DNA of 64,000 nt, from positions 993,506-1,057,505 of the forward strand of contig FN649747.1 in the NCBI GenBank assembly GCA_000310025.1, read 5' to 3'. A program made the translations under genes and the position numbers. Shown here one piece after another: positions 1-64,000 of this stretch. How positions within the stretch are numbered: the stretch's first letter is position 1; each line of letters begins with the position of its first letter. The notes under the pieces were generated by a model, which worked only from the letters and a program-made list of their open reading frames with translations, was not told the origin of the DNA and did no database searches. This DNA comes from Ectocarpus siliculosus. Its lineage: Eukaryota > Sar > Phaeophyceae > Ectocarpales > Ectocarpaceae.

Positions 1-756
1 TGGGTTTAGGATTTTTTTATTTTTATGCGCCGCTGGCGCGCAGACTTCGTACAAAAACACGCCTCGTCCAGAGGCCTTTTTAACTGGGCTACAGTATTAC
101 CGTGGCCAGAGGGTTGACGGAGAGGTGGAAAGCTCAGCTAGGGGACCGAGAACGACTGGCAAGAACGCCAAGGCTGCGTGGAGCAGGTATGTGGCTACTG
201 ATATTTCCCATTGTCTTTGCGTACAAGGGTGTTGGGCACTAACTTTGGGGCATCGCCGAAGTGGCCTTGGATGCTTGGATGGCCTTGGAAATCACGCCGC
301 AGCGCGAGTCTCGCCGCGCACCATGCGGTGTTCATGGACAGCGCTCCTTGTCTCTGCCTCTCTGCGAGAAGGAGAGTTCCGCAGGATACGCATACGTTCA
401 CGCTTGATTGTGATAGTCGGCACTGATAATTGTGGGTGGGTTCGCATATTCGGGAGCACACCACCTGCTTGTTCGTGTGTTGTGCGCTGCTGCCGTGTAT
501 AATGTGTCATGGTACGCGCGACAACTCAACTTGGCCCAGAGAGCACACCACTTAAAGTTTACGCACATCAGCAACACTTACAGCTTAGGGATAGGCCTCC
601 CGGTCAAGTGTTTTGTGTGCACGTAGAAAAGAAGGATCCCTCTCGCCGGTTTCGCAGAGTTGTCTGCGTTCTACGTAGGCCGCGTTGCACATGTACGCCA
701 TGTCATGTGATGTTGCAGGTTGGAAACACTCCGCAAGCCGCTGCTGTCTTGCCGGT

Positions 757-976
757 TACCGTAGGTGACACAAGATACCACACCCCCTGACTCTGTTTTC
801 AGAGCTCGATTTCTCCATGACAAAATGACGGCAAGGCCGAAAATGGCGGCGTTGAAGCCGCCTGGCCAAGAGATTTTTGAGAACGTGTCGTTTGATTTCT
901 GCGTCCTCTTCGTCGTGGAGTGATTGAGCTTTGACAATCGGTCCAGGGGGTGTGGTATCTTGTGTCACCTACGGTA
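757..976. mobile_element. MITE-like element with 33-bp terminal inverted repeats
   Basis: The left end (757-789) and right end (944-976) are inverted copies of each other over about 33 bases, beginning TACCGTAGGTGACACAAGAT. The interior is about 150 bp and encodes nothing recognisable. A TA dinucleotide at both outer edges could be the target duplication, as in Tc1/mariner- or PIF-type MITEs, but longer duplicated flanks are not visible. Related ends occur at about 1165-1192, 32095-32115 and 51555-51580, so the family is multicopy in this region. Confidence 0.75.
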
Positions 977-3900
977 GGATTAGGCCCGAAGAGTGCCGCC
1001 GTGCGCCCGTACCCTGTAGTGTACGGTACATATTACTTTCGCCTGTTGGGCGTGCTGCGTGTGCGTAACTGCTTAGTGCTCTGAATATGGCCGCAGGCTC
1101 AAATATGTAACATGTGCCGGAGGATCCCGTTAACCGCTGTGGTAAAAATAGCACGCGTTGCAGCGGTAGCGCAAGACACCACACCCCCTTGAACGAATAA
1201 TTGTAGCAGCCAACCGAATATCTTGCACGTGCGATACCGATGGTAGCAGTAAAGGGTGAATCGAAACCCTACACAACGAAACGTCCTTGCTTTCTACTTG
1301 TAGGTTCAAGTTGTACTCCTTCCCCTACGGCCCAGACACAAACAACGTGCGTTGGGTAGAGGACGATGACCATGGTAGTTAAGTAAACACCAACAGTACT
1401 TGGATCGGAATAGCCATGAGGGGATCCATGAGTCTCTTATCCCAGCGCAAAGCTCGTTCCGTGATATCGCCCCTCCCCAACCCAACAGACAAATTGGTTC
1501 ATTGCATAAACACGTTGAGGACGCAGTTTATCTTTGATGCCCTTGTACCTTTTGTCCGTCCCGGAGCTTCATTTTCCCCTACAAAGTTCGTTCACCCCCC
1601 GGGGCATTCGCAAAGGCAAACTGAGGTTTTCGTTGGGTCTCTCTCTGGTGACATTCAACCGGCGAACTTCAGCTTTGTTTTATCTGTTGTTTTTTTCCCC
1701 ATAAAAACAGCTAACTCGAAGACTTCGTTCTCTCCCCGACGCAATATGTATCTCGTTCCAATGTCCTTGTCACAGCTGAACGGTGGAGTCCACGTGGTGA
1801 CCCAGGGAGGGTTTTCTTAACGGGGTGCAGCCGCGTTTGGCTGTTCTACTGGTACAAGTTACCACGAATTGTTTCGGCCTTGTGCGCCTGCACCTTCACA
1901 CAAACCATGTGCGGCGTGTGTGGTGTGTGTGTTTCATTGTTGTTGGGTTGATGGACTAGGTCATGGACAGGTAGGTGTATGTCATTTTTTTAGCGGGGCG
2001 GGAGGTGGTGCTGTTTTTTTGGCAGCACTGGCGACGACGTCGACTGCAAGATGGCACAATACAAAGTGGCCCAAGCTTACACTAGTAACCTGAATTTTGG
2101 GAAATGCACCATCGAACAACGTAGATGATATTTTGCGTTGAAAACCAAGAGGAACTTCTACTTTGTCGACCGCCAGTCGCAAACGTATCGCGCTCAGCTT
2201 AGGTCTGGCCATCATGTGCACGCAGGCACACAAGGAACAACGGGGTGTCCTGCTGTGCCGTTGTTATCCAGCACAACACAATTTCAAACGTCGGGCGTCT
2301 CTCCGAGACATCATCACGGACCACCAAGCAAGACGTCAGCACGGACAGGGGTATCGCTGGTAGTGGCCATGGGAGGCAAACACGCAGACATTTCCATTCA
2401 GGTTCAAGAGCATATACTTCTGACACTCGCTTACATTTGGGCTATTGCTATGCAACTTTCACACAAGCGCACCTACAATTCTAGAGAGCACCGTCAGGCA
2501 AGGAAAAGCAAATCGCAGGCTTGCGGCCTTCTTCGCCAACCTGCTCTGTCTCCCACATAAACCACGCCTCAGTAGAGCTACATCCTCTTCCGCGGTACGT
2601 AGCGCGGGGGAGCATCACCACCCTGTCAGGCGCATTTTCCTTTAGCCACCGCCCTCTGGTTTTGGTGGGCTCCAGAAAAGTCAACCTCAGCTTAAAGGCT
2701 ACTCCCATACGCCCGACCCGCATCGCCTGCTTCAAAATGGCGAAGGCGTGCTTTTAGGGTGGGCTCGTCACGACCCAGTCCGGACGCACCCTTCCCTCGA
2801 CGTACGCCTTGACAAACGCGTCTGTGGCGGCGTCCAGGTGCGTATCTGCGACCAATCTGCGGGTAGGGAGGTACACAAAAAAAAAAGCGCCGCGAACGGG
2901 TTAAGTTAACCCTTTTGAGTCTTCAGGCGTTCTCACTGATCATTGATTGATCATTTGCAAATGCTGGTGTAGTGGCAAGTCGTGGAGTTGCCGCCCTGCA
3001 GCCCTTCGCGCCGTGTATTGGCAAGTCCATAGGTAGGTGTATCTAGATTATTAGCACCCGCGCTAACCGGCTGACCAATGAAGAGACGTCGGTGACAGCG
3101 GGTAATATCAAGGTCTCGGGAATGGGAATGGGGCCAATCAATGCCAAATCATGAATCTCTCAATGTATGCACATGTCAATGAACGCGTGTGTGCATACAG
3201 TACATACATACATACATATGTGTTCTTTCGCAGCACCACACATACACTCGCCCGAACGTAGGAAGCCACTGCTGCAAAGAGCAGAGGACAGCCAAAGGGA
3301 GGGGTATTGCAGTCCCTGCCGAAGGCCAGATATCGAGGATATCGTGGTTCCCAACAATTTGAAAATCGTTCCCAAGATCCAGCAGTCATTGTGTCAACAG
3401 CTACAACGAACGCTACAACAACACTACTACTACTGCTGTAGACGAGTAAAACATATCAGCAACACATCCACACTCGTAGCGCCACACATACCACCCTCGC
3501 CCGAACCTAGGAAACCACGAGGTACAGGTGTGTGCTGGTGGATGTGCTTGTTGTTTGAAAAACACAGGAGCTCTAGAGAGTTGGCAGGGCAAATTTCGGG
3601 GGGGGACAGAGAACAGAGAAGTACAGAAGTACAAATACCAGCTATGGGTCTTCACTGATCATTTTGCCCTCTCTGGACTGATCATTTACAATATACCGAA
3701 AATAGACTAGTTGAGGCAGCTAGACGACTGATCATTTCAAAGGCTACACAGCTAACCTGCCCTACTGACCGCAGCGCGACCACCCACCAACCCTTCTACG
3801 ACCCTGTCTGTGGCCACCACCCTGTCGCCGGCTTCTCTCATGGCCTACAGGTGGAGATAGCTGTTGCGTGTGCAGAAGTACACTGGTGTCTTTCTCTGCA

Positions 3901-4345
3901 CTTCTCTCTCTCCCGCTCGCTCTCGCTCTCATTTTTTTTTTTGCAAAAAAAAAACTGACAGTCCAGCCTAGACCCAAAGGGGTTAAAAATTGGACGTGAA
4001 CACTGAACATTTGCCACTTTTGAATAGTGGCCAGTTTCATGGATGGGGACTTTTCAGCACTGCCGTATGTGTCTTTGAGCATAGCCTACCGACTATACGC
4101 TAACACCTCGAATTCAGTGCTTGGTTGTACCGAAGCCGACCTGAGACACACACATACGTCGGGTTCATGTCGTTTGTTGCAACACGGAGACCGTGTGAAC
4201 TCAGGACGGTGGAGACTGCGTCTTGGGCGGCACCACAGCAATCGAGTACCCTGCCTTCCAGTTCCACATGTTCCAGAAGGGCTCGAACCTGAAAATCGCG
4301 AATGCAACGTGGTGGAAACTTCATCTGTTATTCTTACTACTGTAG

Positions 4346-4640
4346 ATGGTAGGTGCTATCTGGCAGAGGGAGTGTGCGGGCAGCGGAAAAAAAAATGAGC
4401 GGCGCTCTACAGCAGTACATATACTTCTTCCGATGTCTTCGGGTGGTAGGTGCAATCTGGCAGAGGGAGTGTGCGGGCAGCGGAAAAAAAAAATGAGCGG
4501 CGCTCTACAGCAGTACATATACTTCTCCCGTTGTCTTCGGATGGTAGGTGGTTTTTGGGCAGAGGGAGTGTGCGGGCAGCGGAAAAAAAAATTGAGCAGT
4601 GCTATACAGCAGTACATATTCTTCTTCCGATGTCTTCGGG
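4346..4640. repeat. Three-copy tandem repeat, unit about 97 bp
   Basis: Three near-identical units start at about 4346, 4443 and 4541. Each contains GGTAGGTG, a segment GGCAGAGGGAGTGTGCGGGC, an A-run of nine or ten bases, CTACAGCAGTACATAT and a short GATGTCTTCGG-like 3' end. The third unit is the most diverged (GGTTTTTGGGC in place of GCAATCTGGC). All frames are open through most of the array, but the encoded peptides are repetitive and look accidental. The motif TACTGTAGATGG just before the first unit resembles the inverse of CTACAGCAGTA. Confidence 0.85.
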
Positions 4641-6580
4641 GGAGCGGTTGAGGCTCTTCTCACAACACGGAGAGAACCTCAAGGAGAACGACGCAGAACG
4701 GTATATTCCTCGTACTTACCATTGAGCTAACGTGAGAAACAGCAACTAAGGCTAACCGAACAACTGTCACTCAATAAGGAGCAGGGCGAGGGAGACATGT
4801 GATCAGAGATGGGTCGGGCACCGCCCGGTACCATGCCATTAACAAACGGCACATGGCGACGGTCGAGATCCCAGAAATAAGGAGAGGCAGAACGCACACA
4901 CCAAACTTGAAATAGGGTTGTTTCTACGTGTGGTGTCTTTGCGCGGTCTATAATGTGGAGACGACCTACCTTAAGGATGCGAGAGAATGCACGGCTGTGT
5001 TAGCGCGGCGATGAGGTTGCGAACACCTACCTACCTCTCAGGCAAGCCCTGACGTGATTTTTTCAAAACTACCCTTGTCGGCAGTGGTATCCTCCTCGTC
5101 GTGGAGAAATCACGCTACGATAAATGCTGACACCCCCGTGTCCTTACCGTACACTGCTGTAGACAGAGGTGGTGTATCTGAGGCATCATACCTGAGAGCC
5201 CGTCGAGGGATACCGGCCCATCGGCGACCGCTGTCCGACCTCCATTTTGTGCAAAGGTTCTTTTTCTTCCCTCTGGCGCCTCCACACGTACTTCTTGTAC
5301 AAACCAAGTACGCAGTCCGTGCGGGAACAGATGCACTCACCCACCCGGAGAGGGTTCTGTTGAAGATCGCGATCGTGACGCCAGCCTGACCCAACACTCG
5401 CAGACCACTTCACCCAGCAGCGCCCATGTTTGCGAGTCCCCCACGTGTTGCCACCTTGTCGAGCACCCGTCGCGGCTACCCAGACGGTCACACGCGAAGC
5501 ACCGCCGAAGCTCCCCTTCTGCTGCTGCTTCTTTGCCGTGCACGCCTTTGCCGCACGAGGCGCGGAAACCACGGACCATGCTGCAGAAAACCGTTGAAAA
5601 TGGCGGTATACAGCTGCTCGTCAAATCGTCGATTTTGGCATCCACAGAGAGAGATCGACAATAATATTACAGCCGTACAAAGCACAACACCTCAGCTACA
5701 CAACGCACCCTCTGAGAGCCGAAGATTCGATGCTGGGCACTAACCTGGGCTTGGTGATGCGGCTGCTGGACCGAGTTGCTCCGCGTATAGGAGCCCTGAC
5801 GCGAGGCAGATTCGGTTCTTCGCACAGAAAGCTGCCAAACGCCCAAAACTTGCACCGAAAGCTCTCCCACAAGTAGCACAGCAGTATACCGAGGTTCAGT
5901 TCTGTCTGGTGCCCACGACGAGGCTCCTACGGCTCTGTGAACATGCAGCCTGCTGTGGCCTGCCCGGGGGGGGGTTATAGGGGGGTCGCAAAAATCGAGG
6001 GGGTACCATCTGCGAATGCCCGCCGTACTTTCTCAGCCGCCCTGATCGTCCATACACCGGGCCTCGTGAATCGATTCACCTCGTTTCTTCTCCTATACCC
6101 TACAACAGTTCATCTTCTAGCGGATCGCTCTTTCTTCGACGCCACCCGGCTGGTGGCCATCCCGTGGTGGAAAAGGAAGTGTCCAAGAAAAAAAAAAAAA
6201 ATCCTAAACCCAATAACACTGCGAAAGAAGGTTGCTGTGCTGTTAGTGCCCATTGTTTCGTGCATGGTACCGCCGCAGGAGGCGCCGCGCAGCTACGTTA
6301 CTCTCCTCCTTTACGCCGTTTCTGGGCTGGTCCGCCGCAGTCACGAGAGTCACGGCTACACTTTGCGTTCAAATTACCACTTCGTACGTATGTTCTGTAC
6401 GGTATCTACGTACAGCAGTAGACGTGTAACAACTGGGACCGACCCGTGGAGCTAATATCCTGGCATTATATCAGTCGAAGTCGTCTCTCCCGCTGACTCG
6501 AACGCGATCGGGCGTTCGGGCGGTTCGAGCGCCTTTTTTTCTCGAGACTGTCACAAAATTGCGCCGTGTCCCCTGTGAAG

Positions 6581-6689
6581 GTTACATTTTACAATTGTAC
6601 ACGACACAACGGAGGGATTCTCCCCGATATTTTGTCGTTGACCCAGTACAATTGTAGAGAACTATAGGGGATGTATTGTAAAATGTAAC
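6581..6689. mobile_element. Small MITE-like element, 14-bp perfect terminal inverted repeats
   Basis: The sequence begins GTTACATTTTACAA and ends TTGTAAAATGTAAC, a perfect 14-bp inverted pair. Just outside the right end, a 27-bp unit (CTATAGGGGATGTATTGTAAAATGTAA) is repeated in tandem, so the right terminus has been duplicated. The interior is too short to code for a transposase, and the element must be non-autonomous if it is mobile at all. Confidence 0.55.
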
Positions 6690-7107
6690 TATAGGGGATG
6701 TATTGTAAAATGTAAAATGTAAGTTACCTATACAGATGTGTTTGTACTTAGCACCAGCTGGCATCACTGGTATAAATCATCAGTGTATAGACTTAAAAAG
6801 ACTCGAAATAAGTCCAGTACCCAGCCGGTTTCCTCCACTCACTGAAAAGACTCCACCACATCCCGTTCGACTGCTGTGGGTATATCTCGAATGGGTAGTC
6901 TTTCTGTGTGTGTTTTTATGATTCCTTAATTAAAAATTGCATTTGGTTCCGAATCTTTCCTGAACACTACTGTTGTGACGGTTAGAACCTACATGTGGAA
7001 CCAGTAAACCTCCCGAAGCCCCTGATCTGGTCCGGACGCACCGGCATACCGGCATCCCTCTCTCGTGTCCATCGACCAGATGCCTGAGGACCTACCTTCC
7101 TACCGAT

Positions 7108-10100
7108 ATGTCTGTCGGCATTTTGGGTGACCCAAATCTGATGCTCTTGCACTCAGATGGCGGCCGAGGCAATCGGCGGTACTCTGACGTGGATATCTTC
7201 CCACAGGAGGTCGTGCTCTCTCTCTTGTTGTTGTTGTTGTTGTTGTTATGGATCGTGGGGGCGGTATCGTTGTCTGTAGTCATACCTTTCCTGTTGCAGA
7301 TTAATTCAAGCACAAGGCGCTGCTGTCCGACTCACCGTCTATTTTCGCCGGCATTCCATGCGAGATGGCCCCAAACCTTTGGAAGATGGCTCCAAATCTT
7401 GTCCACAGCACTCTGCTGTGTAACAGGTACACGAGCTGCACCAAACCTGCATAAAATCAAGGTGGACCCTACAGCCGCACTATGGTTCCCTTCCACCCAG
7501 CTCAGTGCAGCATGTGGTATCATCAACATCGATGGGCTTGGTCCGCTCGATGGTGACTATTCATTGCTCCATGACATGAATTCTACCGAGAACAGACCGA
7601 CCTGGATCGGGACGTCGGCTAACATTCAGCATCTAATACTGTCCTTCCAGCCGGTGGTGGGCGGTTGGGCGATCGGGTCTGCCAGTTGGAGCCGGGCATT
7701 CCTGCCGGTGGACTCGAAAATGCCTCCTACGCAGAGTTCACGGTGGCAAGTTTTTAACGACGAATTGTCTTCTTTCGAGGGAACCGGCAAGATCGTCTCC
7801 ATCTCTTGCCCAGGTAAGAAAAACTTAGAAGCCTAGACTAACGCCGGCTCTGCTGTACCACATGTTGTTTGCCCGACGTTGAGAAATTAACCCCTTGAAC
7901 ACCTGCTAGGATCCTGCTTTAATGTGTAGACATCGCGAGCTCTCGCTAGCTGGCAGTATTCGATGCAAGAGAGGAACAAGATAATCTAGCTTGTTCGACA
8001 GAACGACATCGGCTGGTATCGGCTATTTCGTGATTGGGGACCAACCCAACTTGTTCCAGGGTTGTTCGAAGTGGCTGCGTGTTTGTGGAGGGCCACCGAT
8101 TGGTAGCGTTCCCATTTCGGTTGTTGGGTAGTGTCGAACGGATACTAGTGTATGCAACATTGTGAGGCAGGAACTGTTGCTCTGCTGGTCCGGTTGTGAA
8201 CACCGCCCCACGAGGGTTTGTTTACGCTCACCTGCGAAAAGTCGATTACCTCACCTTAAAACTCCTCACAAGAATAGACGGCAACGGTCCATCTTTTGGG
8301 TCCATCTTTTGTGTTTGAGGGTGTATCGGGTACAGCCCACATCAGCCCTAAGCATCCAAAGTCTACTTTTGTGAAGGTGTTATCGATTGGTACGTAAAAA
8401 TAGAGCTGGCAGCTAGCAATGCGAGCAAGCGGCTGGGCAGCAGAACTCATCGTCTCATGGTTTCATCAGGACGCTTTTTGTTGCTGTGCCTATATCAACA
8501 AAGAGTCGCGATACACCGAAAGACAATACGGCACTGGGACCTGGAAGTAGCCCTGGAACTCGCTGGGTTCAATCGATTTTAGTCGACCGGTCGCGCAAGC
8601 TAATTCTCTACCAAACCTGAATCTCGATTATCAAGTTGTTGGGTTTTCGGTGAGGCACCTCTTCAACATGTACTGGCCGTGATATTTGGAGCGTTTGCTG
8701 CTCTGGTATCTATAGGATATACAAGGAGATTTCGAGACACAGCGACCAAACGTCCATCAAGTGCGCTAGAGGTATGACGGTTCGTGCGTTTTGGTTTTGA
8801 ATATACGGTGTTGATGGTCTCCCAAAGGAGAATACTATTGACTTGTTTGTTCAACACGCCTTCGTTCGCACCGTTCGTTCAGCTTGTACGGCATTGGCCA
8901 TTTCGACGCTCCCAGACGCTTTCGCTGCGTGCGATGGACCGTACCGCGTTCGAGCCGTGAACAGTGAAAATGGAGTAGTCGCTTGGGTACACGTCAGCGA
9001 TGAGCGGTGCACAATGCTGCACGACCACGCCGGAAGCTCTCTCCTAGCGATAGACGGTTCAATCGAAGTCGGGAAAGCTTCGTCTTTTGGAGGTGCAGCA
9101 GTTAGCGACCCTCTGTACAAGGAATGGTGGACAGAGATCACGAGAAACGTGAGCACACTTCAGTATCTTGGAGTGGACGCTGGCGTGGTGTGCACAGCTG
9201 CAAGCCAAACTACACGCTTGGTTTTCGATTTGACGAAGACGGGGCAGACGACTACGCCATGTAATGACACAAACAACGCCGACACAAAAGCTGAGGCAAC
9301 CGCATGTACCAGTGCAAGATTCAAGCTTTCGTCCCAGCAGAACGGATCCATCATCAGTTCGACTTCGAGTACTGTCCACCTTCAGATCGACGACGCTGCA
9401 GGACTGATGCAGAGCGGTGCGATGTCCACCGGGGTGGCCGATCTTGGGCTCGCCGAAACAGCAGCAGATGATGGGGGCCCCGCAAGAGCTCTCCTTATCA
9501 AGGTTGTGGTAGACGGAGTTGAAGCGACGAAAATTTCACTGAAAGAGGCGAGCACTAAGGGGGTTCTGTTATCGTTCGACGATCTACAGGGGACGCATGC
9601 GTTCGAGATTTCCATGCTAGAAACCCAGGCCGGCAGTGAGGTTTGCCTGGCTGAGACTGCGATGATCCTGGAGATCTTCACAGCAGAACCGCACATAGTT
9701 ACGGGCAGACCTTCCATAAGAAGAAAACTATCCCCAAGTTCCAGCGGCATCGTCACGCGCGAAGGCGGCCCCCAGGTAACTCGCGTCGTCTTCCTTGGAG
9801 ATCTTGAAGTCCTGGATGGCTATAAGCTCAGCACGTTGCACCTGATGAAGAACTTACCGACGAACTTCCGGGCCTCCACGCTGGACCTTTCTTGTGCATG
9901 TGAGTGGCCTATTGAGGATGATTTCCCCCGTCGATATCTGTGTTATTGCCCTTAGCTTGAACGGTAGATACTCTGAGCAATTTGTTGGTCAAAGGCAGGA
10001 AACCGATGGTGACTTGTCAGGTTTACGGCGCTGACGTTGACTTCAAGAATACGATCTACTGTACATCTGAGTATCTGGGCCAGAAGCTCGTTCCTGGAGT

Positions 10101-11861
10101 AACCAAGTGCGGCGAAATGCCTGCATCAGCAATGCCTTTGAGGTCTGGAGCTAAACCTCATGTGTTTGACTGGATCATCATTTAACACACGTTCTGCACG
10201 CAGAGCGCTGTTGCTTTGTTTCTACTTCTTGGAGGGTGGGCAGGGGGTTTACGGTTACAGATGTGTTGGAAATCGAGAAGAGTTCCTGCGCAGTTGACAT
10301 CTTCCCATCAGGACAGGAGGTGGACAACGCCGGATCCACAAACGGAACACATCGAGATATGTCATAACCGAGAACATTTGTCGTTTCCCATTCCCCCACA
10401 CGATTGCGCCATGATTGCTCAATGGCACGCAGCTGGCGACCTACCTGTCAAGGATCTGTTCGACAAAGAGGGCATTGAAGTGTTCCATCTATGTATCGAG
10501 ATACCGAACGAGGTGAGCATCCCTACTTTCGAGAACGAGGTCGTGGCACGTTGCTTGTGTGCATCTTATTAAGCACACGGATTGCATGTACCAGGTAGTT
10601 TGTTTGAAAATGCTAAACCATTGCTTCAAACGAACGCCACCGTCGTTCGGCTGTCGCCAAGACCGACGTACGAAAGTAAGTGCCTGCAATCACCGAAAAC
10701 GTGTGTATCGATGTCCGACATTCGCTCCCGGCAAAAACGCTCAACATGTTCCTCTGTTATCCGTTGGAACCGTTTCGGAATCACCTCACACCGTAGGTGT
10801 GGAACTCGGTCCAAGCACAAGGTGTTACGATTTTTGCATTCCTTTATTCTGCCCTTGTCGGTGCTCCGACCTGGAACGATGTGGTTTCCGTTCATCCCGG
10901 AGTTGCGCTGGCGTTGAGCGACCTCTATCACCACCTAGTCAAGTTCGATGTCCTGGTCATGTCCAACGGGGGGAAGGACACCGACGCTTACGTGCTACAG
11001 ATTGCCCGGCTGGCTGGAGTGCGCACCCGCATGGTAAATCTGGGCGCCATAGCGGGTGGCTACATGTCGCCCCTGTTTTCTGGAGCTACGACTCTTGTCG
11101 GGCCGTCGCACTACGTCGCACACAACCCGACCGTTATCCGGAACGCCGGGGGGTTGCCGATCAAGGTTTGCCATCCGGTAATGGATGCCGCACGGGTCCT
11201 CGAGGCTGCTCGTTCGTGCCATGCCACCCGCGTACAGATGCCGGATCAGCCCGAAACCCGCCCCGGTACCGGTGAGGGCGGGGCCGATGATGCTCTTGCT
11301 GGCGCGTTACCACCCGCAAGATTCATCATGGTGGGGCAAGTCTCGAGCGAGAAGACACCTGGCGTGTTCGTGCGTTCCATAGCAGTTCTTCAGAGGAGGT
11401 GGGTGGCAGGAGGACGACAAGGGATGAGGCAAGTCGAGGGAGTGATGGTTGGAAAAGGACCCATTCTACGGCAGATGGAAAAACTGGCACTGGACCTTCG
11501 TACAGGTGTTCGATTCACAGGAGCGCTGTCTATCGACAAGGTACCTTGCGAAGTTCAACTGGCAACCGCTCTTGTGTTACCTTCGATGTGCCCGGAGACG
11601 TTTGGGATGGTGGGACCCGAGGCCATGCTTCTTGGCGTGCCGCTGGTGACATTCGGTTTTGGTGGCTCAGGGGAGCTGGTGCGGCATATGGAAAACGGCC
11701 TCTTGGTGGCGGAGCCCACACCAAGGGCGCTTGCGGATGCCCTCGAGCTCTTAGCGCGAGACACCGCTTTGAGAGATCGCTTGGGGGCGGCCGCTCGACT
11801 GGATGCTCTCCGAGCACTCTCTATTCCGGAGATGGTGGCCTGCCATGTGAATGAGTTCTGA
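7108..11861 (+). CDS. GT4-family glycosyltransferase with an unrecognised N-terminal region
   Basis: Proposed exons are 7108-7813, 8883-9899, 10433-10512 and 10797-11861, with consistent phases (1, 1, 0) and GT-AG borders. The last exon holds a clear GT-B C-terminal domain: a sugar-nucleotide motif MCPETFGMVGPEAM with the E-x7-E spacing of GT4, then GVPLV and GGSGELV. The end of exon 2 (FLGDLEVLDGYKLSTLHL) looks like the first Rossmann strand of the N-terminal GT-B domain, so catalysis spans exons 2-4. Upstream, about 100 residues of exon 1 (GIINIDGLGPLDGDY through PPTQSSRWQVFNDE) form a compact Gly/Trp-rich unit I do not recognise, followed by about 270 residues of exon 2 with no known motif. 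The start is uncertain: an ATG at 7108 leads into a poly-Leu stretch encoded by a (TTG)n tract at 7228-7247 that could be a signal anchor, but the acceptor-like sites at 7302 and 7502 allow shorter first exons. Donor sugar and acceptor cannot be told. Confidence 0.75.
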
Positions 11862-14800
11862 CCCCTGATGATGAAGCGATATATCTAATCGTCTTCGCGA
11901 TTGTAGGTAGTCGGGTCTTCGGACCCATTGCGTGTCTATGGTAAATTATTGCGGAGGTCTTCGGCTGTTTTCCGTATAGCATTTGAAGGGCGCGGTCTAT
12001 ACATTGATAAAGATGAGCTAACCAAATAGCGCTTGGCTCTATACATGCCTCAATGGTATATCTCTGTTGCCGCGACTGCCAACGGTACGTCACGGGGCGT
12101 TGGCACCATATTTATTCGAGAGAATACAACATTGACCCCCCCTTGTTCCTTACGATAGACGCTAGAGGTTGTCAAAATGATCACTCAGCGATGGCCCAAA
12201 AATTGAAACCTCCACGACTTCGTGGCCGTAATTCTGCGTGTTCATGAGGCATCTATTCTGAACGTGATCTTGAACGTGGATGCGTACATATCCTTTCGTA
12301 GGCCTACTGATGTTACCGTAGGAACATTTCTTTCATGTTTTTGATGAGTCTGTGCAATCCACAAATCATGAACAAATATATTGACGCCGTTGCGACGAAG
12401 TTGCTGTACTTAACGTGTGAAACTGCTTGGTTTGCCGTTGAGGTGACTTCCTGGGTGCAGATTCATCGCCACCTCTTCCTAGAAGTGCGCTGGAATCGCT
12501 GTTTCTTCTCGAAACGTCGTCGATTCTTGTATGTACCCATCATCGGCAAAGTGACGATTAGTTAGTCTAGACGAAGAACGGACGGGAAAATACAACGCCC
12601 GTGCCCTGACTTCCTCCGGGAGTGGTGAACGCCCCGACAGGAGCTCCAACTGTACATATCTCGTCAACCTGCGCTAAGGTTATTGTCCTTCTTTTATCGG
12701 CTCTGGTGGGGTAAGAGGGAAACCTGCCCCTAGCATGAGAGCAAACTGTTTATTCAAGGGAGCGAGTCTGCGGGATTGATTTGGATGGGTGATCGTGGTG
12801 TTGTTCATAGCCTCTCACAAAAAAACATATCCGTCTCAGTTCTGTCCTTTCAGCGGTCGCGTTTTGATGACCATCCCGCATTCATTCGGATGGTCGTCAA
12901 GCCGCGTCTCCTTACATTACGTACAAAGTGTGATATCCCTCAAGCATGTCCGCTTCGAATCCAACAGGAGCGGTAGACTAAGCTTCCCTTCTTTGTTTTT
13001 CTCGCCCCATCACCATTTGCAACTTCTTTCCAATCCCAATGTCGAGTAGATGCTAGATGCCCGTTGAAAACCTGGGTAAAAACTCAAAATGCCTCCGACC
13101 TCCGAGGAGCCGGGAGACCATACTCTTATTTCGAACATCGAACAATCCACAGTGTAAATGTTGTGGAAGGAATCAGGCTGACGTTCTACGGGGGTGAACG
13201 TTGAAGAACAAGATGGTTGCAAGTTTATCCATGGTGTCGGTATTTATTTATAATTGGTGTTGTTTCCAGGTTCTCTGTCGTGTGACGATTAGACTTGGTA
13301 CCGATAATTATCGTCTCCTAAAAACCGAAAATTGCTTAATTACATGAGATTGTATGGATTAATTAAATTTGCCAGAGCAGTGGCAAGTGTGAGAGGATTC
13401 GTAGGAGAACTGTTCCTCCGTACACGATTTCGCTCATACAGAAGCCGGGCTGCACTGACACCTTATGAGAAAGGAGTTTTTCACTACAAGTTGTATCGAA
13501 GAGTGAGCCGCGTGTGTGCTAGGGAACAGACTTCTGTCCGTAAGCTTACCCGCCTTGAGTTCAACTCCCCCAACTTTGGCGATTTTGCACATGGCCAAAG
13601 AGCGTCGACTGCAAGGCGCTTGCGCTCGAAATAATTGATCTTGCTTCCATGTGTGTATGTACTCCCCAAACCTAGAAACAATTAAATAAATAACACACAC
13701 CCCATATGTATATGATTATTTTCTGGTGTCCATTTTTTAATGTATTTTTTCTTTAAATGGCGCACGCCCCCCTTTGGTGGGGCAGTTGGCTTGTGACCAC
13801 GGAAGGCGTCCGCGTCAGTTGGACCAGTACCGACGGACATTAGAAGGTACTGAGCGGAGACCGGAACGTTTTTTTAATATGAAGACAACACAACAACAAC
13901 AACAACCGAATCAAGTGGGGGTGCCTCACAGGTACCTCGTGGACTATAGAGTTAAGGCCCGCACTTAAGAACCTCTTGTTTCGGCAGAGCCTATGGGGTC
14001 CCCACGGCGATGATATAGATTTTAGTGTAGGCTTCTTGTCCGAGTACCAGGTCTTAAAAGTCAGGTTCATTATTTTGGAATTTTAGAGGCTCAAGTTCTT
14101 AAGTGCGGCCGGTTCTGTATGCAGTGTTCCTTCGCTGCCGTGTATTCGTTTCGTGTTGAATTCAGTGGGCAAGACAATATTTTCAGCTGGTCCGGCTTTG
14201 GTGGCGACGCTCGGCGGAGTACTACGGTAAACCACATCTGGTGTCTGAATACTCGCTGAACTCGGGAAAGTGCGATATGAAACCCCAGGGGGCCCATCCT
14301 TCGTGGGTATGAAGATACGACGTTTTGCCTTCTCCGTTTCTTGAACTTCTGGTCACACTTTTTTCTTGCTTGTCCGCCTTCAAACAGGAACCAAGCGACA
14401 CCTTGCACAATGATGGTGTCAAGTGTGTGGTCTTGCTTATGTCTTTACGAAAGACAGATTTCGTACACAGTTGAATTTATGGGGCGTCCTTGCCGTTGAA
14501 TATCACAAGACGTGTCATGGAGACCGATGAACGGTCAAGAGCGTTGGCCCGTCCATGGAGCGTACGGGACAATATGGTTTGCCCATGGGGTATTGTATCG
14601 GCGGCCCACGGAGACCAACAGGCACCTCGCGGGTGGCCCATGGGCTCATGGTCCCGGTAGGTGTTGTTTACAAAGACAGATACATCTAATATCCGGCAAG
14701 ACGCGCTAAAGCTCTTATCAAACCTAGCTTCTAACCCCCATCAAAGCTTCAGTCTTCACTTGCACCGAGTGAGTTGGCCACTGGCGGTGTCCGCTTGGTG

Positions 14801-15354
14801 GAAAACAATTATTTTTTGTTTATGATCAAAGCGAACGCAGCGCACAGGGACACCCGAGAGAACACGTCTCCAACTCCATGGCACACTATTTCTGTTGTTT
14901 TGTTGCTCTTGGCCTAAGATCATTCGTTGTAGGTGTTGGATGACCGGATGAGGCCTCCAGCTCTGGCCATTGTGACCCCACCCATACTTTCCTTGCAATG
15001 TATTGTCCTCGGCCACTGACATGGAGCGTGGTTGATTCACCTAAACTTTCGTAAATGGAGCAACAGGATCAAAGTTGCCCACGGTGGGCACACGTTGCAA
15101 AGGCGGCCTCGAATGCCGGAGACAACGACTCCTCGTTGGTGGCCGTAAGTTGCCCCCCCGCTGCCGTATAGTCAACGTAGTTCTTCGCGATCGACTTTTT
15201 TTTCCAACCCTCCATCTGCATGATCTCTATCCCGGGGCCACCCATGGACCCGTTCAACGACTTCCCCACCCTGAAAGAAAAAATGGAAACGCCAGAGAGG
15301 CTTTAAAAGTGAGGGGACGCCAACAACAAAAACACTGACAACAGCAAGAAGAAG

Positions 15355-15391
<37 letters not shown>

Positions 15392-15586
15392 CACTCCAGC
15401 CACGCGCACAGCTTTAGCTCATGCAACGACTTCCAAATTCGTATCCGTGGGCGTCACTTTAAGAGCGCACCAAAGGTGTATTCCGCACAAATATGTTCTT
15501 CTCGCCGTGGCCAGCAACCATCGTCTACGTACGCAACCCATCGATCAACCGGTCAACCGGCTGTCCAACAATAGGCCTTTAAGGCC
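11862..15586. other. Intergenic region between convergent genes
   Basis: This lies between the stop codons of two convergent genes and probably includes both 3' untranslated regions. No exon with family motifs was found. It contains a short CAA tract near 13893-13912, an (AAC)n tract at 15355-15391 and a few CCATGG-bearing stretches near 14550-14650. The short open frames overlap on both strands and are not supported. Confidence 0.55.
15355..15391. repeat. (AAC)n microsatellite
   Basis: About a dozen uninterrupted AAC units are preceded by an imperfect AAC/AAG-rich stretch from about 15321. It lies about 200 bp past the stop codon of the minus-strand gene, so on that strand it would be a (GTT)n tract in the 3' untranslated region. 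Confidence 0.9.
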
Positions 15587-18500
15587 TTATTGTGGTTGAA
15601 AATCGGAGATGGACGCTCGATCGACATGGCGGCAAGCGCGTCGCTCCAGGTATAGCCTCTTGACCCATTGAAACAACAGAAAATCGAAAACGTTCGCGTT
15701 GAGGACATCCGTCCACGCCTCGCTAGGTAAAGCTCCAATCGCGTGAATCGATTTCTTGTCGAGTCGCACAGCTTCGTGCTCGTCCGGCAGCCACTGTGCG
15801 AGCAAGGAGAAGAGTAGCAGGTGGGAGTGGGCCGCTGAAAAACGTTCCGGTAATCGATTGCGACATTTTTCAAACCTCGTGCTCTTTCTGCGTACTACTG
15901 CCTTGGCATCCATGGACAACGCTCCTACCGAAGGTTTCCCTGAAGTGCATAGCTTCAACCCTGGCGTGCGAACGCTTTGGCAACAAAATCCCTAACCTGT
16001 TTCCGTGGTAAGCTCCAGCCGAACGCCTCCTCCAATGCCCACATCTCGTCTTCGACAAATTCCAGCACAAGAACGAGGTTGAATCGTCTAAGGATATTCA
16101 TAGCAGATTTCAGGTCCTCCCAGGCGATCTGCACGACATCGTTGACAGGCAGGAACAAGATGGGGGCACCGCGGGTCGTGGCAGAGGGTTGCCTAGGTGG
16201 GATGGCGATACCAATTGAGCGTGACGGGCGGTCATTCCAGCACAAGGTTGCGGCAAACAGAATTCGCCGGCACGAGTAGCTCCCTTAACGCCCCCATCAA
16301 TAGGAAGAATGAACCTCGGCGGCCGTCAAGTTTCAAAGCCCTCTCACCATCCCCACAATGACCGATTCCATTCTGCGGCGGGAAGATATCCACTTACGTT
16401 TGTGATATGGAAAAGAACCGCTGACGTGCTGGGACAGCAGCAAATTTAAACTTGCACATAGGACCTGCCCGCATACCTGGTCTCCCCAGGTGTTAAATTT
16501 GTGGTAGCTCCACCACAAATCCCGGGCGTAGTTGGGCCGCCCGTCTCCGTCCACGCCCTGAGATCGATCAGGTGCAAATATGCAAATAAGAAACACCCGA
16601 GGCGTCATACGAGGAGCGGGGAAAAAAGAGAAGTAGGAAGCGAAACAGAAGCGATGCACACATGTTGAGGGAGGCCACTCATATGATATAGCTGCAGGGC
16701 AAGAACGCCACGCTCCCTTGGTAAATAAGAGCAACCTTGTTCACGTGCTCTTCGTACGAGATGACCGCCGGATAATTCACTTCAGCGCTTTTTGCACACA
16801 ATGTGTGGCGTCGTAGTAGTAGGAATACGCGTTCACGTTTTAAACGACCGACGTCGTGTTCATCCTATCGTCGACTATCGTGAAGTCGACACACCTCTGA
16901 GAAAGTATCGTCTCGTTGGGAAGACCGACCGCAGAAGGTTTTGATGTAGGCGTTGTCGCCCATCTCATCCTGTCTTATCTTCTTGTACCACCTGTAGTCA
17001 ATCCATGCCAGTTCAAGAGGCAGCTCAAACGTTTTCTCGCTTTGTATGCGTTGACCACCGAGTGTCGTACAAAACGAAGTGTTCAGCATATAACCCAGTC
17101 TACTTCAGATAAGTAGTGCATGTTTAGCTCTACCGCCCAGGGGCGAATCCCCACTGGACCACCGGGCGGCAAATGTGTCAATCACGGCACTCACAAGTCG
17201 AACGGCAAGAGCTCGCTGCCTGGCTTAGACCCGTCGCGGTGCTCCAAGTGCTCGAACCGATACTGACTGTACCACCGATCCACCGGATGTCTGAACGAGC
17301 AATAGGTTGTGGCGCAAGCACGTGAAATCGTGTACGCGCGTGTGTGTGAGTCCATCACCTGATTCGGGCTGCTTCCAATACTCCTGTGCTAGGCGTTATT
17401 TTCCCACTGACGAGGCACATCCCGTATTGTTGTGCGGAATTTCATGTCCTGTCTGCTATGTTGTTCGTGTACTACCACAACACTAACCGTAGACCTCACA
17501 TTTGCGGTTCTGGCTCAGAATCTTGACAGACTCTGGACGTTAGATAGAAACGTGAAAAGGCGAGGGGTGTTCTTTTCTCGTGCGAGTAGCAGCAAGCCGT
17601 TGTTTTTTCTCACATACCCGAAGATATGTTTCTCTTTCGGGTAACTATTGCTATTTTGTTATCTCCCAACTTGAAGAGCACAGAGACGTTGTGTAAACTG
17701 TCTCAGGCAGATTCAACACGTGTTTTCTATTGTAAAATGTGGCATGCACGTAATGTCCAAAATCACCGGCTCATCAGACAAATATCTTGGGCCTGTCAAG
17801 CACAGCATAGCAGCTGGCATCTTGCACTGAGGAAGGACGATTTCAAAAGTTGACTCGATTGTATGTGTCATGCCATACCTTAACGTTGTAGCAAAGATGG
17901 CCCCCTGTAGAGTGAGGTGCTCTATCGGTAAGACGTCCCACTCGTTGGACGTGAGGCGATAACCCTGGATCGTAACAATTGCCGCAAATACAACCAAATG
18001 CGCACGAGACCATGGCACAGGGCGCATTAACGGGGCAATGACTGAATAATGGAATGATTGAATATCAGGTTGGTTTTCCGTGTAAGTGCAGAATCCAAGG
18101 GCCACGGCGTCTCTTGTACAAGGGACAGCGTCACGAAACATCATCCGCGAGGATGAGCTACCGTGTGAAAGCCTGAATGAAGCCTGGTACGGTAACGATC
18201 CTCGCGAACACAAGGTCTCTCCCTCCTGGACCGACGGCGATACTATGTAGTTGATCGTGCGCATTCTCTTCATGTGGCAGCCATAAGCAAATCTGCCTCC
18301 CATTCTTTGTGACTCACATGCTTTTGCATACTTTCCAAGAAGAAGTCCTTGTCTGACCATGGAGGGGTCGCGGTGGAACCCCTGCCATCCGCCATACAGA
18401 AGTACCACGGTATTTCCGTTGCCGGCATATTCCTGCACAGCATTTATCAAACAGGGCATAGCTCGCTACGCGATCAACGGATTGTCGTCAATTATGCCGT

Positions 18501-21500
18501 AACGTGCGTGCTTGCTGGGATATTCAAAGCAGGCCAGAAGAACGAACACTGCAGGAGGTTGTCGAAATTTCCGACGACACAGTCTTATTGACTCTGGCAA
18601 ATGTGTCTAAGAGAGGCCAACAAGTTCAATGAAGAAAAAACACATCGGGGTTTAGTGGTGCTTGAGCCGAAATTGAACCATACGCATTTGTTAAATAAAA
18701 TGGGAGACTTACACAAGACGGAAGACTGTAACAGGAGGCCGCGGCGTGAATGTTGAAAAAAAAAACGACATCTGTTTTGGACATATTGGTGCACACGTCC
18801 TTACTAGTCAATCTTCATTGGCATTACCCTCTATGTATCGTAGACCATCAATCGTAGATATCGTATGTCTCGGTTCATACATAACGCATCTGTATGCGGA
18901 GGACTGCTGAGGCATTCTTCTGCCCAATGGATCGCGTATCTGTCACTCTCGCTGTAACATTCTTCTGCTCAAGGGATCGCGTATCTGTCACTCTCGCATG
19001 GACTTCTCTGGATAGTTTTGGCTTTTTGCTTTCCTGGTCTTCTCTAGGAACTGCCGTCTTCTTGACTTCTGCGTTGTCTGTGGATCTATCTGTGTGTCTT
19101 GCCAATATATCTTCACGTCTTTACACAGCACAAGACGTCCGCCTACCTCTGGTCTTCAACCGCTTGCGGTGCCAACCATCTCGACTAGCATCGAGAGGCA
19201 CAGCCTTACGGGTCTCCCACACTTTTAACAGTTTTCCCAAACGACCCATGGGTCACCCATGGGCATGCCTGCCCATGAAGTGCCCATGGGTGGCCCCTGG
19301 GTGACCCCTGGGTGTCCCATGGGAGTTTTATGAAAACTGTCCATAGTGTGGGAGATTGCAGCCTTACCCACGTATCAAGGGCATCTCAGACAATATCCAT
19401 AACAGGTTTTAGTGCGGGAGATTGCAGCCTTACCCACGTGTCAAGGGGATCTCAGACAATGTCCACAACAGGTTTTGAAGCCTCGACTGTGAGTGAGTGG
19501 AGGCCTGCAGCGACTGCGGCTCCTGCTGCTGTCGTCGAGTGCTATGGCGTGCACACACATCGTCTTCTACCATTCCACGCGGAGTTCCCTCTGATGAAAG
19601 TAGCTGTAACTGAACTCCCCCTGAGAAGAACTTTATGATGAAACGTTGATCGGCGAAACGGTGTAGTTGAAACGCGCCAAAAACACCGTCAGGTAGACGA
19701 TTGTCCTGTCTTTCCGTGGAAGGTGTCTCGTCCTTAGATGTGGCCAGAGACTCCCCCATAGCACTGGAGGAGAACCCGAACGTGGATGATTCGGATCCCT
19801 GGCGTTGTGCTAGGTGGGCGCTCCCGACGTTGTTGGAAGGCTGTAGTAGCGCTAGGTCAGCAGCCAGCCCCCGGAGCCCTTTCTGGTTATGGCACTACTG
19901 AAAGAGCTCCGGGGACTGGCTGCTAACCTAGCACTGCTACAGCCTTCCAACAACGTCGGGAGCGCCCACCTAGCACAACGCCAAGGATCCGATCATCCAC
20001 TTTCGGGTTCTCCTTCACCGCTATGGGGGAGTCTCTGGCCACCTCCCATGACGAGACACCTTCCACGGAAAGGCAGGACAATTGTCTACCTGACGGGTTA
20101 TTTTGCGCGTTTCAACTACACCGTTTCGCCGATCAATGTTTCATCATAAAATTCTTCTCGGAGGGAATTACGGCTATTTTCATCGGAAACAAGAATCATC
20201 TTCGACGCCATCATAGAGAAAAATGTCAACATCTTCAACGACATCTTCAAGAATTAACATCGTCATCATTAATGTGTATGTTTCTGGTCTTTAGTTTGTA
20301 TGAATCAGTTTACTCTTTCAGTCATTCACTTGTCGACTTCGCATCATCGCTGGTTGAATAGCCACCTAGGCTAGGGTTGGACTTATTGTACATTGCTTGT
20401 GCAGGACAACAAGAACGCTACTCTGCAAGCGCATAGATGTACATGAAATGATACCAAGCACATTCGCTGTGTACCTTAGTGGCATGGATGGATTAGTTTC
20501 TTTTACTTTTGTTTCACGTAGACTGGATTCAATGTAAGTTCATTGAGGGGGAGTGTTATGAAAGTATTAGCTCACGTCCTATACTAGTCAATGTTCACTA
20601 GCATTGCTCTCTATCGTAGATCATGCATCGTAGATATCGTGTGTTTCGATTAATACGTAACGCATCTGTATGCGGAGGAATTAGCTGTAGCATTCTTCTG
20701 CTCGAGGGATCGCGTATCGTTCACTCTCACATGGACTTCTCTGGATAGATTAAGCTTTTAGCTTTCCTGGTCTTCTCTAGGAACTGCCGTCTTCTGAACT
20801 TCTGCATTCTCTGTGGATCTATCTGTGTGTCTTGCCAGTTTCCAGTATATCTTCACATCTCTACACAGCACAAGAAGTACGCCTACTTCTGGTCTTCAAC
20901 CACTTGCGGTGCTAACATCTCGACTAGCATCGAGAGGCACAGCCTTACCCACGTGTCAAGGGTATCTCAGACAGTATCCACAACACCATCCAAATTTCTC
21001 TGGTATTCTCTACAGCAGTACACAGTCCTGCGTCAGAAACCTACGTAATATTGATGACGAATGGCGTTAGGGAATCAGAGTGTGATCCCCTGTGCAACGC
21101 TATCGACGGCCAGGTACCACACACACCACACCAATCCACGGCCGACCACAAGCATGAGCAGCTGTTTTCATTCATTCCTGCTAAGCCGGGGTAGAGAGCT
21201 CAGTGTACAGCTCATGAGCAGCAAGGCGACACCAGAGGAAAACAGGCCGTTCTGACCGTCGACATCCGAAACCGAATCCCCACCCACCATCATCAACAGC
21301 TCACCGTAGTGTCCTTCAACTTACCTGGAAGCCATGTCGCAGAACGCCGTTCCCCCCGCTTTCCTCAAGTGCTGATAGTAGAGAAACCCCTGTCCCGCTT
21401 TGAATGCTTCCTCGTTGTCATGATCTCGAATGTCGGGTAACGAAAATCGATCCGCCTCTCTATCTGGGCACTCGAACTTGTCAGGAGAGTCCACAGCTAC

Positions 21501-24500
21501 CTGCAGCGGGGAGTATATCACGGATGCGTTTCGTGTTGTCGCATGGAAATAATATTCACTGCGTAGTTCTTCTGCTTCAGCTTGAAGTGACTTAGAAGTA
21601 TGTGTCTCCTTCTGTCCTCTGTTTGACGTACCTCGGTACCATGTTTTCCAGAGCGACTATTGCGCGCTGTGTTGTATTCACAAATGAACGCTAGTGGTGG
21701 TATTCATGTTTCTCATACCCTTGCCGCATACAGTATTTATGTGCGCTTCTAATCACGTCGGTCATCTCGTATTCACGCACCCCGGTGCGAACTCTCCGTC
21801 CCCATACCAAACAAAAGAAACACATTTTCATCTTCTTCTTATCCTTCTTCACAACCGCGTGTGAACTGGCGCACAGGTACCATATTCGGGTTGTCATTAT
21901 TATACTACTGCCTGGAATATTACTGGTTCAAACATTATATCAGTACATGGTATATGCCCACACGTCCTCCCTTTCGGTGCGCTGTGAAAGCAACAAGCAA
22001 TACTTCTCGCCTTGAAAGGGTCCGTCTCCTGAAGTACCCTTGCCAGATCAGCGCGACTGTCGAGGCCGATAGAATGTAATCTCTCCACCAAGTCCCACCC
22101 GGTCAGCTCCTCCGGGATCTCAACCAACTTCTGCACGGGATTAGCCTGTGGTAGTGACTCGGGGCCTGGAACCTAGAGACACCACAGAGTGTATCAGGTG
22201 AGAATCAGGGAACCCATTAGGTCCGGCTTCATCCTCGATGTGCATCAGAAGCGAGCATGCGTGCGCAATGAATTCACACGCCCAATGCGTGTGCAATGAA
22301 TTCACACACCTTCCTACCTCAGCTTGCTCTATTCAAAAGAAGGATCAGACAGCAACCAATTCTGCTCTGGCTGCCCCTCAAGAAAATCAAGCGGCGAGTG
22401 CGCCAGGGAACATTCTACTGCCATTGAGGTGCCCTATACCGACCTCATCATTTTGGCAGGAGTAAACCAAATGGTAAAGCCGCCTCATGAGCTGCTCATC
22501 GACATCGTTGAAGCTGAGGGAGTCACTTGAGTAGCCTTCGCGACCGAACTTCGCATCAACCTCCTGGTCCATGTACCAGGCATTCACGACGATTCCTGAC
22601 GCAAGGCGATCTGCTGGGTCCAGAGGCATGTGTTGCCTGCCATCCCGATGAAAAGTCAACCAACCAGGGAAACCCAACGAGACCAGACGATGAGTCACGA
22701 CAAGCTGAAGCGACCAAGAGAAACAGTTGGTCGCGTGGCTCATAGGGCGCGCGTATAACCAAGGGTGCAGTACGGCCTTGTTTCGACCTTCGCTCGCAAA
22801 AGTTGTGCCGCACTTGTACATGCTGGATGGACAGCATGACTCGGTGCTACGAAAACGTATGTGTGATTGGCCACTGGTCCGAACTGGCGCCGATGACCCA
22901 GCAATGCGTTTTGGCCGAGTGCGTACACCTGCCCTGCAAAGACATCAAGTATCACAAAAAAAGAGGTTCTTACCCGAAGTGAGTTGCTGGCGTGAAGGGG
23001 TGGAATCGCTCGCGCCCGAGAGTATCTCGAGTATCGAATGCGCTGACGCCGTTCTTCTTCAAGCACATAGAAACCTGATCATACAGAGCACCCCCATATA
23101 CACACCCCAGGAGCGTGGTTCGGTTAGCAAAGCTAGAAGCGAAACTGTTGTGTAGTCCCCATTTGCAGATTTCGTGTGAGCACAGAGTGTCACCTCGGGT
23201 TCGAAATCCTAGCCTACGTCCTCCAGTACACTCACCCACTGGTATGTGTATAAGAGCTATTTGTGGCTGGTGCTGTTTACGATAGGCATGTCCGAGGAGG
23301 AGACGGATCCGAAAAGACGATCACCCGCATCTGTGCAATCACATTGTGCTGCACGGTATGTAGACTGCCTTGCATCTCCTTTTCTCTTCTTGTTTTGAAT
23401 CTCTCTCTCTCTCTCATCGGTGATTCGCTACACAACAGCCTTCTGCCTCACCAAGAGATCTTCCCATGGAGTTTTCCTATGGGGCTGGCAATCGTCATCG
23501 TCGAGGTGGCTCGCCAAGAGGCCCACCGACGCCTGGTTCAACACGTATGAGGCCCGTCCGTTGTTGTACATTCGATGGTCCTCGCCAAACACACGTAGAC
23601 GTCTTCCTAGGTACATGGGGTTGGCCCCGCCGTTTTTGATGCCCCCGCCTGCGCTCTTGACCTCATCCGATAGCAGGTACTGCGGGTCGACCGGGTAGGG
23701 GCGGAACAAAGCGGATACTTCGTGTTCCAAAGGCAAGTACTAGAAGCTCGAGACTTGCTAGATATGTCGGGTCTGGAGATGTCGTTGTGAAAGTAGGAAG
23801 ACTCCCCAGCCATCAGGCACCTCCTAGCTTCTATGGGTCCAAGCAGCACAGATTTGGGGTAGGACAGCTGCAAAACGCTGCCTATGACTCCCGCGAGGGA
23901 CGGCGTCATTGTGGGATGAACCCTCGTACCCCCATGAGGAACACCAAGCAGGGTAGAGGAGGGAGAGGGAAAATGAAGAGAAAACGGAGGGAATGTTTTG
24001 AACAAAGGAAGCATCCGTGACAAATGTACTACGGGGAAAACGACAATAGCGCGGACAACCGTTTTCCTCAGTGCAACGCCATCATCGACCACCGCAGACC
24101 CTGCTGAACGTCTCGGGAAGAGAACAACAAGGCATCTATTTTCACACCGAAACCATTGCACCGCACCATGCTATGATGCTCGGCACACCTTGCGCAGGTT
24201 CTCCGCGATAAGGAAGAGGTCGTCGCCCCCGAGGATGAACCAGTCGAAGTCCTCTTTGTAGTGGAAGTTGATGTACTTCCAGATGGCTCTGCTTTTCTGC
24301 CACATGTTGCCTTCCTCCTCGAGGCCCTCTCGCTTGATCTTGAGCCTGGTGGGCGTCACACCAACAACACCTATTAACTAGCGGCGTAGTCCCTTGGGAG
24401 AAAGCGACAAACACAGTTGCACTGTTCTACCCAATACCTTGCTGTTTCTGTCAGGTTCAGCATAGTTGTAGCCCGTACTTTGTTCCTGTATACGACTCAT

Positions 24501-26984
24501 TTACTGCATCTGCTATTGCTTCTGGAGTTCTACCTGGCTGCACACAAAGGCCAGGAAAAAGCCCTCACGTGCTAAGTTCTTGGTCAGTTTTGTCGCTGAA
24601 GGCCACGAATCCGTCACAGTGGGACGCCCATGTCTCCTTGATCGCCTGCAGTTCAGCACCCCATTGCGAGCGCATCACACAAACCCCACAAGACGGAGCA
24701 ACAAAAATGGAGGAAAATTATGCCGGGGACGTGCCAGGCGAAGGGTGACTGGATTTGCTCGCGTCAGTTCCCACGTTAGTTTCTGGATGCCGATCTCTCC
24801 CCGACATTTAATATGCCTACCAGTTGTATGGGACGAAGAGGCGGAAATCATTTCATATGGTTGCAGGGGAACACTCGTGACTCATGAGGCTTATGGTCGT
24901 GCATGTATCTTTGAAAATCCCTTCCAAAAGCGCATTCTAAATTGAACGTCACTGGCATGCACATGAACCCGTGCCAAAAGGACAGGGGCGATCGTAGGAC
25001 AGCCTCCTATCAGACGCAATATTGATTTCAACCAACAACCCGCCCCACCTTGACGTTGGTGCGATGGTTCTGATGGCGGGTGGATATACCGCAGAATATC
25101 CTTGGCGCAGTCTTTGCGGCACCCTCCCAAACACGGACCTGGGCCAAAAGTTTCTGGTGGTCATCGTTCCTGCGGAGATGTGGACGACGGCGAATCAACA
25201 TGGATCGAAACGATTGAGGCACATTCTACAAATGAAGAAACAAACAACATTGGACGCGGTACCCCATGTGGCACCCTTCGGGGTACATCAAAGCTGTGTG
25301 GAACGGACAAGACGTGGGTTGGCCCATCAGGCGCGTGGGTCTAACAAAAACGGCCCAGTTGCCAAGAACCAAACGTCATGACGGGGGGGGTTGAACTCAC
25401 CCGTCGCACGCCCCAGGAAGATCACTCTGCGCTGACAAGAAATTGGTCCCGTCGATTTTTTCTTGGTAGTCCCAAGGCTGCCCGACTATCTGTGTATCTT
25501 CTGAGCCGGAAATAGGTGGGGATCCTCGTCCAATCGGCTGATCGAGAGCCTCGTATTGGCATCCCTTGTACGCTGTAATCTCGAATACGCTCATTTTCAA
25601 GAAACCTCCACAAATTTCGCCTGTGGTGGTGCCCGCGCACAGAAAGTCGCATTCGCCGGCCGCGAGCTCCTCACCGTTCTGGTTTAGCTCGGGGTGAATC
25701 CCGCACCAGCACTTTTTTATTGATTCGTGGGGGATCGAGGAGGAAGGCCAAGGGCGGGTGCCCAAAAAGCAAGTTGCAGGGCAATAGCTCGGTGTGCGGG
25801 AAGTACACACCTCCATATGTCGGATAGGGCTACGCCGCACACCAAAGTTCGTCCACGAACGTACTTTAGCGTCGAAATTCCTCAGTCGAGGCGCTACTTT
25901 CACGGCACCAACGAAACACGCGAGACGTAGCAAGTATACACGAATACACAGAGAAGAAAAAACGTCTACCGTAGGGTCCAAGCAAACATCATTGACAACG
26001 CAACGCTTTCTGCATAAACAGCGAGGAGTTGAATACTCTGTGCCAGCAGTCAGTCCTGTTGCGTCCGAATGTACGAGTTACAAAATTGTATGAGGCCTCG
26101 ACAACACCGAGCAAGTATCTCGGAGAAGTCTCCGAAACGAGTAATGATATTTCCCGCAGGTCTTTTAACAGACCTGGACTTCCTGTCTGTGAAGAATGAA
26201 CCGCAAGAGCTCAGGTTCACGGTCGCGTATGTGCGAGGAGATGTACTTCTATGGCGCTACCTTGTCGAGGGTCTAGCTGGAGTTGAGCAGCAACATCCTT
26301 TGAAACACTTTGGTAGCAAGTAACAGCAGTAGGCTGGACACACCGCGAACTGCAATATTTAGCGTTGGCCCGGGGGGGGGGTGAGATCTAGCAAGGGTTC
26401 CAAAAAACCTCCAGCTACCTATTGCTCCTTCCAACCTTTTAGGCCGTTCTTGCTTTGTGTTGGGGGTACTTCAACAGGAGCTAATTTGTCAGGTAGACTT
26501 CGATACATTTAGCAAACTTGAAAACATGCACATTTACCACCCACCTCGCCGGAGTATTGCATGCCAAAGTGGGTGTTCACCCCGTCGTCGCAGAACATGT
26601 AGCACATCTGAGAGTGAAAACCGCGATGTTCATCGAGACCGGATATTATCCACCACTAGCATGCAGTGTACTCCGTTGAGAGAGACAAGTGACACACTGG
26701 AAGAACCTCAAGATCACAATTCTCGAAACAAGAGCCATGACGGGAACCTAGATGTGTTCCGACGAAAACACTGCTGCAGCCCAGACACATGAAGAAAAAG
26801 AATTCCGTCGTCCCCAGCGGCTAAACCGAAGTATGGGATTGAATGGCCACTTTGGACAAGCGTTGATGCTTACCTCCGCAGACATTGGATTATGCTGGCC
26901 CCTCGAATTGAGTATCCTCTTGCCGACCGAGTCGGCATAGCAGCCAACGAAAGAAAAATCAGCTGGGCAGCCTGCTAGGCCGAT
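15587..26984 (-). CDS. WSC domain - GT31 core-1-like galactosyltransferase - sulfotransferase fusion
   Basis: Exons in transcript order: about 26984-26874 and 26607-26545 and 25711-25401 (WSC); 25169-25049, 24645-24569, 24345-24189, 23679-23452, 23074-22974, 22636-22440 (GT31); 22165-22011 (linker); 21500-21325, 17964-17879, 16991-16895, 16557-16477, 16128-15997, 15793-15587 (sulfotransferase, TAA stop). The WSC part shows FVGCYADS, MSAE-MCYMFC and CWCG with an ICGG end. GT31 shows KETWASHCD, MWQKSRAIWKYI, the DxD-like GGDDL, ANPMYLGRR, YNNG and FDTRDTLGRERFHPF, as in C1GALT1. The sulfotransferase shows a PAPS-loop HLRKAGGT, NEWDVLP, DNAYIKTFCG and a C-terminal DVLNANVFDFLL segment. Phases agree at every junction from the first WSC exon to 21325; one exon is missing between 21325 and 17964 (phase 2 meets phase 0), possibly near 18.2-18.3 kb. 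The linker exon seems to end at a GC donor. The start codon and any signal peptide were not found. Golgi-lumenal action is inferred. Confidence 0.75.
19242..19330. repeat. CCCATGGG-rich imperfect repeat patch
   Basis: Within about 90 bp the self-complementary core CCATGGG/CCCATGGG or its variant CCCCTGGG occurs roughly eight times. It sits inside the left LTR of the intronic element and is absent from the right LTR, so it expanded after insertion or was copied in. Confidence 0.6.
19590..20187. repeat. Large imperfect inverted repeat, arms about 295 bp
   Basis: The left arm runs from about 19590 to 19885 and the right arm from about 19890 to 20187. They are reverse complements with scattered mismatches; matching landmarks are TTTATGATGAAAC with GTTTCATCATAAA, and CCTTCCAACAACGTCGGGAG with its complement. 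The spacer is only a few bases around 19887, so the transcript of this intron could form a very long hairpin. Confidence 0.85.
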
Positions 26985-29392
26985 CGCAGAAGGAACGAAC
27001 AGGGCGCACTCGAGTGGTGCGGTCTGCATGTAGCGGGAGACAGCTTGAATATTCGACTTGTAGACGTAAGTCATATGAACCCGTCCTCCTGCGCCTCTCA
27101 ACGTCAAACACGGCCATTTATAAGCTGGAGCGGTGCAGCAATTGATTTACTCACGGACGAGACAACGATAGGACAAACACGCATCGAACCCTTACAACAG
27201 GTAGAAAAAGATCTCCAATCGGCGCGGGTCTACGTCCTGACAGAGTAGACGGTGCGGCTGCACGGCGCCGGCAACACACAACACAATGGGATCACCGAGC
27301 GTGCTGGACGGACGCTAAGGAACGTCGTTAGATGTTTAATGCATGGCAGAAAACCACCAGAGTTTCTATGGGGCGAGTTGTGCTTGCTGCACGGCGGTAC
27401 ACATCACGAATCGCCTGCCGCATGTGCATCTGAACAATGAGACTCCTTACTACTGGATGTTTGGGAAGCAAGCTTCGTTACGCCATCTACGGGTCATCGG
27501 ATCATCAGCGTTCGTGCACGCCGAAACGTACAAGTCTAAGCTTGCGAATCGAGCTTGGCCAGGAATACCGGTTGGGTACAGCCCCAACAGCAATGCTTAC
27601 CGGATTTATAATCCAATGGACGCGACCATGCCGCCGGTCATACCGACAATTGAGGAACTGCGCGACTACGAACCGGAAGAATTGTCGATTTCCTCGGATG
27701 TCGTCATACTCGGAAACGAGGGGGAAGCGACAGATAATTCGCAAAATGAGGAGGATTACTTCAACAAGAACAAGAACAAGAAGGAGAAGAAGGAAGTACA
27801 ACTCGCACGAACTTGCGAAGCAGCGGAAGGAAAATGGATAATCAACAAGTAACAAACAGCAAACACCAGCAAGCGGAGCTACGGAGGCTACCGCCATGGA
27901 ACAAACTAGCCGCTTTTGTCAACCAAGATCAAGATCAAGGTCAAGATATAAGAATCAAGACTCCTTCAGCTGGAGAACCTGTCCGGTCGCCAGCATCAAT
28001 ACCTATACCAACTACATATCAAGAAGCCATGAGGTCTATGGATGCCGATCAATGGAAAGCAGCTAGGGACAAGGAAATGAGGAGCTCAAAGATCATGATG
28101 TGGCGGATGCAATTCCAATTCAGAGCCTATTCCTGGAGCTAACCCTACTGGATCAAGGTGGTTATACACAATGAAAGCACCCGGAGTAATGAAGGCAAGA
28201 CTCATCGTGCAAGGCTGGGGACAACGGCATGGAATCGACTGTGGTGGAACCTACGCCCCTGCGAGTCGATTTAGCTCACAGCTAGTATTAGTGGCGATTG
28301 CGGCGGAAAGAGGATACGTTGTGGAAACCATGGACGTGGTGACCGCATTTCTTTAAAGCAACGTGGAGGAAGAAGTGTATGTTCGTGAAGCTAAAGGATA
28401 CGAAATAATGGATGAAGTTACGGGACTACCGCTGGTGATGAAGCTCAAGAAAATCTTATACGGATTGAAGCAGCGCCCTCGGAACTTCGGCAACGCATTT
28501 GCCAAAGGAATAAAAAAAATCGGGTTTACTTCTCTACGGAACGACCCGTGCGTATATGTGTACGGTACTCGACCGACATATGCGATACTATGTGTGTACG
28601 TGGACGACTGCACACTAGCTGGAAAGACACCGAGCGTGGTTCAAGATTTGAAGAAACAGCTATCGGAAAAATTCAAGACGACGGACGGAGGACCAGCGGA
28701 ACTACTACTAGGAAGGAAATTTCTCAGAGCGACGGAGAAATCACCGTGAGCCAACACAAACATGTGATGAACATACTGGACAAGTATCAAATGACGGACT
28801 GCAAACCAGTGGCGACTCCAGGATGCGGACCAGAAATTGAACAAGAGCCGGAAAATGCTATATATTTAACTGACGAGGACAAGAAACTCTACCAGGGAAT
28901 AGTCGGAAGTCTATTCTTCTTGACTAACACGACAAGATGGGAGATTTATATGCCGTGATGATCCTGTGTAGAGGGATGAACTAGCCTACCAACCAACATA
29001 TGGTCGGAGCGAAGAGAGTGCTGCGATAGGTTCGAGGATGCCCGGATATGCCACTAAAGTTCAGGAGAGGACAATGGGACCTGAAGTGCTACTGTGACGC
29101 GAACTCCGCTGGGTCGAGCGAGACACTCCAGAAACGTTCTTCTACAGGATACCTGTTCATTCTAGCAGGAGGCGTCATCAGCTCAATCCAGTGTACATGC
29201 GGAGATAATCGCGATGTCTACAGGAGCGAGGGAAGCCATTATCTGCAAGGTGTACTGCCGGAACTTGCAACATCCCGCTTCATTCATATTCCACGGGACA
29301 CTGAGCACAGGGGGAAACTCTATGTTTCGAGGCCGCAGCAAGTTCATCAGCACGAGATACTGGCTCCTTAGACAAAATGTGAACCAGGGGAA

Positions 29393-30042
29393 TATTGTGC
29401 TGAAGTTTGTGAGGAGGGAAGAGCAGCTGGCAGACATACTGACGAAGCATCTGGACCGAGTTCAATTCATCAAGCTGAGAAGGATGGTTCAAGAACATGG
29501 AGGATCTACGAAATAGGAGACTTCGTGCGGCGGAACTGCAGATGTGATGGTTTTAGATGTACACCGACAACATCGGAGAGGGTCGGTGGTACGGTGACTC
29601 GAGACATCACGCGCAAAGACGTCCGAGACATCATACGCTGAGACAACAACGACCGAGACAGGACAACCTGGACGAGACTACACCGAGACAAAAACGAGGG
29701 CAACTACTGAAACAATGGCATCATCAGAACATGGATCTGGGCTTATTTCGAGTGATGAAGAAATTCAAGTCAGGCAAGAGCATCATTACGACGAAGACAA
29801 CAACGGCGAAGACAGCAACGACATGCCAGATGGGTCAATGTGTGTGGAGATTGATCATGTTACTCTAGTAGGTACATCTGAAACCGTAACATCTGCAGTT
29901 CCGCCGCACGAAGTCTCCTATTTCGTAGATCCTCCATGTTCTTGAACCATTGTTCTCAGCTTGACGAATTGAACACGGTCCAGATGCTTCATCAGTACGT
30001 CTGCCAGCTGCTCTTCGCTTCTCACAAACTTCAGCACAATAG
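29393..30042. repeat. Inverted repeat of the Copia polyprotein 3' end, arms about 173 bp
   Basis: The left arm (29393-29566) is the 3' end of the Copia polyprotein; the right arm (29870-30042) is a diverged reverse-complement copy that on the minus strand encodes LADVLMKHLDRVQF and the same last residues. About 300 bp separate them, rich in CGAGACA/CGAGACATC words. This is either a second element joined tail to tail or an inverted duplication made during integration. Confidence 0.85.
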
Positions 30043-30477
30043 GAATGTTGAGCAGAGGGAGGCTACAAGGTCCTGATCTATATACACAGGAATTCCTGAT
30101 GGAAGTGAAAACTGAATTGAAGGCAGGCATGGACTGGGTCTTGATTGAAATTATGGAAGAAGGAAGAAAGAGAATGGAGTTGAATCTGGACATGATGGAG
30201 CCAAGCAGGCAGTAGTAGCAAGCTGTGAACATCTTGTTGAGGACCAAGTTAGGAATATTACAGGACTCGGTAGTTAAGGTAGTGAAAAATAGAAAGACCT
30301 TCCAGGAGAACATGACCAAACGCGTCATGTCAAGACTGAGGGACCGTGGTATGATACAGTAAAAAAGAATAACGAAGAAGTAATTAATGACGATTGTTTT
30401 TGGAGTAGGATAGCAACTGAACAGGCAGTTCTTGAAGCATGGGTAACGCGCGAACCATGATACAACTTATGGGGGCG

Positions 30478-31184
30478 TGTATAATGCAGGAGCACGAATG
30501 GAGGAAGTACTAGACCTGCAGGATTTGTGCGGTAGATATAGAACAACGATGAGGTTGTTGAAGCACACGTAACATTGCATTGGGGGCATGTTGGAATACA
30601 GAGCATTAATGCTGTAGGTTGTGTGTAGTAGAATAGATGCAGCTGTATGATTGCTGCATGCAATCATACGTAGATGCGTATGATCAGTGACGTTTGGTAG
30701 AACGTAACATGTGGTGACGAGTCCTACCGAGGAGCTCAAGAATTAATTGATGGTTGATCAGAGGATTGTAATTGTAGCGAGATCACGAGGTGTTGCGAGC
30801 CCCATTGGGCTCACTGATGCGTATGATCAGTGACGTTTGGTAGAACGTAATATGTGGTGACGAGTTCTACCGAGGAGCTCAAGAATTAATTGATGGTTGA
30901 TCAGAGGATTGTAATTGTAGCGAGATCACGAGGTGTTGCGAGCCCCATTGGGCTCACTCCCCCCAACTGTCCCCCAACATCTCACCTCTGCAAGTAAGCT
31001 GTGAAGCGAAGAAGACCGAAAAGAAGTACAAGTCCCAGAAGCGGCATTCAGCAACAACATCGACTTCGGTCACTGCCTCTACACACTTCGGTCCTGAACA
31101 TCACACAGACTTCTGTCTGGAACTGCACAAAGGCTTAACCGCCTGCAGGCGACCCTTGGGTACAGGGCACCTCGACACTACACA
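30478..31184 (+). repeat. 3' LTR of the Copia element
   Basis: It starts TGTATAATGCAGGAG directly after a purine-rich tract (ATGGGGGCG) and ends CTCGACACTACACA, giving TG...CA borders over 707 bp. A reverse-complement copy at 50044-50608 has the same two ends but is about 142 bp shorter; the difference equals one unit of the internal tandem duplication. Confidence 0.75.
30673..30958. repeat. Two-copy 143-bp tandem duplication inside the LTR
   Basis: Copy 1 is 30673-30815 and copy 2 is 30816-30958. Both run from GATGCGTATGATCAGTGACG to CCCCATTGGGCTCACT and differ at only a couple of positions (for example AACATG versus AATATG), so the duplication is recent compared with the decay of the polyprotein. 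Confidence 0.95.
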
Positions 31185-34100
31185 TTTCTGGTCGCATCTG
31201 CAAGAGTCACGCAGGCAGCGACGCAGCATTTTTCTTTCTCTTTGTTTTATCCTGTTCCTACACCTGCCGAACACCCTTAGCAGGATGCAGCGCACCCTTC
31301 ATGCGATTCGCCGAATACCTCACGGCGCTTCGCGCTTGGTGATGTGAGAGCCTGGTCCGGTGAGAACCCGGCGTGCTCCGTCCCGGCTTTGTAGGGATGC
31401 GAGGTCGATGGTCTAACGACTTCGACATGCACGACTATGAGTGCACCCCCCCTACCAGTGCACTTGCCAATTTGTTTGTATTAACGAGGGTTAGTCTCGT
31501 TCCCACGTCGCCGAATGCATTATCACCAATAGTCTACAACAATCGCTACGAATATGTTTGGGGGCATGGTGTGTTCGTGTGACCACTACGCAATTCAAAT
31601 TCACATTCCAAACGTGAGAAGGTCAAGAGGTTACAAAATGCGCAAATGGGGAGGCCAGTTGGATCGGAAGCGGGGAAAAACGAACAGTTGTCGCAAGCTG
31701 TGGTGTGGAGTATCCTCGACACTCGCACTATAGGCAGTTGACCAGAAAATATAGAAAGTGGCCTGCCTAGAAATAATATCCTGCGGACAAGTTGGCCACA
31801 CACACGGTTCCGATTTCGTTGCGTTCCGGTTCGCTGCAACAATAAGACAAGAGAGGTGTACGGTAGCCTGCAGGTATTTACACCCCTGAAAATCTGCCGG
31901 ATGTGCAAGGCACAACAGAACAAACACACCAAGGGGTCGTAGAAAGCATTTTGGATTCTACCAACAATTAAGTATCGCCGGATGTGTGTTTGTGTGGGGG
32001 TGAGGAATCTTGACCAGAGAGTAGCTGTTGCTCATGTTGACCGTGTGTATACCTATTACCACCGGATGTGGTGTTTTAGGGGGGTGATATCTACAGTACT
32101 GTTGGGTGTGGTATCTTGTGTCTTGGATATAGACCACTGCCGTAGGCGAACAGACGACCGAGTGCTGTAGCCAATGCTCAGACTCAGAGGTCTAGATGTT
32201 TTTAAACTGCGAAAATGTTTCGACGCGGTACGAGCGAGAAGAATTTACTCTGCGGCGGTGTGCACGGTGTAGGTATGCATTTTCCTCGAGCAGCTTGTTG
32301 CAGTTTGTCTTCCGCACTACACCTGCTCGCTCACATACATGCAGAAGTAGGACCTCAAAGCAGCCGCTGCTACACACTCACCAGCCTCTGCTTCCACGCG
32401 GAGAAGCCCGAAGAGTGCAGAGGAGGTACGGATCTTCATCTTCACCCAGTATGATGAATGTCTTCAGCCCGTCGATGATGAGGTGTGTGGATGGATATGC
32501 GGTGGGCGGGTGCCAACAAGATAACCCCGCCCTCTGCCAACAAGTTCAGCAGCGTGCCCCCCCCCGCCTGGCGATGGCGACACATTTTCCTGGTGGGGTG
32601 CCAGCACACTAGCGATCTATGTAGCGATGGAAGAGGCGTAGTAGAGTCATTGATACGAAGGAGAGTTCTGTGGAGCAGTGTTCATCGGGAGGATCTTCAC
32701 GTACGTGTAGTGCACCCGTCGCTCGGGTGAGTCCTGCGCAGCCTATGTCTCAAGTCAGAACTGGCCATCCCGTTCATTTTTTTTTTTATTTGAGTTCCGC
32801 CGACGGTTCGAAGTCCGAACCAACATGGGCGACGCCGCACACGCATGGAAACGTGTTAATTTCACACGTGGATCCTGCCCTCTCCTTGGGCGCGCGGGAG
32901 GTAGACTGCTCGTGAGAGGTGGACGCACACATGATCATCCTGGTGCTCTTGCTCTTTCGCCAAACCCTTGCTGCTGTATTGGCAACAAGCGCTTGCGGCG
33001 AAATTGATCCGAGAGGTGTGTATCCTGATGTACGGCCGTTGGCAAGTGCTTTTTTACCGGTCATACGGACACACCTTTTTCGTGTAATCTAGCCCGGGTC
33101 GGGCAGGGGCAATAGGATCTGCGGGCGTTGGGTTCATGTGAATAGAAAGGCAGACCAGACGAATTCAATACCGAAGCACTCTCGATTTACCGAAGAGCAA
33201 GCACGCAAGGTTCTCGATACATCGGGTGGCTGGTTGAAGCAAGGATGCGCCAAAAAGAAGTGAAGGGAAGAACAACCTTGGGTTGTTCCTTTTATCATGT
33301 GTTTGAGTGGCACGTGGGGTCTAGCAACCAACTCATACAACCCCCAGATGTAGACTAGACGTCGTAAGAAGACTATTTTGTGCTGCGGTTCCGATTGCAG
33401 TTCCGATTGCTTTGTCAGCAGAGAGATCGCAAACACACATGGACGTCTCGTCGTTGTTGTTCTTCTATCATCCTTGCCGCCGTGATTGGTGCGTGTGTAC
33501 CTTCGCGACTGTGTGCACACATGTAAAGATGTTGGGTTATTCGAGCGAAGCGAGATTTCTAATCTGGCCTGAGGTCTTACGGCAATATAGCGCTCCATCA
33601 AGAAAAAAAGTGCGCGTGTCTGTTCGCTTTATCTAGGTTTTAGACTACATTTTTTATTTTAAAGGGGAGGTCAGCAGACCGCACGTGACCACACAGCAGG
33701 TTGCAGCTATAGACACGCACAGCAGACAACACACGCACAGCGGTTTGACTTCTTCATGAAGCACCATGAACCCGGGTGGTGCGACAAAGATATACCGCAA
33801 GGTCCAGACTGTCGCCCAGAACAGATGAGGTAAAAATACGCACCCGCATGTGCATACTCCATGACAATATCCGGATGCCAAAGGGGGCTACCGCACTTTG
33901 ACCAGCAGAAAATTGACATTTTGTTTGGCTCTAGTGCAGTCCGGACACAATTCATCTCAACTGTGCATGGAGGATCCTGTCGCTACATCAAGGTGGCAAT
34001 CGCACAGGTGCGCCATACTTTGCATCGTCAGGCTCAAGGCTTATTCACAGTCTCGCTGCTTTTCTCGTTGGCGTCGCACTCTGTTTTTCACTCTTAAGTT

Positions 34101-34231
34101 CGAGATCCAGCTCACTCCTAAGTTCGAGACCCAGCAACAGCTCAAGTGGTCGAATTGTTGCGCAAATACATTGTTACGGGGCAAGCTCATTTCCCTCTGC
34201 CAGTGATGAAGTATGCATCATAGCTCCCGGT
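31185..34231. other. Intergenic region, no gene recognised
   Basis: No exon with family motifs was found on either strand. A stretch near 32095-32115 (GTGTGGTATCTTGTGTC) matches the end of the MITE at 757-976. A short direct repeat (CTAAGTTCGAGA and similar) lies at 34095-34130, just before the start codon of the TPR-GT41 gene, whose promoter must lie here but shows no clear TATA box. Confidence 0.5.
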
Positions 34232-37200
34232 ATGGGCGTGGCAAGCCGCGATAAGCTCGAGCCTACTGTAGCCGCTGCTACCTCAACGAGCATTTGCCAG
34301 TTGAACGATATATTTTCCACTGCTTGTACAGGGAACTACACCAAGACTCATCAACGGCAAGGTTCAGAAAGAGTCAACCATGACCACGCTGGGGTAAAAG
34401 TTCTGTCGGAGGGGAGTTGCTCTGCCGCCCCTGATTCTGCGCAAACGCTGCCACCTCCTGTTCCTGGTCTCGCTGGCGACACCGACGTCCTCGGTCATGC
34501 GATACGACTCCACCAAGCCGGGGATTCTGAGGCGGCTAAAGACACATACAGCGCATTGCTGGAGGTGAACAACTTAAGAGTTTGCTTTGTCGCTGAAATA
34601 CGCCTGAATTCCCTTCTGAACGATAAACTGCTTCGAACACGGAGGCCATGCGAACGGTGTCGAGAAATATATTTGCCGCCAACGCTATTATGTTGTCGAT
34701 GTGAGTGCGATAATATGACGCGCGTATTCAAAACCCTGTTACGAACCTACAAACTCTGTTGTATTGAGCACGGCTCGAAGGCGAATGCACAACTGTGCGC
34801 CGGCCACTAACGTGAAAATCCTTCGGCAAGCAGGCTACCCCGCGACACGCAGATGCTTTGCGCTTGCTGGGTCTAACATGGTACGGCGACGCTATTCGCA
34901 TCGAGAGCAGCGGGGACGGATCCGTCGCCTCAGCAATAGACATAGCAGGTAGGCTGCAGCAGCTAGCTGAATACACATCATCATGCATAGTTCCGGTCGC
35001 TCAAGCATGAAGGGTGCGCCATCATGCCACGGATATGAGATACCCAGTGCATCCTGCGACCTTCAGTATCAGCTGCCGCATCATTTCCGAGCTTGCCATA
35101 AACAGAGTGAATTGCGGGTCCACCCAACCGTGATGACTTTCAACTGTAACATCAGTGCAATTGGTAATATTTGCTCTAGGGTTCGCCTCTTGACGCGATC
35201 ATTTTTTGTTGTTTGCGCACCGATTTTTTCCCACACAACACTTCGCGCTTGCCTCATCTACCACAACGCAATACTTTAGGATACTTCGAACAGGCCCAGC
35301 AATTTGTTTGGCGAGCGGTACTCTGCGCCAAGGCGGGGCGAGAAGTATATTTGATACTCGGAGACCTGGGAGAGGTACTTCGAGGTTCAGGGGCGCTGCA
35401 GGACGCAGAGCGGGTTTTGAGGAGCGCGCTTCAAAGCAATAGTCTCCCCACACACGTGAGGAGAGGATGACGAGGGCGCGGGGTAACCGTTAACCCTTGA
35501 AACTCCTGTCAAGGGGGCGTTTCTACGCGAGGATCCGCTGTATTCTGTCGGAACTCAATGACAGCGTTGAGGTTATCTCTATTCTCTGCGAGTAGTCACA
35601 AACTCTGTCCACCGTCTCCTTGATGCATTCAGTGGTGGTGCTGTGAACTAGCAACTCGTTTATGCCGTCAGCTGTTGTTGGAATTGCGTGTGTATCCCGA
35701 GAACGCTTTCCTTTCGTCTTGCTGTCTCTTTTGTGACCGCACCAATTCCCATCCCTTGCCCCCACACTACCCTGCGAGTCCAAACGTAGCTAGACTTTGC
35801 CCGACAAGCGGTCAAACTAGCAATTTGAAGGCCCAAAAGAATATGTTTGGACGTTTCTGTCTTATGCTTGTGTGGCCTCAGCAGTACAACGCCGTCGAAA
35901 CGGACAAACTTATCCCTAGAAACACAGGACCGGTGCAAGCTACGAATCCATGCACCCAACCGGTCGTGTAGTCGTTAGAATCTGCTTGTTGCCCGTGCCA
36001 CCCAATTCTGGTCACGTAACGCCAAGCTGGCTCCTTGGCAGGTAGCAAGTGCTATCCATCAAGCGGCACTATACGATCGTTGAGTGACTGGAAGAAACCA
36101 AACAGTTTCAACTATTTAACTCTTTCTGAAACCAAGATCTGCCGAACGTGTGGTCCAAGAAACGCATCATGACAAGAACTCTCATGAAAATCAAGCCTTT
36201 TTTCTGTTTGCCTCGACGTGCAGGCCCGTCGTCAGGCGACGTTTAACCTTGCGGTTACCCTCATCCAGCTTCGTGGAGAGACCAGGAAGCCGGCAAAAGC
36301 TACAGGTGTGTCGCGTTAGAGTGTGAATGGGTAACAGACGCAGTTGGGATGTATTGTGCGCAATAGGAAGGTGCTACATTAAGGTACGGTAGAGCACGGG
36401 AACAAGCTCCCATGTCAAAGCAAACGCCATGGGATGGCTTGTCTGGTTTCGTGTGCATGCATTTCGTGTGCATGCTTGAATATTGCCCTGCGTACGAACG
36501 CCCTGGGGCGCCTTTTGGGGGTAGTATTTGTCAACGCGGGGGTGTACGAGTAATGCTTCGTTCTTTACGGGATTTCATGGCATGGCCGGTTGGCTATAGA
36601 AACGTGCGCGGCACCAGGACGGAATATGCTACACACAATGATTCTGGGGACAGGACCAAGTATGAGCGTTGGCATCACCGGAGTTGAAAGAGTCCTGGGT
36701 GTGGAGCATATTAACTGTTCCCCTCGTGCAACGGGCACCGTCTCTCGCTCTCTGGCACAAGCGATTGGACCTCTCATACCGAACCACGACCGCACGCATC
36801 TTCAAGCCACACAGGGTGCAGAGCCGCACAATTCGGTCTTCAGGCTCTTGTGTGCTTCATAGTGGTGTTCATAGTGGTGTTCATAGTGGTGTTCAGGCTC
36901 TTTTAAAACTCTTACGTGTGTCGGCATGTCGCCATACTCGCCAAGAAGTTCTCGGCAAGTCCCTTCGTTTGGACGGATGTCGAGCCTGCGAGGTGGGCGA
37001 CTTATCGCCATTTTTCTCTGCGATAACTTCTGCCTGTTGACCTCCGTACTGCACGAAGAACGTCCGCATGACCGCCGGCGCTACGACGACGAAGTGGAGG
37101 AATTGCTGCGCGGGGTCGTGGCGGATGGTGCTGGCACCGTTGACTCCCTGGTGAGTGCGTGAAAAGGGATCGGCGCATTGTTGTGACAATAATAGTCATC

Positions 37201-40200
37201 GCCGACACTAGTGCCTGGGCTTGATGGAGCGTTTCCTCAGGCCCTCAGGGCGAAAATGTGAGCAGGGTGTAAGTGTTTCACAGCAACAACTCCGGGAAAC
37301 CCTGGTGGGGCTGGACCTGCGCAAAGTTGGTTTACGTTGGGTGGAAAGTAAGTATGGTGGCTCGTTGCTCGTGCGAATCAAACAATAGCACCCAACATCC
37401 TAAATTACAAGGAGTGCAACATCAAAACCGCTTCTGCCCGGTGTTTTATCATGCGGTTCTTCTGCATGACTACCGATACCTCCAGAACTGCATGCCCTCC
37501 TCTCGTACATCCCTCGCATGTCACATGTCACAGACACGTCGGGCGACAATGCAGCTGGGGCTATTTGCGAGGACCCGCAGTGACTCCGCCGCAGCCGTGT
37601 ACTGGATGGAGAAAGCGGTACGCTCGCTTCAGTTCGTATTCAACGTAGGTAGCTCTCAGATTCTCCACACTACCAAAATCGTAATCTTGGGCCGATATGG
37701 TGAAAGTGTTCGAAAACATTTACGAGTAGAGTGTAATGGCGGTTTCACGGAAAGCTCTTCACTTTCGCGCGGCGGGGGACGTGATTTCTCCAGGTAGATG
37801 TTTCGGCGGTGAACGGAATTCTGATACATATCATTTCCCTCACACTAGCTCACGACCGCCCTTTGGTGTATCAACTCCCTCTCTGGTGTCGAGAAAACAA
37901 GCAGGGGGATGATCGTACGAGACACAATTAAATGTACCATAGCCCTACCTTCATACGCAAGTTATCCTCAACCTGGTACAACGACGATCTCCAAGAGGAA
38001 TGACGGTGATTTTCCCGCCGATCACGTCAACAGCAGTAGTCATCGTTGACCGTCGTGTGTTGTTGAATAATTGAACACGGACAGGTAAGTCTGAATCCCG
38101 GCTGCCCGAGCACAGCTCAAGAGCTGGGGCGTGCTCTGTTGGAATCCGGGCGAGCGAACGAGGCAACAGAAGTCCTCAAGCAGGTCAGCTGTGCAAGAAG
38201 TGGTTTCGTTCTAGACACACCGGTTTCGGGGAACTGGTAAAACCAGGATCGTTCGGAGAGGAGAGTCGCTAAATGGGTATGTCCATGGTGTATTCGAACC
38301 CCAGGACAACACCACTCACGAAAAGTGCACATTCACACGTTTCGATTCTTACGAGCGTAGGGCAGATACGCTGGTCGACAGTGTATATAGGGCTATTGTT
38401 GGTGCACTATTGAAATGGGAACGACCGAGCACAAGAAGCAAGGAAACACAGCCTACCACTATCCAACCCCCCACGGCGTTTGGAACATGACGAGTCACGT
38501 GTGACGCATGACGAAATGGTACACCAAATGGTCGTGATGTCTGAGCTAAAACCTCCGATGAAAGCCATACCCTCTACTTCATGATCGCATATTTGAGTAC
38601 GGTGATCACCACTGAAATATGTACGTACCTGCGTGCGGTTGTGTTGAGTATACAAGGCAGAATTCCATCGCATGTGGTTTGCTCTGGAAGGCCAGAAAGC
38701 ACGAAGCCTGCAGTCAGATCAGGGTGCAACATGTACTTTCCGACGACAACCTTTCAGGTACTGGAAGTTACTGATGGATCTGCGGATCCACAGTGGAACT
38801 TGGCAAGAGAAAACGCCTTAATAAATCTGGCGGGGATCGCTTCCGACACCGGAGATAAAGACGCCGCTGTGGCTGCGTATCAGACCATTTTAAGGCAAGT
38901 GATGGGAAAACGTGCTGTGTTGAAGTCGGAACGGGAGACACGAAAGGGAGACACGAAAATGTACTTTTTCTCACGTTTGTGACGGCCACCCCATCGAGCC
39001 ATTCTATGTATAACGGGTCCCCTCCCCACGTTCGTAAGTTGATGCTCACGAGATCCCGCTACGAATTCGAATCACCTGTCCTGTATTCTATAGCGTGGCT
39101 CGCTCTCTGAGCTGAGAGCATGGTGTCTGGGTATATGATCCCACCAACAGAGGGGAGCACGTCGTGGCGATCCACGTTTGATGCATGCACTGCCTATCTA
39201 TCGAGTCAGCGACGTGACATGCTCCTCCCTGGCGATGTTGGCGCATGGGTCGTCATAATCAGGACTGTGGCCACATGATTACCCTCCCTGGTCGTGCTGC
39301 TGTGATTTTCTCCAGAAAACAGCACCCGCCATCGGGCATTGTTCTCAACAACCTGGGTGCGATTTTGCTGTCCATGGGGCGGGATGGAGAGGGTCTGGAG
39401 TACCTTGACCAGGCGAGTCTGTCACCACACAGCTGGGGGCCCCAAAGGGATCCTCTTCAACGTTTTTTGCTAACCGTTGATATGGCCGTCTCGTGCGGGA
39501 GATCAAGACGGTATTGGACATAATTTCGACCACATTACCGACAGCAACAACAACAGCGATGCCCGTCGGACGTCAGAATCCCGGAAGGACTTGTCGAGAA
39601 ATGGCTGGATGTGTTTGCACGTCCGTTCGGTGAATCAAAAACAGGCCTTAGCGTTAGACCCAGCAACCCCAGGACCACTTATGAACGCCGCGCTTCAGAG
39701 GTCGGAAAGCGGGAACCTTGTCCAGGCGCGGGAGCTGTACTCAAGGCAAGTTGTCCCTACTTAAAGTCTCGTGTATGTGGGGCTTCGATCTCAGCGAGCA
39801 ACAGTAATGAGACTTGTCCAGCATCAGTGTCTTGACATGCGTGTCTGGTTCTCTTGACTCTTGCCGCAATGTTCCGATGAATTGCAGCTTGGTCGAGTCC
39901 ACAACTACGCAACGAAACCATATACCAGGAAAAACCATTGCACATGCTCATTGACTTATCCTACGGATCCATCAACGCACCATGGCACGGCAGTATTGCG
40001 TTGGGTGGTGTCTTTCGACTTAGCTTGTCGACCACCAGCTGGCTCGAGGTATTAACGTGTTCGCGGGAGGGGTAATAGGTTCGAACAGGTTGAAAGCGTC
40101 ACGTTCAGATGCAGGAGACGCTGTAGTGACCTGCCTCGTGACACTACTGTTGGAGCAACAACACCGTTTACAGTATTTCTGTACTGATGGTGTTCTATCT

Positions 40201-43200
40201 TGCTGCTGCCGGGCTTACTTGCTCACAGGGCGTACGACCTCACCGGAGACGGCGGTGTGTTGATTCGGATGGCCCTCATGATGTCCCCGGTGGCCGCTAG
40301 CACGGAACGGCTGCTCGAAGAACGGGCTAGTGTCCTCCAAGAGGTCCGTGCATGATGACCCTGTTACGTTTTCAACGACGTTTCTACGACTTTAAGAGGA
40401 CGTCATCGCACGCAGCAGAAGCGGAAGGAGAAACCATAGACAAATCGAACGAAGCTAGCAACAATAGTTTCATCACCACGGGTCCACCGAACCGTAATAA
40501 CGTGAGCAAATGTAACGTGGTCTACAGCGTTGTGTATCTGGTAGTGGGGCATATCGTGCCGGACACGGTTATTGGCTATGCCTAATGCCGACGCAACCGG
40601 CTTGCGGTGGAAAACATACCAGGTCCTTCGGCTGACGGACCTCCAGCGAAGAGGCATGCTATCCGTAGCTTCCCCCGGGAAGGAGCTCGAACGGGCACCT
40701 TTCCTGGTTGTATACGCGGGAAACAACCAGAGGAAGACAATGGAGGCCATAGCCAGGTGAGCTCGGTCATCCTTACCCAAAGCCAGTTCCTTCTTACCTT
40801 CAGCCTAACTTTAACCCACCACCAGCAACTTCGAGGGCGGTTATCCAAGGTTTGCCATGTTGTCAAGAATCGATTATTTTGTCTTTGCTTATTTGTGAAC
40901 CATGTAGCGAGCTCAATTCTCTGGCTTTTGAAAATATGATCTTTGCATCAGGAGACCAAACCGTTCACTCTGATCCAAAGCAGGGTGGTGGCAAGGATTC
41001 TGCTGTCGAGATCGGGATAGACATCGGAGCCATGAGTTTTCTACGTGCGCCTAGGTAACCTTGCTCTTCGATAGAAAAACCCTCCGTGGCATCAGCCCCA
41101 CTGGGAGCTACTGCCCACCTGTTTGATTCAGTGGCTGCCGATACACGACACAGTTATTTCTCGTGTGGAGAGGCGCGCGCGCACGCTTTCATACCTTTCG
41201 TGTGGAAAGTAGTTCAGGCGTGTGCAGTTTGTTGTCACCGCGGGACGGCTACCTTCCATGGCGTTATCGTAAGAATTGACAGACTTCCGAGACACCTACA
41301 AGTTCGTTCCGTCCCTGGAGTATTGCCACTGTCCTTGCTTCATTCGATTAGGTTGGTATCGGCGCATGGGTACATATCGCACCCATTTATCCTACAATCT
41401 GAAAAACAACAACATAGAGTCGTTACGCCGAAGAATACACTCTCTTCAAAGATTGCCTTTCTCCAACAGAGAACCTACATCAAAAGGATTGACACAAGCA
41501 CCTCTACAATACCCCCAACGTTTCCTGGCCATTTATGCGGAGAACAACCTGATACGTACACCAGAGGTCAGATAGTCAGCAGCACATGGCACCAGGTCAG
41601 CTCCTTGTAGAACATCCCTATGTATAGTAATGATTTTTTCGTCCACACAGCAGTAACGTTTTCTGTCGGAAAGTGCCCCTGCATTCATACCACAGCATTG
41701 CTACCGCACGCATGTCGTACTCAGTGAACCATGCTGTTGTCTGCTTTGTTGTCGCCACGCAGAATGCATGCTGCCATCGCCCCCGGTCTGCTGGCCGTGG
41801 CGGGTGGTCTTCATGAGGAAGAGGAGCGGAGCATAGCGTCGCGTTTGCATTCTGCAGGGCGGCCATACGACAGTGAAAATAATGTCCAACGCAGCAGCCC
41901 CGGTTTTGGACTCAACAAGCAACACCAGGACGTTGTCCGTCCCATTCATGTCGGTTTTATTTCGAAGCTCTTTGGGGAAATGGTGAGGAACGACAGATTG
42001 TTTCTGTGCTTCCGTCGATTGCTTTGATGCCACACCAAAACCTCGCCTATAGCTCTGCAAAGGGTAATCTAGCTTGCCGTGGGCTGTTCAGAACGTTTGG
42101 CACCTGCGATAGATACCTTACACGGCGACAATTTTCGAAATTGTTGTTATCTACTGGTTGTCCGTGTGCTACTTACCGATGCATGCATACGCCGGTCGCC
42201 CCGGTGGTCTAGTTATCCCCCCTAGAAACCTTCTAGAGGTCAGGTCCGGGGTTCGAATCCCGGCGTAAGCGAGCTTTTCTTGCAAAGTGAGTTTTTCTCT
42301 CGCTTCCGCTCCTGGCCTAGTGGATAGCGCTAGTTCGTGTGTACACAGAGGAAAGAGAGTGCTGAACTCTTCTCGCATTAAAAATCGTAGGCAAAGTACC
42401 GCAGGAGGGGAGGGTAGAGAGGAGCTCTTCTGTGTGACCACGGGTTGGAGTAAACGGCACTAGTGCTGTGACCGCTGATTTGATGTGAAGACAAAAAAAA
42501 AAAAAAAGAAGAAAAAAAAACGCAGAAAAGGGGGGACGCGTGAGGCGAAGCGGTTGGACTGCTTGATGAACTACCGAAGCCAGGACGTGGCGTTTTGCTT
42601 TTCTCATCTCGTTGGGTGTCTCATCGAGTTGGCATTTTTTTCTACTGCGTCGGCCCTACGATCGCAGGAGCCTCACGGCATGCTGCTGGAGGGCGTGATT
42701 TTACACCTCCCGAGACCGCGTTTTCGCATCACTGTTTGTGCGATTGGAGGACAGCCGTCCTCTAGTCTGCGGACTGGTGCAGACAAAGTAGTGACCTTGT
42801 CAAACACGGTGGCCGGGGCTAGGATTGCCCTGGAAGAATTGAAGTGAGTGTGCCAAGAGGCAGAAAAGGCTAAAACTGTTTGCTGTTAGCTGTCGTTGCT
42901 CTCAGGGAGCTTGCCTGATTCGTTCGGGAACTCGTAAGAAATCGAGCTGGAAGGCGAAAATGTGCGCCGTAAAGCGTACTGCACCACGGCAGAAACCACA
43001 ACAGACCAACAGGGGTGGTTGTAAGCTCTTGTACACGTATGTCAACAACAAGGTGACATGAACGGTTCAATATTTGCGGCCTAGGTTGCCCGAGATGTTG
43101 CGTGTCGCTCAACAGTTGTGCGCTTTTTGGAAGGTGCACTGAAACTGTGCGTCGAACTAAGAACATTTGGAGAAGTCAGCTTGATAGAAATTCTGCGCCG

Positions 43201-46200
43201 GGTTCCTTCCCGTAAACGCGCGGAATGGTCAACGGAACAGGAAGGTGACATTCACGTCCAGATAACTTTACGTGAGATCTTGGTCCGCATCTTTGGCAGA
43301 ATCACCGTGCCACGCCCCTCTGCATGAAGCTATACACGGTAATGTCTACGTTACAGGCTCGATGTGCTCATTTTTGCGGACACAACCTGCGAGCCGGTAT
43401 CTCACTTTCTGGCGCTGGGCCGTGTGGCCCCGATACAGGCCGCATTCTGGGGCACCCCAATCACTACCGGTGAGTGCTTTCCACGCACTTGTGAGAAACC
43501 AATATTGTCGTCAAACCTGCTGCCGTTCACGATTACCCTCGCGCAATCCCCAATGTCCCGCTCATAGGCGCCACGGCACCGAGCGTTTGGTGGTTTAACT
43601 AGTCCTGATGCGAATCGGGCCTGACGATGCGGGCCTGTTTCTTCTATGAATGATGATTGCATTACATGCAACTGGAGTACTACATGCCTTCGCGAAACGC
43701 TCCAGGTGGCCATTCATCAAACATTCTACTGTAGTACGAAAGTCTCGGAAACGTCACCAGCGTGATAGGTTCCCTATCTTACACGAGATAAGAGAAGTGA
43801 CATGGGACCCCATGGTAGAGTCCCATGACGAGATGCCATGGGAGCTGTGTGGCCTAAGTATCCCATTTGACCAGGGACACTCCTAGTTGTCTACAATAGA
43901 TTATGGGGGTTCCCGCGTGGAACCTCCGAGATCGTTGTCCGTCGGAATTACGCACATGCGAAACTGGTCTGGTAGGGCATCGTGGGGGTTCTTTAGTATC
44001 CTGGTAGCCCATGTACGTAGGTTTCACCGATTACCCTGACATCCCACGGTACTAGAAAGGAGCTGCCGCCTGGGCTGGTTGGTCCCACAGAATGTTAGAT
44101 AGGATCCCATGGGGTTTCAGGCGCAACGTAAGACATGACCTCAAATCGCGCCTGTCTCTCTCCTCATCTGGTGCGAAAAAAAACGTACTGGGGGCAACGT
44201 TCACGCCTTACTTCCCAGTTCAGTTGTTGGCACAAACATCGCGAGCTCCACCGCTGCAGTACAGTGGACGCGTACACTTCCTCGCGAAAGGCAGAGATCT
44301 GAGATTCCGTACAATTGGTTACCTACATGACTCTCCCTGCGATTCCTGGAGTCTTGAGTCCAACCTTACGCCTGCCAGAGAGACCCCCCTCACTCACCTG
44401 GACATGGTCGTGGAAAGTCTCTTTCTATGACACTTGGAGGAGAGAGGAGTTCAACTTCATCACGGGGGAGTAAGCGTTCTTCAACATACTGCGTGCCCTC
44501 GGATTTTGTTCAGCGAATACCCAAGCTCGTTTGCCTGCAACATACCTCGGAACCAGGGAGCCCCAACATCGACTACTTCCTCTCTGCCGATGTGATGGAG
44601 CACCCCGACCGAACGACAATGCTGCCTGACGACGATCCCTATTCCGAACAGGTACGATATGTTAGTGTTGGACGCGAGAAGAGGTGGCGAAGGGGTCTGT
44701 GTTTGTCTTGTGGGGCCCAAGACCCTTTCATCCTTGTGGATACGGCACGAGGGGTGTCGCTTTTTTTCCAACTAGGCCGCCAGGCACTACGCTGAGCGTA
44801 ATGAACCGACGTGTTGTGCGAATCGCGTAAATGGGGTGCTAGCTGTCTTCAATATTTTATATGGAGGCAGGTGTGAGCCCTTTGTGATCATATCCAGCGA
44901 TGACAGCCTCGCACGGCCTTGGTTTTTCGTGATGCAGTAGACTTTCCAGAGACGCCTACATTGAGAAACTGGTGGGTGTCTACCAATAGCATGCCTTATT
45001 TCGGGAAGCCCTTCTTTCCCGCGTACTGATCGCCAGAAGGAATAGTCACACATTATCTTAGAGGAGGGGGTACATTCAATCATTTCTGCAACAGGTTATC
45101 GCGGGTTGAAGCTCACATACCATCACGGCTGGATGATGACTTGAACGGTGTCATTCCGCAGCACCCTACCAATAGCGTGCCAAACATCAGGGTTGATACG
45201 TGCGTTGTCTCGGTATCGAAAGGTTTGGCCGCACCTCTTGAAGTATTTACAGTTTCAGTCAGGATGACGGAGGGGCGGTGCCGTGTGGTTTTGGGGTAAA
45301 TCTTGCACCGACCAGCAATATAACCCTCCAGCTGAACACGTATTCGCCCACTCTTACTTAGCTGAACGTTGACGGAGGTCACACAGAGTGCCCAGAATAC
45401 GATGCGATCTACCGCGTGGCATGCCGCAGAGGGTCCCGTTCGCCCATGAACTCCTTTCTTCCGTCGTCCCCCTGGTCGACATATCCTGCCATGATCCACA
45501 GGTGGTGCTATTCGGTGGACAAGGTATTTGGTATCCTACTCCTGTTCTCCCGTCAGAACTGGCCCCACCACCAAGACCCCAAACATCTAGTGGCGCTGCA
45601 AGCACCACGGCAGTGCTACCAACGCCGCAAGCCCCAATACCAGCGCCAGAGACGGCGTCCTGGTCTGCTTCGCGTGACACTATCACGGCGAAGGGAGGGG
45701 TTTCAGCAGCGGAGATGGAGTCGTCATGGGGTGGACCAGCAAGCGACCGGGCTCTCGAGACATACCATGCTGCCCCAACGCGTGCGTCGAGAGAGCGGGC
45801 AAGATCCGTCCTTCGTGCCGAGCTGAAGAACCGGATCGGGATCGACCAAAACAGGTATAGGGCGAAGTGGAAGTAAATGGGTGCTATGCACGTTTCGCAA
45901 CAGTCGAAGCCCACTCCCCCCGAGCACCCTACTAACGAGGTGATGTCGGACCAGCTGGTATACGTGGATAAACGCCCCTCCCTGCACTGTGTCAACGGCA
46001 AACCCACTTTTGCGGTACCTTTGGATTTCTCCTCTTCCTCCGCATGAAACTTAACCATGGTAACCAGGGAGCCTGGTGTCGGCAACACCGATTCCGATCG
46101 ATTACTATTGCTGATATTACGAGTCCGATGCAAAGCGGTCGATGATCACCACCCGGCAAGTATCAACAGTCTTACTCCGAGATTTAACTGCAGCAGCCTT

Positions 46201-49200
46201 GAAGGGAAAACCGACTCGGGCGATCTCAGAACTATTGCAGGATTAAGTCAAACATATGTCGCGGCCTACAAACGAGAGCTAGATAGTCACTCCAAGATCG
46301 CACACGGTTGCTCTTCACGTCAAGAGGCATTGACCAACTGAACGGTGTCCCAATGAGCATACGTTTCGCTTTTCGAGTGTTTGGGGTTTGCGTGCTGGTC
46401 GCCACGTGAAAAGAGTACCTGAAGTGCGTGTACAACGCTGATAAGCAAGGAACAGCCATTAACTAGGTCAAGCTTTGTGCCAAATACAAAACGGAATCTG
46501 GAAAATCGCAGCGAGCAATAACGCTGGTACATACAGCACGCTGCCTGGACAAGGCCGTTATTCAAGAAGACGTGATGAAACCTCCCTGTCGCGTGTTTTC
46601 TTCATTTCTCTCCTTCGTGAACGCACGGCAGGGTGACAAGAAGTCAAAACAGGCGAAATGAACGATCCCAACGGACCAACTCCGCAAACCTCCTTTCGCG
46701 CTCCTCTGTAGGTGAAGGTTAGATCAGCAATTTGGGAATGCTGGAATTGTTCTACGTTCTAACTGAGACACGTGAATAATGGTGAATACTGAGGCCCTAG
46801 GCAAAAGGACAACTAGTCACGCCAGTTTCGCCCTCCCTCGCATGTCGACTTCACTCTTCGGTCCAGTGTGGTGTATATGTGCGCCCAGAGTTTGTTCAAG
46901 CTGCATCCCGACTTCGACTTAGCGGTTAAGGGCGTGCTAGAAGCATCAGGTTCGAATCACCTGGTTTTCACGGCGGGTAGGCGGCAACAATGGACATCGA
47001 TTTTTCAAGCGAGGCTAACTTCGACGCTCGGAGACGATGTTATGACGAGGGTGAGATGCAGTTGCCATGCATTCCCGTTCGGCGCAAAATAGTTTATTGG
47101 AGCTTTCACAACAGTAGCGGTGCATCGTATGCTTAGCAGACTGTGTGAGCACGCTTGTGCGCCTGGAGACCTTAAAATCAGCTCATAGCGTGGTGTAGAT
47201 TCGTGCAGGCCATAATTTTTATACCGCTACAAAAGTCCCCACGAATATGACGAGATTCCACAACGCCATGTCAGCACCAACCGTGTTCGCTCACCTACCG
47301 GCCATCTTTCCCTCGGATTGTTCTAACACTTTATTTTGACCACCTATCTCTCTGCCTGCCTGAATGGTACCCCCACCTGAATTGTACCCCCGCGCTTTGC
47401 ACGAGGGTACCACGAGGTAACACAACAGCATGCGTACGGTGTTGGACACACAAAAATGTTCTCCACTGCTGTCCTGGCAAATCTGATTTTCCACATGTTC
47501 TGGCTTGGTGGTTCATATGTCGTGGATGGTTACGCACCAAAAAACGTGGCCTATGGTTGTTCTGTGGTGTGCGACGATGCGGTGTATCCTCAACCCGCGA
47601 GTCTGCTTGCCTGTTTGGCTGTACTACACGCAGGTGTTCTTTGTACCACGAACAGTATCTGGTGCAGCGTTTTCCTCCCTGCTCGCATCGGCCGACGTCG
47701 TGCTCCATCCCTTCCCTTTCGGCGGTTCGAAGACGTCGGCTGATGCACTCGCTGTTGGGGTGAGTTTGAGCAGCCAACCTCGTAAAATGGTTGCACGCGG
47801 TGTCCCGCAAAACGACCAGTACTTCAACGGTGAAGCAACGCACATCCGAGTAGGGTGCTACACTCCACAGCGCCCCATGTTCGGCGAACACCCAAGGGTA
47901 GTCCACCAGAGCATAGGTCCTCAAGCCAGTTGGTTCTTTTCCGCGAGCTCAGTGCCTTCTATCGCAGAACATGCTTGTCCGAAGAGTTCGCTCAGAGGTT
48001 CGAAAAAGATGGCTGCAGCACGAACTAGAACGTGCTGTAGGAGATATGCTTGTTGATGAAGCATACGCATCCCTGGTCCTTAGCGATCAACAAACAAGTC
48101 TACCTTTCTCTTGCACATTGACGAAAGTATCTCTGCGCGATACCTCTGATCTAGGTGCCAACAGTGTCCATGGCTGGAAAGTACGTGGCCGGACGCATGG
48201 CACAGAGCTTCTACAAGACCATGGGCATGCAACAAGTGTGCTGCGTTGCCACGGACGTTGTTAGGTGACACGTGGCATTAAGGGCGTTTTTGTCGTGATG
48301 CATAACATTGGAGTAAACGAGTTGCGAATCCATTGCCCTTTGGTTAAGCATTTCGTTTTGCTCGTGGATCATTGCAAGAGGATTGAACGCACCATGCTAT
48401 CAGATTTGGGACGAACCGCATCGTACTTCGCCGAACCGCATCGCACCGTTCGAGCTCGCGCCCCATCCCGGTTGCAACATAATCCAAAACATTTTTCGAG
48501 CAGTGCGGCCTCGAAGACACGCCACTATTGTCTGCCCGAGACCCATGCGGCTTGTCACGCTTCCCAAAGGTTCATTGTCTACAACTCGATTTCGTAAACG
48601 CAATTCGGGTCTATTTCGGTGCACAGTCTAGGTATCATCGGAAACTCTCCAAATTCCATTCAGTCACCCGCGATGCCACCCACGGAATACCGATACGAAG
48701 CCACAGACGAAATTTACTCGTTCAAGCGTGAGAAAATCCTCAACAAGCAACGTTTTTGGTGGGTGTTGGTGGGAGCAATGAGCGGTCGAGGTTTCAGCCA
48801 CACTTGGTTGATCGCACATTCGTGTTTGCCACTTTGTCGACACCGTTTTTTTCGCCCAATGATCCTTCGCTTTGATGCACATTCTGTCTCTCAGCTACGT
48901 GCAACTTGCTACGAAGCTCGGCCAGGAGTTAGGATTTCGCAAGCGTATCATCGATCTAATTGACCAGAGGCAGTGGGTCATCTGGGAGAGGAGGGACGAG
49001 GTAACTGACCTAGACTATCAAGAGTTTTCTTCTGTGGAAGGGCACTGAAAATCACCCCGTGCCAAGGGCTTGCAACACATGTTGCCAGAGCGAGTTTGGA
49101 ATACGTCCATCGCCCTAGTCGACTCGGAATAACGGGAAGCGATCGACGGATAATTCGTTTTTGCCAGTCTATTGCAGGCCGACTTCAACCTGCTTGATAT

Positions 49201-49544
49201 TATTGCGTAACGATCGAGCGGAGAAAAGCTCATTTCAAGAAGCGACCGATGTGAATATCTTGGCAGCCTGTCCTCCGCCGTTGCTACATGCAGGTTGTGC
49301 CTAGGATGTGCGCTGCAGCAGCGTGTGATGTCCACCCCCACAACGAATGTATGCACACCTTGGCGCATGCAAAGCAATACGGAGTAAAATTTTGGACGTA
49401 TAGGAGGCTTGACTGCGGCACCCTACTCTCCTTTTCCACTCTTCTGAGACCCAGGTGTTTGAATGGGCTAGGTTTCTGGCAAGGCTCGGAGGAGTTTCTC
49501 CACCGACTCCACAGGAGGTAAGATGTGCTGACGGTCAAAAGTGA
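34232..49544 (+). CDS. TPR protein with GT41 (O-GlcNAc transferase / SPINDLY-like) catalytic domain
   Basis: Twenty-two exons keep phase throughout and give 1045 residues: 34232-34564, 34834-34948, 35280-35455, 36224-36305, 37059-37150, 37534-37617, 38085-38183, 38758-38894, 39316-39412, 39645-39745, 40229-40343, 40623-40756, 41763-41982, 42668-42843, 43357-43469, 44557-44651, 45502-45854, 46867-47050, 47634-47759, 48155-48264, 48895-49000, 49455-49544. About residues 80-450 are TPR units (HADALRLLGL, VLNNLGAILLSMGRDGEGLEYLDQ split by an intron). The GT41 domain covers about 495-1030: FLVVYAGNNQ, RPIHVGFISKLFG, HGMLLEGVI, FWGTPITTG, DYFLSADVMEH, FGGQGIWYP, CAQSLFKLHPDFD (the lysine matches the UDP-binding lysine of the family), VLHPFPFGGSKTSADALAVG and GRMAQSFYKTMGM. 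It should move GlcNAc or fucose to Ser/Thr of nuclear or cytosolic proteins. Exon 17 carries a roughly 95-residue Pro/Ala/Ser-rich insert inside the catalytic domain. Introns 8-10 use GC donors. The last exon could instead splice on at the GTAAGA at 49518. Confidence 0.88.
36858..36893. repeat. 12-bp tandem repeat, three copies
   Basis: CATAGTGGTGTT is repeated three times without change, in intron 4 of the TPR-GT41 gene, between two copies of CAGGCTCTT. Confidence 0.95.
42185..42522 (+). mobile_element. Candidate tRNA-derived SINE in an intron
   Basis: The 5' part is tRNA-like. GCATACG (42185-42191) pairs with CGTAAGC (42264-42270) at six of seven positions. An A-box-like TGGTCTAGTTA lies at 42205-42215 and a perfect B box, GGTTCGAATCC, at 42250-42260, with the usual spacing. 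No proper anticodon loop forms, so it is not a working tRNA. A second A-box-like TGGCCTAGTGGATAGCGC follows at 42313-42330, then unrelated sequence and a long A-rich tail (about 42493-42520). Head, body and tail are as expected for a SINE. It is in intron 13 of the TPR-GT41 gene, same strand. No flanking duplication was identified. Confidence 0.5.
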
Positions 49545-50043
49545 AACCGCGATACCCAAAGAGAAGGTGGCTATTGGCACTACTGCCTCCGTTTGGGACA
49601 GAAAACAATCAAGGATGAAGACAGAATGTCGGATATTGATAGGTTTGTTGACCGGACATCCTCGTCTTCGTTCGATACGGGGATGATCTTGTCATCAATC
49701 GATGTAGCACATGCATTTTGGCTGCATACCTGGGCATTGATGAGCGAAACGTAGCCAATATTCCTCCCTCGTTTGCGAAACGTTTCGTGTGTCTCGTTCA
49801 TCGTGCACCTCCCAACATACTACCAACAGGTAGGGCTCTCGCCAACACCTGATCACGTGCGGCCTCCATTCCCCTCAAGGTCCGAACCGTCATACGCTCA
49901 GTCATGACAGTTCAGGGATCCCACTCCCCTTTGATGGTATTGAGACGGGTCGGAGTTTCAATCATTTCTGTGTCAAATGTGACCGAGGCTATGAGTCGTT
50001 TGGAGTACGCGCTTCTCTGGTTCGAGGTTGAAGTATGTACAAA

Positions 50044-51307
50044 TGTGTGGTATCGAGGTGCCCTTTACCCAAGGTTCGTCTGCAGGCAGTGAAGCCTTGC
50101 AGTTCCAGACAGAAGTCTGAAGTGATGTTCAGACGAAGTCTGTTGAAGCAGTGACCGAAGTCGATCTGTCGATCTTGTTGCTAAATGCCGCTTCTGGGGC
50201 TTGTACTTGTTTTCAGTCTTGTTCTCTTCACAGCTTACTTTCAGAATTGAGATGTTGAGGGATAGTTGGGTGTGAGCCTGGTGCGGCTCGCAACACCTCG
50301 GGATTTCGCTACAATTACACTATCATCTGATCAACAATCAATTCATTCGCGAACTCCTCCCTAAACTCGTCGCTACGTGTCACGTTGTACCAAACGTCAC
50401 TTATCTCATCGCATCAACGTACCGTTGCATACAGCTGCATCTACATCCCTACACACATCCTGCAGCAGTAATGCGCTGTAGTGCAACACGCCCCCATGAT
50501 GGATGCAATGTCACGTGTGCTTCAACAACCTCATCGTTGTTCAAAAACTACCACACAAATCCTGCAAGTCTGTATGTACCCCCTTCATTTGTACTCCTGC
50601 ATTATACACGCCCGCAAAATCCGGTGTACGTATTGTTCGTGCTTAACAACTGTCTGTTCAGCTGCTATTCTTCTCTTTACTTAAGAAACAATTTCTTTTT
50701 CATTTGTTTAACAATTTTCGCCGCTGACTCAACCATTCCACCTAACTTATCCGCCACCAGATTCTTACACTTGGTTTCAGCGACACTGATTGTTGTTTGT
50801 TGCAACTATTGTGTTGCTTGTTCCAATTCCAAGCAGGTTGACATCTTGCCATTCCACGTAGGTTGACATCTTGTCATTTAGTCTACTTGTACCTGTACTT
50901 GCTCCCACCTCCTTATGGTTAGCATAATAATACTTACTTGTAATCAGATACCAGATCCTTACAATAAAATTGCCCATGTTGTTGACAAAGCTTTATTATC
51001 TCTCCGTGACGTCCATAAATCTCATCATAATTTGGACATGGCTTAGAATTTTGCCACTGTTTGCTTGTCCACGTTGTGCTAATCATTCTGAATCCTCCGG
51101 CTGCAAACATCACTTGTGTGGTGAGCATTTTGGAATTCCTCGTACCACTTCATCGAACGTTGAGTCTGCTACTACTGTACTGTATCTTGACACGATCCAA
51201 GGATTCTTGGTATTGTCTCTGTCTTCTAATAAGTAAACCTCGACTTCACGGTCAACAAGGGAAAGGGACGGCTTAGTTCTTCTCGGGACATAAATCAAGG
51301 CAAGCAC
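50044..51307 (-). mobile_element. LTR and internal remnant of the same Copia family, opposite orientation
   Basis: Positions 50608-50044 read on the minus strand start TGTATAATGC and end ATACCACACA, matching the LTR at 30478-31184 along its length but with a single copy of the 143-bp unit (565 bp). A related pre-LTR G-rich stretch (TTTTGCGGGCG) precedes it. Upstream on the minus strand (51307-50940) are short broken frames, for example around YGRHGEIIKLCQQHGQF, that could be polyprotein residue but were not assigned. The copy is clearly more diverged than the one at 30-31 kb. Confidence 0.7.
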
Positions 51308-51396
51308 TGAGCAAAGAACGGAGAAAAATATGCTTCGTGGTCGCGGGGCCTTCTATTTTTACCCCAGCCATGTGCCGAGAAATTGCGGTGTGAAGC

Positions 51397-51590
51397 ACCC
51401 TCGGGACCTGTTCGATTACGCCACGATGAAAAACATGCACAAGCGAACGATACGTTTTCGGAAAGATCTCGACAAGGCGGCTTCAACGCCACCGTGTTCT
51501 GCGCTGCGACTCTCTCTCTGCTGTTGAGAAAGCGAGCTTTAAAAATCGGTCCAGGAGGTGTGTTATCTTGTGTCGTATTCATTCGAGTCT
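51397..51590 (-). mobile_element. Degraded MITE copy related to the one at 757-976
   Basis: The right-hand part (CGGTCCAGGAGGTGTGTTATCTTGTGTC near 51550) and the stretch GACAAGGCGGCTTCAACGCC match the element at 757-976 with many changes. The left end is not recognisable, so the copy is truncated or very old. Confidence 0.5.
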
Positions 51591-51642
51591 GGTCTAAATA
51601 GACTACATTGTACAGAGACGGTGGAACAACAGCAAATCAGAA

Positions 51643-51712
51643 TCTGGACCGGGGCTCGATCAGAATTCCTCTGGTGGTGACGCTTGATCCCGTACTAACC
51701 GCTAGACCCAGA
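51643..51712 (-). pseudogene. tRNA-like sequence, probably a tRNA pseudogene or SINE head
   Basis: On the minus strand the 70-nt stretch starts TCTGGGT and ends GTCCAGA, which can pair as a seven-base acceptor stem with two wobble pairs. An A-box-like GGTCTAGCGGTTAGTAC is present. The T arm does not fold and the B box is poor (TGATCGAGCCC), so it should not make a functional tRNA. Confidence 0.3.
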
Positions 51713-51892
51713 ATCACGAGGGAGCACCCCGCATTCGTGCGTGTACGTAGCTGAAAGCGACAGCAACAACAATCGTCAGACAGACATCCATTATGATTTG
51801 TTTGTCGCATTATCAGGTTCGGATATCGGTTCGGTAGAACGCGCGGGGCAACTTGATGGCGGGGGCCGAGGAGAATTTAAGAATTGCCGGTA

Positions 51893-54612
51893 ATGCAGAA
51901 AAACGAGATCCGTGGGGAGGACAGGGCAGCTAACGAAGTTCGCTTAAAGCTAGAGGCAATGCCTTCTGCTGGGAGACCACAGACGAGGAAAAGGGGCAGA
52001 AATTGCGTCCCGAAGTTTGTCGTTGCTCTGCTGGCACCTGCTGACCTATCCGTTGCCTTTCGTGGTGCAAGTACCAACAAACAAGATGGCAGTGGTGTCG
52101 CTGGAGCTGGTGCTGTGCGTTGTCGAGTGGCTGTATGCTTGTCTGGGGCCGTCAGATCGTTCGTACACCCTGCAGTACACAGATCCATCAAGAGAAATCT
52201 GATCGAGTCGATCGAGGCGGACGGATGTGCAGTGGATGTGTTCGCCTACGCCACGCGAGAAGACAAGGTGCCGAGACACAAACAGGTAACACCCTACCCG
52301 GTTCTGTTATCTACACTACAGAGTACAAGTTGTGCTTTCTTTTTACAAGCTGCCGCTACGTCCTCCTATAGTACGTGACGCACGCTATGTTAAGGGCAGG
52401 TAAACCGTGTGCACAAGCTGTAGCTCCTGAGGGACCAGTCAAACGAGTAGAGATACATGCCGCATCGACGCGCTTACGAAAAGGCGAACGGCTCTCAACG
52501 CCTGTATTTCACGCCGTACGCTGCAGAGGGAGAACTCAGATTTCACGCCGAATTCATCCGACATCGAGACGGCCATGGCAATCCTAGCGCCGGCCAGGCT
52601 TGTTTGGCACCAAGAACAGGCCGGCATCATCCCCAGCTGTCGCGCTCAAGCAACGTCATCAGCTGAAAGTGGCGGAGATGAGGCATGGTACACGACGGAA
52701 GCAGTTTCTGGCGAAGATGCCAGCGGTGTCGGCAACGGTGTTTGGAGGCCGCCACCATGGCAGGTGTGAAGTCGCGCAGGGTGTTATGAAACAATCGGAG
52801 GATGTTTCTATGCACCTTTTGCACAGGCTCCATGAACACCTGGAGTCTACACATGTTTCGTTGGTCGGCACCAGCGCGTCTTCGGGGCAAATAAAACATG
52901 TGAAGCAATTAACGCATTCCTACAGTAGCACACAATCCACCCTTCCTTGTTGCCAGGTTTACAGAGCCGATGCTAGTCGAAACCTCTACTGGCAATTGTA
53001 CAAGTCGCTTGCGGCCTACCGCATGGCACTTCGGGAAGAGAAGCGAAAAGGAAACGGTTTTTCATACGACTGGATCATTCGGAGTCGATTCGATGTGGCC
53101 TGGATCCGTCCCCTTCCAGCGCTACGTTCGTTTTCTCCGGAAGCGGTATGGCTTGGCCGCCACTATTGGTGAGGGTAGGTGCAACTATATGGTGAGGGTA
53201 GGTGCAACTATAGTATTTCCGCAGCAATTTCTTGCTGATACCCCTCGAGCTTTTGACAGACGGAAACAAATCGCTTCCACCTCTGATCGAACACGTTGGA
53301 TGGTGCCGAGTGATCCTAGACAGCCGTAGCCACCCACCAGCGGGATCGCACCATCCCTTGCTCCTCAAGGTCCCATGTTTGGCCATGAATTCCCTGATCT
53401 TACCGTTTTGGGCAGCAAAACAACGCGTATGAAAAGAAAAAATAATACCAATCGTTTGTCAGAAGGCGGACTAGCATCGTGTAGAGAAGCCAGGTTCTAG
53501 GCCTACCCGCTTACAATCTTCCCTTCTTCCCCCCACGCGGCCCCTTCCGTCCCCTCCTCATTGCCGCGGCTTACAAGTTAGGCCAATATCAGACCACTTC
53601 GCCCTGGTACCGCGTGCTTTCTCAGACCGATTTTTTACGGCCGTAAAGACCTTCTACACTTGTGACGGTCAGTCATGGCCACCAACGGTATCGTGGTGGC
53701 AACCTGAGTGTTCTGGGGGCTTCGACGAGAGCGTTCTTTTTCGGCACCTCCACACCTCAAACATACCGTTTCGGTACTACTTCAACTTCGAGTACATCAT
53801 CACGCGAGGGGAGCTTGGTGGGAAGTGCCACCTAGGGGAAACATTGCACTCCGAATCATGCAGCATTTTGAAGCTTTGGAATGCGTTCCAGACGTCATAT
53901 GACAGGTGATCAATCGCGGTTCACTCTCTCTTTCGTCAGCACATTTCGTATCGATCATTCAGGAAAAGATTGTTCATGGGACACCTGCGTCCAACACGTG
54001 GGTGCACTTGTGTTCTTTTGTCACCCGATGAATGCATCCTATACCCCGAGCAAGGTCCTACAAACGCGCGTGTGCTACCTTCCTGGCATCACCTCCGTTT
54101 GCCTACCCCCCCACTCCAAAAACAGGGAAGACTGCATAGAGGCACTCGCGGAATGGGCAAACCTCCGTTGCCGGGCTCTCCTACCTGCCGAGGGGATGAG
54201 CGACCCTCGCAGGACACAAGCAGTCCTCGACCCACATCCTCGAGCATGGCAAGCATTAATCGCAAGCCAACCTCTCGAACCTACTTTTCTGGCGAAGTCG
54301 TCGCCAACAACAGCGGCAGAAGCAGCCGCGACAGAAAGTGCACGGCCCACGTTGGAAGAGGCTTCGTTCGCCGGAGGCTCTGTTAGGCCCACCTCCGTTC
54401 CCCACGTTGGTGAAGTGAACCGTGCCAGGTTGAAGCTGGTCGACCTCAAGGACGCAGTGGTGATGCCCCCACGCTCGCATCTGCCTGAAGAAGATGTCGA
54501 GAGGGATCCATCGGGCGGCTTCATGGCTTGGGATGGAAGGAACTCGCTCCCGTTATGGTCGATATATTCGCATAATCAATGCCCTCTTACAGAGGTGAGG
54601 TGGAGACTCTAG
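51893..54612 (+). CDS. Putative glycosyltransferase-like conserved protein, five exons
   Basis: Exons 51893-52285, 52527-52763, 52957-53168, 53582-53905 and 54126-54612 keep phase (0, 0, 2, 2) with GT-AG borders and yield 550 residues. Conserved-looking blocks are CLSGAVRSFVHP and DVFAYA (about residues 82-118), YDWIIRSRFDVAWIRPLP (247-264), SDHFALVPRAFSD (283-295), a TFYTCDG/ECSGGFDESVLFRHL block and FNFEYIITRGELGGKC (about 340-355). This pattern resembles uncharacterised algal and protist proteins thought to be glycosyltransferase-like, but I cannot name the family firmly, and no sugar or acceptor can be stated. The arrangement R-x-R-x-D followed by RPLP recalls GT-A enzymes that use an acidic metal site. 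The C-terminal 160 residues are Ala/Pro/Ser-rich and may be linker. A weak hydrophobic stretch at about 41-56 could be a signal anchor. A GAG-GTGAGG at 54594 might be a donor to a further exon. Confidence 0.72.
53167..53212. repeat. 23-bp tandem duplication covering a 5' splice site
   Basis: The unit TGGTGAGGGTAGGTGCAACTATA occurs at 53167-53189 and again, unchanged, at 53190-53212. The first copy contains the exon 3 donor (TG then GTGAGG) of the five-exon gene, so a second identical donor lies 23 bp downstream. Confidence 0.95.
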
Positions 54613-57600
54613 GTTTTGCGTTCTCACGCTCCTGCCCGAGTCCAGATACCCATGTTTGCATCTGTGTTCCCTACTGAGCGAGGCGCATAATTGGCACCCC
54701 CGGGCAAAGATTAAACAAGCGGGTAGGCCCGTGGTGGGAGGGAAAAAGAAGAACGAGGGGCGCAAGCGAAACCCAAACAATGACCGGCAGGCTGTGTGAC
54801 GCATAACAAATCGGTGTGCTGATGAGTAGTCGCAGAGAGTTGTAGGTCATTTCTCAGGTTCATCACAGCATGGAGCACTTGTTTAGGGGAAACATACAGG
54901 GGACAAAACAGTTACCGAAAACTGTTCCCGTTTAGCGTCAACTCATGCGCTCGCCATATGCCATCAACACCTGCAGACACTCCACTCAGAGAAATCGGGT
55001 GCCTTAGTCGTTCCGCCCTCCCCCCTGCCCGTTGTATACTGTATACTCCACCCAATCGTCCACAGAAGCACAAGGGTCTGGTCCCGCACGTCGTGTTGTA
55101 CTACACCATGGGAGCATCCCTCGTTCGAGAACTAGCACACGCTATCAGGTGCTTCGTGCATCACGAGATTGAAACAACGTCGGAGAATATTCCAATGGCT
55201 GACTTCCACGGAAAGTCGTGCGAAGGCACCAGGTGAACAGGATCGAAATCTGATTGTTGGTGAAAACATCCAGAGAGTAGCCCCATTGGTTGCGCCTCGT
55301 TCACGACGGGTGACCCATACATGTCACGTGGAACGCAAGCATAGACTCTGATCTTCGTCTTGGTCATGCTAAAACGTGCTTGGTGAAGGTTCCACATGAA
55401 CGAGGCTATAAACAAGCGTGCCCAATACTTTGTTAAGCATGCGAATTGCAAATATGCTGTAGTGGACCAGTCCCGCGACAAAACAAAACACTAAGCCTTA
55501 CCATCTACTCCGCCCCGCCACGTGGGGTATTAATGTCGGACGCTGGGGGAATATCCGGCATACACGATGGCACCCTTTTGTCGCCCCGCCGCCGGTGATC
55601 GGGACGATCTGAACGGAAGGGCGCTGGAGCTCGTGATGATTGACGTGTCTCTCCACATAGAGGAGGTAAGTCAGCACTTTGTCAGGTGGCTGGCCAACTC
55701 CGGTGCTTGAATGTTGGTCGACAATCACACTAAATACAAGTGAACCAAAAGACTGGTCAAGATACTGGAAAAGGACACACTGGGCCATCACACAAAAGAA
55801 ATGTATTGACGCGAAGAGCACATCCAATGTTGATGGCCTAATCCAAAAATATTGTCGATGCCACCATGCTGCAGGCACTCTGACCCATCAACGGTAGATG
55901 GAAGTCTTCTATGTAACCTTCTGCCTCTCCTAACTTTCTTGAAACGGTAACCGTCGTTGCCTTTCTGTTCCTAGTTGGGTATCTGCACTGCTGACGGCAG
56001 CCTTGGATTGAGCGCGTACGAAAACGTTGAGCGTTTCTTCAGGGAACCCGCTACACACTGCATACAATATGCAAGACTGGGCAACGAATGAACCGTCATT
56101 CAACCTATCCCGTTGTGGAGACGGCATCGTACGATGGCTTGCAATCAGGCAGCAGGCGCGGATTAGCACGAATACACGGTGATCGATGATGAGATGATCC
56201 GAGATAGCGTTGAAGGTTGGTTTTATTCACCGTACCATCGTGGACCCTAGAGCCCTTCAAAGGCGCCTCACCAGCAAGCTCTGTTAGAAGCTGCACCATA
56301 TTCGGCCACCTCCCGAACTTGTATCCAGGCACGGCTCTCACACGCCGATGTAGTTGGGCTATTCTACAAGTTCGGGCGACTGACTGGCGAATCCGGTCGA
56401 AGCAGAACACGGCGCCTGAAACGTTCTTCTATTTTCACTTCCAATGTTTGTTAGATCCACTAGTCAGACGCTGAGTTTTCTAGGGACTCCGCTCATCCTT
56501 TTTCTATATGGGAAACCTGTTTCTGCTGCTGGGTTCGGGATGCCGAGATGAGGAACTTCACCTGTGTCGGAGGTGGGGCAGGGACGGATCCAAACGCTTT
56601 CATTGCTTTGATTGTTAGCGAAACGCATGGAACTATGCATTCAGCAATACACATGCTGGCGAACAGGAAGAAGAGGCCCCAAATTGCAGGAACTATTTCT
56701 CAACAGGCCTTCGGCGTTATCACGGGGTGATTCACCCATATGACCCATTTAGTTGCTCTGCAGCCTCATGCCGCATTTTGGGGGGAAGTAAACTTTGAGC
56801 ACAGGCCCCCGATCTTGCCGACCTTTGTAGGAAATTTGGAAATAAGGCTTGCGTAGGTTGCCGTACACGGAGGCACACAAACGGGAACGCCCGGTGAGCG
56901 GGTTGTTGGCCCGTCATACGATTCGTTGAGGTGTATGCTAGAATGACCATCGTATGTATGCATACAAGATGACAAGATGTGCTAATCGTCAATGCTGCCG
57001 GGGTTGGGCGTCATTTATCTGCATGTCTACCGCACCCTGCACAACCAGTATAATTCCACAACAACCATAGGCTATAGGTGGAGTGAGAGAGTGAGACATA
57101 ATTCTTTGAGAGTACGAAGAGACGCGAAGAACTGCACGACCATGTCGACAATGCGGGTTGCTGTTGGAGGCTTTTTTGGTGATGGTAGAGAAACGAAACG
57201 AACTTGTTAAGAGTGAAATCGAGTACGTTGTAGCCCCATCGAGGACGGATTGGAAAGGGCGGGGATATTAGAGACACTTCTAACTGGACGCGTTCAAATC
57301 GTGTAAACAGCATTTAACCGATCAATTCCTGGACTTCGTGCGACATTCCTTCGGAAGCGCTGGAGGGTTGACTTTGTCTGTTTGGAAAGATGTACGGGTT
57401 AGCTTCCTATGTTCGAGAGACACTACTTAACCAAGTTGACGTCTCCCAGTGTGTGTGTGGTATGCAGATATCTTGCTACGAATGATACGTCTGAAGCAAC
57501 CTTCGAAATCGTCCGGTGCGCGCGAAAATGTGACGTAAGATGTAGAGCCAGACAAACGCAAGGGAGAATACCACAATCGGGTATAACAAGAATCTGAGAA

Positions 57601-58155
57601 ACATTTTGATGGGTTACGCCACGAACCAAGCGAAAGACAAAAACAGGCGTACAACACCATTCCCGCGTATCGTGAACTAACACAACCAGGCTGCAACTTT
57701 TCCTACGTACCGATGCAGCACAGGAGAACGCGTTGCTCAAATCGGCTCCACACGTAAACCAACGTGGTACAATACATTGCGTACAACACGACGTCGACCA
57801 CAATGCAAGCAGTACAAAAGAGAGTAACGCTGCCTTTCCCAGCAAAAACGAGGGTGCAGCCAACGGTGAAAATATTTGTTGCACCCAGCAACAACGTTTT
57901 GCTCAACTCAACTTTAGCGACAAGGAAGTTCTGGGACGAGAAATAAAACAAGGCACAAACAACAGAGACAAATCAATCAACGGCGATATCGTTGTCGTTG
58001 CCGTTGTCATCTAGGGACCAATTCCAAACAACGCCTTTTGTAGGAAAGAAAATGAGCGGGATACGCGCCCGCACACACAACCAACGTTTCATGTCGATCA
58101 GGCCGGTAGCGCAGTCTACCATGTGAAAATCACACCATCGCACGCACAATCAAGG
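54613..58155. other. Intergenic region between convergent genes, no gene recognised
   Basis: Several open frames of 80-150 residues exist on both strands but overlap one another and carry no motifs I can place. A frame near 55050-55230 containing VVLYYTMGASLVRELAHAI looks somewhat protein-like and could be an extra exon of the upstream gene, but phase could not be shown. The 3' untranslated regions of both neighbours are expected here. Confidence 0.45.
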
Positions 58156-61100
58156 CTACTCGCTATCGTCGTCATCCTCGTCGTGAGATACGACCCTCCT
58201 CATGCTGCCCCATGACATGCCCACTAGCATGTTGACGGTCAGCGGGCACTTGATGCCCAGCACCGCCGGAGCTTCCACCTCCATGCAGTCGGCCAGCAAA
58301 CCCTGGAGAAACCAAGTTCGAGCGTTTAGTGCGACGGACTCCGCTGTTTGCTACAATAGCCGCGACACAACCAACAACAGCGTCAGTTTCACGTTGTTTT
58401 CTACCCATGCAATCTGCCAGCGACTCCTAGAATGAGACCGAAACGGAGAGAGGGTGCCAAGTCTACATGGGCAGTAGTGCCTGCCCACCGCACACATCTC
58501 TACCGGCCTTTGTGTCAACATCATGCACATTGTTGATACAACCACTGCCTGTAAAACCGTGTGTCGGACTGATGTCTTGCCACCAAAGTGTTCACCCCCC
58601 AACATGAACGATATCGGGTAGATGTACTGTGGGTCACCTGCAACTCCAAAACAGTCTCGGAAACTTCCGCCCACCGCTATTTCCAGGTCGAGGTCGGCAC
58701 GTTGACATGCTGCGATCTGCACTGTACAATGCAAACACACAATACCCATGTGCCTAATTCTCGTATAAACAAGCAGCTGCTATTCTAAAATAATCCCAAG
58801 ACACGCCGGGGCACATGAATGGAAGGAGTAGCCGGTAACTGAAAGAGGAGTGCGAGAACTAAGACGGAATACCTCTCGCCAATTGCGAGGGGAGAGCTGA
58901 AGGTAAAGACGGTGCATCGAGTCAAGCAACGACTTACCTTGAGTCTCTCCAGGTCTTCCTCACAGGCCGGGCACTCGAGAACAAGCTCGTCGTGGATCTA
59001 ACGCTCCTCCCGACAAAACGTTGGAGTTGCGATGGCCGTCCACACACACCGTCATAGAAAAAGATAAACGTCACGGAGACTACACAGCAGCTGATCGTTC
59101 TTGCTCAAACGCTCTACTGTATGGTTCGAAAAATGCAGCAAAACTCTGATGATTCCGGGCAAACTCGGGCTTGGTTGTCGACAGAAACTCTACAAGAAGA
59201 AAACGGGATTGTGTTGATAGACGGAGTGTGTCATGTGTCATGCCCAATGCATATGCTCCGAGGAATAATGGCTAAGATGAGAACCGTAAAGACGGATGAT
59301 TCGTTGGCGCAAGGTTGCAGTTGAAGAGAAAACGGCGTTCATATTTAGCGTGGATCCACCTGAAAAAAGGACACGCCAAAGAACTGATGACATGTGTTGA
59401 AACGGTGGAGGGCAAGAGGGAATAAAGGGCACCGCCTCCACAAACCAAGAAGACATAACATGAATCACACGGGGGCATGACCCTGGCCCGAAGACCTCCG
59501 CGGCAAATCCTGGGGATCGCCATATCCTAGGAACGTTCTGGTGTCACGAAAGCGTTAATTACTTCGTGAATAGGCGGTGGTATTCGCTTGCCGCACGTGG
59601 GCATGTCAGGGCGAATTCCTGACAAAAAGAGTAGTGCAGGACCCCAGGTAACCCCAAACGAAAACTTTGGGACCCTTGAATGATTGGTGCTCTTTGTACA
59701 GATGCGGTGCAGGATGCGAAGTACAAGTACTCCACCACAACGGGTCCTCTTGGTTGGGTTGAACCCTCAGTGATGGTGCGGAATGTCTTGCTCGCCCGAA
59801 TAACAGACTGTTAAGTGTTTGCTACACCTGAAGGATGCATGACATGAACATACTCCGTGGTTTGGGTTGTCTCCTCGGCGTGTTGTTCGGTGACTTATGA
59901 CTCATGTAGTTATCTCGGGAATGACACATATTTTTTCACACAGTGCTCGTCGGTTTATATACTTGAAAACTTTCCAGGATGCAATTCCCTGGCTTGATTT
60001 CATCGCCGCGCGCCGCACCTGCATGATGAGCCTGGGACAGTCAAGGCCCTCATCCAGGCTAGACCGCCAAGCATCGAGACGACGGGCCACCAGCACCATG
60101 GCTGTCTTCATGATGTCGGCCGCGGTACCCTGTGCATCCAACGAAAACAGTAAGCTGACCACGACCCCGAATGTCCGGACAAAATACCAGTCGGCAAAAC
60201 CGCGCGCAGTATTTTACGCATACACGAACATGCAGACGGAGCATGCTGTTGGTGCTCTGGTCTGCCTAACACACGCTCCTTGCTACCTTTCAAAATTACT
60301 TTCAAAATAGGGAACCGACAGAGAACGCAACCAAACGACGTGTCAACACCAAACGCCTGAAACCCGCCGTTAACGGCCTGCCTCTCTCCGCGTTCACGTT
60401 TCGCGTTGTAGTAGCGTTCGACGTCCAAGCGGATCGTAGCATGTGCGCAACGATGCCCAGAAACAGACACGACACCACGAGCAGCGCAAACAGGAACACC
60501 ACAAAGTGGAAGAAGGACGGCACACCTGGACAACGCTGTTGACTGCCTGCCTCTCCGCCTGCGCCTTGGCGGCCGCGTTGCGAGAGTTGTTGATCTCGGG
60601 CAGGTGTCGGCGCCGTCCCGTCAGGGTGCAAACGTAGCCGTTCTCCCTCGCGAACCTTTGGCCACAGATGAATAACAAAACGACCGATATCAATCGTCTT
60701 GTGTGTATGTACCTTCGCAACGCCAATCACAAAAATCAGCGCAGCTACAAAAAAACTCCCCGAGAATCTGTTATTCGTATCACTTCATTTTTCTCGCCCT
60801 TCGCAAAGAGTCCAGCTAACCTTCGCTGAGAGATTTGGTGTCTGCACGGTGTGCCGTACCTGCGTGTGGCGGCCATGAAGGGCTCGATCCCGGGAAAGGC
60901 TTTCAGGAATGACCGCACGAGCCCTTGGGCCTACAGGTGAAACAACAGTTTGTGCGGCGGAATCGGGAATTACTGAGAGGCACTCGTCGTTCTGCTGGCC
61001 ATGGTGCACGTGCCGTAGACTATTTCGTGCCAGCAAACAGGCGTTATGGGTATGGCGGGGGCGGCATCAGCATTGAATTTCGGCTTTTGCTACTACAGGA

Positions 61101-63831
61101 ACAGACCTTTCCCATTGATGATATTAGGTAATTCTTCATGGTCTGCGCCGAAAGAGCTAGGCAAAAGGCAGCACTCATCATCGTGTCTTCTAACTATTCG
61201 TCGACACACTAAAGGTTATCAGGCTACCAGATAGGATGCAATAGTCTAGGAACCAGTCCACAGTACCGAGTTGCTTTCGTCACATGAAAGCAGAAAAAGT
61301 CGATATACTACGTTGGTTTAGTGCGGGCGGCGCTAGAGCTCTCGTCGAGGCCACACAAGCCGGTTCCAAGTACTCACTCTACAAGACGCTTCACCACCTC
61401 ACTTCATGCTCAAGAGAAACACTGTGCATGTCTACTCTACAGCGGGTTACGGCCACAAGGACGTAGTTTACAGCGTCCCGGCCACACTCGGTGTTTCCAC
61501 CCCGACGTAAAAAGTCGCAGCAGCAGCCATTGAGCTATTATAGGTCGTTTGGATCATGGCGTTCCGGTGCCTGGGGTCAGACAATCATGCTGTTGTGACA
61601 ATCATCAGGCAGTCCACGCCATCAAAACCGCTGTGGGGCGTTCACTATTGATGCAGATTATCGTGTTTTTTCCGGAAACCTGTTCCTTTTCGCTGCAACT
61701 CTCGGGTGTGGCGTTTCGCACAACTCATGACAACGAGCACCAAGAGCCAAGGACCGACAGCACCAAGAACAATTTCCCATCTGGGGGTCGGGCTCGTCCA
61801 TGTACCACGAGATCGCGTACTCAAAGGAAGCCCACACTTGAACGGCCATAGAGGTCAGGCACGCGCACCCACCTGACTCTCGGTGATCTCTAGCTTTTTC
61901 GCCACCTGCGGGGTTCCCATACCTGCGATGTTTCAACAGCGAGAGTGCCCTTTAGTGAATGCACTGTAGTGGCATCAACTTCACGATGTAGTACTGGAAC
62001 ACAGCCTGATACTTGAGAGCGCGACCAATACTTCAATTTCCGGGCCATAGGAGGCGTCAACAACAGCGCAACGTAGGACGCATGTACAGGAGTCTACACT
62101 GCAATGGCAGAGATGAGCAGGCAAGACAAGAACGTTTGGCGGCGCGTATCGTGGCAACGTCGGATGATTTACGCGATCGATTGTGCGATCACTAGGTGTA
62201 AGATAGGGGTCTCGAGGTTTGTCCTCAGTATATCGAGAGGCCACGCACGTCGTGTAAAGAGAGAAGGGGAAAGTCGGAGATCGAATTTTTCAGTACGGGG
62301 TTGAACCAGATTCTTCAGAAAACCTCGGCGAGGGCCCAACTAGTAGACATTTCCGCCTGCTTCCGCATTGACTCTTCTTGCTGCTCGGGCATGGCATTGT
62401 ACGGAGGGTATACAACCGCAGAAAAAGAACGAAACACGGTACCGAAGGAGAAGCGTTCTTGGACAGCGAATCAAGAGGACAACACAGATGCCCCTGATGC
62501 TAGTAGCTGCGTATTCCTAAACGGAGTAAGCTACATCTGATGCAACGACAACAAGCCCGAATCTCAACAACGAATCCCACTTCACGTTACCCCTCCCGGC
62601 AGGCCCGCGCAAAGATACTACCGGGCAAGCGGGCGAGAGCATGTGAGGGTCACTACCAACAATGATTCAAAGAAAACAACATAAAATAACGATTCTCTGC
62701 GCGGAAGGTTCACAAGCAACTGTTGTCAACACCATTGCCGGTCGCGCACCGTACGTGATTCCCAGGCAAACCACCTTGGCGCGATTCCGCTCCTCGTCGC
62801 TGACGCCGTGTTCCTCCTTGGCGAACACCTAGGAACGTTGTGTCATGACGTATTCACAGAACTTATTCTCCCGTAAAGTTCATCACGTTTGTCAAACTCA
62901 TCATAGGCACGCTGAATTCCTTCCAGCCTAAAAAGAGGCAGAGGGCTAGCTAGCGTTGTAGACAATCTCTGTGGGCTCGAGCCTGAAAATTGGTTCTTCG
63001 CCCGGCTCCCCACTTCACATTTTCGAACTATTTCCTTGCCTCATTTAGTTATCCACGTTCTCCCTTTGGTCAAGTCATAGACAGTCATCTGGGGTCATAC
63101 ATCCAATGCTCAATGCCCCTCTCCCACAGACTCTCCATTCGGTGTGAAACTCCACCCACGTTCACCAGACATTCGAACAAAACATGGCCTCCTACGAGGT
63201 CCGAGATGATGGACTCGCGCACACCAGAGACTGCTCCCAAGCCTTGTCTCTGCACGCCTTAGGTATGGGAAACGGAAACGCTCACGTTCCAATACCGACC
63301 GCTGCTCACGTTCCAGTTGAAACGTCCCCAACATGCCTATCACTTGTGATTCTTCCTTGTGTCACATTGTCATTCTTGGAAATGCACGTGCATCCGCCGG
63401 AAATGAGGGGTGCGTCGTGTGTGACATTGCATAACAGAGTACTCTGAAGATACAAAGGAAGTTGGGAATGGACGTGTATACGACGCACTTGGGGGATTGC
63501 CCACCTCGCGTTCATAGAACAAATGTCCCGTCCTGTTCGTCAAACGACCCCAACACAACAACCCCACACCTGCGCAACAGAAGCAATACACGGGTGTAGA
63601 GTGATCCAACATGCCCAAACGCGCCGCATAGCTACGAACCAGAGAGAGGAGGGGGGGGGTGACAAGCGTCAAACTACAAGCATCAGTGGAATACGCTCCA
63701 CGCACCTGCGCAGCCAGCTTTCTGTACACGTCGCCTCCACCAGTGCTAGCACCCGCGTCGTTCGTGCCCCCAAGAGTGGCGAAGAGGTTCCTCAACCCAG
63801 GGTCTCGGCAAGCGTCGGCGAGCACCCTCAT
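58156..63831 (-). CDS. Family A DNA polymerase (POLQ/POLN-like), C-terminal part
   Basis: Eight exons in transcript order keep phase: 63831-63706, 62828-62750, 61922-61873, 60930-60860, 60655-60526, 60129-60019, 58997-58938, 58302-58156, giving 257 residues and a stop. The order of motifs is that of the polymerase palm and fingers: MRVLADACRDP (just after motif A), ERNRAKVVCLGITYGMG (motif B, O-helix), SFLKAFPGIEPFM, NGYVCTLTGRRRHLPEI, AERQAVNSVVQ joined to GTAADIMKTAMV, the motif C IHDELVLE, and the terminal PLTVNMLVGMSWGSM. The TLxGRRRxLP segment and GMSWG end are closest to the POLQ/POLN group rather than bacterial Pol I or plant organellar enzymes, from family knowledge only. The protein ends in an acidic tail (DEDDDDSE). 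The catalytic aspartate of motif A and everything N-terminal, including any helicase domain, lie past the window edge. Likely role: translesion or end-joining repair. Confidence 0.88.
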
Positions 63832-63845
63832 CTTGTTTGGTAGCA

Positions 63846-64000
63846 TTGGGGGGGGGGGGGGGGGGGGGGGGGCTTTAAAAAAGTTTTTTTTGGGGCCCCA
63901 AAGGGAACCCCGGGGGGGAAAAATGGGTTTTAACTACCCCATTTTCCCGGCCCCACCTTCTTTGAACCGGGAAAAGGGGAGCCCCCCCCCCCCTTTTTTT
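63846..64000. other. Low-quality sequence at the window end
   Basis: A run of about 27 G is followed by stretched homopolymers (GGGG, AAAA, CCCC, TTTT) throughout. This is typical of the unreliable tail of a sequencing read or contig end, and no biology should be read from it. It directly precedes, on the minus strand, the first visible exon of the DNA polymerase gene. Confidence 0.8.

What the first reader, a model, noticed from the sequence alone, without database searches (positions are those of the whole stretch)
15587..26984. One gene appears to fuse a WSC domain, a core-1-like GT31 galactosyltransferase and a sulfotransferase
Seen: minus-strand exons carrying WSC, GT31 and sulfotransferase motifs follow each other, and splice phases agree at every junction from the first WSC exon to 21325, including the linker exon (22165-22011) between GT31 and sulfotransferase; no stop codon intervenes. 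Known: C1GALT1-type GT31 enzymes and PAPS-dependent sulfotransferases are normally separate Golgi proteins; WSC is a carbohydrate-binding Cys-rich domain. Inference: a single chain could bind a wall glycan, add a hexose and sulfate it.
Basis: partly seen in the sequence, partly recalled or inferred. Interest (0 to 1): 0.85.

Follow-up and report, generated by a model that had tools for sequence, protein, structure and literature searches.

The report
WSC-galactosyltransferase gene beside a sulfotransferase
The sequence holds a gene that joins a sugar-binding WSC domain to a core-1-type galactosyltransferase, followed closely by a sulfotransferase; the claimed fusion of all three is possible on paper but rests on a splice junction that chance would supply, and relatives in the same genome carry the two parts at separate places.

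Summary
WSC plus C1GALT1-like GT31 as one gene is well supported: WSC precedes GT31 at 4 of 6 GT31 loci of the genome. The extension into the sulfotransferase is not supported. The last GT31 exon runs to an in-frame TGA (22389-22387), and 4 of 4 paralogs in which that exon was found also end it in their own stop. The "linker exon" belongs to the sulfotransferase family: it recurs before 3 of 3 other sulfotransferase copies, on contigs without a GT31 match. Fusion needs a donor inside the GT31 exon; 4 of 12 donor/acceptor combinations stay in frame, as chance predicts, and the best donor is weaker than 48 of 52 homology-supported donors. Fusion is not excluded: the window sulfotransferase has an intact, constrained frame but no convincing start exon of its own. 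The window GT31 has also lost the metal-binding "C-His" and both Cys of the adjacent pair that C1GalT1 has, so galactosyl transfer by this copy is doubtful. Most likely: two adjacent genes, the second with its 5' end lost or not found.

The parts
26874..26971 (-). WSC exon e1 (first part of WSC); an upstream first exon is expected but was not found
   Evidence: homologous exon in L005, L006, L007
26545..26607 (-). WSC exon e2
25401..25711 (-). WSC exon e3 with the conserved inter-domain stretch IVGQPWDYQEKID
   Evidence: the stretch recurs in L005, L006, L007 and, without a WSC found, in L008
25049..25169 (-). GT31 exon G1
   Evidence: 121 nt here and in 4 of 5 paralogs, modelled as 166 nt in L004
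24569..24645 (-). GT31 exon G2 (77 nt in 6 of 6 loci)
24189..24345 (-). GT31 exon G3 with GGDD in place of the C1GalT1 ADDD motif (157 nt in 6 of 6 loci)
23452..23679 (-). GT31 exon G4, with the xED catalytic-base motif (WED)
22974..23074 (-). GT31 exon G5 (GRERFHPF motif; 101 nt in the 5 of 6 loci where found)
22387..22636 (-). GT31 terminal exon G6 with in-frame TGA at 22389-22387; C-His position is Asn
22011..22145 (-).
21325..21500 (-). Sulfotransferase exon S2 with HLRKAGGTAFC
18318..18432 (-). Sulfotransferase exon S3
17879..17964 (-). Sulfotransferase exon S4
17195..17290 (-). Sulfotransferase exon S5 with RHPVDRWYSQYRF
16895..16991 (-). Sulfotransferase exon S6
16477..16557 (-). Sulfotransferase exon S7
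15997..16128 (-). Sulfotransferase exon S8
15587..15793 (-). Sulfotransferase terminal exon S9, TAA at 15589-15587

Best explanation
Two adjacent head-to-tail transcription units. Unit 1 is a WSC plus C1GALT1-like GT31 gene that ends at the TGA at 22389-22387; it is one of six related loci found in this genome, four of them on this contig (shown). Unit 2 is a member of a four-locus sulfotransferase-like family whose known coding part begins with the linker exon (shown). At C455 a type-II membrane-anchor exon upstream of the linker is a tentative proposal (inferred). In the window the sulfotransferase has an intact body, but its first exon is missing or lies elsewhere. If expressed, unit 1 would be a secretory-pathway glycosyltransferase-like protein with a glycan-binding WSC module, probably with altered or no transferase activity because its metal site is damaged; unit 2 would be a PAPS-dependent sulfotransferase acting on wall or glycoprotein glycans (both inferred from domains and motifs).
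For: GT31: 4 of 4 paralogs with a detected last exon end in a stop 11 to 30 codons after the YxC motif (window: 22), and the only sulfotransferase matches on C22, C11 or C17 are those of the window. Exons G2, G3 and G5 have the same length wherever found. Sulfotransferase: four loci found in the genome. The linker recurs before 3 of 3 others, and none of those three contigs has a GT31 match at E up to 0.001. At C455 one ATG frame with a hydrophobic segment and a phase-0 GTGCGT site lies 1.4 kb upstream of the linker, fitting its phase-0 start. Window bases 22900-22114 show no DNA similarity to the three sulfotransferase loci. The best junction donor is weaker than 48 of 52 supported donors, and the tails of two GT31 paralogs without a sulfotransferase contain stronger GT sites (L006 6.5 bits, L007 5.8 bits).
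Against: No convincing start exon for the window sulfotransferase: the linker exon has no in-frame ATG, and a scan of 26980-22165 gave two ATG frames as hydrophobic (1.74, 1.75) as the C455 proposal (1.62), at 26738 with only a GC site (GCTAGT) in phase 0 and at 25250 with none. Only 214-241 bp separate the GT31 stop from the linker, little room for a promoter, first exon and intron. The sulfotransferase frame is intact over 374 codons with dN/dS 0.22-0.23 against its paralogs, so it was in use until recently. The C455 anchor is one of four hydrophobic ATG stretches in the 1.9 kb scanned there; three others score 1.59 to 2.23, one of them with a phase-0 GTAACG site, and it has no second copy in the genome.
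Confidence: 0.62

Rival explanations
1. A true three-part chain (signal or anchor, WSC, GT31, stem, sulfotransferase; 823-832 residues from e1 on). The sulfotransferase lost its own first exon and took the GT31 gene's 5' end by splicing from inside the old GT31 terminal exon.
For: A fused frame to the final TAA exists for exon end 22444 with exon starts 22172 or 22145. The sulfotransferase is intact and constrained without a convincing start exon of its own. The gap of about 0.27-0.3 kb fits the intron sizes of the locus. One supported donor (L006, AAG|GTCGTA) also has C at +3.
Against: 4 of 12 combinations in frame is the chance rate; the donor is weaker than 48 of 52. Five of the eight introns upstream are phase 0, so phase agreement is cheap. 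None of the other 3 sulfotransferase or 5 GT31 loci shows the pairing. Part of the sequence behind the donor aligns with coding sequence of L006.
Confidence: 0.26
2. The sulfotransferase first exon lies upstream of the WSC-GT31 gene, which sits nested inside the first sulfotransferase intron.
For: Would explain the intact sulfotransferase and the absent start exon; the region upstream of the WSC exon holds transposon fragments.
Against: No match to the proposed C455 exon in the window beyond chance scores. It needs a first intron of more than 4 kb, against 1.3 kb for the C455 proposal.
Confidence: 0.08

Closest known systems
Core 1 beta-1,3-galactosyltransferase C1GalT1 (CAZy GT31; PDB 7q4i)
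   Same: Profile match over 267 positions, E 2.8e-38; xED base, GRERFHPF-like region
   Different: N-terminal WSC module; first Asp of DxD is Gly in 6 of 6 loci; the window copy also lacks the C-His, the next Tyr and both adjacent Cys
Heparan sulfate 6-O-sulfotransferase (PDB 5t03)
   Same: Two collinear weak stretches, at the PAPS loop and near the C-terminus
   Different: Whole-sequence E 0.85, not significant, and ranked below a designed protein (7uek, E 0.013); no Pfam family matches at E up to 10 for 4 of 4 members
WSC-domain proteins among brown algal cell-wall proteins (PMC8307928, passages)
   Same: WSC domain at E 1.2e-10; WSC-like matches are many in this genome (56 exon matches at E up to 0.001)
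   Different: Here the WSC is the N-terminal module of a GT31 gene
FK-GFPP bimodular enzyme of brown algae, clustered with a sulfotransferase gene (PMC11468063, passages)
   Same: Carbohydrate enzymes joined in one protein, with a sulfotransferase gene nearby
   Different: Other enzymes; there the sulfotransferase is a separate gene

Membership tests
GT31, C1GALT1-like | Sequence profile match to C1GalT1 | tested here: met
   E 2.8e-38 with a 6-locus profile
GT31, C1GALT1-like | DxD metal motif (Asp181-X-Asp183 in Drosophila C1GalT1) | tested here: not met
   GGDD aligns with ADDD; first Asp is Gly in 6 of 6 loci
GT31, C1GALT1-like | xED catalytic base (Asp255) | tested here: met
   WED in 6 of 6 loci
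GT31, C1GALT1-like | C-His metal ligand (His324) | tested here: not met
   Asn in the window; His in 4 of 4 paralogs with the exon
GT31, C1GALT1-like | Galactosyl transfer | not testable with these tools
   needs expression and assay
WSC domain (PF01822) | Pfam score above the gathering cut-off | tested here: met
   41.9 bits against 27.8
PAPS-dependent carbohydrate sulfotransferase | Pfam sulfotransferase family match | tested here: not met
   0 of 4 members match any Pfam family at E up to 10
PAPS-dependent carbohydrate sulfotransferase | 5' phosphosulfate-binding loop and 3' phosphate-binding motif in order | tested here: inconclusive
   HLRKAGGT(A/G)FC and RHPVDRWYS in 4 of 4 loci; motif labels recalled; weak alignment to HS6ST, E 0.85
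Single WSC-GT31-sulfotransferase protein | Continuous reading frame across conserved splice junctions | tested here: inconclusive
   frame possible in 4 of 12 combinations; junction not seen in paralogs; stop in the unspliced exon
Single WSC-GT31-sulfotransferase protein | Transcript spanning the junction | not testable with these tools
   no RNA data held

The most novel reading that the evidence does not exclude
A recently formed chimeric Golgi protein in which a degenerate C1GALT1-like GT31 domain has become a non-catalytic, Cosmc-like or glycan-binding scaffold between a WSC module and a working sulfotransferase, so that the chain targets sulfation rather than building and sulfating a sugar.
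Probability: 0.14. Interest if true: 0.75.

Novelty: new variant of a known kind. Interest (0 to 1): 0.36.

Why it matters
The WSC plus C1GALT1-like GT31 gene family is a testable candidate for glycoprotein galactosylation in what looks like a brown alga; PMC11468063 (passages) counts on average 9 GT31 genes per brown algal genome and only speculates on their role. If the sulfotransferase were truly joined, it would put sugar recognition and sulfation in one chain; the listings showed no report of that, in a library of open-licence papers only.

Tried and rejected
Tried without result: Pfam for the sulfotransferase; Pfam Sulfotransfer_2 against the genome, one match elsewhere (C10); Fringe family against the genome, nothing rang even in the controls, so uninformative; relatives in viral contigs and genome contigs, none confirmed; the proposed C455 anchor exon in the window (chance scores) and in the genome (only itself). 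Papers: searches returned none; of 5 papers, 2, 1 and 13 I opened only PMC11468063 and PMC8307928, and PMC9065035; of these three I saw passages.

Considered and rejected: that the linker exon joins GT31 to the sulfotransferase by design (it was found only with sulfotransferases); that WSC-sulfotransferase is an ancient fusion (C21 and C330 copies sit behind WSC exons, but no WSC match lies in the 3.4 kb fetched upstream of the C455 linker, and the block shared by the three starts only about 0.4-0.5 kb upstream of the linker, whose middle part was cut from view); that the upstream transposon abuts the WSC exon (repeat matches start about 27197, some 220 bp away, a search that skips very common words).

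Corrections to my notes and limits: the second notebook entry says GT31 paralogs stop 5-24 codons after YxC; one search gives 11-30, used here. In one search the models of L004 and L008 upstream of G1, and several small exons between e3 and G1 or after G6 in L005, L006 and L007, are spurious fillers and were not used. In some searches GT31 exon ends of L004-L008 were picked by hand; L001 and L003 donors were left out of the 52 as near copies, and L008 was left out of the site counts for the other loci. dN/dS values are pairwise Nei-Gojobori counts with dS often above 1, hence rough. Structure prediction was not run: the stated rule asks for proteins that the DNA gives letter for letter, and spliced chains seemed not to fit.
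Full report
What is there. The window is G000:C22:993506-1057505 of a 189.5 Mb, 492-contig genome. On the minus strand lie nine exons of a WSC-GT31 gene (26971-22387, a first exon upstream not found) and nine exons of a sulfotransferase-like gene (22145-15587); coordinates and splice sites are. WSC scores 41.9 bits in Pfam. The GT31 part matches Pfam Fringe in 6 of 6 loci, and a profile of the six hits Drosophila C1GalT1 at E 2.8e-38. The sulfotransferase part matches no Pfam family in 4 of 4 copies; its name rests on two motifs (labels recalled) and a weak, non-significant collinear match to heparan sulfate 6-O-sulfotransferase (E 0.85), which ranked below a chance-like match to a designed protein (E 0.013).

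WSC and GT31 are one gene. GT31 was found at six loci: the window, C22:889k, C22:913k, C22:923k, C11:324k and C17:83k. WSC exons precede it on the same strand at 4 of 6 (window, L005, L006, L007). L008 shows only the stretch that follows WSC in exon e3 in the 2.8 kb fetched upstream, and in L004 no WSC was found in the 4 kb fetched upstream. Exons G2 and G3 have the same length in 6 of 6 loci, G5 in 5 of 5 where found; G4 is 228 nt in 4 of 6, 225 and 231 in the others. dN/dS of the window GT31 against the five others is 0.12-0.19.

The GT31 gene ends before the sulfotransferase. Its last exon continues to TGA at 22389-22387. In the four paralogs where that exon was found (L004, L005, L006, L007; not found in L008) the frame also stops, 11 to 30 codons after the conserved YxC (window 22). 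The only sulfotransferase matches on C22, C11 or C17 are those of the window.

The linker exon belongs to the sulfotransferase. It matches four places in the genome at E up to 1, each about 0.5-0.7 kb before a sulfotransferase loop exon. The family has four loci found: the window, C21, C330 and C455. No GT31 match lies on C21, C330 or C455. C21 and C330 are near copies (dS 0.05) behind WSC exons of which the last WSC looks cut short; C455 shares with them only a block that starts about 0.4-0.5 kb upstream of the linker. At C455 an upstream ATG frame with a hydrophobic segment and a phase-0 donor could be the first exon of a type-II membrane enzyme, but it is one of four hydrophobic ATG stretches in the 1.9 kb scanned, with hydropathy 1.62 against 1.59-2.23 for the others, so it is only a proposal.

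How strong is the claimed junction? Splicing from inside the GT31 last exon to the linker can preserve the frame in 4 of 12 donor-acceptor combinations, the one-in-three expected by chance. The best donor, GAG|GTCGGT, scores 4.3 bits; 4 of 52 homology-supported donors score lower and 48 higher. Five of the eight upstream introns are phase 0, so phase agreement carries little information. The tails of two paralogs without a sulfotransferase hold stronger GT sites.

What speaks for fusion. The window sulfotransferase is intact over 374 codons with usable splice sites at its 8 introns (one GC donor), and dN/dS is 0.22-0.23 against its paralogs at dS 1.1; it has been working until now or recently (inference). 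Yet the linker has no ATG, only 214-241 bp separate the GT31 stop from the linker, and the scan of 26980-22165 found two hydrophobic ATG frames (26738 and 25250; 1.74 and 1.75) with no GT donor in phase 0. So the sulfotransferase either recently lost its start, uses a start that I did not recognise or that lies upstream of the GT31 gene, or is read from the GT31 gene. I put fusion at about one in four.

In C1GalT1 the metal is held by Asp181, Asp183 and His324, Asp255 is the base, Tyr325 contacts the pyrophosphate and two adjacent Cys form a disulfide (PMC9065035, passages found). All six loci read GGDD for ADDD, and WED keeps the base. Among the five loci with the last exon, the window alone has Asn for His324 and Asp for Tyr325; at the Cys pair it has Gly-Tyr, C22:889k Gly-Cys, the other three Cys-Cys; and it has Arg in the NGG loop where 5 of 5 others have Gly. 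It deviates at 20 of 175 sites where the other four full-length loci agree; those four deviate at 9 to 15 of 164-170. Galactosyl transfer by this copy is therefore doubtful; its constraint suggests a retained fold.

Novelty. PMC11468063 (passages) reports on average 9 GT31 genes per brown algal genome, and the word WSC does not occur in its main text. Searches listed no paper whose title or abstract start reports WSC joined to GT31 or to a sulfotransferase in algae; most of those papers were not opened, and the library holds open-licence papers only. The WSC-GT31 gene family is a new variant of a known kind; the three-part fusion remains unproven.

Noticed in passing
window 27197-29516, +: Fragment of a copia-like retroelement (RVT_2 and a retroviral SH3-like domain) lies about 220 bp upstream of the first WSC exon; an inverted copy of its end follows at 29872-30041.
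   Followed up: partly
window 18831-20990: Insertion inside a sulfotransferase intron: direct repeats around 18831-19176 and 20607-20916 (three blocks, 86-92%) flank inverted repeats; the intron is 2.9 kb here against about 0.5 kb in the three paralogs.
   Followed up: partly
L001, L003 (C21:2588000-2597999, C330:1-10000): Two near-identical sulfotransferase copies (dS 0.05) sit behind WSC exons of which the last WSC looks cut short; C330 is a 22 kb contig and may be an alternative haplotype of C21.
   Followed up: partly
L005 (C22:908000-917999): The WSC exon e3 of this GT31 paralog was modelled with a frameshift, a possible decaying copy or a missed short intron.
   Followed up: no
L007 exon G1, L002 exon S2, window exon S1: GC donors (GCGAGA or GCGAGC) in 3 of 52 homology-supported introns.
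   Followed up: no
window 30673-30958: Tandem pair of 143 bp units, 99% alike.
   Followed up: no
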